The notes beneath the pieces are model-generated. The model did not search any database. It saw only the letters and a program-made list of their open reading frames with translations, and was not told where the DNA came from. From NCBI GenBank assembly GCA_021770755.1, contig JAETQI010000016.1, positions 1-64,000 on the forward strand: a DNA stretch of 64,000 bases, read 5' to 3'. This document shows, piece by piece, positions 1 through 64,000 of this stretch (position 1 is the first letter of the stretch; each line of letters opens with the position of its first letter). This DNA comes from Lachnospiraceae bacterium. GTDB lineage: Bacteria > Bacillota > Clostridia > Lachnospirales > Lachnospiraceae. The translations under genes were made by a program, and so were the position numbers.

Positions 1-168
1 TATCAATTTAACAATTATATATTCAGAAAGAAAATATTTTCAATAAGATAACTCTATTTTACCATTGTGGATAACTTTTCCCTTTTAGTTATGCAATTAC
101 CTATGATGTATTTATTATAATATATTTCATTCAAAATGTCAATTATTTCATACATGCAATTTTGCAAA

Positions 169-507
169 TCATTCAATCCTCTTAATAATTTGAATTGCAA
201 TAATCTCAATCAATATCATAGTATCGTAAAGCCATTGAATAGTATTTGAATAAAATAAATAGTTCAATTCAAATGGAAACGTTTGGGAACCAACAGTTTT
301 GGCTATCACGTTTGCTATAATCAGAAAATATGTAAATGAAATAACACTGGACTTTCCTATGATTTTCCAGCCCCGCTCGTCTCGATTTCTTCTCTGAACA
401 AGTATAACAATAAAAATGATTGTAAGCGGAAGACCTGCCCATGCTCCAACGACTAAAGTCTCTTTTTCGTTAAAAAAGTTCCAAATAAATTCCTGAAATG
501 GATTCAT
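169..507 (-). CDS. small three-helix membrane protein, unknown function
   Basis: The 112-residue product has three hydrophobic segments (about residues 22-38, 52-70 and 92-108) separated by a basic stretch QRRNRDERG, so it should be an inner-membrane protein. I do not recognise the family with certainty. Its start codon overlaps the stop of the upstream XRE gene by one base (TAATG) and an AGGAGG lies five bases before it, so the two are translated as a coupled pair. XRE regulators of this short type often sit with a small membrane protein; a role in sensing or in a transport function is only a guess. The lower end of the window is AT-rich and holds no other gene. Confidence 0.7.
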   Translation of the reverse strand: MNPFQEFIWNFFNEKETLVVGAWAGLPLTIIFIVILVQRRNRDERGWKIIGKSSVISFTYFLIIANVIAKTVGSQTFPFELNYLFYSNTIQWLYDTMILIEIIAIQIIKRIE

Positions 508-749
508 TAGAGTACCTCCTCAAAATCAAATAATTCTTCAATCGAAACACCAAATACTTTTGCTATGCTATATGCAAGTAACATGGAGGGATTATAACGA
601 TTTCGTTCAAGCTGCATAATCGTTTGTCTTGAAACACCCACCAGATCGGCAAGCTCTTGCTGTGTCATTCTTTTTGTGGCACGGTAAATATGAATTTTGC
701 TGAAAAACTGGTATTTGCTCTTGTTGGCCACTGACTCACCGCCTTTCAT
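507..749 (-). CDS. short XRE-family (Cro/CI-type) transcriptional regulator
   Basis: The 80-residue protein is almost entirely one helix-turn-helix domain (about residues 20-75). It carries the motif MTQQELADLVGVSRQTIMQLERNRYNPS and ends with the FGVSIEELFDF helix typical of the YgzD-like one-domain regulators. It should bind DNA as a dimer and probably controls its own operon with the membrane protein that follows. The true start could be a few codons inside (at the Val or Lys near residue 6-10), because the first residues are not conserved in this family. The promoter must lie in the AT-rich region at about 750-828. Confidence 0.85.
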   Translation of the reverse strand: MKGGESVANKSKYQFFSKIHIYRATKRMTQQELADLVGVSRQTIMQLERNRYNPSMLLAYSIAKVFGVSIEELFDFEEVL

Positions 750-828
750 TGTTTTTTTCCTTTTCTCATGCGGCTATGAGTATAACATATTTCATACATT
801 TTGTAAAATAAAAATATAATGCTGACTA

Positions 829-1051
829 TTGACATACGGGGCAAGATCGCATGGAAAGTATCCCATAGACATTTATGGGAAGGGGATTCTGCGGTTCTGT
901 ACTTATGTGATTCCATATACATTGATTCAATCTTATCCCTTGCAGTTTCTGCTGGGCAAAACACGCTCTAGCATTCTACCCTCTTGGAATTATTGTGTTT
1001 TTGTTTATCTGCTATTTCATATGGCGGTTCGGAGTAAAACATCATAAATCA
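829..1051 (+). pseudogene. ABC-2 type permease remnant (C-terminal end, frameshifted)
   Basis: Read in frame from 829, the sequence gives a stretch with YGKYPIDIYGKGILRFCTYV and IPYTLIQSYPLQFLLGKT. It continues after a +1 shift near 973 as FYPLGIIVFLFICYFIWRFG and then VKHHKS. This resembles the C-terminus of DUF990-type ABC-2 permeases, where the last transmembrane helix ends in a short basic tail. A stop lies immediately upstream (823-825), so the rest of the gene is gone. The usual partner ATPase and second permease are absent here. The remnant sits directly before the ribosome site of the next, chimeric gene, which suggests one deletion-prone spot. Confidence 0.6.
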
Positions 1052-1125
1052 ATTTGCTGTCCGGATCAATTTTTCTGTCACACGGGCACAAAAACGCAGT
1101 CTAATAAGATAAGGAGGTAAAAACG

Positions 1126-1821
1126 ATGGATAAAAAAACGAATGAAAAATTGCAGGCTTTAGTCGCCCAGGCGACGGCAGGGGATAAGAAAGCCCTGGAA
1201 ACACTTGTCGCAGGTGTGCAGGACATTGTATTTAACCTGTCCCTGCGAATGCTCGGCACTTTTGCGGACGCGGAGGACGGCAGGTTTGACAGCAGTATCG
1301 TGCATAACGATCCGAAGGATCTCACGTTCAGGCTGGTGCGCGACACCCGTTTCAGCCATGACAAATCGCCGTATAATCCCGCATTCCGCGCCCACATTTC
1401 CTCGAAAGGGAAACTGCCCGTCCCTGTCGGCTATTATCTGATGATCAGGCCCGGCGGCCAGTCCTTTTTGGGCGGCGGTCTGTTTGCGGACATGTTCAGG
1501 GACGCCACGACGATGGTGCGGGACTATATTTCCCACAATGGCAGGGCGTGGGAAGCGGTCATACATGATCCCGCGTTTGAGAAACATTTCACGGTAAAGG
1601 GAACAGCGCTGAAAAACGTTCCTGCGGGATATGAGAAGGATCACCCGCAGGCGGAGTACCTGAAATATAAGAGCTGGTATCTGGAGTATCCGCTGGGCGA
1701 TGATGAGCTGGGCGATGCGGAGGCGTTTCTTGCCAGGGCAGCGGAGCTTTTTCGGATCATGAAGCCGTTTAACGATTACCTGAACAGTGCGCTTTCGGGA
1801 TTTCAGATGCCGGAGCGGTAA
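1126..1821 (+). CDS. chimera: ECF sigma factor N-terminus fused to DUF2461 domain
   Basis: The 231-residue ORF joins two unrelated pieces. Residues 1-51 are the start of an ECF sigma factor (LVAGVQDIVFNLSLRMLGTF followed by ADAED, which is sigma region 2). From about residue 54 the protein is a DUF2461 family member with VHNDPKDLTFRLVRDTRFSH, SPYNPAFRAHISSKGK, GGGLFADMF and a C-terminal helical part. A normal DUF2461 protein has its own N-terminal segment, which is missing. The start has a perfect AGGAGG taken from the sigma gene. The junction therefore looks like an in-frame deletion that removed the rest of the sigma gene and the DUF2461 start. The product may be made, but neither parent function is likely to be complete. 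Confidence 0.8.
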   Translation: MDKKTNEKLQALVAQATAGDKKALETLVAGVQDIVFNLSLRMLGTFADAEDGRFDSSIVHNDPKDLTFRLVRDTRFSHDKSPYNPAFRAHISSKGKLPVPVGYYLMIRPGGQSFLGGGLFADMFRDATTMVRDYISHNGRAWEAVIHDPAFEKHFTVKGTALKNVPAGYEKDHPQAEYLKYKSWYLEYPLGDDELGDAEAFLARAAELFRIMKPFNDYLNSALSGFQMPER

Positions 1822-1919
1822 GGATTTTTGATTTCAAGCCGGACTCTACTGTCATTCGGTTGCTTTTGGCAGGTACGGATAGTAAAATAAATTCCGAAGG
1901 ACAGAGGAGGTAGAAGGTT

Positions 1920-2666
1920 ATGTATGAGATTGACAAACAAAAGTTTGGTATGTTTATCGCGTCACTTCGCAGGGAAAAGGGGCTTACACAGAAGGAACTG
2001 GCGCGGCAGCTTTTCATTTCTGACAAGGCTGTCAGCAAGTGGGAGACGGGCGTCAGTATCCCTGATACAGCCCTGTTAATCCCGATCGCGGAGCTGTTTG
2101 GCGTCACCGTGACGGAACTTTTGATGTGTCGGCGCATGGAACAGGAAATGGACGCAGAGCTGATGGAGAGCGTGGTAAAGACAGCGGTCTCCTACCCTGC
2201 GCCAAAACCGGTGAGGGCGTATCAGGTAAAAAACAAATGGGGAAAGCTTTATGTCATTTCCCTGATCGTTTCCTGCATCGAGTTTCTGATCAGCCTGATG
2301 GGCGGGTACGTGACGACAGGGCTGATCGTGATCACGGGCTTAAGCATGGCATTTGGCGGATATTATTGTTTTCTGGCGGTCATGAAGCTGCCGCCGTACT
2401 ATGACGAAAACCGCATCAGTGTCTATTGTGATATGGGTTTTGAGATGAGTTTTCCCGGTCTGGCATTCAATAACAACAACTGGCAGCACATTCTGAATGC
2501 GGGACGCATCTGGGCGATCCTCTCCATGACAGTCTATCCGGTGGTCAATGCACTGCTGGTGTCCTGTTTACAGGACATGTGGTTTCTGGAGCTGATCCTT
2601 GTGCTGCCGGCTGCGCTGGGCGGCATATTTATTCCGGTCTATGTCGTGGGGAAGAAGTATGAGTGA
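1920..2666 (+). CDS. XRE-family regulator with C-terminal membrane domain
   Basis: Residues 6-65 form an XRE helix-turn-helix (GLTQKELARQLFISDKAVSK, WETGVSIPD). After a linker, four hydrophobic segments follow (about residues 108-125, 130-150, 190-210, 215-240), so the DNA-binding domain is tethered to the membrane. Proteins of this build are common in Clostridia and are usually thought to sense envelope or transport state, but no ligand is known. The start is set by AGGAGG about seven bases upstream. The gene end overlaps the end of a converging truncated gene by 38 bases. Confidence 0.85.
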   Translation: MYEIDKQKFGMFIASLRREKGLTQKELARQLFISDKAVSKWETGVSIPDTALLIPIAELFGVTVTELLMCRRMEQEMDAELMESVVKTAVSYPAPKPVRAYQVKNKWGKLYVISLIVSCIEFLISLMGGYVTTGLIVITGLSMAFGGYYCFLAVMKLPPYYDENRISVYCDMGFEMSFPGLAFNNNNWQHILNAGRIWAILSMTVYPVVNALLVSCLQDMWFLELILVLPAALGGIFIPVYVVGKKYE

Positions 2667-2880
2667 CGGCGATCCGCTCCTCGATCCGCTCCAGCCATGT
2701 CATTCCCGCACCGGTTACCTGGATCCTTCCCGCTTTCGGTGTTTCCCAGTAGTTTGCCTCGCCGTCCGTCAGGCGGATCAGGCAGGCAATGCCGTGAAAT
2801 ACCGCATCGTCGATCCGTATCTGATAATAGGGATAGTGCTGAAATCCCCAGCCATCTCTGTTCAGTCTCTTGTGCTTCAT
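2629..2880 (-). pseudogene. DUF402-like protein, C-terminally truncated
   Basis: The translated part contains RDGWGFQHYPYYQIRIDDAV, YWETPKAGRIQVTGAGMTWL and a preceding LIRLTDGEANYW, a pattern I associate with DUF402-type proteins in Firmicutes that are normally longer (150 residues or more). Here similarity stops at about residue 70 and the last 15-20 residues come from antisense sequence of the neighbouring XRE-membrane gene, so the 3' half has been lost. I place the start at 2880 because AGAGGA lies nine bases upstream; an ATG at 2904 is the alternative. It follows the HD-GYP gene closely and may be the distal end of that operon. Its exact family is moderately certain. Confidence 0.55.
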
Positions 2881-2905
2881 AACGGTTGTTCCTCTCTTTT
2901 TCATT

Positions 2906-4381
2906 TTATCCTGCGATGCAATCCTGCGCGAGCGCCTCTGACAGCCATTCCACGAGCCGCAGCTCCACTTTTCCTTCTTCTGCCATACTTCTTAGGATAC
3001 CGAACGCCTTCTCCTTTGGCATCGGTTTCTTATAGGGACGGTCGGATGCTGTCAGGGCATCGTAGATGTCTACAACGGTCAGGATCCGCGTCTCCAGATC
3101 GAGTTCATCTGCGGTCAGATGTTTTGGATAGCCGGTACCGTTCAGAAACTCATGGTGTGACGCTGCCCATTTTGGCACCATCGCATAATTTTGGTTGAAA
3201 CGTACTTTGTCAAGAATCTTTTCCGTCATTACCACATGATTTTCCATCGCTTCGCGATCTTTCTCGGTGAGTGTTCCCCGCCGGATGCTCAGACATTCTG
3301 TCTCGTGTCCGGTCAGGTACGGGATCACCGTGCCATTTTCGTCAACATGCTGTTTCGATGCGATACGGTGAACCCGCTCATAATTGTCATCATTCAGAAA
3401 GCCCATGGAATCGACCTCATGGATAAATGTTAGATCCGATGCCAGCTCTGCAATGGTCTCCGTGTACGTTTCCTCTGTGATCCTGCCCCGCAGCATGTCG
3501 ATCTCATAAAGCGCTTTCAGCAGTTCAAACCGGGCGTCCACGCCTGAAAGTTCACTGTCAAGGCGTGTTGCGCGGTTCATCACATTCAGTGGAACGATCA
3601 TCTTTCCGATGTCGTGAAGCAGCGCCGCAAGCTGCAGTTTCTCCTTCCGTTCACTGTCAAACGTCTCCTCGCAGATCCCTTTCTCATGCATTTTGGTAAT
3701 ATGGTCCGCAAGCAGCGCGGCATATTTCTCCACATTCCTGGTGTGTGACGCATTGTAGGGCGTGCGCTCGTCAAGGGCTGTCGTAAGTGCCTCCACAAAC
3801 GAATAAAGCTGTGCCTTGAGCGCTTCCACATAATTCAGGTTGCTAAGCTCGATGGCAGCTATCGAGCCCAAAGACCGGATAATGATATCGTACTGTTCAT
3901 CGAACGGGATGACATTTCCCTCGTCATCCATCGCATTGATCAACTGCAAAACCCCGATCAGCTCATTTTCGCTGTTCTCAAGCGGTATGACAAGCTGGGA
4001 TCTTGTATGATAGCCGGTGATGGCATCATACTGCCGCGGTCCGGAAAAATCAAAACGGTCGCTATTGTAGACATCGGGAATATTGACGACTTCCCGATGG
4101 ATCGCCGTGTACGCGCACACATTTTCTTCTTTCATCGGAACCGGCGGAATGTCGTCGATCAGCTCTCCGTCCACGCCGCGGCTCACGCCCATGGAGATTG
4201 TTTTCATGATCTTAAACAGGAGTTTGTTGTCCTCGTACAGATACAGTGTGCTCGCGTCGCAGTTTGTAATACGCATGCCGTTTTCCAAAATGGACGTCAG
4301 CAGGTGGTTCTGATTTTTCTCCGTGGACAACGCGATCCCGATATTAAGAATGTCTTTGAAATCCGAGTACTCTAAATGCAT
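2906..4381 (-). CDS. GAF + HD-GYP domain phosphodiesterase (c-di-GMP type)
   Basis: The 491-residue cytoplasmic protein has an N-terminal GAF domain (about 15-180) and an HD-GYP domain (about 190-475). Catalytic features are present: SHTRNV at 212-217, LLHDIGK at 254-260 (metal-binding HD), N-H at 381-382, HH at 409-410 and NGTGYP at 414-419, then VVDIYDALTASDRPY. About 110 residues are inserted between the HD and the later motifs. HD-GYP proteins hydrolyse cyclic di-GMP; GAF domains bind small ligands, including cyclic nucleotides. The start is at 4381, where AAGGAGG lies six bases upstream, rather than at the longer in-frame ATG. It is 11 bases behind the isomerase gene in the cyclase operon, so the cyclase product may be the GAF ligand; that link is inference. 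Confidence 0.9.
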   Translation of the reverse strand: MHLEYSDFKDILNIGIALSTEKNQNHLLTSILENGMRITNCDASTLYLYEDNKLLFKIMKTISMGVSRGVDGELIDDIPPVPMKEENVCAYTAIHREVVNIPDVYNSDRFDFSGPRQYDAITGYHTRSQLVIPLENSENELIGVLQLINAMDDEGNVIPFDEQYDIIIRSLGSIAAIELSNLNYVEALKAQLYSFVEALTTALDERTPYNASHTRNVEKYAALLADHITKMHEKGICEETFDSERKEKLQLAALLHDIGKMIVPLNVMNRATRLDSELSGVDARFELLKALYEIDMLRGRITEETYTETIAELASDLTFIHEVDSMGFLNDDNYERVHRIASKQHVDENGTVIPYLTGHETECLSIRRGTLTEKDREAMENHVVMTEKILDKVRFNQNYAMVPKWAASHHEFLNGTGYPKHLTADELDLETRILTVVDIYDALTASDRPYKKPMPKEKAFGILRSMAEEGKVELRLVEWLSEALAQDCIAG

Positions 4382-4392
4382 CGTTTGCCTCC

Positions 4393-5196
4393 TTATTCGT
4401 GTTCTTTTCCGCACAAAGGATAAATACCGTTCCTGCGCATGAATTCCAGTGACTTTTTCTGGGCTTCATATCCGCTGACCTCCACGAGCACAGTCGCGGT
4501 AATGTCATAAGCGTCCATCAGCTCCTGATAATGCCGCCAGTCGATCCGGCCTGTGCCGACCGGGCGGTGAAGGTCATTTTCCAGATCGTTGTCATTGATA
4601 TGCATATGCCGTGTCCAGGGCGCGAGTGCCCTGATCCATTCTTCCTGCGCACAGCCTGTCAGCGCCGCGTGGGCATAATCCAGACAGATCCCGAATCCCG
4701 CAGTGCGCTCCGCCATCTGCTGTGCCAACTCTGCCAGCACGTCCGGCGCTTCATCAAACATGTTTTCCATAAAAATCTGCTGCCCGGGGTATTCCTCCGC
4801 TAATTTTGCGAAAAATGCCAGATTCATCTCGAGCCATTGTTTCAGATAATGGGCGACGCGAAAACCTGCCAGCCGTCCTGTATGGAAAATCACGCCCCGG
4901 ACGCCCATGCGCTTTGCGATTTCCATCGTCTGGTGTACGCGCAGTTCGGACACCTGACGGATCAGCGGGTCACTGCTGTGCACGGTCACATCCAGAAACG
5001 CCCCGTGCAGGGTATCCTCCGAAAAGTCCGTGCGGTATTTCGCATAATACTGTATGATCTTCTCCTGCTCCTTGGGGGCATCCAGTATTCCTGGCAGGAA
5101 AAAGTCGTTGTATTCAAACGCGCAGCCGTACTCCGCCGCAAGTTCTAATGACCGTTCCATATTCCCGTACTCCGGGATCAGATATATTTGCTTCAT
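4393..5196 (-). CDS. sugar-phosphate isomerase/epimerase-like TIM-barrel protein
   Basis: The 267-residue protein belongs to the AP-endonuclease-2/xylose-isomerase-like TIM-barrel family. Recognisable parts are FEYNDFFLPG near the start, RMGVRGVIFHTGR, FMENMFDE, GICLDYAHAAL and HMHINDNDLENDLHRPVGTG, where Glu, Asp and His residues usually hold a divalent metal. Members isomerise or epimerise sugars or act as inositol-pathway enzymes; the substrate here is unknown. The start at 5196 has GAGGG six bases upstream; the ATG at 5214 has poor spacing. It sits between the cyclase and HD-GYP genes, an unusual place for a metabolic enzyme. Confidence 0.8.
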   Translation of the reverse strand: MKQIYLIPEYGNMERSLELAAEYGCAFEYNDFFLPGILDAPKEQEKIIQYYAKYRTDFSEDTLHGAFLDVTVHSSDPLIRQVSELRVHQTMEIAKRMGVRGVIFHTGRLAGFRVAHYLKQWLEMNLAFFAKLAEEYPGQQIFMENMFDEAPDVLAELAQQMAERTAGFGICLDYAHAALTGCAQEEWIRALAPWTRHMHINDNDLENDLHRPVGTGRIDWRHYQELMDAYDITATVLVEVSGYEAQKKSLEFMRRNGIYPLCGKEHE

Positions 5197-5210
5197 ATTA
5201 TGCCCTCTTC

Positions 5211-7034
5211 TCATCCTCTCGCCACATCATCCAACTGATAGACAAATACGCCGTTGCTTTTTCCCTTTAGCGGGATCTCACCGATCGGAGTGACCTGCAC
5301 GCGGTCTTTTACCGCAGCGTATACTTCGCTGCTGATCAGGATCTGTCCCCGCTTCGCATTGCTCTCAAGGCGGGCTGCCGTATTGACGGTATCCCCGATT
5401 GCCGTGTAGTCCATCCGGAAATCGCAGCCGATATTTCCGACCACGGCATTGCCGCAGTTTACACCGATTCCGAACGCAACGCTCTTCCCGAAGCGTTTCT
5501 CGAATTTTTCCGCGATCGCGTCTGCGCCCATCTTCATATCCCATGCTGTACAGACGGCACGGAAGATATAGTCGTCGAGGTCAAACGGCGCATTAAAGAC
5601 CGCCATCGTCGCATCCCCCACAAACTTGTCCAGCGTCCCGCCATTATCAAAAATGGATCTGGTCGTGAGGCTTAGATACTCGTTGAGGATTTCAACGACC
5701 TCCTCCGGCGCCAGGCTTTCCGACATTGTCGTAAACCCGCGGATATCCACAAAAAGCACGGCAATATGGCGGTTTTCCCCGCCGAGAACCAGCTCAAAAT
5801 CCTTGTCCCGGCTGATCTTGTCGACGACCTGCGGCGCGACATACTGCCGGAACACATTGAGTACGCGCCGTCTGCGCAGAAGCTCCACCAGATACCCGTG
5901 CACGATCTGCGCCAGATAGATCGCGGACACGGACAGCGGGAGCAGTATCACCGGCGCTATGATTCCCCGCTGATAGAGCAGCCGGGAACCAAAGACGGAC
6001 AAGGCAGCCAGAACCAGCGGCAGAAGCGTGGCGGGCAGGATCTTTAGCTCCCGCGACGGCAGGAATGCCGCAAGAAAGTACAGGCCGCATAGAATCCCCG
6101 CCGCCACACCGTAGAATATCGGCGGGACAGGAAGCTGTGTCTTTTTCTCTAATAATGCCTCGATAATATTGGCATGGATCTCAACGCCATACATCTGGCT
6201 GTTGTGCGCGATTGCAGGAGTGTAGGCATCCTGCATACCTACGGCGTAAGCTCCGACAAGCACGATGGCATCCCGAAACAGCGTCGCATCCACGGTGCCG
6301 TCCAGCACATCCGCCATGGAAACCACACTGTAGCCGCCTGGCTTGCCGGAATACGTAAAATAATACCGATTGTTCCCGCCGTAAGTTGCGGGTAAGACAG
6401 CCTCTTTCCCGCGGCTCTCCTGATAGCTTTTATAGATCTGCGCAGAAAAGCTGTATACCCGCTCTCCCTCATGGTCGAGATAAGCCATTGCCTGGCGCAC
6501 ATACCCGTCTGCATCCACCATGGTATTTACAAATCCGCAGGTCACATGCTGCCGGAGCACCGGATACGGTTCAAGCGTATGATCGACATGGTAGGGGTTG
6601 TAGACCACATTGCCGGTTTCGTCCGTTTCCGGCTGTTCCTTAAAAGAAAAGCCTGCCGCTGCCACCACATTTCCGGCTTCCGCACAGGCTCTGGCAAAGT
6701 GCCCGTCCGCCTCCGCCGCAGTCTGCTCACTGTAAATAACGTCCAGACCGATCACGGCAGGGCCTCCTGATTTGTCCGCGCTTAGGATCTCGATCAGCTT
6801 CGCCGGAATATCCCGGCTCCAGGTATTGACCGGACCGTATTGCTGCAGTGTCTTATCGTCGATCCCGATGATAAAGATCTTTTTATTTGTCACGGAACTT
6901 CGCTGATTCAGCCAGTCAGACACCTTCGCGTCCCAAAGGCCGGCGGCGCCGCAGAAATGAAACAAAGCTGACACCAATGTGACGATCACCGCGATCACCA
7001 TTACGCTCAATTTTTCTTTTTTCATCCTGATCAC
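5211..7034 (-). CDS. CHASE2-domain class III adenylate/guanylate cyclase
   Basis: The 607-residue protein starts with a transmembrane helix (about 10-30), then an extracytoplasmic CHASE2 sensor (about 35-300), three transmembrane helices (about 305-380) and a cytoplasmic class III cyclase domain (about 420-600). Metal-binding aspartates are D430 (LFVDIRGF) and D474 (FVGDATMA). K470 and T544 sit at the base-specifying positions, and N551 and R555 at the transition-state positions, so all catalytic groups appear present and ATP is the likely substrate (inference from K/T). The start is GTG at 7034, overlapping the stop of the FecR gene (GTGA); an ATG at 7025 is an alternative. Class III cyclases are rare in Clostridia, and CHASE2 next to FecR suggests the FecR lipoprotein feeds the sensor. 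Confidence 0.92.
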   Translation of the reverse strand: MIRMKKEKLSVMVIAVIVTLVSALFHFCGAAGLWDAKVSDWLNQRSSVTNKKIFIIGIDDKTLQQYGPVNTWSRDIPAKLIEILSADKSGGPAVIGLDVIYSEQTAAEADGHFARACAEAGNVVAAAGFSFKEQPETDETGNVVYNPYHVDHTLEPYPVLRQHVTCGFVNTMVDADGYVRQAMAYLDHEGERVYSFSAQIYKSYQESRGKEAVLPATYGGNNRYYFTYSGKPGGYSVVSMADVLDGTVDATLFRDAIVLVGAYAVGMQDAYTPAIAHNSQMYGVEIHANIIEALLEKKTQLPVPPIFYGVAAGILCGLYFLAAFLPSRELKILPATLLPLVLAALSVFGSRLLYQRGIIAPVILLPLSVSAIYLAQIVHGYLVELLRRRRVLNVFRQYVAPQVVDKISRDKDFELVLGGENRHIAVLFVDIRGFTTMSESLAPEEVVEILNEYLSLTTRSIFDNGGTLDKFVGDATMAVFNAPFDLDDYIFRAVCTAWDMKMGADAIAEKFEKRFGKSVAFGIGVNCGNAVVGNIGCDFRMDYTAIGDTVNTAARLESNAKRGQILISSEVYAAVKDRVQVTPIGEIPLKGKSNGVFVYQLDDVARG

Positions 7035-8503
7035 TTCCAGTATATTGTCAAGTCTTGGTTGATAGTGTCCGAGAAATCAAAATCCCATCCGCCCTGTACA
7101 TCCGGAGAAAGCTTCGGTTCTGCAGCATGATTTCCAGACGTCACTGTCTGTGTCCCGAATACGTTTCCCTGATATATGAATGTCACGGTATACGATGAAG
7201 TGTCATCTTCCGGGGGCTGTGATGATCCGCTGTCTCCCGGGGTTTCCGAGCCGCCGTTATTACCCGGGTTTTCTGAGCTGCTGCTGTCTCCCGGATTTTC
7301 CGAGCCGCTGTTATTACCTGGGTTTTCTGAGCTGCTGCTGTCTCCCGGGTTTTCCGAGTCGCCGTTATTACCTGGATTTTCCGAGCTGCTGTTATTTCCC
7401 GTGTTTTCCGAGCTGCTGTTATTTCCCGGGGGTTCTGAGCTGCTGTTATTTCCCGTGTTTTCCGAGCTGCTGTTATTTCTGGGTGGATCCGTAATGCCGG
7501 GATTTTTCGGGATCACGGGATCCATGGGGAAAACCGTGCTGCCGGGATTCTCTGGTGTTACGTTATCCGTGGATGATAACAGGGCGCTGGTGTCCTCCGG
7601 TATCCTGTGATCTGCCGGGTTTTTGGGATCAGCGCTTTCTGCATTCCTGTTTTGTCCCGTGCTTTCGGATCTCCTGAAATCACCGCTTTTTTTCCTTTCG
7701 ATGTCCGTGCCGGGTTTCTTTCTGCCATTTGGCGAGCCGGGGCGCAGCTCCTGCCCGCTGGTTTCGGGCGCGCTGTCTTTTTCAGCGGTGATCTTTCCGG
7801 CATCCGCTTTCTGATCGATCCGTCCGCTCAACTGTGAAAGTACTTCGGGCGGAAGTTCACCGTAGTCAGTCTCCGCAGGCTCTCCCTGGTATTCTGTTCC
7901 CTTGGAATCGCTGCGGATCACGATCTCTTTTCCGCTCTCGACGATCACCTCATCCCCGTAGGTGCCATCTGCTGACAGCAGCTTCAACGACACGCTTCCT
8001 TCGAAAGTCGTTACTTTTGTATAGATATCCGCGTTTTTATCATGCGTCACTTCCACGCGGAAAATCGTTCCGCGCACTGCCATGACAGAATTCGGCGTCT
8101 GTACTTCATACAGGGAATCCTTGCTCAGCGGATTCTGGATCTCGTTTGTAATAGCGCCTGTTTCCAGGCTGATCGTCGTCCGCGAATCCTCCTTTGAGCC
8201 TTCAGCCTGGATCGAAAATACGGTATTCTCCTCCGCTGAGACATATTTATCATCGTCAAGTTTCAAACGCATCATGCTTTCCGCAGCCACCGTAACCCGG
8301 TCCTTTGCCTCGAGATAGAGATTTTCCACTGCGTTGATCACGCCGCTCTCCTGACGCTCGATCTGCGCTGTTCCTTTCAGGTTATAGATCTGCACGGAGC
8401 GAAAAGAATCTTTGCTGGCGCCGCAGCCTGCCAAAAGCACTGCCGCCGCTATTCCCGCCGCAAAACGCGCTGCTGCCTTTCTCACCGGTATTCGTCTCTG
8501 CAT
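7031..8503 (-). CDS. FecR-domain lipoprotein with repeat linker and B-repeat-like C-terminus
   Basis: The 490-residue protein has a lipoprotein signal with lipobox LLAGC (Cys27), a FecR domain (about 35-200, with SVMAVRGTIFRVEV), and a low-complexity hydrophilic region. That is followed by tandem NSSSENPGN-type repeats (about 330-430) and a final module YTVTFIYQGNVFGTQTV that resembles the InlB/Listeria-Bacteroides repeat. It should be anchored to the outside of the membrane and reach through the wall. FecR domains elsewhere bind peptidoglycan-side or partner proteins, and FecR-CHASE2 gene pairs are known from other phyla. The stop overlaps the start of the CHASE2 cyclase, so the two are co-translated. 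The repeat number probably varies between strains. Confidence 0.88.
   Translation of the reverse strand: MQRRIPVRKAAARFAAGIAAAVLLAGCGASKDSFRSVQIYNLKGTAQIERQESGVINAVENLYLEAKDRVTVAAESMMRLKLDDDKYVSAEENTVFSIQAEGSKEDSRTTISLETGAITNEIQNPLSKDSLYEVQTPNSVMAVRGTIFRVEVTHDKNADIYTKVTTFEGSVSLKLLSADGTYGDEVIVESGKEIVIRSDSKGTEYQGEPAETDYGELPPEVLSQLSGRIDQKADAGKITAEKDSAPETSGQELRPGSPNGRKKPGTDIERKKSGDFRRSESTGQNRNAESADPKNPADHRIPEDTSALLSSTDNVTPENPGSTVFPMDPVIPKNPGITDPPRNNSSSENTGNNSSSEPPGNNSSSENTGNNSSSENPGNNGDSENPGDSSSSENPGNNSGSENPGDSSSSENPGNNGGSETPGDSGSSQPPEDDTSSYTVTFIYQGNVFGTQTVTSGNHAAEPKLSPDVQGGWDFDFSDTINQDLTIYWK
7225..7480 (-). repeat. in-frame tandem repeat within FecR lipoprotein gene
   Basis: Between about 7225 and 7480, a 27-base unit coding for nine residues (roughly SSSENPGNN with S/G/D exchanges) is repeated about nine times, sometimes in 54-base double units. 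The unit keeps the reading frame. It makes a flexible Ser/Asn/Pro-rich spacer between the FecR domain and the C-terminal module. The regular coding phase and the absence of constant spacer lengths with variable sequence rule out a CRISPR array. Confidence 0.85.
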
Positions 8504-8521
8504 ATAATCCTCCTCGCATCC

Positions 8522-9889
8522 TTATTGTTTCGTAAAAACGTACGTCCCGTCCGCGGGGACATAAAAGGTATTTCCGCCCTGATAGACTGTAGCATCTCCC
8601 TCGATCTTCCATGTACCCGGACCAAATACATATGCGGTCCCCGCCTGCAGCTTTCGTGTTCCGCTTTCGGAAACGGTCAGGTCAGCCGGTTCGTCTCCGC
8701 CGTCTTTTACAAAAGAGACACTCACCGTGACATTGGAAGCCGGCATTGAAAAGCTGTTGTTTTCTGACACTGCCACCGAACTGCCGTCAGCGGTTGTGAC
8801 CATGATTTTATCCACCGTATATCCGATATCCGGGTGCGGCGTCACGGTAACCTGTTCCCCGTCGTATGCCTGCGTTACGTCATTTCCGGCTACCGATATC
8901 GTAAAGCTTCCGCCCTCTGTCGCAGATTCTGGGACAAGTGAAAACAATTGTGTTTTCCAGACCGGAGCGAGCAGCATGATATGATCTTGTCCTATATCTG
9001 CATCATATTCGCCCTTTGAAATCACGTCGTCCGGGGAACATTCCCTGGCTTTGTTCTGTACATAGCGCCCGCTGTCGCAGCTCCACACCGTCCAGCTTGC
9101 CAGGCTCCCCGGCCGTTCCACCAATGCCTGTTCGCTCAGCGGTTTCCCGAACAGTACCACTTTGTTTTCTTCCACATCGTCATACGGGATCAGAATACCC
9201 ACACTGATCTGGCTGCTTCCAGTATATAGCAGCGCCATGGCTCCCGGTTCCACACCCGTAACCGTGATCTCCTGATCTTCCGAAATGTTCGCGATCGTAT
9301 ATGTACGCAGATCCTCCGCCAGCTCCAGCGTTGTACCGTTTGCTTTCACCTGAAAAGACGCCGATGACACATATCCTTCCGAATTCTTCACCCATATCTC
9401 AAAGGCATAGTCACTCCCCGCAGGAACATCCACACGTCCGCCTGGTGCGATCTCCTCGCCGTCCGCGTATATGGTATATCCCTCTCCACTCGAAAACGTG
9501 ACAGAATAGGAAGCAGCCTTCGTCTCCTTCTGGGCAGGCGGGCTCTGCGTTTCTAAATAAGTGGTGCTGTCGGATTCTGCTTCGGTCTGGATCTCATGAT
9601 CGGATTCTGTTTCGGTCTGGATCTCATGATCTGATTGCGTTTCGGTCTGGATCTCGCTGTCGGATTCTGTTTCGGTCTGGATCTCACGATCGGATTGCAT
9701 CTCAGTCTCATTCTCGCTGTCGGATTCTGTTTCGGTTTGATGTTCTTCGTCGGATCCTGTTTCGGTCTGATGTTGTTCATTTAATGGTACATCGTCGCCT
9801 GTCTCCGCCGCCAGTCCGATCCCCGGCAGTTCACAGACCAACAGTACTGCCAGCCATATTGCGCACAACCCTTTCCATCTTTGCTTCAT
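8522..9889 (-). CDS. secreted protein with acidic Thr/Glu repeats, surface-exposed
   Basis: The 455-residue protein has a signal peptide (residues 1-28, ending GLAAE). A stretch of SDSEIQTETQ-like repeats follows (about 40-110), then beta-rich domains with YSVTFSSGEGYTIYADGEEI and TEGGSFTISVAGNDVTQAYD. It ends in a small domain finishing GTYVFTKQ. No sorting motif or anchor is visible. The domain at about 310-395 looks like a divergent bacterial repeat (VTPHPDIGYTVDKIMVTTAD), as found in surface proteins. It overlaps the upstream membrane gene by four bases (ATGA) and precedes the FecR gene by 18 bases. A ligand- or wall-binding partner of the FecR/CHASE2 pair is the simplest idea, but there is no direct evidence. 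Confidence 0.85.
   Translation of the reverse strand: MKQRWKGLCAIWLAVLLVCELPGIGLAAETGDDVPLNEQHQTETGSDEEHQTETESDSENETEMQSDREIQTETESDSEIQTETQSDHEIQTETESDHEIQTEAESDSTTYLETQSPPAQKETKAASYSVTFSSGEGYTIYADGEEIAPGGRVDVPAGSDYAFEIWVKNSEGYVSSASFQVKANGTTLELAEDLRTYTIANISEDQEITVTGVEPGAMALLYTGSSQISVGILIPYDDVEENKVVLFGKPLSEQALVERPGSLASWTVWSCDSGRYVQNKARECSPDDVISKGEYDADIGQDHIMLLAPVWKTQLFSLVPESATEGGSFTISVAGNDVTQAYDGEQVTVTPHPDIGYTVDKIMVTTADGSSVAVSENNSFSMPASNVTVSVSFVKDGGDEPADLTVSESGTRKLQAGTAYVFGPGTWKIEGDATVYQGGNTFYVPADGTYVFTKQ
9560..9775 (-). repeat. in-frame acidic repeat within secreted protein gene
   Basis: A degenerate 30-36-base unit coding for (S/T)D(S/H/R)EIQTETE/Q is repeated about seven times between about 9560 and 9775. 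The unit is in frame and gives a strongly acidic spacer right after the signal peptide. As with the repeat in the FecR gene, such tracts change length by slippage or recombination. Confidence 0.8.
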
Positions 9890-11223
9890 GTTCTCTTCCT
9901 CTTGACCTTTCTAAATTGATTGAACGAACTTTTTCTGTTCCTGTTCCGGATCAGCAGTGCCATCCACGCGTAAAGCGCCAGCGCGGGGCTTAGCAGTGCA
10001 CGATATGTAAAAAAAGCGTGCAGGTAAGAATGGTTGTTCAGCACCAGATAGCGCAGAAATACCATTGCGCCTAACAAAAGCAGCAGTCTCCCGGCCACAT
10101 CCTTTTGTCCCGCTTTTCTAAACAGATACCACGCGGAACCGGCGACCGCCGCGGCGATCAACAGCACTCCGGCAGCGCACCGCAAATCCACGCGCGCCCC
10201 GCCGCCGCCAAGCGCTGTCAGGTTTGCCGCGAGCGCTGCCGGAAGACGCAGCAAGGGATTTTCCGGCCCTTCACCTGCGAGACTCCCGCCAAAGCGCTCG
10301 CCAGCCGATCTGATCGCCGCCCGGAACTGATTCTCCCCGGTAACAAGCGATGCTGCTGTCCATTTTGCCAGAAAGGTGCCCCCGTAAGCGCCGAGCCAGA
10401 AAATACCGCAGCAGAAGAGCAGACAGATATTTTTGCGGAGCTCCCCCAGATGTTCCTCCGCCTCCCGCACTGCGACGACGAGGATCAGCGGCACCAGTAT
10501 GACGACCATTTCCGCCGTCAGAAAGTCAAAAAACGCCGTCAGCACACCTCCGGCTGCCGATAAAACAACCAGATACCGGTCGCCGTACTGTTCCAGCCAC
10601 AAGTACAGCGGCGTGAGCAAAAAGCAGATGAGGAACACCGGCTGGTATTCTAAGCTCAAACGGATATTCCATATCTGAACCGTCGCCAGAGATGCCAAAA
10701 GCGCCAGCGCCAGCAGCACATGCCCCCGCCGTACCAGCACAAATACGGAGAAAGCGACCAGCACACCGGCTGCCACCGCACCGCAGTACTTCATCCCGCG
10801 GACGTCCGTCACAAGGTGCATCAGGCGGACAAAAGCAGCCGAACCGTGCCAGTAGCGTGTATACTGGGTGTTCGGTTTCACGCCCGCGTCCATCACCGTG
10901 AGATACAGGCCGATGCTCTCCCCGAGGGCTTCCCCGTCATAATATTTTGTATCCAGCGAAGCAATGGCAGGATCGCCGATTCCCATATTCCAGCTAATGT
11001 TCAACAGGATCGCATCCGCATAATTATCACTGACTGCATTCATGCGCTGACCGTTCTCAAAGGAGAACGCCTCCTTTGTCCGGTAAGACAGGGCGCTTTG
11101 TTCCATATTGTCTCTCAGCGCCGCATTGGGGATCATAGATGCAAGTACAAGCATCAGCCAGAGTGCTGCAAGAAGACCTGCGGATACCAGTAGGGGTAGT
11201 ATTATCCATTTTAGCCTGTTCAT
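9886..11223 (-). CDS. polytopic membrane protein, unknown (glycosyltransferase-like topology)
   Basis: The 445-residue protein has about ten hydrophobic helices, starting with KWIILPLLVSAGLLAALWLM. A soluble extracytoplasmic loop of roughly 100 residues follows the first helix (it contains RYWHGSAAFVRLMHLV), and the C-terminus is basic. This layout resembles membrane GT-C-type or O-antigen-polymerase-like proteins, but no diagnostic acidic motif is clear, so I do not assign a reaction. The start at 11223 has AAGGAG seven bases upstream. It is the first gene of the operon that runs to the HD-GYP gene, so it may prepare or export something that the surface proteins detect. Confidence 0.75.
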   Translation of the reverse strand: MNRLKWIILPLLVSAGLLAALWLMLVLASMIPNAALRDNMEQSALSYRTKEAFSFENGQRMNAVSDNYADAILLNISWNMGIGDPAIASLDTKYYDGEALGESIGLYLTVMDAGVKPNTQYTRYWHGSAAFVRLMHLVTDVRGMKYCGAVAAGVLVAFSVFVLVRRGHVLLALALLASLATVQIWNIRLSLEYQPVFLICFLLTPLYLWLEQYGDRYLVVLSAAGGVLTAFFDFLTAEMVVILVPLILVVAVREAEEHLGELRKNICLLFCCGIFWLGAYGGTFLAKWTAASLVTGENQFRAAIRSAGERFGGSLAGEGPENPLLRLPAALAANLTALGGGGARVDLRCAAGVLLIAAAVAGSAWYLFRKAGQKDVAGRLLLLLGAMVFLRYLVLNNHSYLHAFFTYRALLSPALALYAWMALLIRNRNRKSSFNQFRKVKRKRT

Positions 11224-11342
11224 CCTCCGGCTCCTTTCCACTGCTCGCAATGAACGGTATATATATTAGTATAACTATAGCATATAATACTGCCAGTGTA
11301 CCACACATTTTTTCAAACAGCAACGTTCTTCTGGATTCGGAT

Positions 11343-11530
11343 AGTGTAACTTTACTTGGGGAATTTCATTGACAGACTTACTACAGCTACTGTCTCGGCA
11401 GATATCAGCAACCGATATACGCTCTTATAGATGGTTTTCGACCTTCATCGCTTCTATATATACAGGATATCATAGGAATACATGTTCTGTACCATTGAAT
11501 ATAAATAATTCCCCAAGTAATGTTACACTG
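11343..11530. repeat. MITE-like element with about 23-bp terminal inverted repeats
   Basis: AGTGTAACTTTACTTGGGGA (continuing AATT) at 11343-11365 is the near-perfect reverse complement of 11507-11530 (AATTCCCCAAGTAATG, then TTACACT). The arms are about 140 bases apart and enclose no ORF of note. The size and the ends fit a non-autonomous insertion element or a deleted insertion sequence. No clear target duplication is seen. It separates the start of the signalling operon from the divergent lipoprotein gene, so it may affect both promoters. Confidence 0.55.
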
Positions 11531-11599
11531 TCTTTGTGCGGGAAGTATTTTATTTCCTTTCTCACTGTGATATAATTGAGGCAGGAGGTGTGATAACAC

Positions 11600-12889
11600 A
11601 TGAGGAAGATGAAAATAGCAATGGCGGCGGGCGCGATTCTGTTTGCGCTCTCTTCGTGTGGGCGGATAGAGAAACCGGAAGATGAGACGAAGGTGGGAAG
11701 CGGCATAGAAAAAATCATAGAAATCGATGAAGAACCGCAGGCTGCACAGAATACCGGGACCGCAGGAGACAGCGAAGATCATACCGGCTCGGACAATGGC
11801 GATTCGGCTGCACATGTGGCGGGAAGGGAGAAGGCAGAAACCGGAAAAGAGAGTGTGCCGGAAATTCCGGCGGGGGAATATGAGTATGTATCGGATGGGG
11901 AAATCGGAAAGCTGGTGATAGAGAAAACATCCGGCGGATATGATATTTCCGATTACAAATCGGAATACTCTTATCGGTTTTTGGCGGATTCTTCTAACAT
12001 AGAAGCCGTGGAGGACAACAAAATATATATCAAATATCCAGAACAGGTATATACTGATGGTACGGCTGATTTCAGCTATTATACGTTAGAATATGGCATT
12101 GATGAAATCAATGTGTATTACAGAAAGTCACCACAGGAAGAAGCGGAATTTCTGTATTGTGCCAAAAAGAAGCAGACAGAGAAGAAGGATATTTCTGGCA
12201 TCTATACCGATAAGCAGGGCACATCCGACGTCTATAGCGAGCTGGTTCTTGCCTTGCAGGCAGATGGAACCTATGCGGTAGAAATCGGCATCTACCGCCT
12301 CACTGGATTGAGGGGTACGGCAGTCTGGGAAGGGGACACGCTTCGCTTCACCAGCGATGACTCCTATCCCTATGTGCTGGCAGATATTTCCGTCACTGGC
12401 AGCCAGGCGGAAGTGGCATTTACGAAGGCGGGTGTCCTTGGTATTCAGGCTGGTGATGTCTATTCCTTCCCTGACGGCGCACCGAACAAACCGGAGGAAG
12501 GACAAGCCGGAGCGGCTGCGTCCCAGCCGAGCCTTTCCGATCAAATCGCTGCGGAGATTTTCTATGCCGAGGAGCGGGAGAAAGAAATAGAGAAAAAGCA
12601 GAAGGCGTCCGTCACGCAGATGGATATGAATCTAACTGCCGCAGAGATGCACCAAATGTGGGACGATACCCTGAATATTGTGTGGGGACTGCTGGAAGCG
12701 AACCTGAGCGAAGCGGACATGGAAGTTTTGCGGAAAGAGGAAAGAGAGTGGATCACATTCAAGGACGCGGAAGTGCAGGCCGCCGGACAGGAATGTGAGG
12801 GCGGAAGCATACAGCCATCAGTGGAAGCATCAAGAGCGGCAGACTTAACAAAAGCAAGGGTATATGAACTGGCAGAGTACGCAAAGTGA
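11600..12889 (+). CDS. lipoprotein with C-terminal LprI/DUF1311-like domain
   Basis: The 429-residue protein has a lipoprotein signal (LFALSSC, Cys20), an acidic linker, and two beta-rich segments of about 90 residues each (80-190 and 195-290). Its helical C-terminal domain (about 335-425, with MTAAEMHQMWDD-like sequence, KEEREWITFKDAEVQAAG and AADLTKARVYELAEYA) matches the LprI/DUF1311 family. LprI of Mycobacterium is a lysozyme inhibitor; other members have no proven role. GGAGG lies upstream of the ATG at 11600 at rather long spacing, and ATG at 11609 is possible. It is monocistronic and ends at a clear terminator. Confidence 0.8.
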   Translation: MRKMKIAMAAGAILFALSSCGRIEKPEDETKVGSGIEKIIEIDEEPQAAQNTGTAGDSEDHTGSDNGDSAAHVAGREKAETGKESVPEIPAGEYEYVSDGEIGKLVIEKTSGGYDISDYKSEYSYRFLADSSNIEAVEDNKIYIKYPEQVYTDGTADFSYYTLEYGIDEINVYYRKSPQEEAEFLYCAKKKQTEKKDISGIYTDKQGTSDVYSELVLALQADGTYAVEIGIYRLTGLRGTAVWEGDTLRFTSDDSYPYVLADISVTGSQAEVAFTKAGVLGIQAGDVYSFPDGAPNKPEEGQAGAAASQPSLSDQIAAEIFYAEEREKEIEKKQKASVTQMDMNLTAAEMHQMWDDTLNIVWGLLEANLSEADMEVLRKEEREWITFKDAEVQAAGQECEGGSIQPSVEASRAADLTKARVYELAEYAK

Positions 12890-12917
12890 GCGCGGTTGCA
12901 GCATGAAACGAAAATCA

Positions 12918-12952
12918 AAAGCAGAGAGTCAGGAGAGTCCCTGCTTTTTTTG
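12918..12952 (+). terminator. Rho-independent terminator after LprI-like lipoprotein gene
   Basis: AAAAGCAG pairs with CTGCTTTT around a 16-base loop and is followed by a run of seven T residues. It lies 29 bases after the stop codon. Confidence 0.75.
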
Positions 12953-13092
12953 TGCACAAAACTAAGGACTGCAAAAGGCTTTATGCACAGAACCAGGTGA
13001 AAGATCCGTCGTAGAGATTGACAAAATCAGTGTTGTGACTTATAATATAATTCATGTTATATAACGATAATTATAAGAAAGGAGGAAAAACC

Positions 13093-13665
13093 ATGCCGCC
13101 AAAACCTAAAATCACAAAAGATATGGTCATTGATGCTGCCTTTGAGATCGCGCGTGAAGCAGGCGGGGAAAACATCAACGCAAGGACTGTCGCAAAAAAA
13201 CTGAACTGTTCCACGCAGCCCGTAATGTATCACTTTGCAACGATCGAAGAGCTGAAACAGGCTGTCTATACAAAATTGGACCGGTATCATACGGAATATC
13301 TAATGAATATTCAGAAGCCACAGCAAGGCGTTATGCCTGGAATTGGATTGAATTATATCCGTTTTGCAGTTGAAGAACCGAACTTGTTCCGTTTCCTGTT
13401 TCAATCGGGTTTTGCCGTTGAAAATAATCTACTTGAAATGATTGACTCCGAAGAACTTGTGCCTGTTATTTCTGCGATGCAGGGCGCAATGGGACTAAGC
13501 ATGGAGCAGACCAAAAAAGTCTTTTTGACTATTGCCCTGTTCGCTCATGGGTATGCAAGTATCATTGCTAACAATTCATTGGAATACGATGAGGCGCTTA
13601 TAAAATCCCATTTGGAACAGGCATATCGAGGTGCATTATTGGCAGTGCAGGAGGAAACGAAATGA
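13093..13665 (+). CDS. TetR-family transcriptional regulator
   Basis: The 190-residue protein has an N-terminal TetR helix-turn-helix (about 8-55, with DAAFEIAREAGGENINARTV and CSTQPVMYHFATIEELKQAV) and a C-terminal helical ligand domain of the TetR_C/WHG type. The start at 13093 has GGAGG seven bases upstream; the longer frame to 13054 has no such site. Its stop overlaps the start of the CPBP protease gene (ATGA), so it most likely controls that gene and itself. Confidence 0.9.
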   Translation: MPPKPKITKDMVIDAAFEIAREAGGENINARTVAKKLNCSTQPVMYHFATIEELKQAVYTKLDRYHTEYLMNIQKPQQGVMPGIGLNYIRFAVEEPNLFRFLFQSGFAVENNLLEMIDSEELVPVISAMQGAMGLSMEQTKKVFLTIALFAHGYASIIANNSLEYDEALIKSHLEQAYRGALLAVQEETK

Positions 13666-14339
13666 AAAATCAACAAATTATGGAGAACAACAAAAAAAGT
13701 GTTGTCCTCACGATGACAGGTACGGCGATAATGATATTATTGACCGTAACAAAAGCCGTGCCGTCCTCGAATATTGCGAGTTATTCCGTGTTTGTCGGGA
13801 TTGCGTTTTTCTTCATTACGGAAGCAGTTTCCAAAACACCAAATGCCGAATCGGGTTTGCGTTTTCATACGATTGTGGAGGATATTAAAAAACCGCATGT
13901 GATCGCTTGGGCGCTGCTGCCAGGCGTGAGTGGTATTGCAACGCTCGTAGTGGGAAATCTGATTTTCAGCGGAGCATTTGCTGCCCATGTAATAGGGCGG
14001 ACGAGTTCCATCCTGTCTTTTGATAAAACAGTACTGCTGATAGGGCAGGTCATCATTGCGGCATTTGGCGAGGAAATTGCATACCGGGGTTTCTTCCTTG
14101 GGAAAAGTATAAAGATACTTCCGTTTTGGTTCTGCGCAGTTGTTTCATCGCTTACTTTTGCGGCAGGGCATATTGCCGCGGGAAACACAGGTGTTGTACT
14201 TTATGATGTTGTCACTGTATTCATTGACAGTTTGATTTTCTCGGTAATTTATCATAAATCGGGTAATTGCGTTATCAGTACCTTTTCTCATATTCTTGGA
14301 AACGCGATATCGCTTGTTGCCGTATTCCTGTTCTTTTAA
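13662..14339 (+). CDS. CPBP-family intramembrane protease (CAAX/Abi type)
   Basis: The 225-residue protein has about seven hydrophobic helices and the diagnostic motifs of the Abi/CPBP family: GEEIAYRGFFLG (paired glutamates and arginine), a second motif FAAGHIAAG with the histidine, and a late FSHILGNA with the third motif histidine and asparagine. Family members are membrane metalloproteases related to Rce1 and, in Firmicutes, often act in bacteriocin self-protection. It is co-translated with the TetR gene before it; the substrate cannot be read from the sequence. Confidence 0.88.
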   Translation: MKNQQIMENNKKSVVLTMTGTAIMILLTVTKAVPSSNIASYSVFVGIAFFFITEAVSKTPNAESGLRFHTIVEDIKKPHVIAWALLPGVSGIATLVVGNLIFSGAFAAHVIGRTSSILSFDKTVLLIGQVIIAAFGEEIAYRGFFLGKSIKILPFWFCAVVSSLTFAAGHIAAGNTGVVLYDVVTVFIDSLIFSVIYHKSGNCVISTFSHILGNAISLVAVFLFF

Positions 14340-14399
14340 ATTAATACGCTCCAGAGCGTGTTAACTTAAGAGCGGCAATCTTTCTGAGCAGAAAAAAGA

Positions 14400-15140
14400 T
14401 CACAGAAAAGAATCCTGCAGATCGGCGACAATGATCTGCCTTAACGCCTCCCAGTCCGTTACTGTCAGTACATTGCGGTCCTCTCCGTATGGCAGGTCGA
14501 TCGCCCCGATGTACCAGACAGGAAACAGACCGGCATTTAAAGCGCCTTTTACATCACATTCGTACTGGTCGCCGATGTACCAGACCTCGTCCGGTCTCAA
14601 ACCTGCCTTCTCCAAAGCCAGGTCAAATATCCTCCTGTGCGGTTTGCGGAATATATAGTTGCTTGAAGCCAGGATAAACTCAAACGCATTTTCCGGCAGC
14701 AATCGATTGATGCGCGCTGTCACCGCAGACGGATCATAGCAGATATTGCTGATCACGCCTGTGCGGATCCCGTTGTTTTTCAGAAATTTCAAAAAATCTT
14801 CTATCCCCTCCGTCGCAGCTCCCGGCGCCGCGGCATCCCAGAATACCGTGTCAAGCTCAGCATTGGTCAACGCGATCTCTATTCCCATGGATTCATAGAG
14901 ATATGGCGTAAACATCGTATTGGGTATCTCGATCTGGTTTAAGTGCCTTTTCTCCGGATCAAATCTCCCGAGTTCCTGATTGATCTCATCTGCCTTTGCC
15001 CGCACCTGTTCCGCGGACAGACCGTATTTATTTCTCACGGCATGCCGTAAGACTGCCGCCGTCCCCTTCACGCCATCGAACCTGCGTTCCGCGACAAGCG
15101 TCTGTCCATAGTCAAACAGTATCATCTTCGGTATTTTCAT
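14400..15140 (-). CDS. HAD-superfamily hydrolase
   Basis: The 246-residue protein has HAD motif I FDYGQTLV (the second catalytic Asp is replaced by Gly-Gln, since the usual D-x-D is DYG here), motif II GVISNI (Ser/Thr position), motif III Lys in RKPHRRIFDLAL, and motif IV YIGDQYECDV. It is probably a phosphatase of a small metabolite, but the altered second residue of motif I may change activity. The start at 15140 has AGGAGG at seven bases; the ATG at 15146 is too close to the site. It converges with the CPBP gene; a short palindrome ACGCTCCAGAGCGT lies between them. Confidence 0.85.
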   Translation of the reverse strand: MKIPKMILFDYGQTLVAERRFDGVKGTAAVLRHAVRNKYGLSAEQVRAKADEINQELGRFDPEKRHLNQIEIPNTMFTPYLYESMGIEIALTNAELDTVFWDAAAPGAATEGIEDFLKFLKNNGIRTGVISNICYDPSAVTARINRLLPENAFEFILASSNYIFRKPHRRIFDLALEKAGLRPDEVWYIGDQYECDVKGALNAGLFPVWYIGAIDLPYGEDRNVLTVTDWEALRQIIVADLQDSFL

Positions 15141-15177
15141 GGTCATTCCTCCTGCGTTTTCAATCCATTCCTGTTTC

Positions 15178-15531
15178 CTACTCCACAATCTCTTCTATAA
15201 AAAAATCATCCATCGAGCACCGTCCGCCCGTGTACACAAGCAGCGGAAATTCACTGTAATAGCTCATTCCGACCTCTCTCATGATCATGCCGATATTCTG
15301 ACGGTCCGGCGGTACGACACGCTCTTTGACAAAGCGCCTCGCCCATCGGTCATCGATCTCCCGGATCCCTTTTCTGGCAAGGATTCCCGGAATGGCCGGC
15401 AGGTCATCGGGATTTACGGACGGCGGGATCGAGATGTGATATTCGTCTGTATCCTCATCATAAGAGAGCACCGCATATTCACTTTGTCCTGTCGGCAGAC
15501 AATTCTCTTCTTTGATCAAAAATCTTCGCAA
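15178..15531 (-). CDS. conserved hypothetical protein, DUF-type
   Basis: The 117-residue protein (SEYAVLSYDEDTDEYHISIP, VPPDRQNIGMIMREVGM, GRCSMDDFFIEEI) resembles small conserved proteins of Lachnospiraceae with no known role. The start is TTG at 15531, with AAGGG six bases upstream. It ends 38 bases before the HAD gene and may be cotranscribed with it. No membrane segment or known motif is visible. Confidence 0.65.
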   Translation of the reverse strand: MRRFLIKEENCLPTGQSEYAVLSYDEDTDEYHISIPPSVNPDDLPAIPGILARKGIREIDDRWARRFVKERVVPPDRQNIGMIMREVGMSYYSEFPLLVYTGGRCSMDDFFIEEIVE

Positions 15532-15552
15532 TGTTATCCCTTCTTTCCTGGA

Positions 15553-15696
15553 TCATATCCCAGACGCAGCGCCAGTATTGCTGCGGAACGGCTCATAATA
15601 TGTCTCAAACGCAAGCTTGTGTTCCCCCGGATCTTTAAAATCCATTGATCTGGTAAGCCATGTCCAATAGTTCCTGCTGGCTCCCCGCTTGTCCAT
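15553..15696 (-). CDS. possible small protein upstream of the hypothetical gene
   Basis: A 47-codon frame starts at 15696 (MDKRGASRNYWTWLTRSMDF, then KDPGEHKLAFETYYEPF) and ends at 15553. Its composition looks protein-like, but the ribosome site (GAAAGG, two bases before ATG) is poor. It may be the 5' remnant of a longer protein or a genuine small ORF of the same operon. Confidence 0.35.
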   Translation of the reverse strand: MDKRGASRNYWTWLTRSMDFKDPGEHKLAFETYYEPFRSNTGAASGI

Positions 15697-16124
15697 GACC
15701 TTTCATTATTAACACATGAATAGTATACTATATCTGCGGAGTTTTTCAAATGGTTTTCATTTTTTCGTGGTTATCTGTTCTATATTTATATGCCTGATTG
15801 CGGTAGTCTCTCTCATTTGTATCTGATTTATACCTATTACATATACGTTTTCGAAAGGACTTAGCAGCAAATGCTAAGTCCTTTGTGAACAATAACGGCA
15901 TACCTGCTGATCAAGGCAGAATGAGAGTTATCAGTTGCACCCGAACGGGTGAGTGTGCTATAATCAGTGAGAACTGGTACACCTTTCTGCCCGAGAACGC
16001 CGGCAGGATACAGGCGATCCGCGCGCTGCCAGAGCCGCCGCAGACTGCATCGCCTTATCCAATGATGAGGACGGCGTGGCAGACTGGATCGAAACCAATA
16101 TATTTATAGAGAGAATCACAGACA
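15697..16124. other. gene-poor region with strong 13-bp hairpin
   Basis: No convincing gene lies here. At 15854-15884, AAAGGACTTAGCA pairs perfectly with TGCTAAGTCCTTT over a five-base loop; no T-run follows, so it is a terminator-like or RNA-structure element. Downstream, at about 16044-16170, a frame reading ADCIALSNDEDGVADWIETN looks protein-like but has no start and overlaps the AraC start, so it may be a gene remnant. Confidence 0.45.
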
Positions 16125-17012
16125 ATGAAATTGCACAGGATCTACAATCCGATCACAGCCACACCCTTTAAATGTACCGATGATTATATGGAGTTTGCGC
16201 CGTGCGACGCCCTCAAGCCTTATATCCGGTGTTTTTGGGGCTCCATGACGCCAGTCGTGCAGGCGGAGAACACTGCGCCCGAACCGGATATCGTCATACC
16301 GGACACCTGCATGGACATTATATTTACGGCAGATTTTACGAACAACAGCGTTGACAGCAGCTTCTGCGGGATCGACGAACGGACTTTTATCACACAGCGG
16401 AGTCCGAAAGCCCAAAAGACATTTTTCCGCTTTGCGATCCGGTTCTACGCGTGGGGCGCCTCCATGTTCGCGGAAGAATCCATGAAAAATACAAAGAATA
16501 CCTACTTTGATGTAGACCATCATTTCCCCAGGATCAAAAGAGAGATCGAAAAGCGGCTGTTTGATGTCACAACGATCACCCAGTTCATACCAGTCGCGGA
16601 AGAGATCCTGCTGCATCATTTTCAGGAGCGATATCAAAATCCGGTCATCTTCCAGTCAATAGCCAAAATGCTGGAAACAAAAGGAAATCTGTCAATGACG
16701 GACCTGCAGCGGGAAGTCGTGGTCAGCAGCCGTCAATTGGAGCGGCTGTACCTCGAACACATCGGCGTATCGCCAAAGAGCCTGGCAGCGATGGTCCGGT
16801 ATCAGTATCTGTGGAACGGGCTTTTATACCATAACTATTTTAATATCGCAGATGCATCATATCAGTACGGATATTCGGATCAGGCACATTTATGCCATGA
16901 TTTCAGGAAATATCATTCCATGAGCATATCGGACGCCAGAAAACTCGCGATGCAGAATGTCGGAAATATACAATACAATCCTCCCGTGTCAAAGTATACT
17001 GTAATCGAGTAG
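16125..17012 (+). CDS. AraC-family transcriptional regulator
   Basis: The 295-residue protein has an N-terminal domain of the DUF6597 type (about 20-125: FAPCDALKPYIRCFWGS, PDIVIPDTCMDIIF). Its C-terminal AraC DNA-binding domain (about 185-275) shows SSRQLERLYLEHIGVSPKS and a second helix-turn-helix with YGYSDQAHLCHDFRKYHSMS. This subfamily often lies next to VOC/glyoxalase-type genes, as here, and probably controls them. The ribosome site is weak (GAGAGA). About 45 bases separate it from the first VOC gene. Confidence 0.88.
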   Translation: MKLHRIYNPITATPFKCTDDYMEFAPCDALKPYIRCFWGSMTPVVQAENTAPEPDIVIPDTCMDIIFTADFTNNSVDSSFCGIDERTFITQRSPKAQKTFFRFAIRFYAWGASMFAEESMKNTKNTYFDVDHHFPRIKREIEKRLFDVTTITQFIPVAEEILLHHFQERYQNPVIFQSIAKMLETKGNLSMTDLQREVVVSSRQLERLYLEHIGVSPKSLAAMVRYQYLWNGLLYHNYFNIADASYQYGYSDQAHLCHDFRKYHSMSISDARKLAMQNVGNIQYNPPVSKYTVIE

Positions 17013-17056
17013 GGAACAGCCGTCTCACTACAATACAACACAGACAGGAGGATACT

Positions 17057-17416
17057 ATGATCACAAAATTTTTAGGACAGAACATCAGCACAAAGAATCC
17101 CAAAGAGCTTGCGGCATTTTATCAGGATCTGGGGATCAATGTATTTCGAACTTTCGGGGAGAGCTATGACGGGAGCAGGATCGCAAACACCGAGGACGAG
17201 CCTTGCGTATTTATATGGGACTCCACAAAGTGGGGCGATTCTAACGGGGGGTATGTACATCTGGTCTTCAAGGTTGACGATATCCATAAAACATATGAGG
17301 AGCTAAGGCAGAAAGGGATATCTTTAAATCCACCGGAGAAACAGAGCTGGGGAGAATATGAACTTCATCTAAAAGATCCCGACGGAAATGTTCTGGCATT
17401 GATGGAACGCATGTAA
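17057..17416 (+). CDS. VOC-family (glyoxalase/bleomycin-resistance fold) protein
   Basis: The 119-residue protein is a single VOC module: FYQDLGINVFRTFGE, then YVHLVFKVDDIHKTYEELRQ and LKDPDGNVLALMER. The final Glu/His positions typical of metal ligands are partly present (H in VHLVF, E near the end). Such proteins bind or modify small hydrophobic or thiol-reactive compounds. GGAGG lies five bases before the start. It is the middle gene of the AraC-VOC-VOC/DUF3795 cluster. Confidence 0.85.
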   Translation: MITKFLGQNISTKNPKELAAFYQDLGINVFRTFGESYDGSRIANTEDEPCVFIWDSTKWGDSNGGYVHLVFKVDDIHKTYEELRQKGISLNPPEKQSWGEYELHLKDPDGNVLALMERM

Positions 17417-17431
17417 AGGGGGAAAATGCTT

Positions 17432-18178
17432 ATGAAATACGGTACTACCCTGATCGCTGTAAGAGACATGGAACGCTCACTGCGGTTTTACAAAGATCTG
17501 TTTCAGCAGGAAGTGACACTCGATCTTGGCTGGAACAAGACGCTGGCCTGCGGGCTGGCTTTGCAGGAACATTTTGACGAGATCGCCGGATTTCCGGCGG
17601 ACACGATGATGTTTCATTCAAATACCATGGAACTCTATTTTGAGACAGAGGACTTTGATGGATTCATCGCACTCCTGGATCAGTATCCCGACGTGGAGCG
17701 ACTGCATGAGGCAAAAACTTTTCCGTGGCTGCAGCGCGGGATCCGCATCTTTGATCCCGACGGACATCTGATCGAGGTCTCAGAGAGCATGTACTGCGTG
17801 GCATGCCGGCAGTTCAGACAGGGAAAAAGCGTCGAGGAGACCGCACAGCTAACACAACACCCATTGGACATTGTTCAGGAATGGTACAGGAAATACCAGA
17901 CGTCCAACATCAGCGTCTGCGGTACAGACTGCAGCACCTGCGGCTGTTATGGAACGATGTGCAGCGGATGCAATGCCTGCGAGGGCAAAGTCTTTCACGC
18001 TCCCGAAGGCTGCGCCATCTACAGATGCACCATTGGCGAAAAACATCTGAAAAACTGCGGCGAGTGCAAAGATGCACCGTGCAACATCTGGCAGAACACG
18101 AGAGATCCCAAATACTCCGATGAAGAATTTGAACAGAATATCGCTGCAAGAATGCAGACTTTAAAAGGACTGCCGTGA
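17432..18178 (+). CDS. VOC domain fused to cysteine-rich DUF3795 domain
   Basis: The 248-residue protein joins a VOC module (about 1-125, with RDMERSLRFYKDLFQQEV and FDPDGHLIEVSE) to a C-terminal DUF3795 zinc-binding domain (about 160-248). The second part has a dense cysteine pattern: CGTDCSTCGCYGTMCSGCNA, CEGK, GCAIYRC, CGECKDAPC. Between them is a helical region with EETAQLTQHPLDIVQEWYRK. The start at 17432 keeps AAGGGGG at nine bases; ATG at 17426 is too close. The cysteine domain probably binds zinc; fusion to VOC suggests a metal- or thiol-linked stress role. Confidence 0.85.
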   Translation: MKYGTTLIAVRDMERSLRFYKDLFQQEVTLDLGWNKTLACGLALQEHFDEIAGFPADTMMFHSNTMELYFETEDFDGFIALLDQYPDVERLHEAKTFPWLQRGIRIFDPDGHLIEVSESMYCVACRQFRQGKSVEETAQLTQHPLDIVQEWYRKYQTSNISVCGTDCSTCGCYGTMCSGCNACEGKVFHAPEGCAIYRCTIGEKHLKNCGECKDAPCNIWQNTRDPKYSDEEFEQNIAARMQTLKGLP

Positions 18179-18193
18179 AAACGGCAGTCCTTT
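18164..18193 (+). terminator. terminator overlapping the stop of the VOC-DUF3795 gene
   Basis: AAAGGACTGCCGT pairs with ACGGCAGTCCTTT over a short GAAAA loop. The left arm lies in the last codons, so the TGA stop is in the loop. Confidence 0.75.
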
Positions 18194-18294
18194 ATGCACA
18201 CGGGCTGTATCTACACCCCCTCAGACAGAATCAGTTGCTATTGCCGCAGGTATATGCTAAAATTAGAACGATTAGATGATGAAAAGGTGATAAT

Positions 18295-19878
18295 ATGCAT
18301 AAAACATTCAATACAACCGGTCTCTGCATTCCAGAAAAGAATTATATGGCAGATATCAGCAGCAGGATCGATGCGATCATCACGGAATATATACAGGCAG
18401 GGAAATATTTTACGATCAACTGCGGAAGACAATACGGTAAAACGACGACTTTGTACATGCTGGAGCAGCGGATACAAGACCGCTATCTGGTCATACCACT
18501 CAGTTTTGAGGCTTGTGATGAACTGTTCGTATCACTGTATACGCTGTCAGCCGGACTTGTCCGGAAGATCGGCCGCGTGTTAAGGGCTCAAAAAGTGAGT
18601 CAGGCGCTGCTGGACGACTGGTATCAACCCATTTCGGAACAGTTTCCACTTGATGACCTGGGTGAACGGATCACCTGTCTTTGCGGCAGCGCCGGACAGG
18701 AGATCATACTGATCATAGACGAGGTGGATAAGAGTTCAGACAATCAGATTTTTCTGTCCTTTTTGGGATTATTGAGAAATAAGTATCTGGAACGGATGAA
18801 AGGAACAGATCGTACTTTCCAGTCCGTTATATTAGCGGGCGTTTATGACATAAAAAATCTAAAGGTGAAACTGCGCCCTGGTGAAGAATCAAAATACAAC
18901 AGTCCATGGAATATCGCGGCAGATTTTACGATCAGCATGGATCTTCTGCCCGAAGACATTTCGGTCATGCTCGCGGAGTACGAAAAGGATCATCGGACAG
19001 GAATGGACATTGGCCAGATCAGCAGACAGATTTATGAGTATACCTCCGGATATCCCTATCTGGTATCGCGCCTTTGTCAGATCGCGGACGAAAGGCTCGC
19101 AGGAACAGAGGATTTTCCTGACAGACAATCTGTATGGACACACAGAGGGATCGTGGCAGCCGAGCTGCTCCTGCGAAAAGAACCCAATACATTATTTGAC
19201 GATATGATCAAAAAATTAGCGGAATATCCCAAATTAAGACAGATGATCCAGAATATATTGTTCCGTGGAAGTGTCTATCCGTTTGAGCGGGACAACGATC
19301 TGATCAGCTTAGGCATTACGTTTGCCTTCTTAAAAGAAAGAAACGGAATCGTTGCAGTAAAGAATCGGATATTTGAGACAAAATTATATGATCTCTTTCT
19401 TTCAGAAATATATACGGACAGTACAAATGGTTCGATCGATCCTACAGTGCGCAGCCAGTACATTGTCGACGGTTTTCTCCAGATGAACCTGGTAATGGAA
19501 AAATTTTATCAACATTTTACAGAGATTTACGGGGACAGGGACTGGAAATTCCTGGAAAACGAGGGAAGAAAGATCTTTCTGATGTATTTAAAGCCGATCA
19601 TAAACGGAACTGGAAATTATTACATCGAAGCGCAGACCAGAGATATGAGACGGACGGATATCATCGTTGATTACCGTGGCAAACAGTTTGTTATAGAGTT
19701 AAAGATATGGCATGGCAGCGAATATCATAAGCGGGGCGAAAAACAATTATTTGAATATCTGGATTATTATGGCGTTGATAATGGATATCTGCTAAGCTTT
19801 AATTTCAACAAAAACAAAAAGACAGGTGTGCAGGAGATCACCCAGGGCGGAAAACGGATCCTGGAGGTCGTTGTGTAA
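18295..19878 (+). CDS. AAA-family ATPase with C-terminal PD-(D/E)XK-like nuclease domain
   Basis: The 527-residue protein has Walker A GRQYGKTT (44-51) and Walker B IILIIDEVDK (about 137-146). It has a helical AAA lid and, at its C-terminus (about 440-527), TDIIVDYRGKQFVIELKIWH, which fits the D...E-x-K core of PD-(D/E)XK nucleases. Large families of such AAA-ATPase/nuclease proteins occur in gut Firmicutes and Bacteroidetes, often in many copies; roles in defence or DNA mobility are proposed but unproven. AAAAGG lies seven bases before ATG. It is monocistronic. Confidence 0.82.
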   Translation: MHKTFNTTGLCIPEKNYMADISSRIDAIITEYIQAGKYFTINCGRQYGKTTTLYMLEQRIQDRYLVIPLSFEACDELFVSLYTLSAGLVRKIGRVLRAQKVSQALLDDWYQPISEQFPLDDLGERITCLCGSAGQEIILIIDEVDKSSDNQIFLSFLGLLRNKYLERMKGTDRTFQSVILAGVYDIKNLKVKLRPGEESKYNSPWNIAADFTISMDLLPEDISVMLAEYEKDHRTGMDIGQISRQIYEYTSGYPYLVSRLCQIADERLAGTEDFPDRQSVWTHRGIVAAELLLRKEPNTLFDDMIKKLAEYPKLRQMIQNILFRGSVYPFERDNDLISLGITFAFLKERNGIVAVKNRIFETKLYDLFLSEIYTDSTNGSIDPTVRSQYIVDGFLQMNLVMEKFYQHFTEIYGDRDWKFLENEGRKIFLMYLKPIINGTGNYYIEAQTRDMRRTDIIVDYRGKQFVIELKIWHGSEYHKRGEKQLFEYLDYYGVDNGYLLSFNFNKNKKTGVQEITQGGKRILEVVV

Positions 19879-20057
19879 GTTTATGATTGTCGTTCGAAAT
19901 GCTGTAATAGAAGATGCAACTACATTGATGGACGAGTGAACTGTAACCTGGAAAGCACCATTTAGAAGATAAGCGAGAACTGTATAGTGGTATTTCCCGC
20001 AGCGATGTGCTATAATGGGCGTTAGGAACTATAAAAATTCAGGAAAGGATGAACAAA

Positions 20058-20888
20058 ATGACATTTGAATTCACACAGGACTGTGTTACCGGTATCGAAA
20101 CGATAGACAACGAACACCGCAATCTCTTCGCGCTCCTCTCAAAAGCGTACAATCTGGCGTGTACCGATTATCACAGCGACTACTATCAGGAATTGAAAAA
20201 TATGCTTGAAGAGCTCGACGAGTACGCGGAGACCCATTTTTCCCACGAGGAGGCATACATGGTGCAGATCCGTGATCCGGAACTGATCCGCCAGCGTTCC
20301 CAGCACACATTTTTCCGCGATAAGATACGGGAATATGAATTTGTCAACATTGATGATGAAGCCGAACAGCAGCGGGTGCTCACCGAGCTTGTGAAATTCC
20401 TCGCAAAATGGCTGTACCGCCACATTCTCAGCAGCGATATCATGATCGGCAAGCTTCCTCCGCTCGAGGAATGGATGGTTCGCGAGAATCCCTGCGAATT
20501 TACGGACGAATATCTAACCGGCATCGCGCTTGTCGACGCCGAACACAAGGAGCTTTTCCGCATCGTCGACAGGGCAAACCAGCTAGTCAAGGACTTTGAC
20601 AACCTCTCCGGTTATGACAGCATCATACAGATTCTGAATGAGCTGAAGGAATACACAAAAGAACATTTCGCGGACGAAGAGGAGTACATGGAAGGCATAC
20701 AGTATGAAGGTCTGAGCGCCCAGAAACGCGCACACGAGTCGTTTGTCGACAAACTCGAGAACATTAACCTCGACCAGGTTGACGAGAACCCTCAGGAATA
20801 TCTGCAGGAACTGTTGGAATTCCTGCTCGGCTGGCTGATCAACCATATCCTGTATACGGACAAAAAAATACCTGTAAACATCGAGTAG
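20058..20888 (+). CDS. tandem hemerythrin-like protein
   Basis: The 276-residue protein contains two bacteriohemerythrin-like repeats (about 5-130 and 145-265). The first shows DNEHRNLF, HFSHEEAYM, QHTFF and RHILSSD. The second shows DAEHKELF, HFADEEEYM, AHESF and NHILYTD. The iron ligands of the di-iron site are therefore retained in both: His and Glu in HxxxE, and a late His. Such proteins bind oxygen or sense it, useful in an anaerobe. ATG at 20058 has AAAGGA at eight bases; the ATG at 20049 touches the site. It ends in a strong hairpin. Confidence 0.9.
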   Translation: MTFEFTQDCVTGIETIDNEHRNLFALLSKAYNLACTDYHSDYYQELKNMLEELDEYAETHFSHEEAYMVQIRDPELIRQRSQHTFFRDKIREYEFVNIDDEAEQQRVLTELVKFLAKWLYRHILSSDIMIGKLPPLEEWMVRENPCEFTDEYLTGIALVDAEHKELFRIVDRANQLVKDFDNLSGYDSIIQILNELKEYTKEHFADEEEYMEGIQYEGLSAQKRAHESFVDKLENINLDQVDENPQEYLQELLEFLLGWLINHILYTDKKIPVNIE

Positions 20889-20913
20889 GGGAAGAGTCAT
20901 CTTCCCCTACTCG
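20882..20913. terminator. 14-bp perfect hairpin between converging genes
   Basis: CGAGTAGGGGAAGA pairs with TCTTCCCCTACTCG over GTCA. It includes the hemerythrin stop codon and probably terminates both the hemerythrin and the converging CPBP transcripts. A shorter hairpin of similar sequence lies at 31803-31820. Confidence 0.65.
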
Positions 20914-20975
20914 TATATCAGGCACCCGTCAGTGCATGCTGGCAATCTTCCTCTAGAGCGTGTGCATAAATACCC

Positions 20976-22148
20976 TCAGTCCTGCTCCCCGCCCGGCCTG
21001 ACCGGATTTCTGTGCATAAGGAACAGACACACCGCTGCTGCCGCGATAAACGGCAGTCCCGACAAAATCCCTGTGGGAGACGGCCCCACGAAGAAATTGC
21101 CGCCGTCAAAGGTAAATAATGCCGCCTGTGACATCAGCACGTTGACCGCGCTGTGCGCAAACACTGCGGGGAAGATACTTCCCGTCCGCAGGCACAGGTA
21201 GGAATAGATGACGCCTGTCACTGCGCCAAAGACACACATCGCAAGGATATTCACCACAGGAAATCCCGCGTTGCCGGATCCATAGTAATACCCGGCTGCG
21301 ACCAGCGGCGCATACCACAGCCCTGACGCCAGACCGCTCAGGATCATCGACGGAACCGCGCCAAACTTCCGGTAAAGCTTTGGAAGCAGATACGCCCGGA
21401 ACCCCCACTCCTCTCCGAAACTATTGATTAAGTCAAGCACTGCCGCCGAGAACACTTTGATCAGCAGATCCGTCTTGTAGGCAGCTATGATATTGACCGC
21501 ATCGATCGGCGCGCCGGCATTTGCCGCACTCTCGCCGTATGAGGCGACAAAGCTTGTCATGTTCGGATCAAAATTGTCCTTAAAGATCAGGAAATAGATC
21601 AGCGCTCCCGCAAATGTGAGCGCTGTCGTCCCAAACCAGCCAAGCAGGAACAGCGCCTTGTACTCCATGAAATTGAACTGGAACCCGGACTTCGCAAGCC
21701 CCTCCCTCGTCGCAAGCCGCACCACCAGCGCCGCCAGTGCCGGTGTGAGCATCAACTGCGAGATCATATCCACCGCTTCCTTCACAAGATCGACATCACC
21801 GCTCTGATACATCGGAATGATAGCAAAGATCTCCGTAACCCATGCCACGCCAAAACACAGCGCCAGGAAGAACAGGATCCGTTTTGTCTCAACCCTCTTG
21901 TCCGTCACCCCTATCAGCGCCCGCTTTTTCGGAATCTCACGCTCCGCCTGCGGCACCCTTGCCGCCTGTCCCGCCATGGGCGTCTGGTTCTGACCATGCT
22001 TGAATCTTCTGGTGATATCAAACGCGTCGGACTCCGGCGCGCTTTCCTGCGCCGTGTCAGCTTCCTGCGGATCGTCCCGCATCTCCTCTGCCTCCATTTT
22101 TGATTCTGCCCCAACTTCTGAGTCTGGATTTTTTTCTAATCGTTCCAT
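20976..22148 (-). CDS. CPBP-family intramembrane metalloprotease with acidic N-terminus
   Basis: The 390-residue protein starts with a hydrophilic acidic region of about 85 residues and a basic patch (PKKRALIGVTDKRVETK). Eight hydrophobic helices follow. The CPBP motif FGEEWGFRAYLLPKLYRK carries the catalytic glutamates and arginine, and later AHSAVNVL has the histidine/asparagine of the third motif. It ends in a short hydrophilic tail. A housekeeping or bacteriocin-related role cannot be told. AAGGGAG lies eight bases before the start. It is 25 bases after the Rpn-like gene and may share its transcript. Confidence 0.88.
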   Translation of the reverse strand: MERLEKNPDSEVGAESKMEAEEMRDDPQEADTAQESAPESDAFDITRRFKHGQNQTPMAGQAARVPQAEREIPKKRALIGVTDKRVETKRILFFLALCFGVAWVTEIFAIIPMYQSGDVDLVKEAVDMISQLMLTPALAALVVRLATREGLAKSGFQFNFMEYKALFLLGWFGTTALTFAGALIYFLIFKDNFDPNMTSFVASYGESAANAGAPIDAVNIIAAYKTDLLIKVFSAAVLDLINSFGEEWGFRAYLLPKLYRKFGAVPSMILSGLASGLWYAPLVAAGYYYGSGNAGFPVVNILAMCVFGAVTGVIYSYLCLRTGSIFPAVFAHSAVNVLMSQAALFTFDGGNFFVGPSPTGILSGLPFIAAAAVCLFLMHRNPVRPGGEQD

Positions 22149-22173
22149 TCTTTTTCTCCCTTTTCTACCAATC

Positions 22174-23151
22174 TCACTTCCAGTATTTGCTCATGAGCTC
22201 ACCTGTCTCCTCCTCACTCTTCTGAAACTCATCCATGATATAGTGTTTTGCATCATCAAACATAACGCCCAACTTTTTATAGGTGCGTATTGCACCTTTG
22301 ATCTCACCAATGATCTCCCCTTCCTCCTTTCCCTGATAGATCAGTATATCGTCTCTCGAAAACTGCGCCATTGTCATATCACATACCTCCTTATCGTTCA
22401 ACAGATCCACAAAAATACCTCTCTCTATCAATAATCCCAGATATTGCGCTACACTCGATACATTATGGGGCAGCAAATATTCCTGCTGCTCTACCTCCTT
22501 TACTGCGCGCTGCATGTATGTGATCCCATTTGCGGTTAATGCGTAATCCCTCATATCCCCAACATAAGCTTCGAACCTTGCAGGAATCACATCTTTCTCA
22601 ATATAACAAAGCATTTCATCAAATGTCATCCGAAAATCATAAACATGCACGACAACCTCCAGATCCGGTTTTGTTGTCTCCTTTTCATACTTCTCATTCA
22701 ATGACAAATAGGAATCACTCAGACAGACATCATACTGTACCTTTTCTGGCAGATGCTCCGGCTTCATCTCCAACCCTGTCTGTAACAGATACAATTTTGG
22801 TATCGGAAAATAAACCCGCTTCCTGCTGTACAGTAACTGCTCACTGTCCACCGTTGAACGCAGACCCGCAGTGATGTACTCCAATAATCGATATGATATA
22901 TTGGGGCATATCGTCGCCTGACTCTCTGTCATCACATAAAAGATCGCATCACAGACAAATGCCAGATCATTCTCCTTATTCCCGAACAACACTGGACGTA
23001 CATTGGCTGTGGTAATCTGTTTACCCTCTATCCCCAGCAGAAAAGAAGCCAGCTTCCTCCTACGCTCCTCCGATGCATATACCGTCTTGAAAAAGGTATC
23101 CTTCGCCTTTCTGTTCACAGGCATTGTCTCCTGCATATTTTCCTGTCCCAT
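22174..23151 (-). CDS. Rpn-family recombination-promoting nuclease/putative transposase
   Basis: The 325-residue protein starts with NRKAKDTFFKTVYASEERRRKLASFLLG. It continues with NDLAFVCDAIFYVMTESQATICPNISYRLLEYI, which holds the D...E-x-Q-like core of the PD-(D/E)XK nuclease fold seen in the Rpn/YhgA family. RpnA of E. coli cuts DNA and promotes RecA-independent recombination. In Lachnospiraceae many copies occur. The start at 23151 (MGQENMQE) is preferred to the ORF start upstream, because AAAGGAG precedes it. The C-terminal 60 residues are charged (GKEEGEIIGEIKGAIRTYKK). Confidence 0.8.
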   Translation of the reverse strand: MGQENMQETMPVNRKAKDTFFKTVYASEERRRKLASFLLGIEGKQITTANVRPVLFGNKENDLAFVCDAIFYVMTESQATICPNISYRLLEYITAGLRSTVDSEQLLYSRKRVYFPIPKLYLLQTGLEMKPEHLPEKVQYDVCLSDSYLSLNEKYEKETTKPDLEVVVHVYDFRMTFDEMLCYIEKDVIPARFEAYVGDMRDYALTANGITYMQRAVKEVEQQEYLLPHNVSSVAQYLGLLIERGIFVDLLNDKEVCDMTMAQFSRDDILIYQGKEEGEIIGEIKGAIRTYKKLGVMFDDAKHYIMDEFQKSEEETGELMSKYWK

Positions 23152-23235
23152 AGTATCGCATCTCCTTTTCCTGAAAAACATATAAATTCAACTTTATCGT
23201 ACCATTTTATCCATACAGATTCAAGGATTGCCTCA

Positions 23236-25014
23236 TTATTTAATCTCATTCGCCATCGTATAAAAATGATGATAGATCCCGCCAAGCGCCATCAGTTCCT
23301 CGTGATCGCCCTCCTCGACAATCCCCTCGTCCGTCAGCACCAGGATCCTGTCCGAGTTTCTGATGCTCGACAGCCTGTGGGCGATCGTCAGCGTCGTGCG
23401 TCCCTTCGCAAGCTCGTTCAGGGACTTCGCCACCGCATACTCGCTCTCATTGTCCAGTGCCGAGGTCGCTTCGTCGAGGATCAGGATCGGCGGATTCTTC
23501 AAAAAGACCCGCGCGATGCTGATGCGCTGCTTCTGTCCCCCGGAGAGCTTCACGCCGCGCTCACCGACATACGTGTCATATTTGTCCTTCAGATTCTGTA
23601 TAAACTCATCCGCCCCGGCACGCCTTGCCGCCTCCATGACCTCCCCGCGCGTCGCCCCGGGCTTTCCGTATGCGATATTCTCATACACCGTACCCGAAAA
23701 AAGATAGACCTCCTGCTGGACGACGCCGATGCTCTGGCGGAGACTTTTTAACGTTAGCTGCCTAATGTTCTTCCCGTCCAGTGTGATCTCCCCGCAGGAC
23801 ACATCGTAAAAGCGCGGTATCAGGTTGCACAGCGTCGTCTTTCCGCCGCCGGAGGGACCCACGATGGCAAGCTTCTCCCCCGCATGGATCTGCAGATCGA
23901 GATTTGCGAACACCCTGTTGTGGTCGTCCGGGTACTCAAAGCTGACATTTCGAAACTCGATCTCACCCTTCGGATCGACAAGATCCACGGCGCCCTCCTC
24001 GTCAAAGATCTCGATATCCGCGTCCATGATCTGCAGAAAGCGCTCGATCCCCGTGATCCCGCGCTGAAACTGCTCCGCAAACTCTATGATCCTGCGGATC
24101 GTCGCGATCAGCGTGGACACATACATGACATACGCGACCATGTCGCCCGGCAGGATCTTCCCGTCCATCAGGAAAAATCCGCCGCCGATGATGATCGTGA
24201 GATACATCAGACCGTCAAAGACCCTCGTGGACGTGCTGAACATTCCCATCAGCATGTACGCATTTTTCTTTACCCGCAGGAATTCCTGGTTTCCCTCCTC
24301 AAATTTCTCCGATTCGAGCGCCTCGTTTGTGAACGCCTTGACAACCTTCTGCCCCAGTAAGCTGTCCTCGATCTTCGCATTCAGCTCGCCGATCTGATGG
24401 CGCTGCTCGCTGAACGTCTTTCGCATTTTCCTGTTGATGATGCGGCAGACGATCGTCATGACCGGCACAAACACAAAGATCATCAGTGTCAGCGGCAGAC
24501 TGACCTGTGCCAGAATGATGAACGATATCACGATCTTGATCGCCGCGATAAAAAATTCCTCCGGGCAGTGATGCGCAAACTCCGTGACCTCGAACAAGTC
24601 GTTCGTGATCCGCCCCATGATCTGACCGACCTTCGTGTTGTTAAAATACGTGTTCGACAGCAACTGCAGATGCGCGTAGGCATCGCGTCGCATATCTGTC
24701 TCGATCTTCGCGCCCATCACATGCCCCATATCCGCCATATAATAATTTGCCAGCGCATCGATGATCCGCAGCACAAAATACACCAGCGCAAGCCCGATCA
24801 CCATGCGCGCCGTCAGAAGCGCCACATCCTCGAGCGCCGTGTTCGTGATCTGCCTGATGATCAGCGGCAGCACGATCTCGCACACCGTCGTCAGCGCCGC
24901 GCAGAACAGATCCGCGTACAGTGTCCTCCGGTACGGCTTAAAATACGGCAGAAACCGCCTGATCAGGGTATCAGTCGGATACTCCCTGTAATCACTTTTC
25001 TCATTTTGTCCCAT
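23236..25014 (-). CDS. ABC exporter, fused membrane and ATP-binding domains
   Basis: The 592-residue protein has six membrane helices (about 25-310) of the ABC transporter type 1 fold and a C-terminal ATPase (about 340-592). The ATPase has Walker A VGPSGGGKTTL, Q-loop region, signature VKLSGGQKQRISIARV, Walker B ILILDEATSALD and the switch histidine in TIAHRLSSI. It is a half-transporter and probably works as a homodimer exporting lipid, drug or peptide; no accessory or partner gene is adjacent. The start has AAGGGAG at seven bases. Confidence 0.92.
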   Translation of the reverse strand: MGQNEKSDYREYPTDTLIRRFLPYFKPYRRTLYADLFCAALTTVCEIVLPLIIRQITNTALEDVALLTARMVIGLALVYFVLRIIDALANYYMADMGHVMGAKIETDMRRDAYAHLQLLSNTYFNNTKVGQIMGRITNDLFEVTEFAHHCPEEFFIAAIKIVISFIILAQVSLPLTLMIFVFVPVMTIVCRIINRKMRKTFSEQRHQIGELNAKIEDSLLGQKVVKAFTNEALESEKFEEGNQEFLRVKKNAYMLMGMFSTSTRVFDGLMYLTIIIGGGFFLMDGKILPGDMVAYVMYVSTLIATIRRIIEFAEQFQRGITGIERFLQIMDADIEIFDEEGAVDLVDPKGEIEFRNVSFEYPDDHNRVFANLDLQIHAGEKLAIVGPSGGGKTTLCNLIPRFYDVSCGEITLDGKNIRQLTLKSLRQSIGVVQQEVYLFSGTVYENIAYGKPGATRGEVMEAARRAGADEFIQNLKDKYDTYVGERGVKLSGGQKQRISIARVFLKNPPILILDEATSALDNESEYAVAKSLNELAKGRTTLTIAHRLSSIRNSDRILVLTDEGIVEEGDHEELMALGGIYHHFYTMANEIK

Positions 25015-25036
25015 TTTATACTCCCTTCTCTGGCGC

Positions 25037-25197
25037 TAAGGAACTATTCAGAAATTACTTGTGACAGGGACACCGCATAAATGTTCAGCTACAAAGAAGA
25101 GAATCGCAGGCATAGCGGACTATGTCAAGATTTTCTGATGCAGTAGATGAGCATTTAGGCAAGTCATTGTCATGAGTAATTTATTAACAGTTCCTAA
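25037..25197. repeat. MITE-like element, about 34-bp imperfect terminal inverted repeats
   Basis: The left end (25037-25070, starting TAAGGAACTATTCAGAAATT) matches the reverse complement of the right end (25164-25197, reading TTAGGAACTGTTAATAAATT) at most positions over 34 bases. The 160-base element has no ORF. Its right edge abuts the stop of a short remnant gene. A related end (AAGGAGCTGTAGAAAAATAA) lies at about 31739. Confidence 0.55.
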
Positions 25198-25241
25198 ATT
25201 GCGATCCACCAGCATACACCATATCTGTCGATCACGGCGGA
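25194..25241 (-). pseudogene. short C-terminal remnant of a VOC/PhnB-like protein
   Basis: The minus strand reads SAVIDRYGVCWWIAI and stop, the pattern of the last beta strand of PhnB-like VOC proteins (DRYGVRW...). Nothing upstream in the same frame continues the match, so only a scrap is left, next to the inverted-repeat element. The match is short and could be chance. Confidence 0.35.
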
Positions 25242-25468
25242 TTTCTCTTTAGAAGCTGATCTGTTACCAATGTCACTATCTTAACACAAACACGCGGATA
25301 TTTCCAATTTATTTTATAAATGCACCACTCAACCATACGGTGAATTTTGGCATCAAGTTCTCCTGCTGCGTTATTGTGATCCGTTTTGAATTGTATTAAT
25401 ATTGGATTATAATGAAAATAATGAAGAAATCGAGCAGCACACTCTGCGCGAAAAAGGAGGAGCACAAG

Positions 25469-26302
25469 ATGGACCATATAAAGACCGGCAAAGTCATCTG
25501 CAAACGGCGCAAGGAACTGGGGCTGACGCAAACCCAGCTCGCCAAGTCGCTCAACATCTCATTTCAAGCCGTCTCAAAATGGGAGAACTGCACGGCATAT
25601 CCCGACATCGAAATGCTTCCGAGACTGGCTGCCGCCCTGAACACGACCGTTGACGCGCTGCTCGGCTATGAGAGCGTGGTTACGGACTACGACAGGCGGT
25701 ACGACACAGAAGAATATTACTGGGGGCTTACGCCCAACCGCATCTGCTATGACATCATGAAACTGCTCCCGCCGATCAGGCCCTACCGCGTGCTGGACAT
25801 CGGGTGCGGAGAGGGAAAAGACGCAGTCTTTCTGGCAAAATGCGGTTATGACGTGACGGCGTTTGACATCTCCGAGCAGGGGATCGAGAAGGCCAAAAAA
25901 CTTGCCGGGTACAACAAAGTCAGTCCGAAGCTTTTTAAGGCGGATCTCTTCGACTACCGCCCCGACACAGAGTATGACATCATCTTCAGCAGCGGCGTCC
26001 TTCATTTTATCCCGCAGACACAGCGCCGGGAACTCTGCGACAGTCTGAAAGCACACACCTCGCAAAACGGCATCAACGCCCTCAACGTGTTCGTGCAAAA
26101 GCCCTTCATCACCCGCGCCCCGGATTCCACAAGGGACGAGAAGAGCCGGCACCCATGGCATTCGGGAGAATTATTTGGATATTATCATGACTGGCTGTTC
26201 CACACCTGCCGTGAAGAAATATTTGACTGCAACAGCGGAGGCACACCACACAAACACTGTATGGACACACTCATCGCACAGAAGATAGGAGAAAGCATAT
26301 GA
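25469..26302 (+). CDS. XRE helix-turn-helix fused to SAM-dependent methyltransferase
   Basis: The 277-residue protein has an XRE domain at 7-62 (LGLTQTQLAKSLNISFQAVS, KWENCTAYPD). A class I methyltransferase domain (about 95-270) follows, with SAM-binding motif VLDIGCGEGKD (108-118), FDIS (acid after strand 2) and YDIIFSSGVLHF. TehB-like methyltransferases of this kind detoxify tellurite or similar compounds; the target here is unknown. The start at 25469 has AGGAGG eight bases upstream. Its stop overlaps purC (ATGA), an odd coupling for a de novo purine gene. Confidence 0.88.
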   Translation: MDHIKTGKVICKRRKELGLTQTQLAKSLNISFQAVSKWENCTAYPDIEMLPRLAAALNTTVDALLGYESVVTDYDRRYDTEEYYWGLTPNRICYDIMKLLPPIRPYRVLDIGCGEGKDAVFLAKCGYDVTAFDISEQGIEKAKKLAGYNKVSPKLFKADLFDYRPDTEYDIIFSSGVLHFIPQTQRRELCDSLKAHTSQNGINALNVFVQKPFITRAPDSTRDEKSRHPWHSGELFGYYHDWLFHTCREEIFDCNSGGTPHKHCMDTLIAQKIGESI

Positions 26303-27159
26303 AACCGATCTATAGCGGCAAAGTAAGAGAGATCTATGACATTTCAGACAGGCATCTGGTGATCGTGACGACCGACAGGATCTCTGCGTTTGATCATATA
26401 CTGCCTGCAACGATAAAAGACAAAGGGATCGTGTTGAACAGTCTGTCAAACTTTTGGTTCAACATGACACGCGGCATCGTGCCCAATCATATCGTCGATG
26501 ACAGGCTTGAAAACATGCCCCCGTTTTTCCAGAACGAATTTTTCAGGGATCGCACCGTCATGGTCCGGAAGCTGACGATGCTCCCCTATGAATTTGTCGT
26601 GCGCGGGTATCTGTTCGGAAGTATGTGGAGAGCATACGATGCCGGAGAACCTTTTTGCGGCATTGTTCTTCCAAAAGGATACAGGCTGGCTCAAAAGCTG
26701 GAACAGCCGATCCTGACGCCCGCCCTGAAAAAAGAGATCGGTCATGACGAAAATATAAGTATGGCAGAAATCACAGCCAGACTCGGCGCCGAGATGGCAC
26801 AGCGGATCACGCAGATCTGTTTCGCGCTCTATGAAATATGCAGCAGATACGCGCTCTCAAAGGGCCTGATCATCGCTGACGCGAAGTTTGAATTCGGTCA
26901 TGATGAACAGGGACAACTGGTTCTGGCAGATGAGATCTTCACACCCGATTCAAGCCGGTACTGGGACGCCGACAGATATCAGGCCGGCATTTCTCCTGAT
27001 TCATACGACAAACAATTCCTGCGCGACTGGCTGTTAAATCATAAGCATAACGGCGAATTCCAATTTGACAAAGTGCCGGAAGATATCCTGCTTCAGACAC
27101 AGAAATTATATCACGAATGCCTGGACAGGCTTAGTCCGCCACTGCCTGTTCTGCCCTGA
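26299..27159 (+). CDS. purC: phosphoribosylaminoimidazole-succinocarboxamide synthase (SAICAR synthetase)
   Basis: The 286-residue protein begins YSGKVREIYDISDRHLVIVT and has the family blocks DRISAFDHILPATIKDKG, LPYEFVVRGYLFGSMWRAY and IADAKFEFGHDEQGQL. It joins aspartate to CAIR in step 8 of purine synthesis. Length agrees with the longer (yeast-like) type of about 290-305 residues. It overlaps the XRE-methyltransferase by four bases and is not with other purine genes, so it may be a second copy or have been moved away from the purine operon. Confidence 0.93.
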   Translation: MKPIYSGKVREIYDISDRHLVIVTTDRISAFDHILPATIKDKGIVLNSLSNFWFNMTRGIVPNHIVDDRLENMPPFFQNEFFRDRTVMVRKLTMLPYEFVVRGYLFGSMWRAYDAGEPFCGIVLPKGYRLAQKLEQPILTPALKKEIGHDENISMAEITARLGAEMAQRITQICFALYEICSRYALSKGLIIADAKFEFGHDEQGQLVLADEIFTPDSSRYWDADRYQAGISPDSYDKQFLRDWLLNHKHNGEFQFDKVPEDILLQTQKLYHECLDRLSPPLPVLP

Positions 27160-27268
27160 CAGCCTGCCCCGGCAACCTATGCTAAAAAAGCTGTAGAAAA
27201 CCGCCGGAAAATATGATAAACTGATACCCAGAACCTTTTAGGTACTCTAGGAAATGAGGAAAGAACGA

Positions 27269-27730
27269 ATGAATATTCACATCAGAAACGCATCCATTCA
27301 CGATTATCATGCCGTCGAGGCGATCATGCGGCAGGTACAGCAAATGCATATCGACTGGCGGCCGGACATCTATAAACACAGCGAATCCGTGCTCCCCGCA
27401 ACTGTGTTTGAACAGGCAGTCCGCGACCAGACCTTATTTGTCGCGGACTGCGAAGGACGTGTGGCAGGAGTCCTGATGATCCAGTACCGTCACATCGAAA
27501 GCACAAACCAGGTGACAAGAGATGTCCTTTTCATTGATACGATGGCAGTGGACGAGCACGATCGCGGAAAAGGCATCGGGCATGCGTTTTTTGCATTTCT
27601 CAAAAAACTGAAACTGCAAAAAGGGTGCGATGGCATCGAACTGCAGGTAAACGCCAGAAATAAAGCCGCCTATCAAATGTATGCCAATTACGGATTTACG
27701 GAAAAATCCATCAATATGGAACTGTTGTGA
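27269..27730 (+). CDS. GNAT-family N-acetyltransferase
   Basis: The 153-residue protein has the GNAT fold: IRNASIHDYHAVEAIM, then FIDTMAVDEHDRGKGIGHAF with the acetyl-CoA loop Q/R-x-x-G-x-G/A (RGKGIG), and VNARNKAAYQMYANYGFTEK. The substrate is unknown. The start at 27269 (MNIHIRNA) has GAGGAAAG in front; the upstream ATG at 27254 overlaps its own ribosome site. The end is followed by a GGATCGG/CCGATCC hairpin. Confidence 0.88.
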   Translation: MNIHIRNASIHDYHAVEAIMRQVQQMHIDWRPDIYKHSESVLPATVFEQAVRDQTLFVADCEGRVAGVLMIQYRHIESTNQVTRDVLFIDTMAVDEHDRGKGIGHAFFAFLKKLKLQKGCDGIELQVNARNKAAYQMYANYGFTEKSINMELL

Positions 27731-27758
27731 TGTCCGTCATCCATACTTTTCAGGATCA

Positions 27759-27777
27759 GGATCGGTCTTTCCGATCC
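27759..27777 (+). terminator. hairpin after GNAT gene
   Basis: GGATCGG pairs with CCGATCC over TCTTT. There is no long T-run, so the strength is uncertain. Confidence 0.5.
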
Positions 27778-27778
27778 G

Positions 27779-27978
27779 GCCTGTTTACCAAATCTCCGTG
27801 GTCTGGTAAACAATGATGCCTGATTGTCTGTTTCTTCTACTTGTATTTTGCACAGATCATCCACGGCGCCGCGATACCGCAGGTAACCGCACTCACCAAG
27901 GCTGTCAGCAAAATATACCCGAGCAATTCAATCCATAGGCTGTCCGGTTATCTCTTTTCCACACGACATACAAAACAT
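27779..27978 (-). pseudogene. remnant of DUF898-like membrane protein and an AAA-ATPase scrap
   Basis: From ATG 27978 the minus strand reads MFCMSCGKEITGQPMD and a stop. In the next frame it continues WIELLGYILLTALVSAVTCG, then IAAPWMICAKYK and stop at 27838, the first helices of a zinc-ribbon plus DUF898-type membrane protein. The frame break and the early end show it is broken. Below it, at about 27780-27815, the same strand reads SLFTRPRRFGKQ, which matches the Walker A region NLFTRPRRFGKT of the AAA-ATPase/PD-(D/E)XK family (compare 35245-36963). Two different genes have therefore been reduced to scraps here. Confidence 0.6.
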
Positions 27979-27994
27979 TATTCTGTGCTCCTTC

Positions 27995-28253
27995 CTAAAC
28001 GTCCCCCATCATACCTCTCTCTTGTGTGGGTTTCCTGTCCACAATCAGGCTTATTGACATGGATACCGGACTGCCGCTGGTAGTGTGGGTGTATGACGTG
28101 CATGTGACAGTGTTTCCGGATGTTGCAACAGAGATTCCGAATAAGCACTCGAAATCCTGATTCCACAGCATTGATTTCGCCATTTACACCGCTCAACAGC
28201 CACACCATTACTGTGATACATACGATTACTCCTGCAAGATGTTTTCTTTTCAT
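27995..28253 (-). pseudogene. small secreted protein gene, frameshifted
   Basis: ATG 28253 (GAGAGG eight bases upstream) starts a clear signal peptide MKRKHLAGVIVCITVMVWLL. The mature part continues in another frame as ISVATSGNTVTCTSYTHTTS and PVSMSISLIVDRKPTQE to the stop at 27995. The shift lies at about 28135-28170. Small secreted beta-rich proteins with such a pattern are common and uncharacterised in Clostridia. A sequencing error is possible. Confidence 0.55.
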
Positions 28254-28307
28254 AAAATAGCCTCTCCACATCCCTGTCTTCCCACACATACTATATTACT
28301 CAATACT

Positions 28308-30419
28308 TTAGTTGGAAAACGGTGTCAACCCCAGCACTCTTGAGTCGTCACAGTCAATCACATAGGTTCCTTCAGTAGACAGATATTCATACCACGTGTC
28401 AGCATTCATATATGTAATCGGACTGGAGTTCAGCACTTTTTCCTCTAATAACGCATTGGCATCATCAATAAAAACATTTTGATTATTCCAATTATCAGAA
28501 AGTGCAGTTGTCTCTATGAGAAAATATTGTCCTGTTCCGCTTGTATCCTCCCCATTTCCATTCCAAATCTCCACTGCAACCTGTGCATGTCCGGGGGGCA
28601 GCACTATAAAGGCGTGCATCCCTGCACTTTGGAGTGCACTTGCCACAGTCAGGGATGTCTCAATACATAGACCGCTTTTTTGCTCCAGGACATCTGCCGG
28701 CAACAAAACGTGCTGGTGACCGTCACTTAAAGAAAAACTGTCTGCATTATACCGGACTCCCATTTCGTATAATGCACGCATAATTCCCGCTGCCTGCAGA
28801 TATGTACCCACGTAGTGATTAAATCCCGTTGACTGATACCCGACAATCGACTCCATACTACCATTTGTCATAGCGGACATCTCATCGATTGCCACGCGTT
28901 TTAGTTGTGTAATTGCCGGTGATTCCGGTGTCAGATAACATAAAATATTATCCTTTGTCGCAATTCCATATTCATCCGTATACCAGTTAACATCATATTT
29001 ACTTTGAATCTTAACCGGAAATGATTTCGTATCAATCACAGTCCCATCCTGCTCCGAAATCGTAACACTAATCTGCGCGTCTTTTGCTGATGTCAGATCC
29101 AAATCCCCTGTCAATGCGGGCGGCTTGATATAAATTGCCCTATATGCAGAATCCAGTATAAATCTCTCCTGATATTTCTGCGTAAATCCCGGTATTTCCG
29201 CCTCCACTATGATCTTTCTGTTACCGCTTGTGCAGCCCGTTTTTATAATCACAAAGGCATTGTATGTATTGTAAAGGGCAGGATATATGGTATCTATGCT
29301 CTCATAATCCAGCCAAATCTTATTCGTGCGGACATATTCAAACTCATATCCCCTGCGTTCCTGTTCATCCATCTCTGCATACGCATGAATCTCATCCGCA
29401 AGCTCTGAAGAAACAGCCTCCTGCCGTTTCATATGATTTACTTCACCCTTGAAACAATTTATAAACTCTTTGTACTGAAGTTCTTCAACGGTTTCATATC
29501 TATTTGACATATACATGGCAGAGTACAGTCTTAACCAATCATTAGTCTGAATCGCCTGATATTCCTTCATGGCAATACTTTCATTTAAGTCTAATGTCTC
29601 ACCATACCGCTTCCATTCGCCTTCCAGGCAAGAGGGACAAGAATCAAGCGCCAGATATTTCTCCTTTGCTGACTGATACCACGCATAAAGTTCATTACAA
29701 TGCTCTTCGGTGCCAAAACCTGTCCCTTCTGGTCTGAGTGAAAGGTAATTATCCCAAAAATCGAAATAAACAACTAAAAAATTCCATATTTCATAATGTG
29801 CCTTTTTGGAATCACAAAGCATATTAAAATATTCCTTTCCTGCGGTCGCCAGATTCGCATCCAGACCTTTGACTGCATTTGCCTGTTGCTGCAAGGGTGA
29901 AAGATCCGAAAGCAGCGTTGCTAAAATGTCCCTCTGTACCGTAAAGTGCGCGGTACCATCTTCCTCATTTCCCGCCTCATCATAATCATTCCATGCTTTC
30001 TCCACGAGCGCCTCCGCCTGATCTATGTATCCAAGCAACTCATCGATCGAATCCTGTGATGATACTGTGTCATTTACAACATCCTGTGTCGATACGTCAC
30101 TGCTGGTTTCTCTCTGCTCCGACGGTGCAGACACCGCAGAGCTGCCTGTCTCGACACTGTTTGACGCCTGACTTCCCAACCACATCAGTCCGCCAAACAT
30201 GACCACGATCGTTCCGACAATCGACAAGAGCACGGTGCGCACTGTATGCTTTTTCTTTGGCGGCGCTTCACTTCTGACATTCCCGGCAGGGTTTACATTA
30301 TTGATATTTGGCTGTACATTCCTGTTGATATCCTGCGTCTGTGTTTCAATCCTCTGTCCGCATTTAGGGCAAAACAATGCATTGTCATTTAACTGGTTCC
30401 CACATTTTTTACAAATCAT
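28308..30419 (-). CDS. zinc-ribbon membrane protein with transglutaminase-like domain
   Basis: The 703-residue protein begins with a zinc ribbon (CKKCGNQLNDNALFCPKCGQ, residues 3-22). A proline/asparagine linker, one transmembrane helix (about 60-80) and a long extracytoplasmic part follow. Near its end (about 550-690) is a transglutaminase/cysteine-protease-like domain with EQKSGLCIETSLTVASAL (Cys) and PPGHAQVAVEIW (His), followed by YFLIETTAL where the third residue would lie (Glu instead of the common Asp). It may process or crosslink surface proteins or peptides. The ribosome site is AAGGAG. The gene follows a second zinc-ribbon protein by 18 bases, so the two form an operon. Confidence 0.82.
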   Translation of the reverse strand: MICKKCGNQLNDNALFCPKCGQRIETQTQDINRNVQPNINNVNPAGNVRSEAPPKKKHTVRTVLLSIVGTIVVMFGGLMWLGSQASNSVETGSSAVSAPSEQRETSSDVSTQDVVNDTVSSQDSIDELLGYIDQAEALVEKAWNDYDEAGNEEDGTAHFTVQRDILATLLSDLSPLQQQANAVKGLDANLATAGKEYFNMLCDSKKAHYEIWNFLVVYFDFWDNYLSLRPEGTGFGTEEHCNELYAWYQSAKEKYLALDSCPSCLEGEWKRYGETLDLNESIAMKEYQAIQTNDWLRLYSAMYMSNRYETVEELQYKEFINCFKGEVNHMKRQEAVSSELADEIHAYAEMDEQERRGYEFEYVRTNKIWLDYESIDTIYPALYNTYNAFVIIKTGCTSGNRKIIVEAEIPGFTQKYQERFILDSAYRAIYIKPPALTGDLDLTSAKDAQISVTISEQDGTVIDTKSFPVKIQSKYDVNWYTDEYGIATKDNILCYLTPESPAITQLKRVAIDEMSAMTNGSMESIVGYQSTGFNHYVGTYLQAAGIMRALYEMGVRYNADSFSLSDGHQHVLLPADVLEQKSGLCIETSLTVASALQSAGMHAFIVLPPGHAQVAVEIWNGNGEDTSGTGQYFLIETTALSDNWNNQNVFIDDANALLEEKVLNSSPITYMNADTWYEYLSTEGTYVIDCDDSRVLGLTPFSN

Positions 30420-30437
30420 CTTCTCTACTCCTTATAC

Positions 30438-30902
30438 TTATACTTCCGCCCCGCACGCTTCGCAGAATGCCGCCCCCGCGACAAGCGGTTTCCCACACAT
30501 GCGGCAGACCGATTGTTTTGCTGTATTCCCGCTTATGGAGACCTCTATGCACAGGCTTGAAAAATCCCATGCCCGTACAGGATTTCCGCACTGATTGCAG
30601 AACAGGCTGTTTGATGTGATAACCGCACCGCATTTCTCACACTGCAGCTTACCCTCCAGACTCAGCCTGTACTGATGCCAGAGGATTTCATTCTCCATGC
30701 ATTTCTGAATATGCGTTACCTGTTCGTAATACTCAGCCTCCGCGTGATCTTTGTTGGCCTCAAAATATGCCCTGCCAAGTTCCTGCATCGCATTTTTTAC
30801 AGCCAACTCCGCCTCACGCCAACTGGACTCAGCCCGTTCAATATTTGGATTTTGCGGTGCCACACCGCCCTGTGTCCTGTTGTTTACGTTGAATCTTGCC
30901 AT
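30438..30902 (-). CDS. small cytoplasmic double zinc-ribbon protein
   Basis: The 154-residue protein has a helical N-terminal half (about 20-80) and two zinc-ribbon units, CEKCGAVITSNSLFCNQCGN and CRMCGKPLVAGAAFCEACGA, with eight paired cysteines. ATG 30902 has GGAGG at seven bases; the longer frame is not supported. Function is unknown; with the following zinc-ribbon/transglutaminase-like gene it probably makes a two-protein module. Confidence 0.78.
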   Translation of the reverse strand: MARFNVNNRTQGGVAPQNPNIERAESSWREAELAVKNAMQELGRAYFEANKDHAEAEYYEQVTHIQKCMENEILWHQYRLSLEGKLQCEKCGAVITSNSLFCNQCGNPVRAWDFSSLCIEVSISGNTAKQSVCRMCGKPLVAGAAFCEACGAEV

Positions 30903-30952
30903 CTTATCTCCTCCCGGTTTCATTATTAAAATGACATAACAAATACAAAAAA

Positions 30953-31084
30953 GTGTACTTTTTCAAATTTTTCCGCTATACGCAAATATTGTGTACTTTT
31001 TCTATTTCTTTCCTTGAAAATATGGATATTTATGGTAAAATAAGAGAGAATGATGTAGAAATATATAAAACCGAAAAAGTACAC
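30953..31084. repeat. three copies of a 12-mer near serine recombinase gene
   Basis: GTGTACTTTTTC occurs at 30953-30964 and 30991-31002, and inverted (GAAAAAGTACAC) at 31073-31084. The region is AT-rich, lies just beyond the recombinase stop and carries no gene. The copies may be recombinase subsites or binding sites of a regulator. A 12-base repeat three times in 132 bases is hard to expect by chance. Confidence 0.6.
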
Positions 31085-31112
31085 TCTTTCAGTTTGACGC
31101 AATATGCAGTAT

Positions 31113-31718
31113 TTAGGATTTTTCAAACGCCCTCGCCTTGTCATAAAATGTGCTCTCCGCCAGACTGCAGGCTTCTGCCGCCTGTTTCAGCGTCAGCCTT
31201 TTCTCCCTCCACTGCCTGTGTACTTCATGAAAATTTTCCGGAAGTGAAACCGTCGGTCTGCCAAACTTTACTCCCCTTGCCTTGGCAGCCGCAATTCCTT
31301 CTGCCTGGCGCTGTCTGATATTCATGCGCTCATTTTCCGCGACATAGCTCAACAGTGCCAGCACGATATCGCTGATAAACGTTCCGAGCAGATTTTTTTC
31401 CCTTCTCGTGTCGAGGAGCGGCATATCGATCACGACAATGTCTGCGCCCTTTTCTTTTGTGATCATCCGCCACTGTTCATTTAGATCAGCATAATTTCTT
31501 CCGAGCCTGTCGATGGATTTCACAAACAGCACCGACTCATTGTCCAGCTTCCGCAGCAGTCGTTTGTACTGCGGTCTGTCGAAGTCCTTTCCCGATTGTT
31601 TGTCCACATAAATCTGTCCCTGCGGCACGCCCACATCCATCAACGCGATTAACTGTCTGTCCTCATTCTGTTCCTTGCAGCTACACCGCACATAACCATA
31701 AATCTTCTGTTTTTTCAT
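31113..31718 (-). CDS. resolvase/invertase-type serine recombinase
   Basis: The 201-residue protein has an N-terminal resolvase domain with YGYVRCSCKEQ (catalytic Ser13), RLGRN and ENERMNIRQRQAEGIAAAKA. Its helix-turn-helix C-terminus (about 145-195) has RPTVSLPENFHEVHRQWREK and LTLKQAAEACSLAESTFYDK. It is of the small resolvase/invertase size and cuts at two-site DNA crossovers. GGAGG at six bases supports the start at 31718. A transposon partner gene is absent, so this may be the left-over resolvase of a lost element or an invertase with nearby sites. Confidence 0.9.
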   Translation of the reverse strand: MKKQKIYGYVRCSCKEQNEDRQLIALMDVGVPQGQIYVDKQSGKDFDRPQYKRLLRKLDNESVLFVKSIDRLGRNYADLNEQWRMITKEKGADIVVIDMPLLDTRREKNLLGTFISDIVLALLSYVAENERMNIRQRQAEGIAAAKARGVKFGRPTVSLPENFHEVHRQWREKRLTLKQAAEACSLAESTFYDKARAFEKS

Positions 31719-31802
31719 TGTCATCCTCCTGAAAATACTAAGGAGCTGTAGAAAAATAAGTGACGCATTCTGACTTGCTCCTAATTAAGTATAATCGGAT
31801 AG

Positions 31803-31820
31803 GGGAAGAGTCCTCTTCCC
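31803..31820. terminator. short hairpin beyond deoB remnant
   Basis: GGGAAGAG pairs with CTCTTCCC over TC. It resembles the terminator at 20882-20913. Confidence 0.45.
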
Positions 31821-32036
31821 TTACCCGTGCGCCGGATCGTTTCCGTGGTCCGCGGTGATGAGAAGCAGGTCATCGTCCTTTAAGTATTTCAGGAACTCGT
31901 CTTTTTTCCTGCCGACATAGGGTCTTGCGATGACGCGTCCGACCTTCCACTCGTCCCGCAGTGTCAGTTCTCTTGCGATCTCACAGTATCGGTGTTTGTT
32001 CCGTCTGTATATGTTGACGGGATTAAAAATCTGCAC
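31821..32036 (-). pseudogene. deoB: phosphopentomutase remnant with internal deletion
   Basis: The minus strand reads [20 protein letters not shown] and [13 protein letters not shown], then directly [20 protein letters not shown] and AHG. In DeoB these blocks are about 120-130 residues apart: the first lies in the middle domain, the second is the C-terminal metal site DHGNDP. The N-terminus and C-terminal end are also missing, so this is a deeply decayed gene. The rest of 31725-32198 is AT-rich and holds no other gene; it carries the promoter region of the CarD-like gene. Confidence 0.75.
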
Positions 32037-32198
32037 AGTGTAAAAGCGGTTGAAACAGAGAAAGTATAGTCATTTTTTACTATTATGCAAGTTGTATATT
32101 TTGTTGAAATATACCTTTGAAATTTTGTGAAAAATAGTGATATAATCAAACCTATAAGGAAAGGAAAATATGTATTCTGACAAAGGAGTGATATAAAA

Positions 32199-32759
32199 TT
32201 GTTTCATTGTGGAGATTATGTTGCGTATGGAAGTGCAGGAGTATGCAAAATTATTGCGATCGGAAAAATAGATTTTGCTGATAATCCCAAAAGAGTTTAT
32301 TATACACTGTGCCCGCCATACATAATAAGGGATACAAAAATATATGTCCCCGTTGACGCATGTAATTCTATGCGAATGGCTATTACAGAGGAAGAAGCGC
32401 TAAGCTGCCTGAATGAGCTGGCACAGGTAGAAGTTCAGGCGATGTGCAACGTCAAGAACAACCTGCTTGAAACGCATTACCATAAAATGCTTGCCACGCA
32501 TGACCTGACAGAATATTTAAGATTGTTTAAGGAACTCTATCAAAGAAAAAAGATCTGCGAAAAGGCAGGAAAAAAACCGGGGCAGGTGGATGTAAGGTAT
32601 CAGGATAAAGTAGAGAAACTGCTGAGTGAGGAATTTGCGATAGCGTTACATATAACGCCGGGTGAGGCAAAGAGAAAACTATATGAGGCAGTCGATCCGG
32701 CATATGCTGAATGCGTCGGAACGCAAGATCACCCGTCAGTGGACAGGAGTCATGGATGA
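32199..32759 (+). CDS. CarD-family RNA polymerase-binding transcription regulator
   Basis: The 186-residue protein has the CarD/CdnL/TRCF N-terminal domain (MFHCGDYVAYGSAGVCKIIA, KRVYYTLCP, IYVPVD) that binds the RNA polymerase beta subunit. A helical C-terminal domain follows (about 80-175, with EYLRLFKELYQRKKICEKAG). The start is TTG at 32199 with AAAGGAG upstream at 11 bases. CarD proteins modulate transcription initiation, often at rRNA or stress promoters. It is followed closely by two short ORFs. Confidence 0.85.
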   Translation: MFHCGDYVAYGSAGVCKIIAIGKIDFADNPKRVYYTLCPPYIIRDTKIYVPVDACNSMRMAITEEEALSCLNELAQVEVQAMCNVKNNLLETHYHKMLATHDLTEYLRLFKELYQRKKICEKAGKKPGQVDVRYQDKVEKLLSEEFAIALHITPGEAKRKLYEAVDPAYAECVGTQDHPSVDRSHG

Positions 32760-33000
32760 TATGATACCTGAACATGAAAAGGAAGTGAAAAACCTAAAAA
32801 AGACAGTCACGGAACTGATGGATATCATTGCCAGCCTGACAAACCGCAACACGGAGCTGGAGGGACAAAAGAAAGAGTTCCTGCATAAATACTATGAAGC
32901 TGCCATCTCCGCAGGAAATTCACGTCCACCTGCACGGATACTCGGATTCATATTGATAATGGGAAAACAGGAAAGGATCAATGAATATGGCAAAATCTAA
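32752..33000 (+). CDS. possible small coiled-coil protein after CarD gene
   Basis: From ATG 32752 an 82-residue frame gives a charged helix MDDMIPEHEKEVKNLKKTVT followed by ELMDIIASLTNRNTELEG, then a less regular end. It overlaps the CarD stop by eight bases. AGGAG is only two bases before the ATG. Coiled-coil composition argues for a real protein; the C-terminal end may be accidental reading of the leader of the next gene. Confidence 0.4.
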   Translation: MDDMIPEHEKEVKNLKKTVTELMDIIASLTNRNTELEGQKKEFLHKYYEAAISAGNSRPPARILGFILIMGKQERINEYGKI

Positions 33001-33196
33001 AATTGTAAAGGCAAATGAAAAGATCGCAGAGAAAGTTACAGGTACGTTTGAAAATATTGAAGATACCGTTGTTGGCGGCTATTCCAGAATAGAGGACGCT
33101 TTTGTTGACCGTTATCTTACAAAAGACGGTGAGACTGTAGCGGACGCAAAAGAACGTCTGAAAAAAGAGCAGGAAAACCGTGACGAAAACAGCTAA
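32987..33196 (+). CDS. small conserved protein, unknown function
   Basis: The 69-residue protein AKSKIVKANEKIAEKVTGTF then ENIEDTVVGGYSRIEDAFVD is a type I often see in Lachnospiraceae: amphipathic helical start and a hydrophilic end. ATG 32987 has AAAGGA at nine bases; 32981 is the alternative. The function is unknown. It may be the last gene of a CarD operon. Confidence 0.65.
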   Translation: MAKSKIVKANEKIAEKVTGTFENIEDTVVGGYSRIEDAFVDRYLTKDGETVADAKERLKKEQENRDENS

Positions 33197-33234
33197 AAAT
33201 ATTTCATCGGCTGACTTGGCAAAAGATTAGCGCC

Positions 33235-33660
33235 CTACTCAATATTATGCCACAGCTTTCTCAGCGTTCCCTGAAACTGCTCTAACTCCGCCTTCGGGAT
33301 CTCCCCGTGCAGCTTCTTCATGAACTGATACATATTTTCCACCAGATGCCCGCAGGCAGTGATCCCCTCCTGCGTCACTGTCAGGACATTCCTGCGGGCA
33401 TCCTCCTCAGAGACAATCCGCCGGATATATCCCCGGCTCTCCATTGTGCGGAGCATCTGGTTGGCAGTGGAACGCCTGATGGAAAAAAGCTGTTCGATGT
33501 CCTTCTGATAAATTTCTTTTCCGGCATTCTCAGTTAAATGCTGCAAGATCCAGCACTGGTGTACTGTCAGATTTTCGGTTTCCACCGTCATCTGATTCAG
33601 TCTGTTGTAGATCAGATTTGACAAAATGCGGACTTCAAGTCCCAGATTTTCAATTGCCAT
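33235..33660 (-). CDS. MarR-family transcriptional regulator
   Basis: The 141-residue protein is a winged-helix MarR member with YQKDIEQLFSIRRSTANQML, RTMESRGYIRR and the wing EEDARRNVLTVTQEG. It should bind a palindrome as a dimer and respond to a small ligand. GGGGGA lies eight bases before the start. It is 30 bases after the glycosyltransferase gene in the same direction and may be cotranscribed with it. Confidence 0.9.
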   Translation of the reverse strand: MAIENLGLEVRILSNLIYNRLNQMTVETENLTVHQCWILQHLTENAGKEIYQKDIEQLFSIRRSTANQMLRTMESRGYIRRIVSEEDARRNVLTVTQEGITACGHLVENMYQFMKKLHGEIPKAELEQFQGTLRKLWHNIE

Positions 33661-33690
33661 AGCTGTTTCCCCCTCCCGCGCAGGCCGTCT

Positions 33691-35070
33691 TCAATATCTG
33701 AGGGCCTCCCGGATATTTCGGTTTCTTCGCTCATTCAGCTTCTCATACAGCTCGATCTCTTCCTGCGAGAATCCCTCATACTGAATCTGTTCCAGATCGC
33801 AGAGCGCGAACATCACCTCCGACAGGATCGTCTCAGTCTCCTGTGACACGGTGTAATCCTTCGCCGTGATCCTGCTCTTATTTCCCTGCTGTTTCTGCCT
33901 TCTTCCATTACTTTGCTTTTCTTTGTTCTTATTCTTGTCCTGATCCGACGTGACGATCAGCTCTTTCGCCGCAAGCCTTTGAATCGCCGCCGATGTCTCC
34001 CTTCTGGATATATTTAAGATATCTCCCATTTCTTTCAAAGTACAGTTTCCATGCGGCTGGCTCAGATAGTACAGCACTTTGACATCGGCCATCGTCAGAT
34101 CATTTCTCAATGCCACGATCTCAAAAACCCTCTGCTGCAGCTTCCGCTCCCTGTAAAGGTCGAAAAATAATCCCGCCCCCTCCTGTGCCTCCGCACTCAC
34201 GCTGGTCCTCTCCTCGCCAAGCTTACAGCTATGGGGCACAATGCTTCCATCGTCGGCGGCATCAAACAGAAAGCGGTACACCTGCCCCTTCCTCTTCTCA
34301 TAGTCTTCATCATCAAAGACATCCTTGTAAAAATTATTGTAGTGTGTAAACACGGTGCGTTTCATCTGAATCGTCTTTTTCACACTGATCCCCTGTGAAA
34401 CCAGGGAACCCTTTGTCTTGACATAATAGTACACCGGAACCTTCATCGCATAGATCGTCCGCGCATGCCGCACATATTCCATGTTGAACATAAAGTCCTC
34501 GCACCAACTGACAGAACTGTCCATCCTGATCTGATAGCTCTCTATAATAGACCGTTTATAAAATTTATTCCACAGGACGCCATAATAAAAATCCGCAGGC
34601 CGCTGCATCATATTGACAGCATATTCTGTCCTGTCCATCACGCCGTCCTTATCAATATCACCCTTCTGCGCGACGCGCTCTCCGATCACCCTGTAGAAAT
34701 CCGCAATGACCATATCGCATTGATGCTCTGTGGCCGCGCGCACAAAGCCTGCCACGGCGTCCGGCGCCAGCCAGTCATCGCTGTCTGCAAACTGCAGATA
34801 TTCCCCTCTCGCCATGGCGATCCCCTGATTGCGCGTATCGGAAACACCTGTATTTTCTTTGTGCAGCACATGGACGCGCGGGTCCCTTTCCTCGTAGGCA
34901 TCACAGAGTGAACCGGATCGATCGGTACTGCCATCATTCATCAAGAGCAATTCAAAATCTTTGTATGACTGGTTCAAGATACTGCTGACGCAGCGGTCGA
35001 TCGTCTTCTCCGCATTATAAACCGGAACAATGATGCTCACCAATGGCGCTTTTTCAAAAACTCCCTGCAT
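33691..35070 (-). CDS. family 2 glycosyltransferase fused to MarR-like winged helix
   Basis: The 459-residue protein has a GT2 domain (about 1-230: VSIIVPVYNAEKTIDRCVSS, MNDGSTDRSGS, the DxD-like FADSDDW at 95-100, and SWCEDFMFNMEY). A linker follows, then a winged-helix segment (about 312-374: RNDLTMADVKVLYYLSQPHG, LKEMGDILNISRRETSAAIQ). The tail is very basic and Lys/Gln/Asn-rich, ending in a helical part. Glycosyltransferases do not normally carry DNA-binding domains; a fusion of a transferase gene and a MarR-like gene is the obvious origin. A partial copy of the winged-helix region lies at 53305-53563. The acceptor sugar is unknown. Confidence 0.85.
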   Translation of the reverse strand: MQGVFEKAPLVSIIVPVYNAEKTIDRCVSSILNQSYKDFELLLMNDGSTDRSGSLCDAYEERDPRVHVLHKENTGVSDTRNQGIAMARGEYLQFADSDDWLAPDAVAGFVRAATEHQCDMVIADFYRVIGERVAQKGDIDKDGVMDRTEYAVNMMQRPADFYYGVLWNKFYKRSIIESYQIRMDSSVSWCEDFMFNMEYVRHARTIYAMKVPVYYYVKTKGSLVSQGISVKKTIQMKRTVFTHYNNFYKDVFDDEDYEKRKGQVYRFLFDAADDGSIVPHSCKLGEERTSVSAEAQEGAGLFFDLYRERKLQQRVFEIVALRNDLTMADVKVLYYLSQPHGNCTLKEMGDILNISRRETSAAIQRLAAKELIVTSDQDKNKNKEKQSNGRRQKQQGNKSRITAKDYTVSQETETILSEVMFALCDLEQIQYEGFSQEEIELYEKLNERRNRNIREALRY

Positions 35071-35244
35071 ATGATCTCATCCACCTTCAATCTTGTCGTT
35101 CTGCCACCTTTCGGCATATCGTAAGTATGCATACAATTGTAACATCGGGCGGCTTTCCTGTCAAGACATTGCCATTCCTTCCATCTGCGACAGCCAGGAA
35201 TGGGAAACGGCCTCACTCAAACAGCTATTTTTCCAAAGTTCAGG

Positions 35245-36963
35245 TTAATTCCCCTTTATTTCCAAAATTTCCGACACAACCCTGCACCGCTTTCTATAAC
35301 ACGCGATGCCATATCGGTAGATGGTGCGCATGCCGTCCTCGACCAGCGTACTCTCATACGACCGCTCCCGAATCTGCTGCAGCGCCTCCTGGCACGCCGC
35401 ATCAAACGCTCCGTTCTCCGCGTATTTGATCTCGATAACGACGCCAATATCGCGCTGACGGATCTCGATGCTGATATCGCTGTAGCCCTCTCCCGACTCG
35501 GCATTCGACTTCACCAGCCACCCGTCCATATGTGCCAGCAGCCCCAGCAGGATCCCGTGATAAAAATTCTCCTTCATTGTTTTTCTGACACCCATGTCAC
35601 AAATGCTGATGGTATTCCAGAGATAATCGTTGAACCCCTTCTCGACTGCTGCGGCATCATTCGCCTCGAATGCCCTGCAGAAGCTTTCCAGCTTCTCGAT
35701 GTCCTTCACCGACTCCTCCTGAAAACACTCGCGGATCTGCTGTACGAAGATCCAACGGATCTCCCTGTTTGGAATGACGAGCTCTGTCATGTCCCCAGTC
35801 TGGAACCCGCGCTGTGTCAGATACCCTGTCGTGAACAGAATGCTCCAGAGGTTGTCGATATTCGAATCCAGATCCCTGTATGTCAGCTCCTGCCGTATCA
35901 TCTTATTCACGCTTCCGCCATCAATCAGAAGTTCGATCTCGTCGCGGGTCGTCGTGTTTGCCATGCTGACAAACCGCCGGATAATGTCATTGCTGCTTGT
36001 GTTTACCCAGTAATTCTGCGGAGTCACCTCTGGGTGCATTTTCAATGCGTGACAGTAGCTTACCACATCCCACGGACAATAAATGTCAAATGTACCAAAA
36101 TGATAACCGTCATACCACTCCTTTATGTCATTATACCTGTCCATAAAACCATAGTATTCCAGCATCTGTCTGACCTCTGCATCCGTGAAGCCAAAGTATT
36201 CATTGTACTGGACATCCTTTACCGTGTAAACATTAAAATTATTCAGTCCTGTGAAAATACTTTCTTTCGAAATTCTAAGGCACCCCGTCAACACGGCAAA
36301 ATACAGACTGTCATTGGTCTTGAACGCATTCCCGAACAGACTCTTGATCAGATCCACCATGTCATCGTAATACCCTGACTGGTAAGCCTTGTCGAGCGGT
36401 ACATCATACTCGTCGATCAACATGACAACCTCCTGACCGTAGTGCTTTTTCAATAGCTGTGACAGCGTCAGCAGGCTGTCCTTTAAGATCTCGTCCCCCA
36501 TCGTAAAGATGCCCATTTCATTCACATTGATAAGCGCCCTGTACTGCTGATGTTCCATTTCAGACAGTTTGTCACTCTGCATCAGGAACTGAAACCGCTG
36601 TGCCTCTCTACCCACAATTCGCCGCAGCATACTCTTTGCCTCATCAAATGTCCTGCCGGTTGCCCCCTTTAACGTAACAGAGATCACCGGAAACTTTCCC
36701 ATATATTTTTCACAGAGCTGTTTATCTTTAGAAATCTCGAGTCCGTCAAACAGGGTACTCTCACTGCCCGTCTCAAAAAAATATTTCAGCATGCTCATAT
36801 TCAGGGTTTTTCCGAAACGCCTTGGACGCGTAAAGAGATTGACCTTTCCCCAGTTTTCCAGAAGCTCTCTGATCAATCCTGTCTTATCTACATAGTAAAA
36901 CTGCTGTCTGCGTATTTCCTTAAAACTTTCGATCCCCATTGGCAGCCTTACCTTCATTTCCAT
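35245..36963 (-). CDS. AAA-ATPase-like protein with PD-(D/E)XK nuclease domain
   Basis: The 572-residue protein has the AAA-ATPase-like domain (start GIESFKEIRRQQFYYVDKTG, Walker A PRRFGKTLN at about 47-55, Walker B VVMLIDEYDVPL). The C-terminal PDDEXK_9 domain (about 450-570) has GYSDISIEIRQRDIGVVIEIKY. This family is highly expanded in gut Firmicutes and Bacteroidetes. Its role is not settled; defence or DNA exchange is proposed. AAGGAGAG lies in front of the start. A short scrap of the same family lies near 27780. Confidence 0.88.
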   Translation of the reverse strand: MEMKVRLPMGIESFKEIRRQQFYYVDKTGLIRELLENWGKVNLFTRPRRFGKTLNMSMLKYFFETGSESTLFDGLEISKDKQLCEKYMGKFPVISVTLKGATGRTFDEAKSMLRRIVGREAQRFQFLMQSDKLSEMEHQQYRALINVNEMGIFTMGDEILKDSLLTLSQLLKKHYGQEVVMLIDEYDVPLDKAYQSGYYDDMVDLIKSLFGNAFKTNDSLYFAVLTGCLRISKESIFTGLNNFNVYTVKDVQYNEYFGFTDAEVRQMLEYYGFMDRYNDIKEWYDGYHFGTFDIYCPWDVVSYCHALKMHPEVTPQNYWVNTSSNDIIRRFVSMANTTTRDEIELLIDGGSVNKMIRQELTYRDLDSNIDNLWSILFTTGYLTQRGFQTGDMTELVIPNREIRWIFVQQIRECFQEESVKDIEKLESFCRAFEANDAAAVEKGFNDYLWNTISICDMGVRKTMKENFYHGILLGLLAHMDGWLVKSNAESGEGYSDISIEIRQRDIGVVIEIKYAENGAFDAACQEALQQIRERSYESTLVEDGMRTIYRYGIACYRKRCRVVSEILEIKGN

Positions 36964-37253
36964 TCAGTCTCTCTCCTTCCACAATTGTCCGTATCCATCT
37001 ATAAGCATTGTAACCTTTTTTAATCAAGTCTGTAAAGCGAAACCAATAAAAATCAGATCAAAATTACCAGACATGCCAACATATCAATGAACAGGCGATT
37101 CTCTGCCGCCGGGTAAAGAATAAAGCGGTCTCCATGTCCCCGCACTGGATCAAAGGAAAGAATACATTTCAACATCATAAGGACTTAATAGTCCTTTGCA
37201 GATGAACAATCAGGCAAGTCAAGGTGCCAGTTACTTAATATTCGTTGTACTGA

Positions 37254-40097
37254 TTATACCCGCTGCAAATATTCCCCCAGCCTTTCCATCTGCCAGTCTG
37301 CCACTGCCGGAGGGAATAGCGCCGCGGTTTCTTTCAACGTGTTATTCATGTACTGCACTGGAATGTCCAGTGCAAGCTCCTTTTCCATAAATTCTGCGAT
37401 CTGTCTGTTTCCAAAAAGTTCACGGACAGTGCTTCCGTCCAGGCTGTACTTTTTTCCCAGCGGTTCTGTCAGTTCATAGCAAACTTTGTAGGTTCCGGTA
37501 GATAAGAGACAGCTTCCGTCCTGAATATTTGAAAACATGGAATTTGTCCTGTCATCCATCACCGACGCCGGTGCCAGGGGCAGCCACAATTTGGCACTGC
37601 CGCCGAATGGTACCTCCACTTCCAGCTCCACGTGCGCAGGATCCGTCAGATGCCATGCACATCTGTAAAGGCCACAGGGAGAATCATAAGATGCACTTAC
37701 ACAACGCAGTTCCCAGTTCAGAACTGGCTCAAACACGACCCTGCGCAGTCCCGGCGCCTCATCTGTCGTATTGATGCCTGCTGTGTGGCGGAACATCCAC
37801 TCCAGTATGGAACCATAAGCGTAGTGGTTCATGCTGTTCATGCCAATGCCGGAGATCGTGCCGTCCCCGAGCAGGCTGTTCCACCGCTCCCAGACTGTGG
37901 TTGCCCCCAGCTTTACCTCGGAGAGCCAGCCCGGATATTCCTCGTTCAGCAGCAGCCCGTATGCGATATCGTCCATGCCGTTCTCGGTCAGGATATTGCA
38001 CATCAGCGGTGTCCCCACAAAGCCGGTTTTCAGTTTTCCGTCATTTTCGTCAAACAGCTTCCGTAGCTGCGCCTTTGTCAGCTCCTCATTGTCTGACAGA
38101 TGATATTTTAATGTCAGCAGCAGGGCGGTCTGTGTCTTGATGCAGCAGCGTCCTGTCACACTGTAGTATTCTTTTTTTACAATGTCAAACTGCTCCTCAG
38201 ATAATTTCCAGTACTCCGCACTCTCTGCTTCCTTTCCGAGGACTGCCGCCGCCTTTGCCACCAGCGAGGCGCTGACTGCATAATACAGGTTTGCAATAAA
38301 CTCCTCGTCCGTTCCGCCCATGACCTGCTCCGCGCCCTGCACGGGATTGTCCAGCGCCAGCCAGTCCCCGTAATGGAACACATAGCGCCATCCGTGATTG
38401 TCCCCGTCAACACGGCGTACATAATCCACCCAGCTTTTCATACTGTCAAACTGATCCTCGAGAATACTCTTGTCCCCATAAAACAGATACAGGTTCCACG
38501 GAATGATACATGCGGCATCACCCCACACGCAGGCGGTGCTCTCCACACCCGCGGACGGAACCACATCGGGCACCTTGCCATCGCGGACGGACTGTTCCTT
38601 TGCCATGTCATACAGATATTTCGCATAAAATGCATAGGTATCCTCGAGATACGTCGCGGTAGGGGAAAATACCTGTGCATCGCCCGTCCATCCCATGCGC
38701 TCGTCCCGCTGCGGACAGTCTGTCGGCACGTCAATAAAATTGCTCTTTAATCCCCACTGCACGTTCTGGATCAGGCGGTTCACCAGCTTATGGCCTGTCT
38801 CGATCCTTCCGACAGGCTGGATATCACTGTAGAGCGCAAGCCCCTTAAAATCCTCCTTTTTCAGAGCTGACACGCCCTCGACCTTCGCATAGCGGTATCC
38901 ATAATAAGTAAAATGCGGAACCAGCAGATGCTCCTCCCCGTCCGAGATATAGACATACTCCGACTTCGCGCTCCGCAGGTTTTCATTATAGAAATTGCCC
39001 TGCTGCAGAATCTCGCCTGTCTGCACCCGGATCCGGGTTCCTCTCGGCTCATGCACGCGCAGGGAGAACAGTCCGGCAAATTCCTGCCCCAAGTCAAATA
39101 CCATCTCCCCCGCCGGCGTGCGGATCAGCTCCGCCGCATCAAAGGTCTCATGGATCGTGACCGGAAGGCTCATGCGCTCTGTCAATTCCCCTTTGGGCGC
39201 CTCTGTAAGACGCGCAGTCTCTATGGGCATTTCGGGCAGCGTATCGTCCTGCACCTCGCCGTCGTACAGATTAGAAAACAGAATATTACTCCTTCTTACA
39301 TTCCAGCTTTCATCTGTTCCAATGGTCTCTGCCGTTCCGTCTGTATACTGTATTTGCAATTCCGCGATTAATTTCCATTCACTGCCATAAAAACCGCCCT
39401 CGCCCGCCTTTGTCGTAAATCCAAACCGTTCCTTGTACCAGCCATTGCCGAGCAGGATAGACAACTTGCCGGCCAGCCAAGACGCTCTTGACTGCGGAGA
39501 CTGTCCTGAATGCGAAGACAGTTCTGACTGTCCCAGGCTGCGCAACTGCTCTGTCACATCATAGGTCTGGTACTGCACCCATTCGTTGTAATCATTGCTG
39601 TATGGCGTCAGATATTCATTGCCAATGCGCTTCCCATTAAAATATGCCTCATACAGCCCGAGTCCGCAGATGTATAATCTCGCCCGCCTTACTTCTTTGA
39701 CTGCGGTGACCTCTTTCTCAAAATAAGGGTGGCGTTTTTCCGTGCTGTCACAGGTGATCCACTTTCCAACCCACGGCTGCTGTCCCTTACCGGTCTCAAA
39801 CCACTGGACTTCGCTGACAGCTTCTTCGTCCGCGTCACTCTGCACAGAGACAGTCCAGTAGTATCTCGTAACTGGGGCAAGCACGAACTTCACCTGATAC
39901 CCCAGGCTGTCCGCCCCCGCATCCCACCCGGTGTCTGTCAGAAGATCTGTCATGGCCTGGTTTGAGGCAATGCGGATCCTCGCCTGCGTCTGCCGCTTTC
40001 CGGCGGCCTCCTTTACTTTCCACGAAAACACGGTTCTCGTCATCCGAAATCCAAGGGGATTGGTCAGGTGGTTTACTTTCATATCATAAATCTTCAT
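37254..40097 (-). CDS. alpha-L-rhamnosidase, GH78
   Basis: The 947-residue protein has the GH78 layout: N-terminal beta-sandwich carbohydrate-binding regions (about 1-350), a central (alpha/alpha)6 barrel (about 420-800) and a C-terminal beta domain. The barrel carries DCPQRDERMGWTGDAQ, which holds the catalytic acid region, and GATTVWERWNSLLGDG near its end. It removes terminal L-rhamnose from plant glycosides such as flavonoid rutinosides or pectic side chains. No signal peptide is present, so it acts in the cytoplasm. The start is ATG 40097 with AAAGGAG 13 bases upstream; the longer frame to 40175 is unlikely. A 7-bp palindrome AAGGACT/AGTCCTT at 37179-37196 follows the gene. Confidence 0.93.
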   Translation of the reverse strand: MKIYDMKVNHLTNPLGFRMTRTVFSWKVKEAAGKRQTQARIRIASNQAMTDLLTDTGWDAGADSLGYQVKFVLAPVTRYYWTVSVQSDADEEAVSEVQWFETGKGQQPWVGKWITCDSTEKRHPYFEKEVTAVKEVRRARLYICGLGLYEAYFNGKRIGNEYLTPYSNDYNEWVQYQTYDVTEQLRSLGQSELSSHSGQSPQSRASWLAGKLSILLGNGWYKERFGFTTKAGEGGFYGSEWKLIAELQIQYTDGTAETIGTDESWNVRRSNILFSNLYDGEVQDDTLPEMPIETARLTEAPKGELTERMSLPVTIHETFDAAELIRTPAGEMVFDLGQEFAGLFSLRVHEPRGTRIRVQTGEILQQGNFYNENLRSAKSEYVYISDGEEHLLVPHFTYYGYRYAKVEGVSALKKEDFKGLALYSDIQPVGRIETGHKLVNRLIQNVQWGLKSNFIDVPTDCPQRDERMGWTGDAQVFSPTATYLEDTYAFYAKYLYDMAKEQSVRDGKVPDVVPSAGVESTACVWGDAACIIPWNLYLFYGDKSILEDQFDSMKSWVDYVRRVDGDNHGWRYVFHYGDWLALDNPVQGAEQVMGGTDEEFIANLYYAVSASLVAKAAAVLGKEAESAEYWKLSEEQFDIVKKEYYSVTGRCCIKTQTALLLTLKYHLSDNEELTKAQLRKLFDENDGKLKTGFVGTPLMCNILTENGMDDIAYGLLLNEEYPGWLSEVKLGATTVWERWNSLLGDGTISGIGMNSMNHYAYGSILEWMFRHTAGINTTDEAPGLRRVVFEPVLNWELRCVSASYDSPCGLYRCAWHLTDPAHVELEVEVPFGGSAKLWLPLAPASVMDDRTNSMFSNIQDGSCLLSTGTYKVCYELTEPLGKKYSLDGSTVRELFGNRQIAEFMEKELALDIPVQYMNNTLKETAALFPPAVADWQMERLGEYLQRV

Positions 40098-40169
40098 ATC
40101 AACACTGCAGCTCCTTTTTGTTTTTCTTTCATTATATCTGAAAAAATGATTGATCTCTACATATATTAT

Positions 40170-40322
40170 ACTCACGACAGATGAAATCTGCCGTGAGTAT
40201 TGCGCCAGCCGCAGCCACGAAGTGGCATATTTCCTTATGCGGCTGTGTGCATAGCTTTATACTGGCGGTCAGTCTTTTCGACCGCCAGTATATACTCACG
40301 GCGAATCAAATCCGCCGTGAGT
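40170..40322. repeat. cluster of four intergenic hairpins (REP-like)
   Basis: Four hairpins lie in tandem between the GH3 and GH78 genes: 40170-40198 (ACTCACGACAGAT/ATCTGCCGTGAGT), 40206-40245 (CAGCCGCA/TGCGGCTG with an inner GCCAC/GTGGC), 40258-40292 (TATACTGGCGGTC/GACCGCCAGTATA) and 40294-40322 (ACTCACGGCG/CGCCGTGAGT). The outer two have almost the same sequence. They may act as an attenuator or processing site within the operon, or be mobile palindromic units. Confidence 0.75.
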
Positions 40323-40327
40323 ATTGC

Positions 40328-42772
40328 TCATATTTCACGGTCCGCCGTTTTACCGCCGGCAGATATCACTTCCACCCGTGCATAAAAACGTCTGTCCTTC
40401 CCCTTCACATAAGCGCTCCTCGTCACGGTATACGAATCCGCAAGACGGATATCTTCCGAGGAAGCGCCGATCTGCACCTGAAATTCGCCCTTCTCGATCA
40501 GCCAGCGCATGTCCTCATCCAGAAATGCCGTCTGACTGGGTGACAGCACAAAACGGACTTCCTTCTCCTCCCCGGGATTCAGTGTCACACGGGCAAAGCC
40601 CTGAAGCTCCCTCACTGGGCGCGTCATCGAGGCATGCATATCTTTCAAATATAACTGCACGATTTCCGTGCCTGCCACAGTGCCTGTATTTTTTATCTTC
40701 ATGGAAATATTCAGATCCTCAAACGGCCCGACTTCTTTCTCATCCAGTTTCAGATCCGCATACGCAAATGTCGTATAACTCAGACCATACCCAAAGCAGT
40801 AGCGCGGCGTGTGCGGCATATCTACATAGTCACTGAAACCAATGCTCGCCCCCTGATGCCAGGCTGATCCGTTCGGGTGATTGTAATAAACCGGTATCTG
40901 TCCGGCGCTGCGCGCCACCGTCAATGGCAGCTTTCCGGACGGGTTGTATCGTCCTGTCAGGACATTGGCCACCGCCCCGGCCGCATATCTGGCGGGTGTC
41001 CACGCCTCAACAAGCGCGTCCAGCAGCGTATCCGCCGTATCGCTGGAAACAGGACGGCCGTCAAAATGCACGCCGATCAAGGGCTTTCCAAGCCTGGACA
41101 CTTCCCGGATAAAAGCATCCTGACAGGGCGGCAGGTTGATATCCGTGCCGTCCACCCCCTCAGCCATAGTGGCAATGGAACCAGAACCATTCTTGCCTCC
41201 CAGTGTGAGGATCACAATATCCGCCTGCGCCGCTATTTCCAACGCCTCGGCAAAACCGCTCTCGTCCGCACCGGCCTTTGGATAACCCGCAGCATATAAA
41301 ATCCGCGCATCGGGAATTGCTGTCTTTAACGCCTGCACCAGATTCCGGCAGTCCGGCTCCAGCTCGCGCAGGACCGCATGAAACTGCTCCGTCTCGTCCA
41401 CCTGCACATTTGTGCCGGGAACACGCTCCATGACAATGTCCGCCGTATCACCGCCCGCGCCGATGCCCGCCATAGAATTGGCTGCAGCGTGAACGGCCTC
41501 CACCATCGACAGATGTGTGTATCCGCCAAAATAATAGCGCGCATTGGCCGCATGCGGGCCGATAACCGCAATGGTTTTTTCACTGCCGCGGAGCGGCAGG
41601 ACACCATTATTTTTCAGAAGAATCAGACTCTCCTGTGCCGCCTGCATGGACACAGCATCGTCCCCGGCATGATGCAGCTCCCTGTCCAGCTCCGCCCCTG
41701 TCAGCGCATAAGGATTCTCAAACAGCCCCATGCGGAACTTGGCTTCGAGAACGCGCAGCACCGCCTGATCGAGAATGGCAGTGTCCGCCTCGCCCTTTGC
41801 AAAGAGTCCTTTCAGTTCCTCATGGTAGCAGACTGGGATTGGCAGTTCCACATCCATTCCCGCTTTCATACAGCGCAGTCCTGCCTCCTGCCTGCTCTCG
41901 GCCGCGCACTGTACCGTACAGACATTCTCCACAGCACTGTAATCGGAAACGACCACTCCCTCAAATCCCATTTCCTGCCGGAGCAGACCTGTCAGATATT
42001 TTTTTGAAGCGTGTACTGGCGTCCCGTCAATCGAGCAGTAACAGGACATCACGCCACGCAGTTTGGACTCACTGATTGCAGCCTGAAACGGCTTCCCATA
42101 AACCTCATACAGCAGCCTGTCCCCAGCATCCACATTTGCGCCGTGAATCCCGCCCTGGGAATTGTGAAATCCCAGAAAATGTTTCGCGACAGACTCCGGC
42201 CGGCGCCCTGCAGTACCTGTCTCCTGAATCCCCCTGGCAAAAGCGCTTCCCATAGCGGCTGCCAGTGTCGGATCTTCACCGTAAGGCTCCGACTGCCGCC
42301 CCATACGCGAATCCCGGGAGATATCCAGCACCGGAGCCAGAATATGCGTGATGCCAAATGCCGCCTCCTGTCTGGAGACGATCTCACCAATCCTTTGCTC
42401 CAGCTCCGGGTGAAAAGTCGATCCCCTGTTCACGCCGGATGGAAATGGCGTGGCATCCCTGATAAACGCCCCGCACAGACCTTCCATATGAAAAATCGCC
42501 GGAATGTGATGCGGGCTGTTCTCCATCACCATCTTCTGGATATTTCTTTGAAATTCAGCCGCCTCCCCGGCGGTCTTTAAGTTCCGAAACTCCAGTGTGG
42601 ATATCTCACCCATGCCGTACTGACAGTATGCCGCGGCTTCCTTCTCCCTGCCGACCGGAATCAGCACACAGTTTACCTGCGCCATTTTTTCTTCCAGACT
42701 TAATTTTGCCAGCAAATCTTCTGCCCGTTCCCGCGGTGTCAGCGACAAATCCATATATTTTTCTTTTTCCAT
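40328..42772 (-). CDS. GH3 beta-glycosidase (beta-glucosidase/xylosidase-like)
   Basis: The 814-residue protein has the three-domain GH3 build: TIM-barrel (about 1-320) with nucleophile Asp in FEGVVVSDYSAVENV, alpha/beta sandwich (about 370-600) and C-terminal fibronectin III-like domain (ending DEDMRWLIEKGEFQVQIGAS). It hydrolyses beta-linked glucose or xylose. Lacking a signal peptide it should act inside the cell on what the GPH symporter brings in. The start is ATG 42772 with GGAGG seven bases upstream. It lies in the operon symporter-esterase-GH3-GH78. Confidence 0.92.
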   Translation of the reverse strand: MEKEKYMDLSLTPRERAEDLLAKLSLEEKMAQVNCVLIPVGREKEAAAYCQYGMGEISTLEFRNLKTAGEAAEFQRNIQKMVMENSPHHIPAIFHMEGLCGAFIRDATPFPSGVNRGSTFHPELEQRIGEIVSRQEAAFGITHILAPVLDISRDSRMGRQSEPYGEDPTLAAAMGSAFARGIQETGTAGRRPESVAKHFLGFHNSQGGIHGANVDAGDRLLYEVYGKPFQAAISESKLRGVMSCYCSIDGTPVHASKKYLTGLLRQEMGFEGVVVSDYSAVENVCTVQCAAESRQEAGLRCMKAGMDVELPIPVCYHEELKGLFAKGEADTAILDQAVLRVLEAKFRMGLFENPYALTGAELDRELHHAGDDAVSMQAAQESLILLKNNGVLPLRGSEKTIAVIGPHAANARYYFGGYTHLSMVEAVHAAANSMAGIGAGGDTADIVMERVPGTNVQVDETEQFHAVLRELEPDCRNLVQALKTAIPDARILYAAGYPKAGADESGFAEALEIAAQADIVILTLGGKNGSGSIATMAEGVDGTDINLPPCQDAFIREVSRLGKPLIGVHFDGRPVSSDTADTLLDALVEAWTPARYAAGAVANVLTGRYNPSGKLPLTVARSAGQIPVYYNHPNGSAWHQGASIGFSDYVDMPHTPRYCFGYGLSYTTFAYADLKLDEKEVGPFEDLNISMKIKNTGTVAGTEIVQLYLKDMHASMTRPVRELQGFARVTLNPGEEKEVRFVLSPSQTAFLDEDMRWLIEKGEFQVQIGASSEDIRLADSYTVTRSAYVKGKDRRFYARVEVISAGGKTADREI

Positions 42773-42814
42773 AGTGATGCCTCCCTCGACAGCCAACGGC
42801 GGCTGGCGCGATAT

Positions 42815-44893
42815 TTATTCTACAACGACTCTGACCCTGTCAATATTGCGGATCTGCGTAAACGGTGCCGCCTTATCTCCATTGCGTTCCGATTTGATGC
42901 GCACGACCGCGAAATAAGTCCCTTTCTTTTCATAGATATGTACCGCTTCTGCACTTCCTCTCTGGCCGTTGTCGCGTAGCTGCCACGCTCCTCTTTCCGG
43001 GAAGTCCTGCTCTCCCTCAAAACTCCACTCAACATAGGTCAGCGCACCGGCGCCGTCAGGAACTTCCGCGTCCACGGTAAAGACAACCTTCTCCCCGGCT
43101 TTCACATGGACACATTTGCTTCCGTTTACAGTGAGTACGGGAACGGCCTGCACACCCCTGCGCAGCACCGCGCTTTCCGGAATGATCACGTGTCCGCCGT
43201 CTAATGTATAATTGCTTGACGGCAGCGGAGCGATTCCTTTTTCCACCCATTTTGCCAGATCAATCAGCGACTGTTTGAGCGCCGCGATATATGTCGTGGC
43301 GTGCAGCTCGTCCACGGAAGCCGTGACATCATCATGGAGAACATTGTCACAGTAATACAGACGGCAGTAATCCTCCACATCTCCCTCGTGGACAGACGCC
43401 ACTTTCCTGCGGTACCAGTCCGCCTGCCACGGGTACGCCTGTTCATCCAGAAGTGCCGCGACAATGATGATTTTCCCGTTGATCAGCCCGTTTTGTTTAC
43501 AGCCCGGTCCGTTCCCGCAAAAGACAGGGCCTACCAGCGTCTTCTGCTGTGGGTACAGGGGATTTCCCTGGGCATCGCGGAACTGGTCCCATGCCTTGTA
43601 ATCCAATGACGGAACCTGATGCCTGTGATAGGTCTGGATCGCGATATAGTCCGAATTGTCTAGATGCACCTCGTCTCCTGTCTCGATCAGATCCAGTACT
43701 TCCGCGATATTGTCCATTCCGAACCCTTCCGTCAGGTAGATGCGGTTGTCCTCAACCCTTCCGATCAGAACTTTTTTCCCTGCCGCCGCGCCGCTCTTTA
43801 CGGACATTACCAGCCCTTTTAAATACAGGTCACAGCCGTCCGCAGGCGCAGGCGCTTTTTCCAGCTCCAGCCACGGTTCCGTGTCCGTCCCAGCACTGCT
43901 GATCATTTTTTTCCACGCATCGTTCACACCGTTTCGCGTGTCAACAGCTTCTTCCTTTCCCGATAGTAATTTTGCCTTTTTTCCCGGAACGTACTGTAAT
44001 TTTACTTTTGTGTCCATACAGATCCGCTCCCTGGCTGCACTGCTGTCAGGGTCTGCCCCCATATATCCCGGCACATTCCAGTAATCCTCGAAGTATGCCG
44101 GGTCCATCTGCTTCACGCCCGGCGCCAGCACTGGAAGCGCACCGTCATTTAAGTCCGCGCTTGCAAACCAGCTCTTTAGCGGATAGCCAAACAGCGTCGC
44201 CTCGCGCAGCGCTGCCGCCTCCTCCTCATTCAGTCCGGCATAAGGATCACCGCTGCCGCCCGCGTCCACCGCGTCAATGATCTGACCGAGCTTATTTCTC
44301 AGAATGCGCTCCGCAAAGGCACGTGTGGTCTGGCAATTCGGAATCGCATAGGGAGAACCGATCACATACGGCGCCGCACCGTCATAGGCATTGGTATTCT
44401 CGATACACGCGATCGTCCGGTATCCACCGCCGCTGCCGCCATAGACGTAACCGTATGGGCGGTGCACATAGCCGTAGACTTCCTGCGCCTTGATTCTCGA
44501 AAATTCCGCGCTGGCTGCACTGGAGCGGTAGGACATAGTATTGTCCGCATTGTTCGTGAAAACCGCACCTGAACCCATATTGGATTCTACATAATAGGCA
44601 CCGTGTGTAATGCAGAATGCAATCTTGTCATCAATTCCCGTGACCGGCAGTGACGCAAGCTCCTCCTCCGGCCCCGGAAACGGAGACAGATACTGGTAAA
44701 ATCTTCCTTCGTACTGCTCCCGCATGGGAAAACAGAAGGAAAACTTCACAGGCGTTCCCTCAAAACCGCCATGCATGTAGCGAAACGGCAGTTCTTTGCC
44801 GTCGTCGAGCCTGCGCGTGCGCATCTCATCTATATCAATATATCCCTTGCTAAACTGTTCGTCTGTTCGTGCATCATATACTTCCATATCCAT
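42815..44893 (-). CDS. alpha/beta-hydrolase-like esterase with C-terminal PKD-like domain
   Basis: The 692-residue protein has a hydrolase-like region with YGYVYGGSGGGYRT (Ser154 as candidate nucleophile in the G-x-S-x-G elbow). Later comes a C-terminal PKD-like beta domain (about 590-692: LTVNGSKCVHVKAGEKVVFT, TYFAVVRIKS). Histidines at HDDVTASVDELHATTY may complete a triad; this is not certain. I see no signal peptide. Next to GH78 and GH3, a deacylase or feruloyl/tannin-type esterase acting on acylated glycosides is a sensible guess. AGGAGG at seven bases supports the start, and it is only 24 bases behind the symporter gene. Confidence 0.65.
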   Translation of the reverse strand: MDMEVYDARTDEQFSKGYIDIDEMRTRRLDDGKELPFRYMHGGFEGTPVKFSFCFPMREQYEGRFYQYLSPFPGPEEELASLPVTGIDDKIAFCITHGAYYVESNMGSGAVFTNNADNTMSYRSSAASAEFSRIKAQEVYGYVHRPYGYVYGGSGGGYRTIACIENTNAYDGAAPYVIGSPYAIPNCQTTRAFAERILRNKLGQIIDAVDAGGSGDPYAGLNEEEAAALREATLFGYPLKSWFASADLNDGALPVLAPGVKQMDPAYFEDYWNVPGYMGADPDSSAARERICMDTKVKLQYVPGKKAKLLSGKEEAVDTRNGVNDAWKKMISSAGTDTEPWLELEKAPAPADGCDLYLKGLVMSVKSGAAAGKKVLIGRVEDNRIYLTEGFGMDNIAEVLDLIETGDEVHLDNSDYIAIQTYHRHQVPSLDYKAWDQFRDAQGNPLYPQQKTLVGPVFCGNGPGCKQNGLINGKIIIVAALLDEQAYPWQADWYRRKVASVHEGDVEDYCRLYYCDNVLHDDVTASVDELHATTYIAALKQSLIDLAKWVEKGIAPLPSSNYTLDGGHVIIPESAVLRRGVQAVPVLTVNGSKCVHVKAGEKVVFTVDAEVPDGAGALTYVEWSFEGEQDFPERGAWQLRDNGQRGSAEAVHIYEKKGTYFAVVRIKSERNGDKAAPFTQIRNIDRVRVVVE

Positions 44894-44917
44894 TTCCCTT
44901 CCTCCGTTCGTTGGTTT

Positions 44918-46282
44918 TTACTGTTTTGCCGCCCTGTTCTTCTCATTGTCCGCCCGTATCTGATCCAGATTTTTATTCAGCGTATAACCCTTCAGGGAAA
45001 GTGCGACGATGATATACAATACTGCAGGCACAAGAGTGAACAGCATACGGATCATTGTAAATGCGGAAGAAGGCATTGTCGCCGCATCACCCGTATATCC
45101 GACTATGGACAGCAGAACTCCCAATGCGCCTGCGCCCAGCGCCGCACCGACCTTCGCGCCGAGTCCCACCAGCGAGGACATCGTTCCCTCCATACGGTGG
45201 TTGCCTTTCCACTCATTGTAATCGGCACATTCGATGATAACCAGCGCGCTCAGCATGCTTGCCGGTATCGTCCCTGCGCCCCACATGATCGCCGCGACCG
45301 CCAGGAGCGCCACATTGCCTCCTGCCACAAAGTTTAACAGATAGCCCAGTGCGGACACGACGAATCCAGCCATCATCAGCTTTACTGTCGAAAACTTTGC
45401 GATCAGCTTCGGGAAGAACAGTGCCAGCGGGAGCGCCACGATCTGCGCGATCGCCGAAATCCCCATCAGTGCCACATTGCCCACGATGTATGTATAATAG
45501 TAGGTCTGTACGCCCATGTTGCAGACGAAATTGAACACAAATGTCATCAGCGCGATGATCAGGATAAACTTGTTCGTCTTGATCAGCTTAAATACATCTG
45601 TCACTTTCAGGGGCTCTGTATTCTTCGCCTCCGCATCCACGTCGTATTTTTCCGGGCAGAAGAGCATGCGCAGGGTGCCGATCGCCATCATCGGAACTGC
45701 AAACAACAGCACCAGCCTGCTCCAGCCGGATGCAGAGGTCGCGATCTTTGCCATCAGGGCAGGAAATGTCATATTAAAAATCACCGCTGCAAGCATTGTG
45801 ATAATGCTTCCATAGGAAGTCAGCTTGACGATCTGGCCGCTCTTGAACGCTCGGACCATATATGGCGTATTGTTTGCGTTGAGAAACGTATAGCAGATGG
45901 AGTTTGCCAGCGCATACATGACGAAGATCCAGACAAGCTTCGCTGTCAGACTCATGCTCTCCGGCGTGGAGAACAGCAGCCATGTACACACCCAGATCGC
46001 GATGATAAAGAGCTCATACGGGCGTGCCTTGCCCCATTTCGTCTTCGTCTTATCCACGATAAAACCCGCACACATATCCGTCACGCCGTCGAGCAGCTTG
46101 CTCGCCACCAGGATAATGCTGACGTAGCCTGCCGGCACCTGCAGCGTGTCGGTGCAGTAGATCATCAGAAATGCCAGCATCAGTGTCACGATGGAAGTGG
46201 ACACCGCCCTGCTGTTCCAGAGGAGCAGTGTGCCAAATCCAACTTTGTCATCTTTGTTTTTTCCTTTGTTTTCCGTTCCCAT
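44918..46282 (-). CDS. GPH-family (glycoside-pentoside-hexuronide) cation symporter
   Basis: The 454-residue protein has 12 hydrophobic helices and the GPH/MFS_2 motif DGVTDMCAGFIVDKTKTKWG followed by KARPYELF in the loop after helix two. These transporters bring in glycosides or oligosaccharides with sodium or protons. It is the first gene of the rhamnosidase operon and probably defines its imported substrate. The upstream region carries the shared regulatory block (46328-46393). Confidence 0.92.
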   Translation of the reverse strand: MGTENKGKNKDDKVGFGTLLLWNSRAVSTSIVTLMLAFLMIYCTDTLQVPAGYVSIILVASKLLDGVTDMCAGFIVDKTKTKWGKARPYELFIIAIWVCTWLLFSTPESMSLTAKLVWIFVMYALANSICYTFLNANNTPYMVRAFKSGQIVKLTSYGSIITMLAAVIFNMTFPALMAKIATSASGWSRLVLLFAVPMMAIGTLRMLFCPEKYDVDAEAKNTEPLKVTDVFKLIKTNKFILIIALMTFVFNFVCNMGVQTYYYTYIVGNVALMGISAIAQIVALPLALFFPKLIAKFSTVKLMMAGFVVSALGYLLNFVAGGNVALLAVAAIMWGAGTIPASMLSALVIIECADYNEWKGNHRMEGTMSSLVGLGAKVGAALGAGALGVLLSIVGYTGDAATMPSSAFTMIRMLFTLVPAVLYIIVALSLKGYTLNKNLDQIRADNEKNRAAKQ

Positions 46283-46327
46283 AAAACCTTCCCTTCTTTG
46301 CTTGCTATTATTACTTTTTTAAGATGA

Positions 46328-46393
46328 CCTCAGTATAACACACGTGCCAACGTGCGATAGTGCACGATTTTGCGAACTTGTATCCGGATTTGT
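46328..46393 (-). promoter_or_regulatory. promoter/operator block of the symporter operon
   Basis: The minus strand has a -10-like TATACT (46332-46337). Further upstream at 46371-46393 is a block whose plus strand reads TGCGAACTTGTATCCGGATT and TGT. The same arrangement, at nearly the same distance, occurs upstream of the second GH3 gene (53046-53110) and at 56160-56224. No good -35 is visible, so an activator is likely needed; the AraC protein at 47536-48786 is the nearest candidate. The remaining part of 46394-46741 holds a terminator only. Confidence 0.55.
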
Positions 46394-46533
46394 TTTATCT
46401 GGCATTTTCGCAGTTTTTTGTATAATTTGTCGAGATTTTATACAGCTAAACTTTCTCATCAATCGCCTGCGTATAAAAACCACAAAAATTCTCTGCTGCC
46501 GGAACAGAAAACTTTACCAAAGCACACAAAAAA

Positions 46534-46568
46534 AGCACCTTCCGATGTCTAATACACCTTCCAGTGCT
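46534..46568 (-). terminator. candidate terminator below the PIN toxin pair
   Basis: On the minus strand AGCAC and GTGCT arms flank a 25-base loop and are followed by seven T residues. It should end transcription from the PIN/partner genes before the symporter promoter. Confidence 0.5.
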
Positions 46569-46741
46569 TCACAACAAACTAAAATTCCCCAATAGTTTTC
46601 CTGTATTTCCCTGTATTCCTTTAAGGATAATAATACCGCTGTTGGCTGATTGTTTTTCAATATGATATACTCATTGCTATTTTTGCCACATCATTAAAAA
46701 TATTTCCCGCTTTCCCCATCTATACAATTTTTCTCTGCCTG

Positions 46742-46915
46742 TTAAACATTTGCGGCTTTCATCCGCTCCAATTTCCTCTGAACTTCCCGTCCCCTGTTAT
46801 TGTAATAGTCCATTCGTTCCTTGTCAGTCATATCTTTTGTTATCTCATAATTATATTCACGCAGTTTATGAATATCCTCAATCGTAAAATTCGGGCTTAA
46901 AACTGGCTTTTCCAT
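46742..46915 (-). CDS. 57-residue partner of PIN toxin (putative antitoxin)
   Basis: The ORF reads MEKPVLSPNFTIEDIHKLRE, then YNYEITKDMTDKERMDYYNN, RGREVQRKLERMKA. It is a short, charged, helical protein with two bases between its ATG and the PIN stop, and a GAGGGA ribosome site. The size and proximity fit an antitoxin. The order toxin then antitoxin is reversed compared with most VapBC modules. Confidence 0.7.
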   Translation of the reverse strand: MEKPVLSPNFTIEDIHKLREYNYEITKDMTDKERMDYYNNRGREVQRKLERMKAANV

Positions 46916-46917
46916 AA

Positions 46918-47397
46918 TCATCCCTCACTTTCCAATAATGCTGACGGGCTTAAAATCTCTATCTGCTTATACCCCTCAAGATTTGTGATTGCCCTCATGC
47001 CACGTATCGTTTTGACATTTACAATATGCTTAAAATTCCATGATATAATACAGTCACAGCCATTTACCACAGCCGTTCCTATATGCTGGCAGTCATCAAA
47101 GCTTTTCTTTGTGAGTACGCCCATAGAAATAATCTGTCGCGCTACACTTAGCACTTCTTCCGTAATATCATATGTTTCATACTCAATCTGATTCAAATAT
47201 TGCCACAAACTGCTCTTTTTCGGTTCGGAACAATCGTCAATCTCCTGCAAAGTTACTGTTGAAAGACATACATCATATATTCCTTGCCGAAACATTTCCC
47301 ATAATTTTCTTGTATCTGCCATTTTCTCTGGCACATCTTCCTGCACCAAATGGCTTATAACGGACGTATCTAAATACACCTTTAATTTCCTGTCCAT
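46918..47397 (-). CDS. PIN-domain (VapC-like) toxin
   Basis: The 159-residue protein has PIN-fold acidic residues: D10 in VYLDTSVIS, E in STVTLQEID, and D in KKSFDDCQHIGTAVVNGCDC followed by SWNFKHIVNV. Such toxins cut tRNA or other RNA until blocked by the partner. It lies between two glycan operons with its small partner after it, and possibly was inserted there. Confidence 0.85.
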   Translation of the reverse strand: MDRKLKVYLDTSVISHLVQEDVPEKMADTRKLWEMFRQGIYDVCLSTVTLQEIDDCSEPKKSSLWQYLNQIEYETYDITEEVLSVARQIISMGVLTKKSFDDCQHIGTAVVNGCDCIISWNFKHIVNVKTIRGMRAITNLEGYKQIEILSPSALLESEG

Positions 47398-47535
47398 AAC
47401 ATCTCACTCCCTTTACAGCCATTTTAGCACAAAAATCACCCTTTAACAATCCAGAACCGCACATTTGCTAACTTGTCAGTTTTCTTGGGATATATCTCTT
47501 GTATTTTGTGGTGTAAATCAACACCTGCCCTGACA

Positions 47536-48786
47536 TCACAGCCTGCCCTGCACTGTCTGCTCCCTGTACGCTGCGGGCGTGACGCCCACAATCTCGCGGA
47601 AAACCCTGCAAAAATAATTGCGTGTGCCAAAATGCAGCGAATCGCTGATGTCCTGTATGCTCCTGTGCGTCGTCAGCAGTTCGACCTTGGCATACTCGCA
47701 CCGTGCACGCTTGATGTACTCTCCCACCCGGACACCCATCTCCGCATAGAATTTCCGGTTAAAATAATAGGGCGTATAGCCGACCACCCTGGCAATCTCC
47801 TCCACAGACAGCTCACGCTTCACATTCGACCGGATATAGTCGCACGCCTGTCTCGTCGATCGGGAGATCATCGGCTCCTCCTTCAGGCCGTGCACCTGCC
47901 TGCACACCTCGTCAAGCATCTGACGGCACACATTTTTCATCCTGGTCACCGTCGTGCACTTCTCGGTCTCCGTACAGTACCTGTGCTCGATCTCCTTCGC
48001 TGTCCGGCTGGACAGTCCGCCCTCCATCGCCGCCCTGCAGCACAGCGCGATAAACACGATCACACTGTTCTTGCCATCGCGGACAGTATCCCCTGAATCC
48101 GACAATAATGATGCATCATAGTACGCTTCGCGCTCGATCACTTCGCGGTAATTCAGATTCCCGTCGCGGATTGCCTGCAGGATCAGCTGTTCCCCGCGCA
48201 TCACACGGTCCGCGTCCTGATAGCGGAACGCCGACGGATCTTCCTCGTCCGCAAACCTTCGGATCTTCTCGTCCTGAAACACAAAATCTGCCGCGTAGAT
48301 CTGCTCCGAAGTCAATGTATAGTGTAACATCCTGCCAAACTGGTTCAGAGAGGTCATGTTGATGACCGGCACAGTGACCAGAATGCGCATCATCTGCCTG
48401 CACATCGAGAGGGAGGCAATGCGCTCGCCCAGTGCCTTTTCAATCTGGCGCACGGAAGTCGCACTCAGAAAAAACGGACCGACAAGCGTATAATAGACAG
48501 GTTTTCCATCCCTGTAGACATGCTCCGCCATCCAGATCATGCCCAGAAAATTGCTCAATACCACAGGCCGGTTCCAGCCGCCCTCCTTCTGATTCACAAA
48601 ATCCAGGCAGTCGCTCATCCGCAGAAAGTCCAGAAGCTCCTTCTCGTTTTCACAGGTGGAGTAAACCATCCCATCCGACGAAAAACACCACATTCCCAGA
48701 CCGGCGGCTGCGTACAGTTGCGCGGCAAAGATGCGCAGCCGGATTTCGACAGGATATTCCTCCAGATTTTTCATATCATTTTCCAT
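47536..48786 (-). CDS. AraC-family regulator with PocR-like N-terminal region
   Basis: The 416-residue protein has a long N-terminal sensor region (about 10-180, with SDCLDFVNQKEGG and VYYTLVGPFF resembling PocR-type ligand domains) and a C-terminal AraC domain (about 310-405: LSVEEIARVVGYTPYYFNRK, SIQDISDSLHFGTRNYFCRV). GGAGGG five bases before ATG fixes the start. It probably activates the glycan operons sharing the promoter block. Confidence 0.88.
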   Translation of the reverse strand: MENDMKNLEEYPVEIRLRIFAAQLYAAAGLGMWCFSSDGMVYSTCENEKELLDFLRMSDCLDFVNQKEGGWNRPVVLSNFLGMIWMAEHVYRDGKPVYYTLVGPFFLSATSVRQIEKALGERIASLSMCRQMMRILVTVPVINMTSLNQFGRMLHYTLTSEQIYAADFVFQDEKIRRFADEEDPSAFRYQDADRVMRGEQLILQAIRDGNLNYREVIEREAYYDASLLSDSGDTVRDGKNSVIVFIALCCRAAMEGGLSSRTAKEIEHRYCTETEKCTTVTRMKNVCRQMLDEVCRQVHGLKEEPMISRSTRQACDYIRSNVKRELSVEEIARVVGYTPYYFNRKFYAEMGVRVGEYIKRARCEYAKVELLTTHRSIQDISDSLHFGTRNYFCRVFREIVGVTPAAYREQTVQGRL

Positions 48787-48813
48787 TATATCCCTCCGCT
48801 ATGCGGCAGCTGT

Positions 48814-49041
48814 TCACCCTGCCAGAAATTCCCGCAGACTTTTCACATCTTCCTCCGCACAGATGATCCGCGCCTTCTTGAGAAATCCCCTGCCATTTGC
48901 ACAGGCGGCAAACACATACTGGGACAGCGTGGATTTCAGGTTTAACCGGTCCCCCTCGACCGTCTCGAGAAAAACATCCTCCCTGCACGTTTTGACGGCA
49001 GACAGAAATTGAACGATATCCACATTTTCACTTAAATACAT
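48814..49041 (-). CDS. small conserved protein (polyA-polymerase-annotated family), unknown
   Basis: The 75-residue protein (VDIVQFLSAVKTCREDVFLE, GDRLNLKSTLSQYVF, EEDVKSLREFLAG) belongs to a small family I know from Lachnospiraceae with no experimental role. GGAGG at seven bases supports the start. It lies between the broken GH2 gene and the AraC gene on the same strand. Confidence 0.7.
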   Translation of the reverse strand: MYLSENVDIVQFLSAVKTCREDVFLETVEGDRLNLKSTLSQYVFAACANGRGFLKKARIICAEEDVKSLREFLAG

Positions 49042-49097
49042 ACCGTTTCCTCCACAATATACTTTACATTATATACGATATCCGTACTTCCCGCAAT

Positions 49098-50645
49098 CTA
49101 ATTGCCCTCTTTTCTGATCGTCTGCAAAAATGCGTTGAACTCCTTGGCCTCCTCTGCCGGAATCGTGTCACTGATCTGCCGAAGCAGGCTTTCCAGACGC
49201 ATCTGTCCCATCATGCGCTGCAGATTTTCATTTGCGGAAGCGCTCTGAGCCACATCCCCGCGTTTTTTGCGCGCTCTTCCGATCATCTCCTGCAGCTTTG
49301 CCCCTGCTGCCGGGTGGCGCATGATATCCTCCATCTTGTCTTTGATGGAATAGCAGTCCGGCCTGTACTCCTCGCGGTCAAACCAGTTGACAATCCCCTC
49401 GCGCACAAACTGATATTCTTTCCTGGGTTCCAAAACTCTCCTGACCCGGATCGTATCCCTTAGATCTTCACAGGCGGCTTCCAGTGTATGCTCACCCGAA
49501 ATCGGCACACGAAAAACAAAGCGGTATTTTCCCGTCTGCACCTGGGGATTCTTCCCATCCACAGTCAATGTCACGCGCGGCTGGTTGGTATACACCACCA
49601 CCTCTGTAACTTCTTCCGCGCGTTCCACGTACCTGCTCCCAAAGATATGTACAAAGGGTTCCTCCGACCAGTGCGCCTTATACAGATAAAAGGCATCTTT
49701 TTTCGTCTTGCGGTCAAATGTCACAAGACCTTTCTGATTGATGCCGTGTGCACCGCCCTCATCGCGCCCGTCCGCCGCAAAATCAAACATGTTCCAGACA
49801 TGGGTAGCCCACAGATATGGCCTTTTTTCAATCATTTCCAACAGATGTTCATGATAGCGCGCCTGATAAGCCTCCGTATAGTCTCCCCGTTCCGGACACC
49901 CGGTCTGAAACTGAGGATTGGCATCTGCCCCATATTCTGAAAAACCGATGCAGCGCGCAGGATATTTTGCATGGAAATCGTCAAAAAAACTGTCGTTCTG
50001 TTCCAGCTCGCCAAGATACCAGCCAAAATACAGGTTATAGCTGTTCAGATCCGGGATATCCAGAATCGGACTGTCCGTTTCCAGCATAAATACATCCGCC
50101 ATCGTGGTCAGCCTGGTCTGGTCCAGCTTATGACACAGCTCATTGAGCAGCTTGTGGTTTTCCAGCATGTCTGCATCCACGGGCGTTGCTGCCGTAATCT
50201 CATTAGACAGCCCCCAGCATACGATCGACGGGTGATTATAATTTTGGACCACCAGCTCCCGGATCAGGGCGAGATCCTCCTCCATCTGCTCCCTTGTGAC
50301 AGCCGGGCCACAGTCCTTTCTGTCCTGATGCCTCGCGACACCCCGCAGCGGATAACTGCGCCCGTTCAGGAAAAATCCCTCCTCCGGATCGATCCGGAAA
50401 CTGCGGCAGCCAAACAGTGTGTGGACCTCATCGCCGTCCTCAAGTCTTGCCGATGCCGTATACTGATACGGGTCATTCACACCGTCCCAGAGATGGACAT
50501 TTTCTATCGTAAACAATGCACACGCATACCCGTTTTCCACAGGAACATGCCCTGTCATGCCATCTACCGTAAGTTCCACGCTGTCAGCTTTTCCGCTCAC
50601 CCACACCTCCACCGACACTTTAAGTTCACGTTTCCCATGTACCAC
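49098..50645 (-). pseudogene. GH2 beta-galactosidase-like gene, N-terminally truncated with internal deletion
   Basis: The frame (515 codons, GTG start at 50645) begins in the second immunoglobulin-like domain; the N-terminal jelly-roll of about 200 residues is absent and a stop lies just upstream in frame. In the TIM-barrel the text runs from MEEDLALI directly to RELVVQNYNHPSIVCWG. About 45-50 residues usually lie between these blocks, covering barrel strands two to three. The acid/base Glu (GLSNEI) and nucleophile Glu (GFSEYGADA) survive. The protein could be made but should not fold as an active enzyme. Confidence 0.75.
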
Positions 50646-50722
50646 TATGATATAATGCTTTTCTTTTTAAACTGTTTCCAATTACTTTCTTCCCAACAAA
50701 CGCTCCTGCACAAGACAATCTG

Positions 50723-52990
50723 TCACCGATTCAATTCCTCCAGCAAACCTTTCAGCTGCTTTTCGCTCATTCTTCCATAACTGACAAGTGCGCTGAGCGG
50801 CATATCCATCATCATCTGCCGGCGCATCTTCTCCGCGCCTGCGCCCATGGCCGCATCGCTCTCTTTCTCCTGCCGGATTTCCTCCTCCGATTTTTCCTGT
50901 CCAAACAGCGAGTGTACAAACGCCGCTTTTGCCGGATCTGCCATGAGCTCGCCAACTGTAGAATATCTGGTGTACTGCATTGGGATCGTCATTGAAGAAA
51001 CCATTTCCACATGACCTGTCAGACGGATATCCCTGCTGGATGCGCCGACTGCAATTTCAATCTCCCCGCTTTCCACAAACCAGTCGTTCATTTTTGTCTC
51101 ATAATAAGCAAAGCTTCTGAAATCGAGCTCAAACACCACTTCCTTCTCTTCTCCGGGCTGCAGCGCGATCTTCTGAAAGCCGCGCAGCTCTCTCACTGCA
51201 CGGTTTACACGGCTGTGGGGCACACCGACATAGAGCTGTACAGCCTCCTTGCCAAAGACCTTTCCGACATTCTGAATGCGGCATTTTACCCGCAGACAAT
51301 CCTTCTCCGTCATCTGTGAGCGGTCAAGCTCCAGGCCGCTGTACGCAAACTCTGTATATGACAGGCCATGCCCGAACGGGAAACAGACTGCCATCTTTTT
51401 CCTGTCATAATAACGATAACCGATAAAGATTCCCTCACGGTATTCCACACGTGCACCCTCTCCCGGAAAATTCAGGAAAGATGGATTGTCCTCCAGCCTC
51501 AGCGGCCATGTCTCTGCCAGTTTACCCGACGGGTTTGCCGCGCCGCACAGAAGGTCCACCGCCGCCCTGCCGACCTGGTCTCCTCCCAGATACATACATA
51601 AGACAGCCCTGACATGTGCAAGCCACGGCAGCTCGATCGGAGAACCGCCGTGGAGCACGACAACCGTATTGGGCTGTACTTGTGCAACGGCCTCAATCAG
51701 CGCATTCTGGCCTGCCGGAATTTTCATGGTATCCCTGTCACAGCCCTCCGTCTCATAAGCCTCCGGCAGTCCTGCAAATATGACTGCTGCCTCCGCATTT
51801 TTTGCGATTTCTACAGCCTGTCTTAAAAATTCCTCATCGGCATCTTCCTGATCCGCGTCATAACCTTTTGCATAGACAGCCTCCCATCCGTCAAGACATT
51901 CCAGTGCAGAGACAGCGTGTCTGACGTTGATATGGCTGCTGCCTGCGCCCTGATAGCGGGGAGACTCTGCAAAAGCACCGATAAACGCTGTCTTTTTCCT
52001 TTTTGAAAGCGGCAGAATCCCGTCATTTTTCAGCAGGACTGCGCACTCCTTCTCGAACTCACCTGACTTTACATGAGCCTGTTCCCTGTCAAATATGGCT
52101 GTCTCCCTCTGGTTATCAATGGATTCCTTTACGAAAGCAAGTACATTCCGAACCGCCTGATCCAGTGTCTCCATCGAAAGACTGCCCTCCTCCACAGCCT
52201 CCATGATTGCCTCTGTCTTTCCTGTCATACTGCCAGGCATCTCGAGATCGACGCCTGCTTCCAGCCCGGTCACCCTGTCTTTCACAGCGCCCCAGTCGGT
52301 GACTACGAATCCCTGATAACCCCATTCCTCTCTCAAAATATCTGTCAGGAGCCGTTTATTCTCCGCGCAGAATGTCCCGTTGATGGCATTGTAAGCATTC
52401 ATGACACTGCGCACGCTGCCCTCCTTTACCGCCATCTCAAAAGCCGGCAGATAGATTTCACGCAATGTCCGCTCATCAACCCAGGAACTTCCTGACAGCC
52501 GCCGTGTCTCCTGATTGTTGCAGGCAAAATGCTTGACGCACGCCGCGACACCCTTGCCCTGCAGCCCTCTGATGTAGGACGCACCCAGTTTTCCTGCCAG
52601 ATACGGATCCTCACTGAAATACTCGAAATTCCTGCCGCACAGCGGACTGCGCTTCATGTTGATTCCCGGTCCCAGCAGCATGCCGACATGTTCCGCCTGA
52701 CATTCCTCGCCCAGAATTTCCCCCAGTTCCCGCAGCAGCTCTGTGTCAAATGAGGCTGCAACCGCCGAAGCCGTCGGATAGCATACTGTCTCGACACTCT
52801 CATTGATTCCCAGTGCATCGCTCTCCCCGATCTGCTTGCGCAGGCCATTTGGTCCATCACACATCATCACTTTTGGAATCCCTAACCGCTCCACGTCCTG
52901 CGTCCGCCAGAAATCCCGCCCGGAGCACATCTGCGCCTTCTCCTCCAGCGTCATCTGCTGCAATATCTTTTCCACATCAAATGATCCCAT
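50723..52990 (-). CDS. GH3 beta-glycosidase
   Basis: The 755-residue protein is a complete GH3: barrel start MTLEEKAQMCSGRDFWRTQD, nucleophile Asp in YQGFVVTDWGAVKDR, middle sandwich domain, FnIII-like domain (YETKMNDWFVESGEIEIAVG), and a helical C-terminal extension of about 90 residues (QEKESDAAMGAGAEKMRRQM) that resembles the tail of the neighbouring GH2 gene. No signal peptide. The start has GGAAGGG six bases before ATG. It heads the operon GH3-GH2(broken)-small protein-AraC and shares its promoter block with the symporter operon. Confidence 0.92.
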   Translation of the reverse strand: MGSFDVEKILQQMTLEEKAQMCSGRDFWRTQDVERLGIPKVMMCDGPNGLRKQIGESDALGINESVETVCYPTASAVAASFDTELLRELGEILGEECQAEHVGMLLGPGINMKRSPLCGRNFEYFSEDPYLAGKLGASYIRGLQGKGVAACVKHFACNNQETRRLSGSSWVDERTLREIYLPAFEMAVKEGSVRSVMNAYNAINGTFCAENKRLLTDILREEWGYQGFVVTDWGAVKDRVTGLEAGVDLEMPGSMTGKTEAIMEAVEEGSLSMETLDQAVRNVLAFVKESIDNQRETAIFDREQAHVKSGEFEKECAVLLKNDGILPLSKRKKTAFIGAFAESPRYQGAGSSHINVRHAVSALECLDGWEAVYAKGYDADQEDADEEFLRQAVEIAKNAEAAVIFAGLPEAYETEGCDRDTMKIPAGQNALIEAVAQVQPNTVVVLHGGSPIELPWLAHVRAVLCMYLGGDQVGRAAVDLLCGAANPSGKLAETWPLRLEDNPSFLNFPGEGARVEYREGIFIGYRYYDRKKMAVCFPFGHGLSYTEFAYSGLELDRSQMTEKDCLRVKCRIQNVGKVFGKEAVQLYVGVPHSRVNRAVRELRGFQKIALQPGEEKEVVFELDFRSFAYYETKMNDWFVESGEIEIAVGASSRDIRLTGHVEMVSSMTIPMQYTRYSTVGELMADPAKAAFVHSLFGQEKSEEEIRQEKESDAAMGAGAEKMRRQMMMDMPLSALVSYGRMSEKQLKGLLEELNR

Positions 52991-53045
52991 AAAAACCCTT
53001 CCTTCTTCTATTTTTGTATACGCACTATTCTATTGTACATGTTAT

Positions 53046-53110
53046 CTCAGTATAGCATGTCTTCCATTGCAGAATAAGGCTCATATTAGCGAATGTGTAT
53101 CTGGATTTGT
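53046..53110 (-). promoter_or_regulatory. promoter/operator block of the GH3 operon
   Basis: The minus strand carries -10-like TATACT at 53049-53054. The plus strand shows AGCGAATGTGTATCTGGATT then TGT at 53088-53110, aligned with the same pieces before the symporter gene and at 56160-56224. The spacing from the -10 to the block is almost equal in the three copies. Confidence 0.6.
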
Positions 53111-53140
53111 TGAATATTTTTCCGCAAATAGATTTTTAGA

Positions 53141-53211
53141 TCGAGTAGACATTCCCCTTACGGGGAATGCCCCTCTACAGAACCGGACGTGCGGCTCCTA
53201 AATCCGCACTC
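53141..53211 (-). other. group II intron 3'-end remnant (domains V-VI like)
   Basis: Minus strand: GTGCGG...CCGCAC stem, then ACGTCCGGTTC, GTAGAGGGG, a perfect CATTCCCC-GTAA-GGGGAATG hairpin and a CTACTCGAT end. This order (domain V, GGTTC, domain VI hairpin, CTACTC-type 3' end) matches bacterial group II introns. The rest of the intron and its maturase are not in the window, so it is a scrap. Confidence 0.5.
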
Positions 53212-53228
53212 ATTTGTTATCATATACC

Positions 53229-53278
53229 AGTAAATAAGGCGTTTACCCCTATAAATCGGGGCAAACGCCTTATTTACT
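53229..53278. terminator. 20-bp long hairpin, terminator-like
   Basis: AGTAAATAAGGCGTTT pairs perfectly with AAACGCCTTATTTACT, extended by CCCC/GGGG near the eight-base loop. It may stop transcripts from the MATE gene on the minus strand. No long T-run follows on either side, so a mobile palindrome is also possible. Confidence 0.55.
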
Positions 53279-53304
53279 TTGTATCAAACGTGACGTCCGA
53301 ATAT

Positions 53305-53563
53305 GTCTCCTGTGACACGGTGTAATCCTTCGCCGTAACCCTGCTCTTATTTCCCTGTTGTTTCTGCCTTCTTCCATTACTTTGCTTTTCTTTGCCCTTA
53401 TTCCTGTCCTGATCCAACGTGACGATCAGTTCTTTCGCCGCAAGCCTTTGTATCGCTGCCGATATCTCCCATTTCTTTCAGAATGCAGTTCCCATACGGC
53501 TGACTCAGATAATACAGCACTTTGACATCAGCCATCGTCAGATCATTCCTCAATGCCACGATC
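53305..53563 (-). pseudogene. partial copy of the winged-helix region of the 34-kb glycosyltransferase fusion
   Basis: The stretch matches 33836-34120 over its whole length at high identity except for a 26-base gap. The gap removes the piece between two copies of GATRTCTCCC, which looks like a deletion between short direct repeats and breaks the frame. The surviving protein text is VALRNDLTMADVKVLYYLSQ and NCILKEMGDI. It abuts the MATE stop, which suggests that a MarR-like gene once followed MATE in an operon. Confidence 0.85.
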
Positions 53564-53569
53564 ACATTC

Positions 53570-54973
53570 CTAACAGCCCGGCTCCACCTCCTGTTTCTGC
53601 ATTTTGTTCAGCCTGCGCAGCAGAGGAATCCCGATCAGTACGCCAAGCACTGTCGTACATATATCAGCGCCCATCTGGGCGTGCAGCAATCCGTCAAGCC
53701 CCCACAGGCGGTTGAACAGATACAGAAACGGAATGTTAAAGAGGCACTGGCGCCCCAAATTTACCATCATAGCACGCACAGCATCTCCCGTCGCCTGGAA
53801 AGTACACATCATGGACATCTGTACCGCCATAAAGGGCACCACCCACGCATAGGCCCGCAGGAACCGGACGCCGACTTCAATGATCTGCGCGTCACTTGTA
53901 AATGCCCTTACAAAAGCCGGCGCAAGCCACAAAAACGGCACCAGCAGCACCAGGCACAGGCAGGTTCCCGACAGAATCGTAAACTTCAGCGCAGAAAGCA
54001 TCCGCTTAATCTTACTGGCTCCGTAATTATATCCGGCAAAAGGCATATATCCGGAAACATAGCCTACCGTGATCATAAATACCATATTGATCAGTTTTCC
54101 GGCAACCCCATATGCCGAGATCACATAATCACCATATCCCACAGCCAGATTATTCAGCAGGATATTCGAAAAACTCATGATGATCTGCGAAACCGAGTTT
54201 GGCAGTCCAATCTTTAACACTTCCCGAAAGATCCTCGCACTGGGTTTAAAATCGCGGGGCACAATGGAAAGAGAAGTCTTTCCCTTCAGGAATATAGTTA
54301 TATAATAAAGCACCGCAAAAAAATTGCCGATGATCGTAGCCCACGCCGCGCCTGCCGCGCCCTGGTGCAGAACGAGTATAAAAATCGGATCCAGAATAAT
54401 ATTCAGCACTGTACCAATGACCATCCCGATCACGGCCTGCTGAACCTGTCCTTCCGACCTGAGCAGGGCCGGCAGAATGATCTGCAGTGTCATGACAAAG
54501 CTGAACCCGACGATGATATACAGATACGATCTGGTCGGAGCGATCGTATCCGCGCTTGCCCCCAATATATGTAATATCGGTTCCATAAACAACAGGCACA
54601 GAACCGTCATCACCAGTGTGATCGCCACGGAAACATAGACGGAAACGGCGCTCGTCCGACGGGCTTCTTTCTCCTTTTCCATCCCCAGGCAGCGCGAAAT
54701 ATACGAGGGCGCACCGTTTCCGAAAATATTTCCGACTGCCTGAATGACCATAAACACCGGAAATGCGAGCGAGACTGCACCAAGCTGTATGGGATCATCC
54801 AAAAGCCCGATAAAATACGTGTCCGTCAGGTTGTAGATCAAGGATACGATCGTGGACAGCACTGTGGGGATCGCCAGCTTTAAGATCGCCTTGGGAACCG
54901 GCATGTTTATCATAATGTCGATGTTGTCTTTTTCTATAATACGTTTTTCTTCCATGGAACGCTTTTCTTCCAT
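53570..54973 (-). CDS. MATE-family multidrug efflux transporter
   Basis: The 467-residue protein has 12 helices and MATE blocks: PTVLSTIVSLIYNLTDTYFI, LGMEKEKEARR, LLRSEGQVQQAVIGMVIG, LDPIFILVLHQGAAGAAWAT, and later GYVSGYMPFAGYNYGA. It exports cationic drugs using sodium or protons. The start at 54973 has AAGGAGG five bases upstream. A TetR gene is divergently placed, with about 175 bases between. Confidence 0.92.
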   Translation of the reverse strand: MEEKRSMEEKRIIEKDNIDIMINMPVPKAILKLAIPTVLSTIVSLIYNLTDTYFIGLLDDPIQLGAVSLAFPVFMVIQAVGNIFGNGAPSYISRCLGMEKEKEARRTSAVSVYVSVAITLVMTVLCLLFMEPILHILGASADTIAPTRSYLYIIVGFSFVMTLQIILPALLRSEGQVQQAVIGMVIGTVLNIILDPIFILVLHQGAAGAAWATIIGNFFAVLYYITIFLKGKTSLSIVPRDFKPSARIFREVLKIGLPNSVSQIIMSFSNILLNNLAVGYGDYVISAYGVAGKLINMVFMITVGYVSGYMPFAGYNYGASKIKRMLSALKFTILSGTCLCLVLLVPFLWLAPAFVRAFTSDAQIIEVGVRFLRAYAWVVPFMAVQMSMMCTFQATGDAVRAMMVNLGRQCLFNIPFLYLFNRLWGLDGLLHAQMGADICTTVLGVLIGIPLLRRLNKMQKQEVEPGC

Positions 54974-55148
54974 AATAACCTCCTTATTGCAATTACACTT
55001 ATGTTGATTATTTCTGTTTTTTATATTATAATTCATACAGAGAGGTTATCAATGGGCAGCTTTCGGGATATGTTGTTTAATCCACATAACTGTCAATATG
55101 TATAATAAATGCACCAATAACACTACTTGTTCATGCAGGAGGAAAAAT

Positions 55149-55733
55149 ATGACACGGGAAACGCAAAACGATCTCCGATATATCAAAACGGAAAATCTGA
55201 TCCAGCACACCTTCTGCGATATGCTCCGGGAAATGGACTATTCGCAGATCACGATCAAGGAACTGACAGACAGGGCAATGATCAACAGAAAAACTTTTTA
55301 TCTGCACTATACTTCACTCGATGAACTCTTAGGCAGACTTCAGACCGACATCTACGCGCAGGTGCTTGAACTGACCTCTGACGTCAGACTCCCCAGGGAC
55401 CTTGAAAAACTCGTGCGGGAATTCTTCCTGTTCTGTACGGACAGAGACGACATAACCGAAAAGATCATATGCAGCCAGGGAAACTTTTCCGTCGGCCAAA
55501 GCCCTGCCGACCATGTTTTGAAATCCATGTTCCACTACTCCGTTTCGAAGGACAGTCTCTCCGCCCAGGTTCCTCTTGAATGCAACATTATCGACGCCTA
55601 TCTGAGGGGGAGTATCATTTCCATCTATTCCCAGTGGATAGCCGATGAGCGGAATCTCCCGTTAGAACGGATCATCGAACTCACAACCTGGCTCGTCTCC
55701 CAGGGAATCAGAAAACTGAAACTGTCGGAATAG
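55149..55733 (+). CDS. TetR-family regulator, divergent to MATE gene
   Basis: The 194-residue protein has a TetR helix-turn-helix (about 8-60: MDYSQITIKELTDRAMINRK, TFYLHYTSLDELL) and a C-terminal domain of the TetR_C_7 type. AGGAGG at six bases fixes the start at 55149. It most likely represses the divergent MATE gene; the operator should lie in 54974-55148. Confidence 0.88.
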   Translation: MTRETQNDLRYIKTENLIQHTFCDMLREMDYSQITIKELTDRAMINRKTFYLHYTSLDELLGRLQTDIYAQVLELTSDVRLPRDLEKLVREFFLFCTDRDDITEKIICSQGNFSVGQSPADHVLKSMFHYSVSKDSLSAQVPLECNIIDAYLRGSIISIYSQWIADERNLPLERIIELTTWLVSQGIRKLKLSE

Positions 55734-55739
55734 ACAGAT

Positions 55740-55984
55740 GCTATCCCTGCACTGCCGGTAAACAACGCATTCTTTTTTGTTCCTTCAATAACAAGGAGCA
55801 GCGACAGGATCGTTGCAAGGATATCACTGACCGGCTGCGCAAAAAAGATACCGTTTATATTGAAAAACATTGGAAATATAATGATAAACGGCACTAAAAA
55901 CACCACCTGCCTTAACACAGTTATCAGGATCGAGGGCGCAGGGCGGTTAATGGACTGAAAAAAGTAGCCACCGAATGCCGCAAG
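55740..55984 (-). pseudogene. C-terminal remnant of a second MATE transporter
   Basis: The minus strand reads GGYFFQSINRPAPSILITVL, then RQVVFLVPFIIIFPMFFNIN and GIFFAQPVSDILATILSLLL, the last helices of a MATE protein. No start or N-terminal part is present. It is not a copy of the end of the adjacent MATE gene, so a second transporter gene existed here. Confidence 0.75.
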
Positions 55985-56015
55985 AATCCGCCCTGGAAAA
56001 CACAGAAATTAGTGG

Positions 56016-56056
56016 ATCCCTAACCGCTCCACGTCCTGCGTCCGCCAGAAATCCCG
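56016..56056 (-). pseudogene. 41-bp fragment of GH3 5' coding region
   Basis: These 41 bases are identical to 52878-52918 and code for the residues RDFWRTQDVERLG of the GH3 enzyme. After it, sequence related to the GH3 leader follows with the start codon region deleted. Confidence 0.8.
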
Positions 56057-56130
56057 AACCCTTTCTTTTTGTTGATCACACCATTTCTATGATAACGATA
56101 ACAGACTCACACAATTTCTGCCAAAAAGGG

Positions 56131-56224
56131 ACGTGCCATACTGAGAGCCTGTTGATACGCTCAGTATGGCACGTCTCTTTCAGCAAAATAAGGCATCTAT
56201 TTGCGAATGTGTATCTGAATTTGT
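56131..56224 (-). promoter_or_regulatory. orphan third copy of the glycan promoter block
   Basis: It has CATACT in place of TATACT at the -10 position (56163-56168 complement) and TGCGAATGTGTATCTGAATT then TGT at 56202-56224. The copy also carries a perfect 15-bp inverted repeat, ACGTGCCATACTGAG (56131-56145) with CTCAGTATGGCACGT (56160-56174). It now points at the GH3 fragment and no intact gene. Confidence 0.6.
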
Positions 56225-56241
56225 CCATCCTGAAGGTTTCA

Positions 56242-57759
56242 CTACCTGCGCAATGCCAGAACAGCCATACCTTCCCTGCCTGGAAGCGATAGTTTCGTCT
56301 TACCGCGCGCATTGTCCAGCAGGACAGTGCGCGTCATATCCCAGGTATCGATCAGCTCAACCCTGTAGGTATGCGTCTCTGGAAGTTCCAGGATATCCTC
56401 CGCGCAGGTACGCCTGTCATAGAACGTCAGGTAGGCTTCCTCCCCGCAGTGCCCCTGATACACAAACTCGCTGCTGATAAAGTCCACCAGTTCGTCACCC
56501 ATGCGCAGCATTGCCTTCACAAAAGGATCTGCCTGCTGCATCAGTTGTTCCTTTTCCCCGTCGGACATCTGCGTAAGCTTCACGATCCAGTTTTCGACCG
56601 GTTCGATGGGGCCGGGAAGCTCTTCCACAATTGTTTTCAGGAACCCAATGCGCGCCGGACTCTCCCCTTTGAGCCTGCCGCCCCTGCTCCACCAGAGAAC
56701 CTCGCGCTCCGGATCCAGAAAGGTCTCCCCATGTGTGCAGTAACCGCCCATCGTGACCACACGCCAGAAGCGGTTTGTCATCTCTTTACCGGATATACTG
56801 CCCCAGATATGCTGGATATTTCCCTCATAACAGCACTCGTCGATCACCACGGGCTTGTTGTACTGCCTGCGCCACTCGGAAACCTTGTTGAGCACCTTGG
56901 ACTGGATACATGCGTGCGTCACGTCTGGCCGCGTAAAATCCCAGTTTTTAAAGCAATTATGGTTTGACAACAGATGGTGGTATGGATCATGCCCTGCCAC
57001 ATACTCCTCAATCTCTTCCCAGTCCCCTATAGACTTTGCCCCGCACAGGTCATACTCGTTTGCGAGGCTCCACCACACATTGGGAAACGCGGCGAGACGG
57101 CGCAGCAGATACTCCAGATAGATCAGATTATCCTCCTGCGGCATCGTGGCAAATCCCCATCGGTCATAAGGGTGAAATAAGATCAGATCCGCCTGAATGC
57201 CCAGTTCTCCCATCTGCGCCAGAACCGCCTCGAGCCGCTCCCAGAAGGTAAAACAGGGACGTGTCACATCCCAGCCGCCGTCCGCTTTTTTCTCAAACGC
57301 GTAGGCCGGCGGCTCATTGTGGTTAAAGTCGTAGTGCTTTGGAAATACGCAGAGCCGCACTTTATTAAACGGCGCCGCTTTCAGGCTCTCCATCGTCTGC
57401 GCCACAAGCGCGTCCTCCTGATGCATCAGCGCGTAGACTGTCGTGCCAAACGGATAAAAATACGTGCCGTCCTCATACTGGAAATGCATGTCTTTTGCAC
57501 GCACCATACCATGCTGATCATCCGCTGCCGGATCGCAGATCAGCTCTCCCTGCGCTTCAACCACTCCGGTGATCCGATACCGACACACACCTGCCTCCAT
57601 CGGCAGATACCTCACGATATAGGTGTTGTCCCCCGCATAGAATCCCTTCACCGTTGTCTCTTTTCCATTCATCTCAAAACAGCCCTGCACGTCAGCCCTG
57701 ACATAGTCGTCGGGCACAGGCCCGTTTAATTTTATTTCATAGCATTCATACTGTCTCAT
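56242..57759 (-). CDS. DUF5060/DUF4038/DUF5605 glycoside hydrolase-like protein
   Basis: The 505-residue protein starts with a beta-sandwich DUF5060-type domain (about 1-85: YECYEIKLNGPVPDDYVRAD). A TIM-barrel follows (about 95-400: FYPFGTTVYALMHQ, WWSLANEYDLCG with probable acid/base Glu, VIDECCYEGN with probable nucleophile Glu). The C-terminal beta domain is of the DUF5605 type. Related enzymes act on pectin or apiose-containing side chains, so a plant-polysaccharide target is plausible. No signal peptide. GGAGGG at five bases fixes the start. It is divergent to LacI, with 464 bases between. Confidence 0.85.
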   Translation of the reverse strand: MRQYECYEIKLNGPVPDDYVRADVQGCFEMNGKETTVKGFYAGDNTYIVRYLPMEAGVCRYRITGVVEAQGELICDPAADDQHGMVRAKDMHFQYEDGTYFYPFGTTVYALMHQEDALVAQTMESLKAAPFNKVRLCVFPKHYDFNHNEPPAYAFEKKADGGWDVTRPCFTFWERLEAVLAQMGELGIQADLILFHPYDRWGFATMPQEDNLIYLEYLLRRLAAFPNVWWSLANEYDLCGAKSIGDWEEIEEYVAGHDPYHHLLSNHNCFKNWDFTRPDVTHACIQSKVLNKVSEWRRQYNKPVVIDECCYEGNIQHIWGSISGKEMTNRFWRVVTMGGYCTHGETFLDPEREVLWWSRGGRLKGESPARIGFLKTIVEELPGPIEPVENWIVKLTQMSDGEKEQLMQQADPFVKAMLRMGDELVDFISSEFVYQGHCGEEAYLTFYDRRTCAEDILELPETHTYRVELIDTWDMTRTVLLDNARGKTKLSLPGREGMAVLALRR

Positions 57760-58066
57760 CGTCTCCCTCCGTCCATTCACACTAATTTCTAATCCTGTCA
57801 ACTGCTTTCTGATAGCTTTCATATTTAGCCTTCACATTTTTGTCTGCGCATGTCTTCATCTCTGGCAAAACATGCCTCCGTTTCATCGTATCAAATATTT
57901 CTTTATCCCACAAGCCCAGCTTTATACCGGCCATCTGTCCGTCCTCCTTTTTCCCTTATAATCGTTTCCTGAAAAATTTTCCTGCCGTTTTTTATGGTTT
58001 CATGTATTGCAACGCTGCATTGATTTACACATACTTTATTATGCTTTGAACTTTATTTCAATTGAA

Positions 58067-58101
58067 AATAAAGTGAAATTGTCTTTATTTTTCACTTTAT
58101 T
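58067..58101. promoter_or_regulatory. LacI-operator-like inverted repeat between hydrolase and lacI-type gene
   Basis: AATAAAGTGAAA (58067-58078) and TTTCACTTTATT (58090-58101) form a perfect 12-bp inverted repeat with 11 bases between. Directly before it, CTTTATTTCAATTG and AAAATAAAG make another near-palindrome (58051-58073). No other gene lies in 57760-58223. The repeats are good candidates for LacI binding sites, but AT-rich composition makes chance pairs more likely. Confidence 0.5.
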
Positions 58102-58223
58102 CTTGTAAATAAACCATTTATAAGATACAATTACTGTCGAACAGAAAAATTTAGATTCTAAGGAAAACGATCAGATTTATCATATAAATGCCAGGGAATA
58201 CAGCAAAGAAAGGAGGAGACCAC

Positions 58224-59264
58224 ATGTCCGTCACTGCAAAGGAATTAGCCCAAAAATTAGGCATCTCTGCAACTGCCGTCTCTATGGCGCTCAACAATAA
58301 AGCGGGGGTAAGTACCGAAACGCGCGCCAGAATTATTAAGGCCGCGGAGAAATACGGATATGATTTTACCAGAATCAAGAACACCCACGAACACCGCGGT
58401 TCGATCTATATTCTTTTTTATAAGACACATAACGCCATCCTCTCTTACTCCCCGATCTTTAATGAGCTGTATGACGGGGTAAGCAGTGAGTGCCAGAATG
58501 CGCACTATGCTGTAAAAGTGATGCAGTTTTATGAAAAGGTAGATGTTCTTGCCGACTGCTTTTCTGACCTGCACATTTCGGACTGTGCAGGGATTATCCT
58601 TGTCGGGACGGAAATCCGGCAGGACGTATACCGGCAGTTCCTCTCCCTGGGATACCCGCTGATCCTGCTGGACACCTATTTTGACTCCCTTGAGTGCACC
58701 AGTGTCCTTATCAACAATGCCCAGGGGGCTTATCTTGCCACCGATTATCTGATCAGAACCACCCGCCAGCAGCCCGGCTACCTGCAGTCAGACTATTCCA
58801 TTCCGAATTTTACACAGAGACAGGAAGGGTATTTTCGCGCATTAAAAGAGAACGGAATGTCGCCATCCCGTTCCATCATTCACAGGCTCTCCCCGTCCAT
58901 CGAAGCCGCCATGTCGGATATGCTTGAGACGATCGACCGGAAGGATCCCCTTGCAAAATGCTATTTTGCCGACAACGACATCATTGCCATCGGTGCGATG
59001 AAAGCTCTGATGCTCCGCGGTTACAGGATTCCAGAGGACATCTCGGTGGTCGGTTTTGACAATATCTCCGAGAGCAGGATCATCGAGCCGTCGCTCACCA
59101 CGATGGACGTGCCGCGCCGCCACATCGGCAGAACCGCCGCAAAGCTCTTAATTGAACAGATTGACACAAAAGTTGTCTATCCGTCAAAGGTTGAGATCGC
59201 GGCCAGAATGGTCAAGCGCTTCTCTGTTCTGCGAGTGTGCGATAAAGATGCGCCTGCACCTTGA
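58224..59264 (+). CDS. LacI-family transcriptional regulator
   Basis: The 346-residue protein starts with SVTAKELAQKLGISATAVSM, the LacI helix-turn-helix, followed by the hinge (GVSTETRARIIKAAEKYGYDF). A sugar-binding periplasmic-protein-like domain (about 60-340) has NNAQGAYLATDYLI and FDNISESRIIEPSLTTMDVP. AGGAGG lies in front of ATG 58224. It should respond to a sugar released by the divergent hydrolase. Confidence 0.92.
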   Translation: MSVTAKELAQKLGISATAVSMALNNKAGVSTETRARIIKAAEKYGYDFTRIKNTHEHRGSIYILFYKTHNAILSYSPIFNELYDGVSSECQNAHYAVKVMQFYEKVDVLADCFSDLHISDCAGIILVGTEIRQDVYRQFLSLGYPLILLDTYFDSLECTSVLINNAQGAYLATDYLIRTTRQQPGYLQSDYSIPNFTQRQEGYFRALKENGMSPSRSIIHRLSPSIEAAMSDMLETIDRKDPLAKCYFADNDIIAIGAMKALMLRGYRIPEDISVVGFDNISESRIIEPSLTTMDVPRRHIGRTAAKLLIEQIDTKVVYPSKVEIAARMVKRFSVLRVCDKDAPAP

Positions 59265-59462
59265 TGCACCTGCCATAAAAAAGATAAAAATTGTGTTGAC
59301 AGGCAAGTCTTTCGGCTTGATTTGTGATCTGCTCATGCTATGGCATTTGCCGCTAACTGCAATTTTACCATAGTTTGCTGTTTTCGGGCAAATTTTCTGA
59401 AAACGAAATGGGCAGAAGAAAGCCCCCAAATCTCGTTTGACCTGGAGGCATTATTTTGACCA

Positions 59463-59651
59463 TTATACTTCAAATCCTTTTAGTTCTTCCTGTGTCAACG
59501 GTCTTCCAAGTTGTTTCGATAACAATATTGCTTCTCTCAGACGATATACCTTACCATCAGAAGGTGCCGTTAATCTTCCATCCGACATTTCTTCACCAAA
59601 TTTATCGAACTTATCCATAATAGTTTTTGACTTTCTCTCTGCTACTATCAT
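59463..59651 (-). CDS. small protein paired with GNAT gene, unknown
   Basis: The 62-residue product (MIVAERKSKTIMDKFDKFGE, then KVYRLREAILLSKQLGRPLT) starts at 59651, nine bases after AGGTGG. It begins two bases beyond the GNAT stop, so both share an mRNA. It is charged and helical and could be a partner or antitoxin-like protein; I see no family. The gap between LacI and here (59265-59462) has no gene. Confidence 0.55.
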   Translation of the reverse strand: MIVAERKSKTIMDKFDKFGEEMSDGRLTAPSDGKVYRLREAILLSKQLGRPLTQEELKGFEV

Positions 59652-59652
59652 A

Positions 59653-60177
59653 TCACTCACCCACCTTAAAATATTTATTAATCAATGCAATGGCACCATA
59701 TGAGTCAATATATAAGGTATGCCAATCTATCATTTTGGCACCCAATTCTTTCATGTAATGTGATACCAAGTCCGTCTTTGCAGTAAACTGCACATATCCC
59801 TCATTTCCAGCATCCCAACTATGTTTGCAGGCAATTGCAAATAAATGGGCGCCTACCCCTCTATACTTTCCGTTTCTACCAACATTACTCGGTGCTGCCT
59901 CTACAATGTCTATATGTGTATAATACTGTTCTCTGATATGTTTCAACGCAATCATGCCCTGAACTTCATCATCATTTTCCAGTAGCAGTTCATATACCTC
60001 GTACCCATTTTGATGAGGAATACTCCAATCAAACTTCCAGCCCTGTTCTTTTAATTCATTTGCATCCTGCTTCGTGATTGTTCTGGATATCAGACGATAT
60101 TCCGTATCGCATTTTTCTCCAGTTTCAGAACATATTAAACAGTCAGTCAGCGTATCAATTATAATATCAATTTCCAT
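59653..60177 (-). CDS. GNAT-family N-acetyltransferase
   Basis: The 174-residue protein has a GNAT-like core: YEVYELLLENDDEVQGMIAL, VEAAPSNVGRNGKYRGVGAHL (acetyl-CoA loop with R-G-x-G-x-x-L) and KTDLVSHYMKELGAKMIDWH. AAGGGG seven bases before ATG. It forms a two-gene unit with the small protein that follows. The substrate is unknown. Confidence 0.75.
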   Translation of the reverse strand: MEIDIIIDTLTDCLICSETGEKCDTEYRLISRTITKQDANELKEQGWKFDWSIPHQNGYEVYELLLENDDEVQGMIALKHIREQYYTHIDIVEAAPSNVGRNGKYRGVGAHLFAIACKHSWDAGNEGYVQFTAKTDLVSHYMKELGAKMIDWHTLYIDSYGAIALINKYFKVGE

Positions 60178-60301
60178 AAGCTACCCCTTCTTTATAAATT
60201 ATACCATATTCACCCCAATATATTCCACAGCAATTTTACACGAAACCAACCAAAAATTATCTAAAAAATTTAAATAAAAATCTTTTGTCCCATACTTTTT
60301 A

Positions 60302-60452
60302 ATTAATGCTCCCACGCACAATCTACGCAGAAACCATTTCCTCCATCATTTTGATGCGAAATCGATTTTCCGCAGGCAGGTCAGATCATATAAGGCTTAT
60401 CACCTGTCCATTCTTCCTCGCCCCAATTATCATCCACAGTTTTGTCTCCTGT
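60302..60452 (-). pseudogene. small zinc-ribbon-like gene broken by in-frame TGA
   Basis: The minus strand reads DDNWGEEEWTGDKPYMI, TGA (60381-60383), then PACGKSISHQNDGGNGFCVD and CAWEH to TAA. The TGA falls where the first cysteine of a CxxC pair would be expected (C-PACG). The simplest reading is a nonsense change of TGC/TGT; see the selenocysteine remark in the findings. There is no clear start. Confidence 0.5.
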
Positions 60453-60462
60453 CAACCGCGCC

Positions 60463-61116
60463 TTAATAATTAATACCATTGATCGCCAGCGCCCCATCTG
60501 CAACACCAAAATTTATACCTGCAATTCTTTCGTCCGAAACGGAAAATCCCGCCATACTGGGCTGCAGATTTTCGATATCAGCCATCTCTACGGATTGCAG
60601 CAGTTCCTCCGTAAACACGTTTTCCGCACCAAGCTTTATAAAATCTTCCCTGGTTTCTACCACACCGGCATCCGGCAGACCTACATAAACCGGAAACGCA
60701 GTCAGATCCGCAAGCGCCTCCAGATCCTTATCTGCGACGGCAGCCTTCACCTTCTCGGCGAATTCCTTTGCCGTCTTGCTGTCAACTGCAAAATTATCCT
60801 CATATCCTGCCGCGGCCTGATCCGTTTTTTCCACCGGCTCTGCGTCTGCTTCATCCACAACAATTTCGGCTGGCTTGCCTGCTTCATCCATAACACTTCC
60901 CGCTGGCTCTGTGCCTGCTCCATCCTGCTTTGTTTCCACTTCATTCACAACGGTATCCTGCGCTGTCTCCGGGAGCACATTTGGAGCACTCTCCTGCTGT
61001 GTATCCTGACGGGACTGGCGGCTCCCGCCGCATCCCGTCAGAAGCGCTCCTGTCAGAGCCAGACTAAGAATCATAACAACTGCACTTTTCATTTCCTTTT
61101 TCATTTTCTTTCTCAT
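60463..61116 (-). CDS. lipoprotein, unknown function, in sigma/anti-sigma operon
   Basis: The 217-residue protein has a basic start and lipobox LLTGC (Cys29), an acidic Asp/Glu/Ala-rich linker (about 35-105) and a small C-terminal domain (about 110-217: KTAKEFAEKVKAAVADKDLE, FPVYVGLPDAGVVETREDFI). AGGAGG at eight bases. It begins two bases after the anti-sigma stop, so it belongs to the same operon and may be an envelope part of the stress response. Confidence 0.82.
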   Translation of the reverse strand: MRKKMKKEMKSAVVMILSLALTGALLTGCGGSRQSRQDTQQESAPNVLPETAQDTVVNEVETKQDGAGTEPAGSVMDEAGKPAEIVVDEADAEPVEKTDQAAAGYEDNFAVDSKTAKEFAEKVKAAVADKDLEALADLTAFPVYVGLPDAGVVETREDFIKLGAENVFTEELLQSVEMADIENLQPSMAGFSVSDERIAGINFGVADGALAINGINY

Positions 61117-61117
61117 T

Positions 61118-62005
61118 TTAATTTCCTCCTATCTCAAACTCAACCTCTCCTGATGAACCGGGCGCAATTTCATATTTCTCAAAAACGATAACCGGACGGT
61201 TATCCCTGTTGATATAGAACCTGACATCTTCCGAAATCCCTGTAAACCCGCCTTCCTCTGCCGTAAAAAACACTTCTCCTGCGTTCTGTCTCCGGGCGAT
61301 CTGTTCCCTGATGCTCTTGTCTGCCAGTTCCACATAATCGCTGCCCAGCAGATCCTGCAGCGTGACAGGTCTGCCTGTGTTCAGATCCAGATTGTAATAC
61401 TTTGACTCACTGTAGGCATTCGTCCAGTTCTCCGTCCCCCTTACGACAAAGGAAAGATAATCGTTACTCTGCTGCCTGATCTCATAGCCTACCGTGATCT
61501 TTATATTGTGTTCTGCCCACTCATCAAGCGTTCCACCTGTTTCCAGAAAAGCAGTCCTGTATTCTTCCGCGCGCAGGAGCGCATCATGCGCATACTGCTC
61601 ACACTGGTCAAGAATTTCCTGATTGATCCCGTCTACAGTTATTCCGGTATCCGCTGCGATCATCTCGATCGTCGGGATCTCCACCGACACTGCGATATCG
61701 TCCTTTTCCGTTTCATAAGAGCGGAATGTCAGTATCCGCGCCACTCCTCCGATGACGGGAAGCTGCGCCGCCTCCTTTGCAAATACCGGACTCGTATTCA
61801 GCGCTGTCGTGAAAAGAATGCCTGCGGCGGCCGCCGCCGCCGCCATGCCGCGGATCATCTTTCTAAATGTATGCCGCCGGCTGGCAGCCTTTTTCTCCGC
61901 CTGCTGTCTCCGGGATCTCGTGATCTCCTGCTGGATCCGGTCATTAAGCTCCGCCGGAATGACGACCGCATCATATCTCTCTTTCATATTCTCTAATCTA
62001 CCCAT
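61118..62005 (-). CDS. RsiV-like anti-sigma factor (DUF3298 family)
   Basis: The 295-residue protein has a cytoplasmic N-terminal region (1-50) and one transmembrane helix (about 53-72: GMAAAAAAAGILFTTALN). Its extracellular part ends with a DUF3298 domain (about 195-290: YYNLDLNTGRPVTLQDLLGS, GSSGEVEFEIGG). RsiV of Bacillus subtilis binds lysozyme with this domain and then releases SigV after cleavage, so a lysozyme response is a good working idea. It overlaps the sigma gene by 13 bases. GGAGG at seven bases. Confidence 0.88.
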   Translation of the reverse strand: MGRLENMKERYDAVVIPAELNDRIQQEITRSRRQQAEKKAASRRHTFRKMIRGMAAAAAAAGILFTTALNTSPVFAKEAAQLPVIGGVARILTFRSYETEKDDIAVSVEIPTIEMIAADTGITVDGINQEILDQCEQYAHDALLRAEEYRTAFLETGGTLDEWAEHNIKITVGYEIRQQSNDYLSFVVRGTENWTNAYSESKYYNLDLNTGRPVTLQDLLGSDYVELADKSIREQIARRQNAGEVFFTAEEGGFTGISEDVRFYINRDNRPVIVFEKYEIAPGSSGEVEFEIGGN

Positions 62006-62493
62006 AAGTCTGCCTCCTGAATATTTTCTTTTAATAGCTTTAAGCCCCGATAAAGTTTCGATTTGACCGTATTCAGATTATACCCGGTGATGCTGGATAT
62101 TTCTTTCAAGGACATCTCCTCAAAAAATCTGAGTTTAATGATTACCTGAACATCCATCTCCAGTTTCTCCAGCTCCTGCTCGATATCACCTCCCTGCTCA
62201 TACCCCTTTTCATAATACGCCTCCTCCTGTTTTGCAGTATCGGCAGTCAGAACAACCCTGCCGCGTTTTTTCAGTACTGTCAAGCATTCATTGATCAATA
62301 TTTTATAAAACCATGTCCTGATCGCGGCTGCATTTTTGATGCGCTCATGCGCTTCCAGCGCTTTGCAGACAGCGCTTTGGACTGCATCAAGAGCGTCCTC
62401 CTGATGTCTGGTATAGCTGTAAGCCACCCGGTAAAATCGGTCCTGATCATCGAGGATATACTGAATCAGCCTCTCATTCAAACTTTGTTTCAT
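61993..62493 (-). CDS. ECF sigma factor (SigV-like)
   Basis: The 166-residue protein has sigma region 2 (FYRVAYSYTRHQEDALDAVQ, IRTWFYKILINECLTVLKKR) and region 4 (LRFFEEMSLKEISSITGYNL, NTVKSKLYRGLKLLKE). Its place before an RsiV-like gene fits SigV. ATG 62493 is chosen; GTG 62502 is possible. It probably activates its own promoter. Confidence 0.9.
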   Translation of the reverse strand: MKQSLNERLIQYILDDQDRFYRVAYSYTRHQEDALDAVQSAVCKALEAHERIKNAAAIRTWFYKILINECLTVLKKRGRVVLTADTAKQEEAYYEKGYEQGGDIEQELEKLEMDVQVIIKLRFFEEMSLKEISSITGYNLNTVKSKLYRGLKLLKENIQEADLWVD

Positions 62494-62524
62494 CGCCGGC
62501 ACGCACCTTTCTGTTTTATTCTTT

Positions 62525-62560
62525 TACTATATAGATTTTTGAGAGTTCTGAAAAGTTTCA
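62525..62560 (-). promoter_or_regulatory. candidate ECF-type autoregulatory promoter
   Basis: On the minus strand TGAAACTTTT lies at 62551-62560, the usual -35 of SigV-like ECF promoters (TGAAAC). An AT-rich -10 region TCTATATAG follows about 16-18 bases later, close before the sigma start. Confidence 0.45.
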
Positions 62561-62625
62561 AAAACAGAAAATAGTCCGGTGTCAATTATCCAAACGGCTT
62601 CAAACCGGATCATTGTCAGACATTG

Positions 62626-62746
62626 GAAAATTGTAACAGTTCAGCCTTCGGCTTCCTGTAACCACTACGTGTTCTTACGTGGCTTGTATAAGCCATAATT
62701 TGCAGCGTAGTGCAAAGTCCTAAGCTGAGCTGTAACGGAAAATTTC
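62626..62746. other. structured intergenic element with long closing stem
   Basis: The ends (62626-62645 with GTAACAGTTCAGC; 62724-62746 with GCTGAGCTGTAAC) form a long imperfect stem. Between them are AGCC-TTC-GGCT and GGCTT-GTAT-AAGCC hairpins. No ORF of note fits. It could be a structured RNA or a small palindromic mobile element. The stretch 62561-62852 holds no gene. Confidence 0.45.
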
Positions 62747-62852
62747 AGTATTTGCTTCATCTGATAGACAAAGCTGCTATATTTTGATATATTATGATAT
62801 ATATGCTTCAGACAACAACCAAAAACATGTTATTAAAAAGGAAAGAATCAAT

Positions 62853-63269
62853 ATGATCGATCTACAGGACAAAAACTACTGCCCTGCCATTGAAGAAATA
62901 GGAGAATATGTCCAGAATCCTGTCTTCATGCAGTTTTGCACAGAGATCAGGAACACCTATCAGTGCAGCGGGAAAACAGAATACAGTTCCTGCAGTTGGG
63001 AAAAGGGCTGGAACGTCAAATTTAAAAAGGCCGGAAAATCATTATGTACCATCTATCCAAGAGAAGGTTCTATCACCGTATTGGTCGTTGTCGGGAACAA
63101 AGAGAAACCGCTTGTTGAAGCGATCCTGCCAGACTGCACGGTCGAGATGCAGAATATTTACCATCAGACACAGGAGGGAAACGGACAAAGGTGGCTGATG
63201 GTTGATCTGGCGGATCGAAATGATCTGTATGACGATGTGCTGCGTTTTATCGGGATCCGCAGAACATGA
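62853..63269 (+). CDS. DUF3788 family protein
   Basis: The 138-residue protein is a DUF3788 member: YVQNPVFMQFCTEIRNTYQC, SCSWEKGWNVKFKKAGKSLC, LVVVGNKEKPLVEAILPDC and WLMVDLADRNDLYDDVLRFI. It is cytoplasmic and of unknown role. AAAGGA precedes the start at 62853; the ORF upstream of that is AT-rich and not likely coding. Confidence 0.85.
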   Translation: MIDLQDKNYCPAIEEIGEYVQNPVFMQFCTEIRNTYQCSGKTEYSSCSWEKGWNVKFKKAGKSLCTIYPREGSITVLVVVGNKEKPLVEAILPDCTVEMQNIYHQTQEGNGQRWLMVDLADRNDLYDDVLRFIGIRRT

Positions 63270-63496
63270 AATTGTCACAAAGCCTCGCCGTCATCTGGAA
63301 GGCTCCGGCCTCTTTCGAAAGACCAGTTCGTCGGAATACCCCGGCTGATGCCTAGCCCCCTCTGCGCTCAAAAATCATAAAATCTCCTGCTGGATTTCTG
63401 ATTTTTTTCACTGTTTTTTTGCACGAACAACCCCCACAGCAGGATTAAAGATTGTGTAAAATCCTTTCAAAACCCAACACGGAAAGGAGATAATAA

Positions 63497-63670
63497 ATGG
63501 CAAACCGTGAGCGCAAAAATGAGCTGAAAATATACCTGAGCGACAAGGAGCAATACATACTGGAGCAGAAAGTAAAAATCTCCGGCATGCAAAGCAAGTC
63601 CACTTTCCTCCGCCGCCTGATTTTGTATGGCTTTGTCTATGACATTGACTATTCAGAGCTGCGGGAATAG
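63497..63670 (+). pseudogene. truncated MobC/relaxosome-like ribbon-helix-helix protein
   Basis: The frame reads MANRERKNELKIYLSDKEQY, ILEQKVKISGMQSKSTFLRR, LILYGFVYDIDYSELRE. This is the N-terminal DNA-binding part of the MobC-type accessory proteins of clostridial conjugative elements, which normally continue with a NINQIAK helix. The stop comes early (57 residues), so the gene is cut. GGAGA lies before the start. The upstream stretch 63270-63496, with inverted repeat-like and T-rich parts, could hold remains of a transfer origin; no clear site is seen. Confidence 0.6.
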
Positions 63671-63804
63671 TCCGTATTAAAAGTTCAATTACAATGACTT
63701 CCGGGCGATTGTTAAAGCGGCTAAGATAAGCAGCTAGAAGAACCATGTCAGAAATCGGACAACATAAAACAAAGAATAACCGTCTCAACTAAGCGGTCTT
63801 TACT

Positions 63805-64000
63805 TTACGCCAATTTCACAACCAGTGTCACAAAGAAGCATCCGTTGCGAATATCCGCAAACACCTCTCCACCCATAAGTGACATCACCCGTTTGCAGAT
63901 AAATAGTCCAAGCCCGTTGCCCTGCACCTTATCCGCATTGTTTCCGCGATGAAAGCTCTCGAATATCTGCGGCAGTTCTTTTGCTTCAAGTGTACAGCCC
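63805..64000 (-). CDS. sensor histidine kinase, C-terminal part (runs off the window)
   Basis: The frame reads ELPQIFESFHRGNNADKVQG, NGLGLFICKRVMSLMGGEVF and ends at 63805 with VTLVVKLA. NGLGLFI is the G2-type box of the HATPase_c domain and LMGGEV follows, so this is the end of a two-component sensor kinase. The N-terminal part lies beyond position 64000. The gene before it on the map (63671-63804) is empty. Confidence 0.85.
   Translation of the reverse strand, partial: GCTLEAKELPQIFESFHRGNNADKVQGNGLGLFICKRVMSLMGGEVFADIRNGCFFVTLVVKLA

Follow-up and report, generated by a model that had tools for sequence, protein, structure and literature searches.

In Campylobacterota, gene clusters have been described in which a CHASE2 adenylate cyclase has two neighbours, a protein with a FecR domain and a phosphodiesterase to which hydrolysis of cAMP is attributed (PMC9239204). 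In the excerpt of that paper used here, the FecR protein belongs to the outer membrane and is accompanied by a TPR protein, no GAF-HD-GYP protein is described, and the kind of phosphodiesterase is left unstated (PMC9239204). Among the enzymes that degrade cyclic nucleotides, Rv1339, YhfI and CpdA of C. glutamicum are known as atypical class II phosphodiesterases (PMC9293780). The locus considered here has the cyclase and the FecR protein in common with the Campylobacterota cluster, and its phosphodiesterase is a predicted one. It differs in its occurrence in Lachnospirales, in having an enzyme of endonuclease IV or RNase Z type, and in its GAF-HD-GYP and secreted repeat proteins. The arrangement of FecR, CHASE2 and phosphodiesterase is already in print, and the Lachnospirales version is a new variant of it; an earlier note on this DNA was right that FecR-CHASE2 pairs are known elsewhere, and the published cluster with its cAMP phosphodiesterase is even closer. 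A literature search among open-licence PMC papers found none whose title concerns a circuit of this kind in Clostridia. On balance we lean towards a relay in which a surface state would be converted into cAMP, read by the GAF-HD-GYP protein and passed on to c-di-GMP, with the TIM-barrel protein as the cAMP phosphodiesterase.

Organization of the locus

The window is a stretch of 64,000 nucleotides from a Lachnospiraceae bacterium (contig JAETQI010000016.1, positions 1 to 64,000). It carries a run of six genes, all on the minus strand from 11223 to 2906, whose joints are three 4-base overlaps and gaps of 18 and 11 bases. The run and its surroundings are as follows.

11340..11532, no strand: MITE-like element of 193 bp with 26-nt terminal inverted repeats
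9886..11223, minus strand: P0001, polytopic membrane protein, accessory, without Pfam or NCBIfam family
8522..9889, minus strand: P0002, secreted acidic-repeat protein with InlB-B-like repeat (PF18998)
7031..8503, minus strand: P0003, FecR-domain lipoprotein (PF04773)
5211..7034, minus strand: P0004, CHASE2-class III nucleotide cyclase, predicted adenylate cyclase (PF05226, PF00211)
4393..5214, minus strand: P0005, TIM-barrel protein, endonuclease IV/CbiR-like, predicted metal phosphodiesterase (PF01261, AP_endonuc_2)
2906..4381, minus strand: P0006, GAF-HD-GYP protein, predicted cNMP-controlled c-di-GMP phosphodiesterase (PF01590, PF13487); alternative start GTG at 4414
2629..2904, minus strand: short ORF after the operon

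The six-gene operon was confirmed, and its anatomy as given in the earlier note was largely right. Its reading as a single transcript is a prediction from this layout, made less certain by two terminator-like sites (below). The short ORF had been described as a truncated DUF402-like gene; this identity was dropped, since neither Pfam nor NCBIfam gives a match and, of 60 genomes, the window's own is the sole one to match it. The ORF probably lies outside the operon.

Conservation of the gene set in Lachnospirales

The core of the set in Lachnospirales consists of the FecR protein, the CHASE2 class III cyclase, the TIM barrel and the GAF-HD-GYP protein, and conservation of this gene set, the point on which the earlier note had made its proposal depend, is strong. 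With the TIM barrel as the sole query, 80 named loci were found; the TIM frame was recovered in every one of them, the cyclase in 77 and an RNase Z-like metallo-beta-lactamase (MBL) in none. The cyclase lies directly upstream of TIM in 70/80 (frames within 400 bases) and TIM directly upstream of HD-GYP in 65/80, the three being contiguous in 61/80. FecR is present in 95 of 123 distinct loci; 17 of the 123 hold neither TIM nor MBL, 11 hold cyclase and TIM but neither HD-GYP nor a cyclic-nucleotide-binding-domain (PF00027) protein, and six combine cyclase and TIM with a PF00027 protein and no HD-GYP.

A scan of 392 Lachnospirales genomes, several of them incomplete and with absences resting on the best 3-6 candidates per genome, placed the cyclase model in 64 genomes (four of which, G435, G445, G339 and G278, match over the CHASE2 half only), TIM in 14 (counted above 240 bits, 17 weaker rows being dropped) and MBL in 48. 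TIM or MBL occurs in 59 of the 64 cyclase-model genomes and in 3 of the 328 others; some models were built from these same 392 genomes, and with those removed the counts are cyclase 51, TIM 10, MBL 36, both 0 and neither 5. The phosphodiesterase-like gene tracks the cyclase more closely than HD-GYP does, because 15 genomes have the cyclase model and such a gene without a full GAF-HD-GYP (one of them, G097, has a CHASE2-HD-GYP fusion) and a single genome shows the reverse.

Surface proteins and the cyclase

Homologues of P0001 occur in eight further fetched loci (L065, L069, L121, L143, L139, L113, L159 and L124), and a glycosyltransferase gene is found in L065/L069. The C-terminal segment GTAY..G.W...GD..VY.GG.TFYV of P0002 was recognized by eye in relatives as well. 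P0003 has a lipobox LLAGC (by eye), a low-complexity stalk and a C-terminal repeat-like domain, and is the probable extracellular partner of CHASE2, a domain whose flanking hydrophobic segments suggest that it is itself extracellular. In P0004 the CHASE2 domain scores 150.8 bits against a cut-off of 26.3 (PF05226) and the cyclase domain 95.6 bits, above cut-off (PF00211). Residues D430, K470, D474, T544, N551 and R555, which we take to be those for metal, substrate and transition state, are kept in 29/29 relatives. The K470/T544 pair suggests ATP as the substrate, and the predicted product is cAMP, with cGMP less likely.

The TIM-barrel protein and its replacement

P0005 scores 44.2 bits with the CbiR model NF041277 (cut-off 105) and 22.2 bits with the endonuclease IV model TIGR00587 (cut-off 129.65), below both, and none of the NCBIfam isomerase or epimerase equivalogs rises above its cut-off (e.g. 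15.6 of 305 bits). Across the family, the CbiR model matches 48/48 TIM members and the endonuclease IV models 45-47/48; a fructoselysine 3-epimerase model weakly matches 31/48. The nine endonuclease IV metal ligands, aligned with hhalign to the metal-binding positions of 12 Nfo sequences, are invariant in 48/48 TIM sequences. The same ligands are kept in 16/17 weaker relatives and thus give the branch of P0005, not its substrate; a search of the loci for weak relatives of the TIM model, as a sugar epimerase control for the ligands, found none. A sugar epimerase would be expected to have the fold without the D-x-H pair of the third metal; the P0005 family shares the fold and has the pair. P0005 is like CbiR and endonuclease IV in its AP_endonuc_2 fold, metal ligands and predicted phosphodiester hydrolysis (PMC7733943), and unlike them in falling below both cut-offs, in having a cyclase as gene partner and in coexisting with a separate true endonuclease IV in its own genome. 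Judged from the models and the ligands, P0005 is more likely a metal phosphodiesterase than the isomerase of the earlier note, which we reject as the best reading and keep as a rival, because the fold comparison does not separate them.

The fold alone is compatible with an epimerase too. Sugar epimerases rank equal to or above endonuclease IV among the fold matches, a second comparison has one endonuclease IV among the 50 matches listed, outnumbered by epimerases, and the best profile match is MJ1311 (3wqo), titled 'D-tagatose 3-epimerase-like'. A sugar-type isomerase or epimerase, or a cobamide or cell-wall enzyme, in an operon that senses or processes a glycan and in which cyclase and HD-GYP are only co-regulated, would also suit the Pfam name 'xylose isomerase-like', the fructoselysine 3-epimerase matches, the surface proteins and the glycosyltransferase gene of L065/L069. 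We regard it as unlikely: no isomerase model reaches as many members as the CbiR and endonuclease IV models do, the barrel carries all nine tri-metal ligands, and the gene accompanies the cyclase and is replaced in a sister lineage by an MBL from a group of phosphodiesterase type.

This MBL takes the place of the TIM barrel, and the two are found together in 0/123 loci and 0/392 genomes. Most of their exclusivity comes down to a single split in the cyclase tree, where the TIM/MBL label needs 2 changes (60 labelled rows), so that Fisher p-values are inflated and strong statistics from it were dropped. The MBL resembles the atypical class II enzymes in two ways: YhfI (6kns) takes first or third place among its PDB matches, and 8/10 sequences show, by eye, the [T/S]HxHxDH motif. 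It departs from them in that its members score higher with RNase Z models than with the cyclic nucleotide phosphodiesterase model, the member shown reaching 53.3 bits against the NCBIfam cut-off of 400 for a cyclic nucleotide-degrading phosphodiesterase. Relatives of endonuclease IV and of RNase Z have phosphodiester bonds of nucleic acids as their substrates, and it may be asked whether TIM and MBL cleave pGpG, the linear HD-GYP product, or another dinucleotide instead of the cyclase product. The fusion of MBL to GAF-HD-GYP in L144 and L145 and the usual position of TIM directly upstream of HD-GYP would agree with this. We consider it very improbable in view of the 15 genomes with the cyclase model and TIM or MBL that lack a full GAF-HD-GYP, against one with the opposite pattern, of the six cyclase-TIM loci with a PF00027 protein in place of HD-GYP, and of the report that Rv1339, which comes from the neighbourhood of the MBL, degrades cyclic mononucleotides in extracts but leaves c-di-GMP uncut (PMC9293780).

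The GAF-HD-GYP protein and its possible stand-ins as readers

The statement of the earlier note that all cyclase and HD-GYP catalytic residues are visible holds for both enzymes. In HD-GYP, H224, H267, D268, K271, H393, H420, H421 and D449 are invariant (27/27 in A7, 21/21 in A5), as are G428-Y429-P430; these are the residues of the HD, HDIGK, HH and GYP motifs. A helical insert of ~90 residues separates HDIGK from the second metal motif and recurs in 20/21 rows. The exception, L042, is unrelated; its HD match is an ordinary HD-GYP that lacks GAF, was removed from A5 and is still counted among the 92 HD-GYP loci. The insert, helical in the model, and the cGAMP-specific HD-GYP 5z7c among the sequence matches leave room for an altered specificity, for instance towards 3'3'-cGAMP, or for a non-enzymatic adaptor. 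Either is quite unlikely beside the invariant motif residues, the first fold match 4mcw (a GAF-containing c-di-GMP HD-GYP), the 12 GGDEF matches in the window's own genome and a PF00027-GGDEF protein in one circuit locus. P0006 has the domain order of 4mcw and differs from it by the insert; we predict a c-di-GMP phosphodiesterase under cNMP control.

The GAF domain is closest in sequence to cyclic-nucleotide-binding GAFs, in the same branch as those of PDE2/5/6/10 and CyaB2. Its PDB sequence matches are PDE5A, CyaB2, PDE2A, PDE10A, PDE6 and a GAF-containing HD-GYP protein, i.e. 17/18 rows of cyclic nucleotide phosphodiesterases or CyaB2 and one of 4mcw. Among fold matches 4mcw comes first and cNMP GAFs follow, while those of fRMsr and PtsP begin at rank 41; the cAMP-bound Lcd1 GAF is also among them. 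The NKFDE motif is characteristic of cNMP-binding GAFs, and here N and F are kept, D and E are variable and the lysine position is A in 23/27 and K in 2/27. A search of the own genome for GAF control proteins gave 2 weak matches and did not list the GAF of P0006. The proposal that GAF reads the cyclase product is indirectly backed by the cNMP-GAF matches, by Lcd1 and by PF00027 stand-ins, and weakened by the missing lysine.

These stand-ins occur in 10 of the 123 loci, all 10 lacking GAF-HD-GYP (a count that takes in the putative match of L059), against 92 with HD-GYP, and the two were never met in one fetched locus; the label is per fetched stretch, and G109 has a PF00027 locus (L061) and a GAF-HD-GYP in another (L047). 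The PF00027 proteins of nine circuit loci keep R-x-A-T in the phosphate cassette (9/9), and they stand alone or are fused to GGDEF (in one locus), SpoIIE or DUF2225. The HD-GYP/PF00027 label changes 7-8 times on the cyclase tree, counted with and without L042, and at least six times by starred branches. CHASE2-HD-GYP fusions lie beside FecR in L062, L063 and L147. The own genome encodes 4 PF00027 proteins, of which 0/4 keep the cassette arginine (by eye), so that the likely reader here is GAF-HD-GYP.

A model of the proposed relay

In the relay that we favour, the secreted or lipoprotein FecR partner and the acidic-repeat protein would change the state of extracellular CHASE2, and the membrane cyclase set by it would make cAMP (less likely cGMP). 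The cyclic mononucleotide might then bind the GAF of the HD-GYP protein and alter its hydrolysis of c-di-GMP, and the TIM-barrel protein, of tri-metal endonuclease IV type, would hydrolyse the same nucleotide and reset the switch. Gene content and order, conservation of genes and residues, fusions and replacements are observed here; we infer the activities, the GAF ligand, the signal and which way control runs. Of the earlier note's reading, the conserved gene set stands and the GAF step gains indirect backing, while its isomerase gives way to a likelier phosphodiesterase.

More tentatively, with conviction a little short of even, we propose that the TIM gene defines a new class of phosphodiesterase for cyclic mononucleotides, of endonuclease IV fold and dedicated to CHASE2 cyclases, within a self-contained cAMP-to-c-di-GMP relay of many gut Lachnospirales whose readers (GAF-HD-GYP, PF00027 alone, PF00027-GGDEF or PF00027-SpoIIE) are interchangeable. 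If right, the whole path from a surface protein to two second messengers would be open to testing in a large group of gut commensals. The swapped readers would form a natural series that shows the role of each part, and a new phosphodiesterase class might be added.

Other features of the window

The MITE-like element lies 117 bp upstream of the operon and is no part of the circuit. An Rfam search gave 0 matches. A consensus scan for terminator-like sites returned 19 on both strands together, against 9.2 in shuffles; two are on the minus strand within the run, at 8563-8541, right at the 3' end of the acidic-repeat gene and ahead of the 18-base gap, and at 4904-4892, within the TIM gene.

Gene cluster in the window

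Six closely packed genes had been described here in the earlier note, and translation together with domain scans bears this out. All lie on the minus strand (11223-2906) and encode, in order, a polytopic membrane protein, a secreted acidic-repeat protein, a FecR lipoprotein, a CHASE2-class III cyclase (P0004), an endonuclease IV/CbiR-like TIM barrel (P0005, hereafter TIM) and a GAF-HD-GYP protein (P0006). Neighboring genes overlap by 4 bases at three joints (membrane/secreted protein, FecR/cyclase and cyclase/TIM), the secreted protein and FecR genes are 18 bases apart, and the gap ahead of the HD-GYP gene is 11 bases when counted to its second possible start (ATG 4381). Because a terminator-like site (8563-8541) is found at the end of the secreted protein gene, the six genes may or may not be carried on one transcript. 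The genome itself (4.74 Mb) holds a single CHASE2 match, and the window is within its contig C57. One further feature precedes the cluster:

11340-11532, MITE-like element of 193 bp, located 117 bp ahead of the first gene and bounded by terminal inverted repeats of 26 nt

This element gave 54 match rows at roughly 34 genomic places, mostly element ends, and one other near-full copy (G000:C44:12974-13175, on another contig of the same genome). The matches often lie 85-115 bases from contig starts, a pattern that insertion sequences of a high-copy family would produce. On the 3' side of the cluster, an ORF (2904-2629, minus strand) whose end overlaps an opposite-strand HTH gene (1920-2666) belongs to no recognised family and, of 60 genomes, is matched only in its own. 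The plus-strand gene at 1126-1821 encodes a protein of the DUF2461 family, the PF09365 match beginning at position 45 of the profile; its first ~50 residues resemble the N-terminus of the sigma-70 family by eye, with no Pfam match, and the gene is possibly a deletion fusion.

Conservation of the core

The cyclase was matched in 42 of 116 genomes, its own counted; nearly the whole protein is covered in 32 of the 47 match rows. A search with TIM only, using two peptide patterns, gave 80 named loci (the best 80 of 270 relatives), whose titles mostly name Lachnospiraceae or a genus of it. In six-frame scans of these loci we found TIM in 80, the cyclase in 77, HD-GYP in 69, FecR in 67 and a metallo-beta-lactamase-fold protein (MBL) in none. 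The gene set is conserved. The cyclase is directly upstream of TIM in 70 of the 80, and cyclase, TIM and HD-GYP are contiguous in that order in 61; the three loci lacking a cyclase are L122, L128 and L129, the latter two being contigs of less than 7 kb. The core is likewise present in the record of Lachnospiraceae bacterium COE1 (L118). The FecR-cyclase-TIM-HD-GYP order of the window recurs in 23 of the 77 loci with a called TIM ORF, and the order of all six genes is a rearranged version of that in L065 and L069, where HD-GYP is followed by the membrane protein, a family 2 glycosyltransferase, the secreted protein and FecR. The added gene, hinting that surface proteins or a glycan may be modified, is located as follows:

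L065:13594-14289, family 2 glycosyltransferase, between the polytopic and secreted protein genes
L069:13597-14298, family 2 glycosyltransferase, in the same place

The conserved circuit is real and is a variant of the FecR-CHASE2-PDE clusters already published for Campylobacterota (excerpts of PMC9239204). As a separate observation, a BrxC/BrxD-like ATPase gene (PF10923, >480 bits in both) is located upstream of the cyclase in L032 (5806-7077), where a DUF4391-like gene precedes it, and in L036 (1966-3255); L038-L040 contain ORFs of similar size.

Exchange of TIM and MBL

In other Lachnospirales (L050 and L053 among the loci) the place of TIM is occupied by an MBL gene that adjoins, and often overlaps, the HD-GYP gene. 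Among 123 distinct loci out of 134 examined, 94 carry TIM, 12 MBL, 17 neither and none both, counts that are not frequencies since most loci were found via the cyclase or TIM. Across 392 genomes of the order, among the matches listed, the cyclase model is found in 64, MBL in 48, TIM in 14 (leaving out 17 of 31 match rows, at 75-158 bits) and both in none. The nine ligands discussed below are retained in 16 of the 17 weaker rows, and in each of six that were scanned the CbiR model came first or second, below cut-off.

The presence of TIM or MBL tracks the cyclase: among the matches listed, one or the other occurs in 59 of the 64 cyclase-model genomes vs 3 of the 328 others, and the pairing holds also in some genomes with the genes on different contigs (e.g., G291, G041 and G358). 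Four of the 64 match over the CHASE2 half only, namely a CHASE2-HD-GYP fusion (G445), another CHASE2 protein (G435) and matches at contig ends (G339, G278). Of the three exceptions, G406 encodes another CHASE2 protein at a distance of ~2 kb from TIM (L148). CHASE2 proteins with other C-terminal parts are encoded at L148:4809-6308 and L146:7713-9962, one of them near a TIM gene. Among the matches listed, 15 genomes, some of them incomplete, have the cyclase model and TIM or MBL without a full GAF-HD-GYP; only G146, where the contig is 3.9 kb long, has cyclase and GAF-HD-GYP but neither TIM nor MBL.

Two changes suffice to explain the TIM/MBL label on a tree of 67 cyclases, and MBL-type cyclases form one clade with L045 (TIM) within it. 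Two genus codes contain both types: g23 (TIM in G059, G319, G352, G376 and G387; MBL in G358 and G445) and g189 (TIM in G312, G339 and G362; MBL in G327). Given these two changes and two mixed genus codes, the equivalence of roles is not based on Fisher values; shared architecture, few exchanges and the fact that both never occur together suggest it instead. A CoaD/CoaE-like fusion gene follows the MBL-HD-GYP-cyclase set at L054:5158-6231 (Pfam) and L058:5251-6399 (by eye).

Likely role of TIM and MBL

TIM members match CbiR in 48 of 48 cases and endonuclease IV models in 45-47, isomerase models less often, and P0005 itself fell under every model cut-off. A profile search of PDB with TIM returned MJ1311, TTHB071 and then endonuclease IV, all before sugar isomerases. 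When the P0005 profile was aligned with 12 true endonuclease IV sequences, all nine metal ligands were paired (H70, H111, E150, D179, H182, H205, D214, H216 and E245), each invariant in 48/48. In fold comparison of its AlphaFold2 model (pLDDT 94.7, pTM 0.92) sugar epimerases rank level with or above endonuclease IV, and thus the fold does not decide its identity. The genome encodes a distinct endonuclease IV besides P0005. MBL members are RNase Z/YhfI-like and fall in the same neighborhood as the atypical class II PDEs, including Rv1339, which is reported to cleave, in extracts, cyclic mononucleotides but not c-di-GMP (excerpts of PMC9293780). The simplest joint reading of these sequences is that TIM and MBL both remove the cyclase product. 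P0005 is potentially a new enzyme class; in the open-licence PMC literature no paper was found on an endonuclease IV/TIM barrel as cyclic nucleotide phosphodiesterase, or pairing a "xylose isomerase-like TIM barrel" with adenylate cyclase.

GAF-HD-GYP and possible alternative readers

The GAF domain of P0006 (residues 12-205) matched PDB sequences of PDE5A, CyaB2, PDE2A, PDE6, PDE10A and the GAF-HD-GYP 4mcw (18 rows), and no other kind up to E 0.1. The first fold matches of its AlphaFold2 model (pLDDT 88.1, pTM 0.74) are 4mcw, PDE5A, PDE2A, CyaB2, cAMP-bound Lcd1 GAF, PDE6 and PDE10A, with fRMsr and PtsP GAFs from rank 41 only. D130, G134, T137 and S139 are invariant in 27/27 TIM-type proteins, but the NKFDE lysine is K in just 2/27.

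Nine Pfam-checked circuit loci have proteins with the cyclic-nucleotide-binding domain PF00027, alone or fused, and all nine show R-x-A-T in the phosphate cassette by eye. The fusions are:

L046, PF00027 with GGDEF
L139 and L153, PF00027 with SpoIIE
L061, PF00027 with DUF2225

The first of these (L046:11303-12220), encoded within a circuit locus, is a putative diguanylate cyclase under cNMP control. HD-GYP is found in 92 of the 123 loci and PF00027 in 10, never in one fetched locus. On the cyclase tree (52 labelled rows) this label, which applies per fetched stretch and not per genome, requires 8 changes; 8 changes remain without L042, 7 without L042 and L059, and 6 are forced by starred branches. 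Such replacement lends independent support to GAF as the probable messenger reader. CHASE2 is fused directly to the HD-GYP, with FecR alongside, in L062, L063 and L147, and MBL is fused to GAF-HD-GYP in L144/L145.

Proposed relay

The open-licence PMC literature yielded two papers for CHASE2 together with FecR and adenylate cyclase, three for CHASE2 together with HD-GYP and adenylate cyclase, and none joining CHASE2, HD-GYP and cAMP in Firmicutes. In the relay that we propose, FecR and the secreted proteins would sense a surface state, which would cause a change in CHASE2 and the cyclase. As judged from its K470/T544 pair, the cyclase domain (residues 380-607 of P0004) presumably produces cAMP. 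The cAMP would be bound by the GAF domain of P0006, which may shift HD-GYP activity up or down and thereby alter c-di-GMP, and TIM would terminate the signal. With 12 GGDEF matches, this genome should be able to make c-di-GMP.
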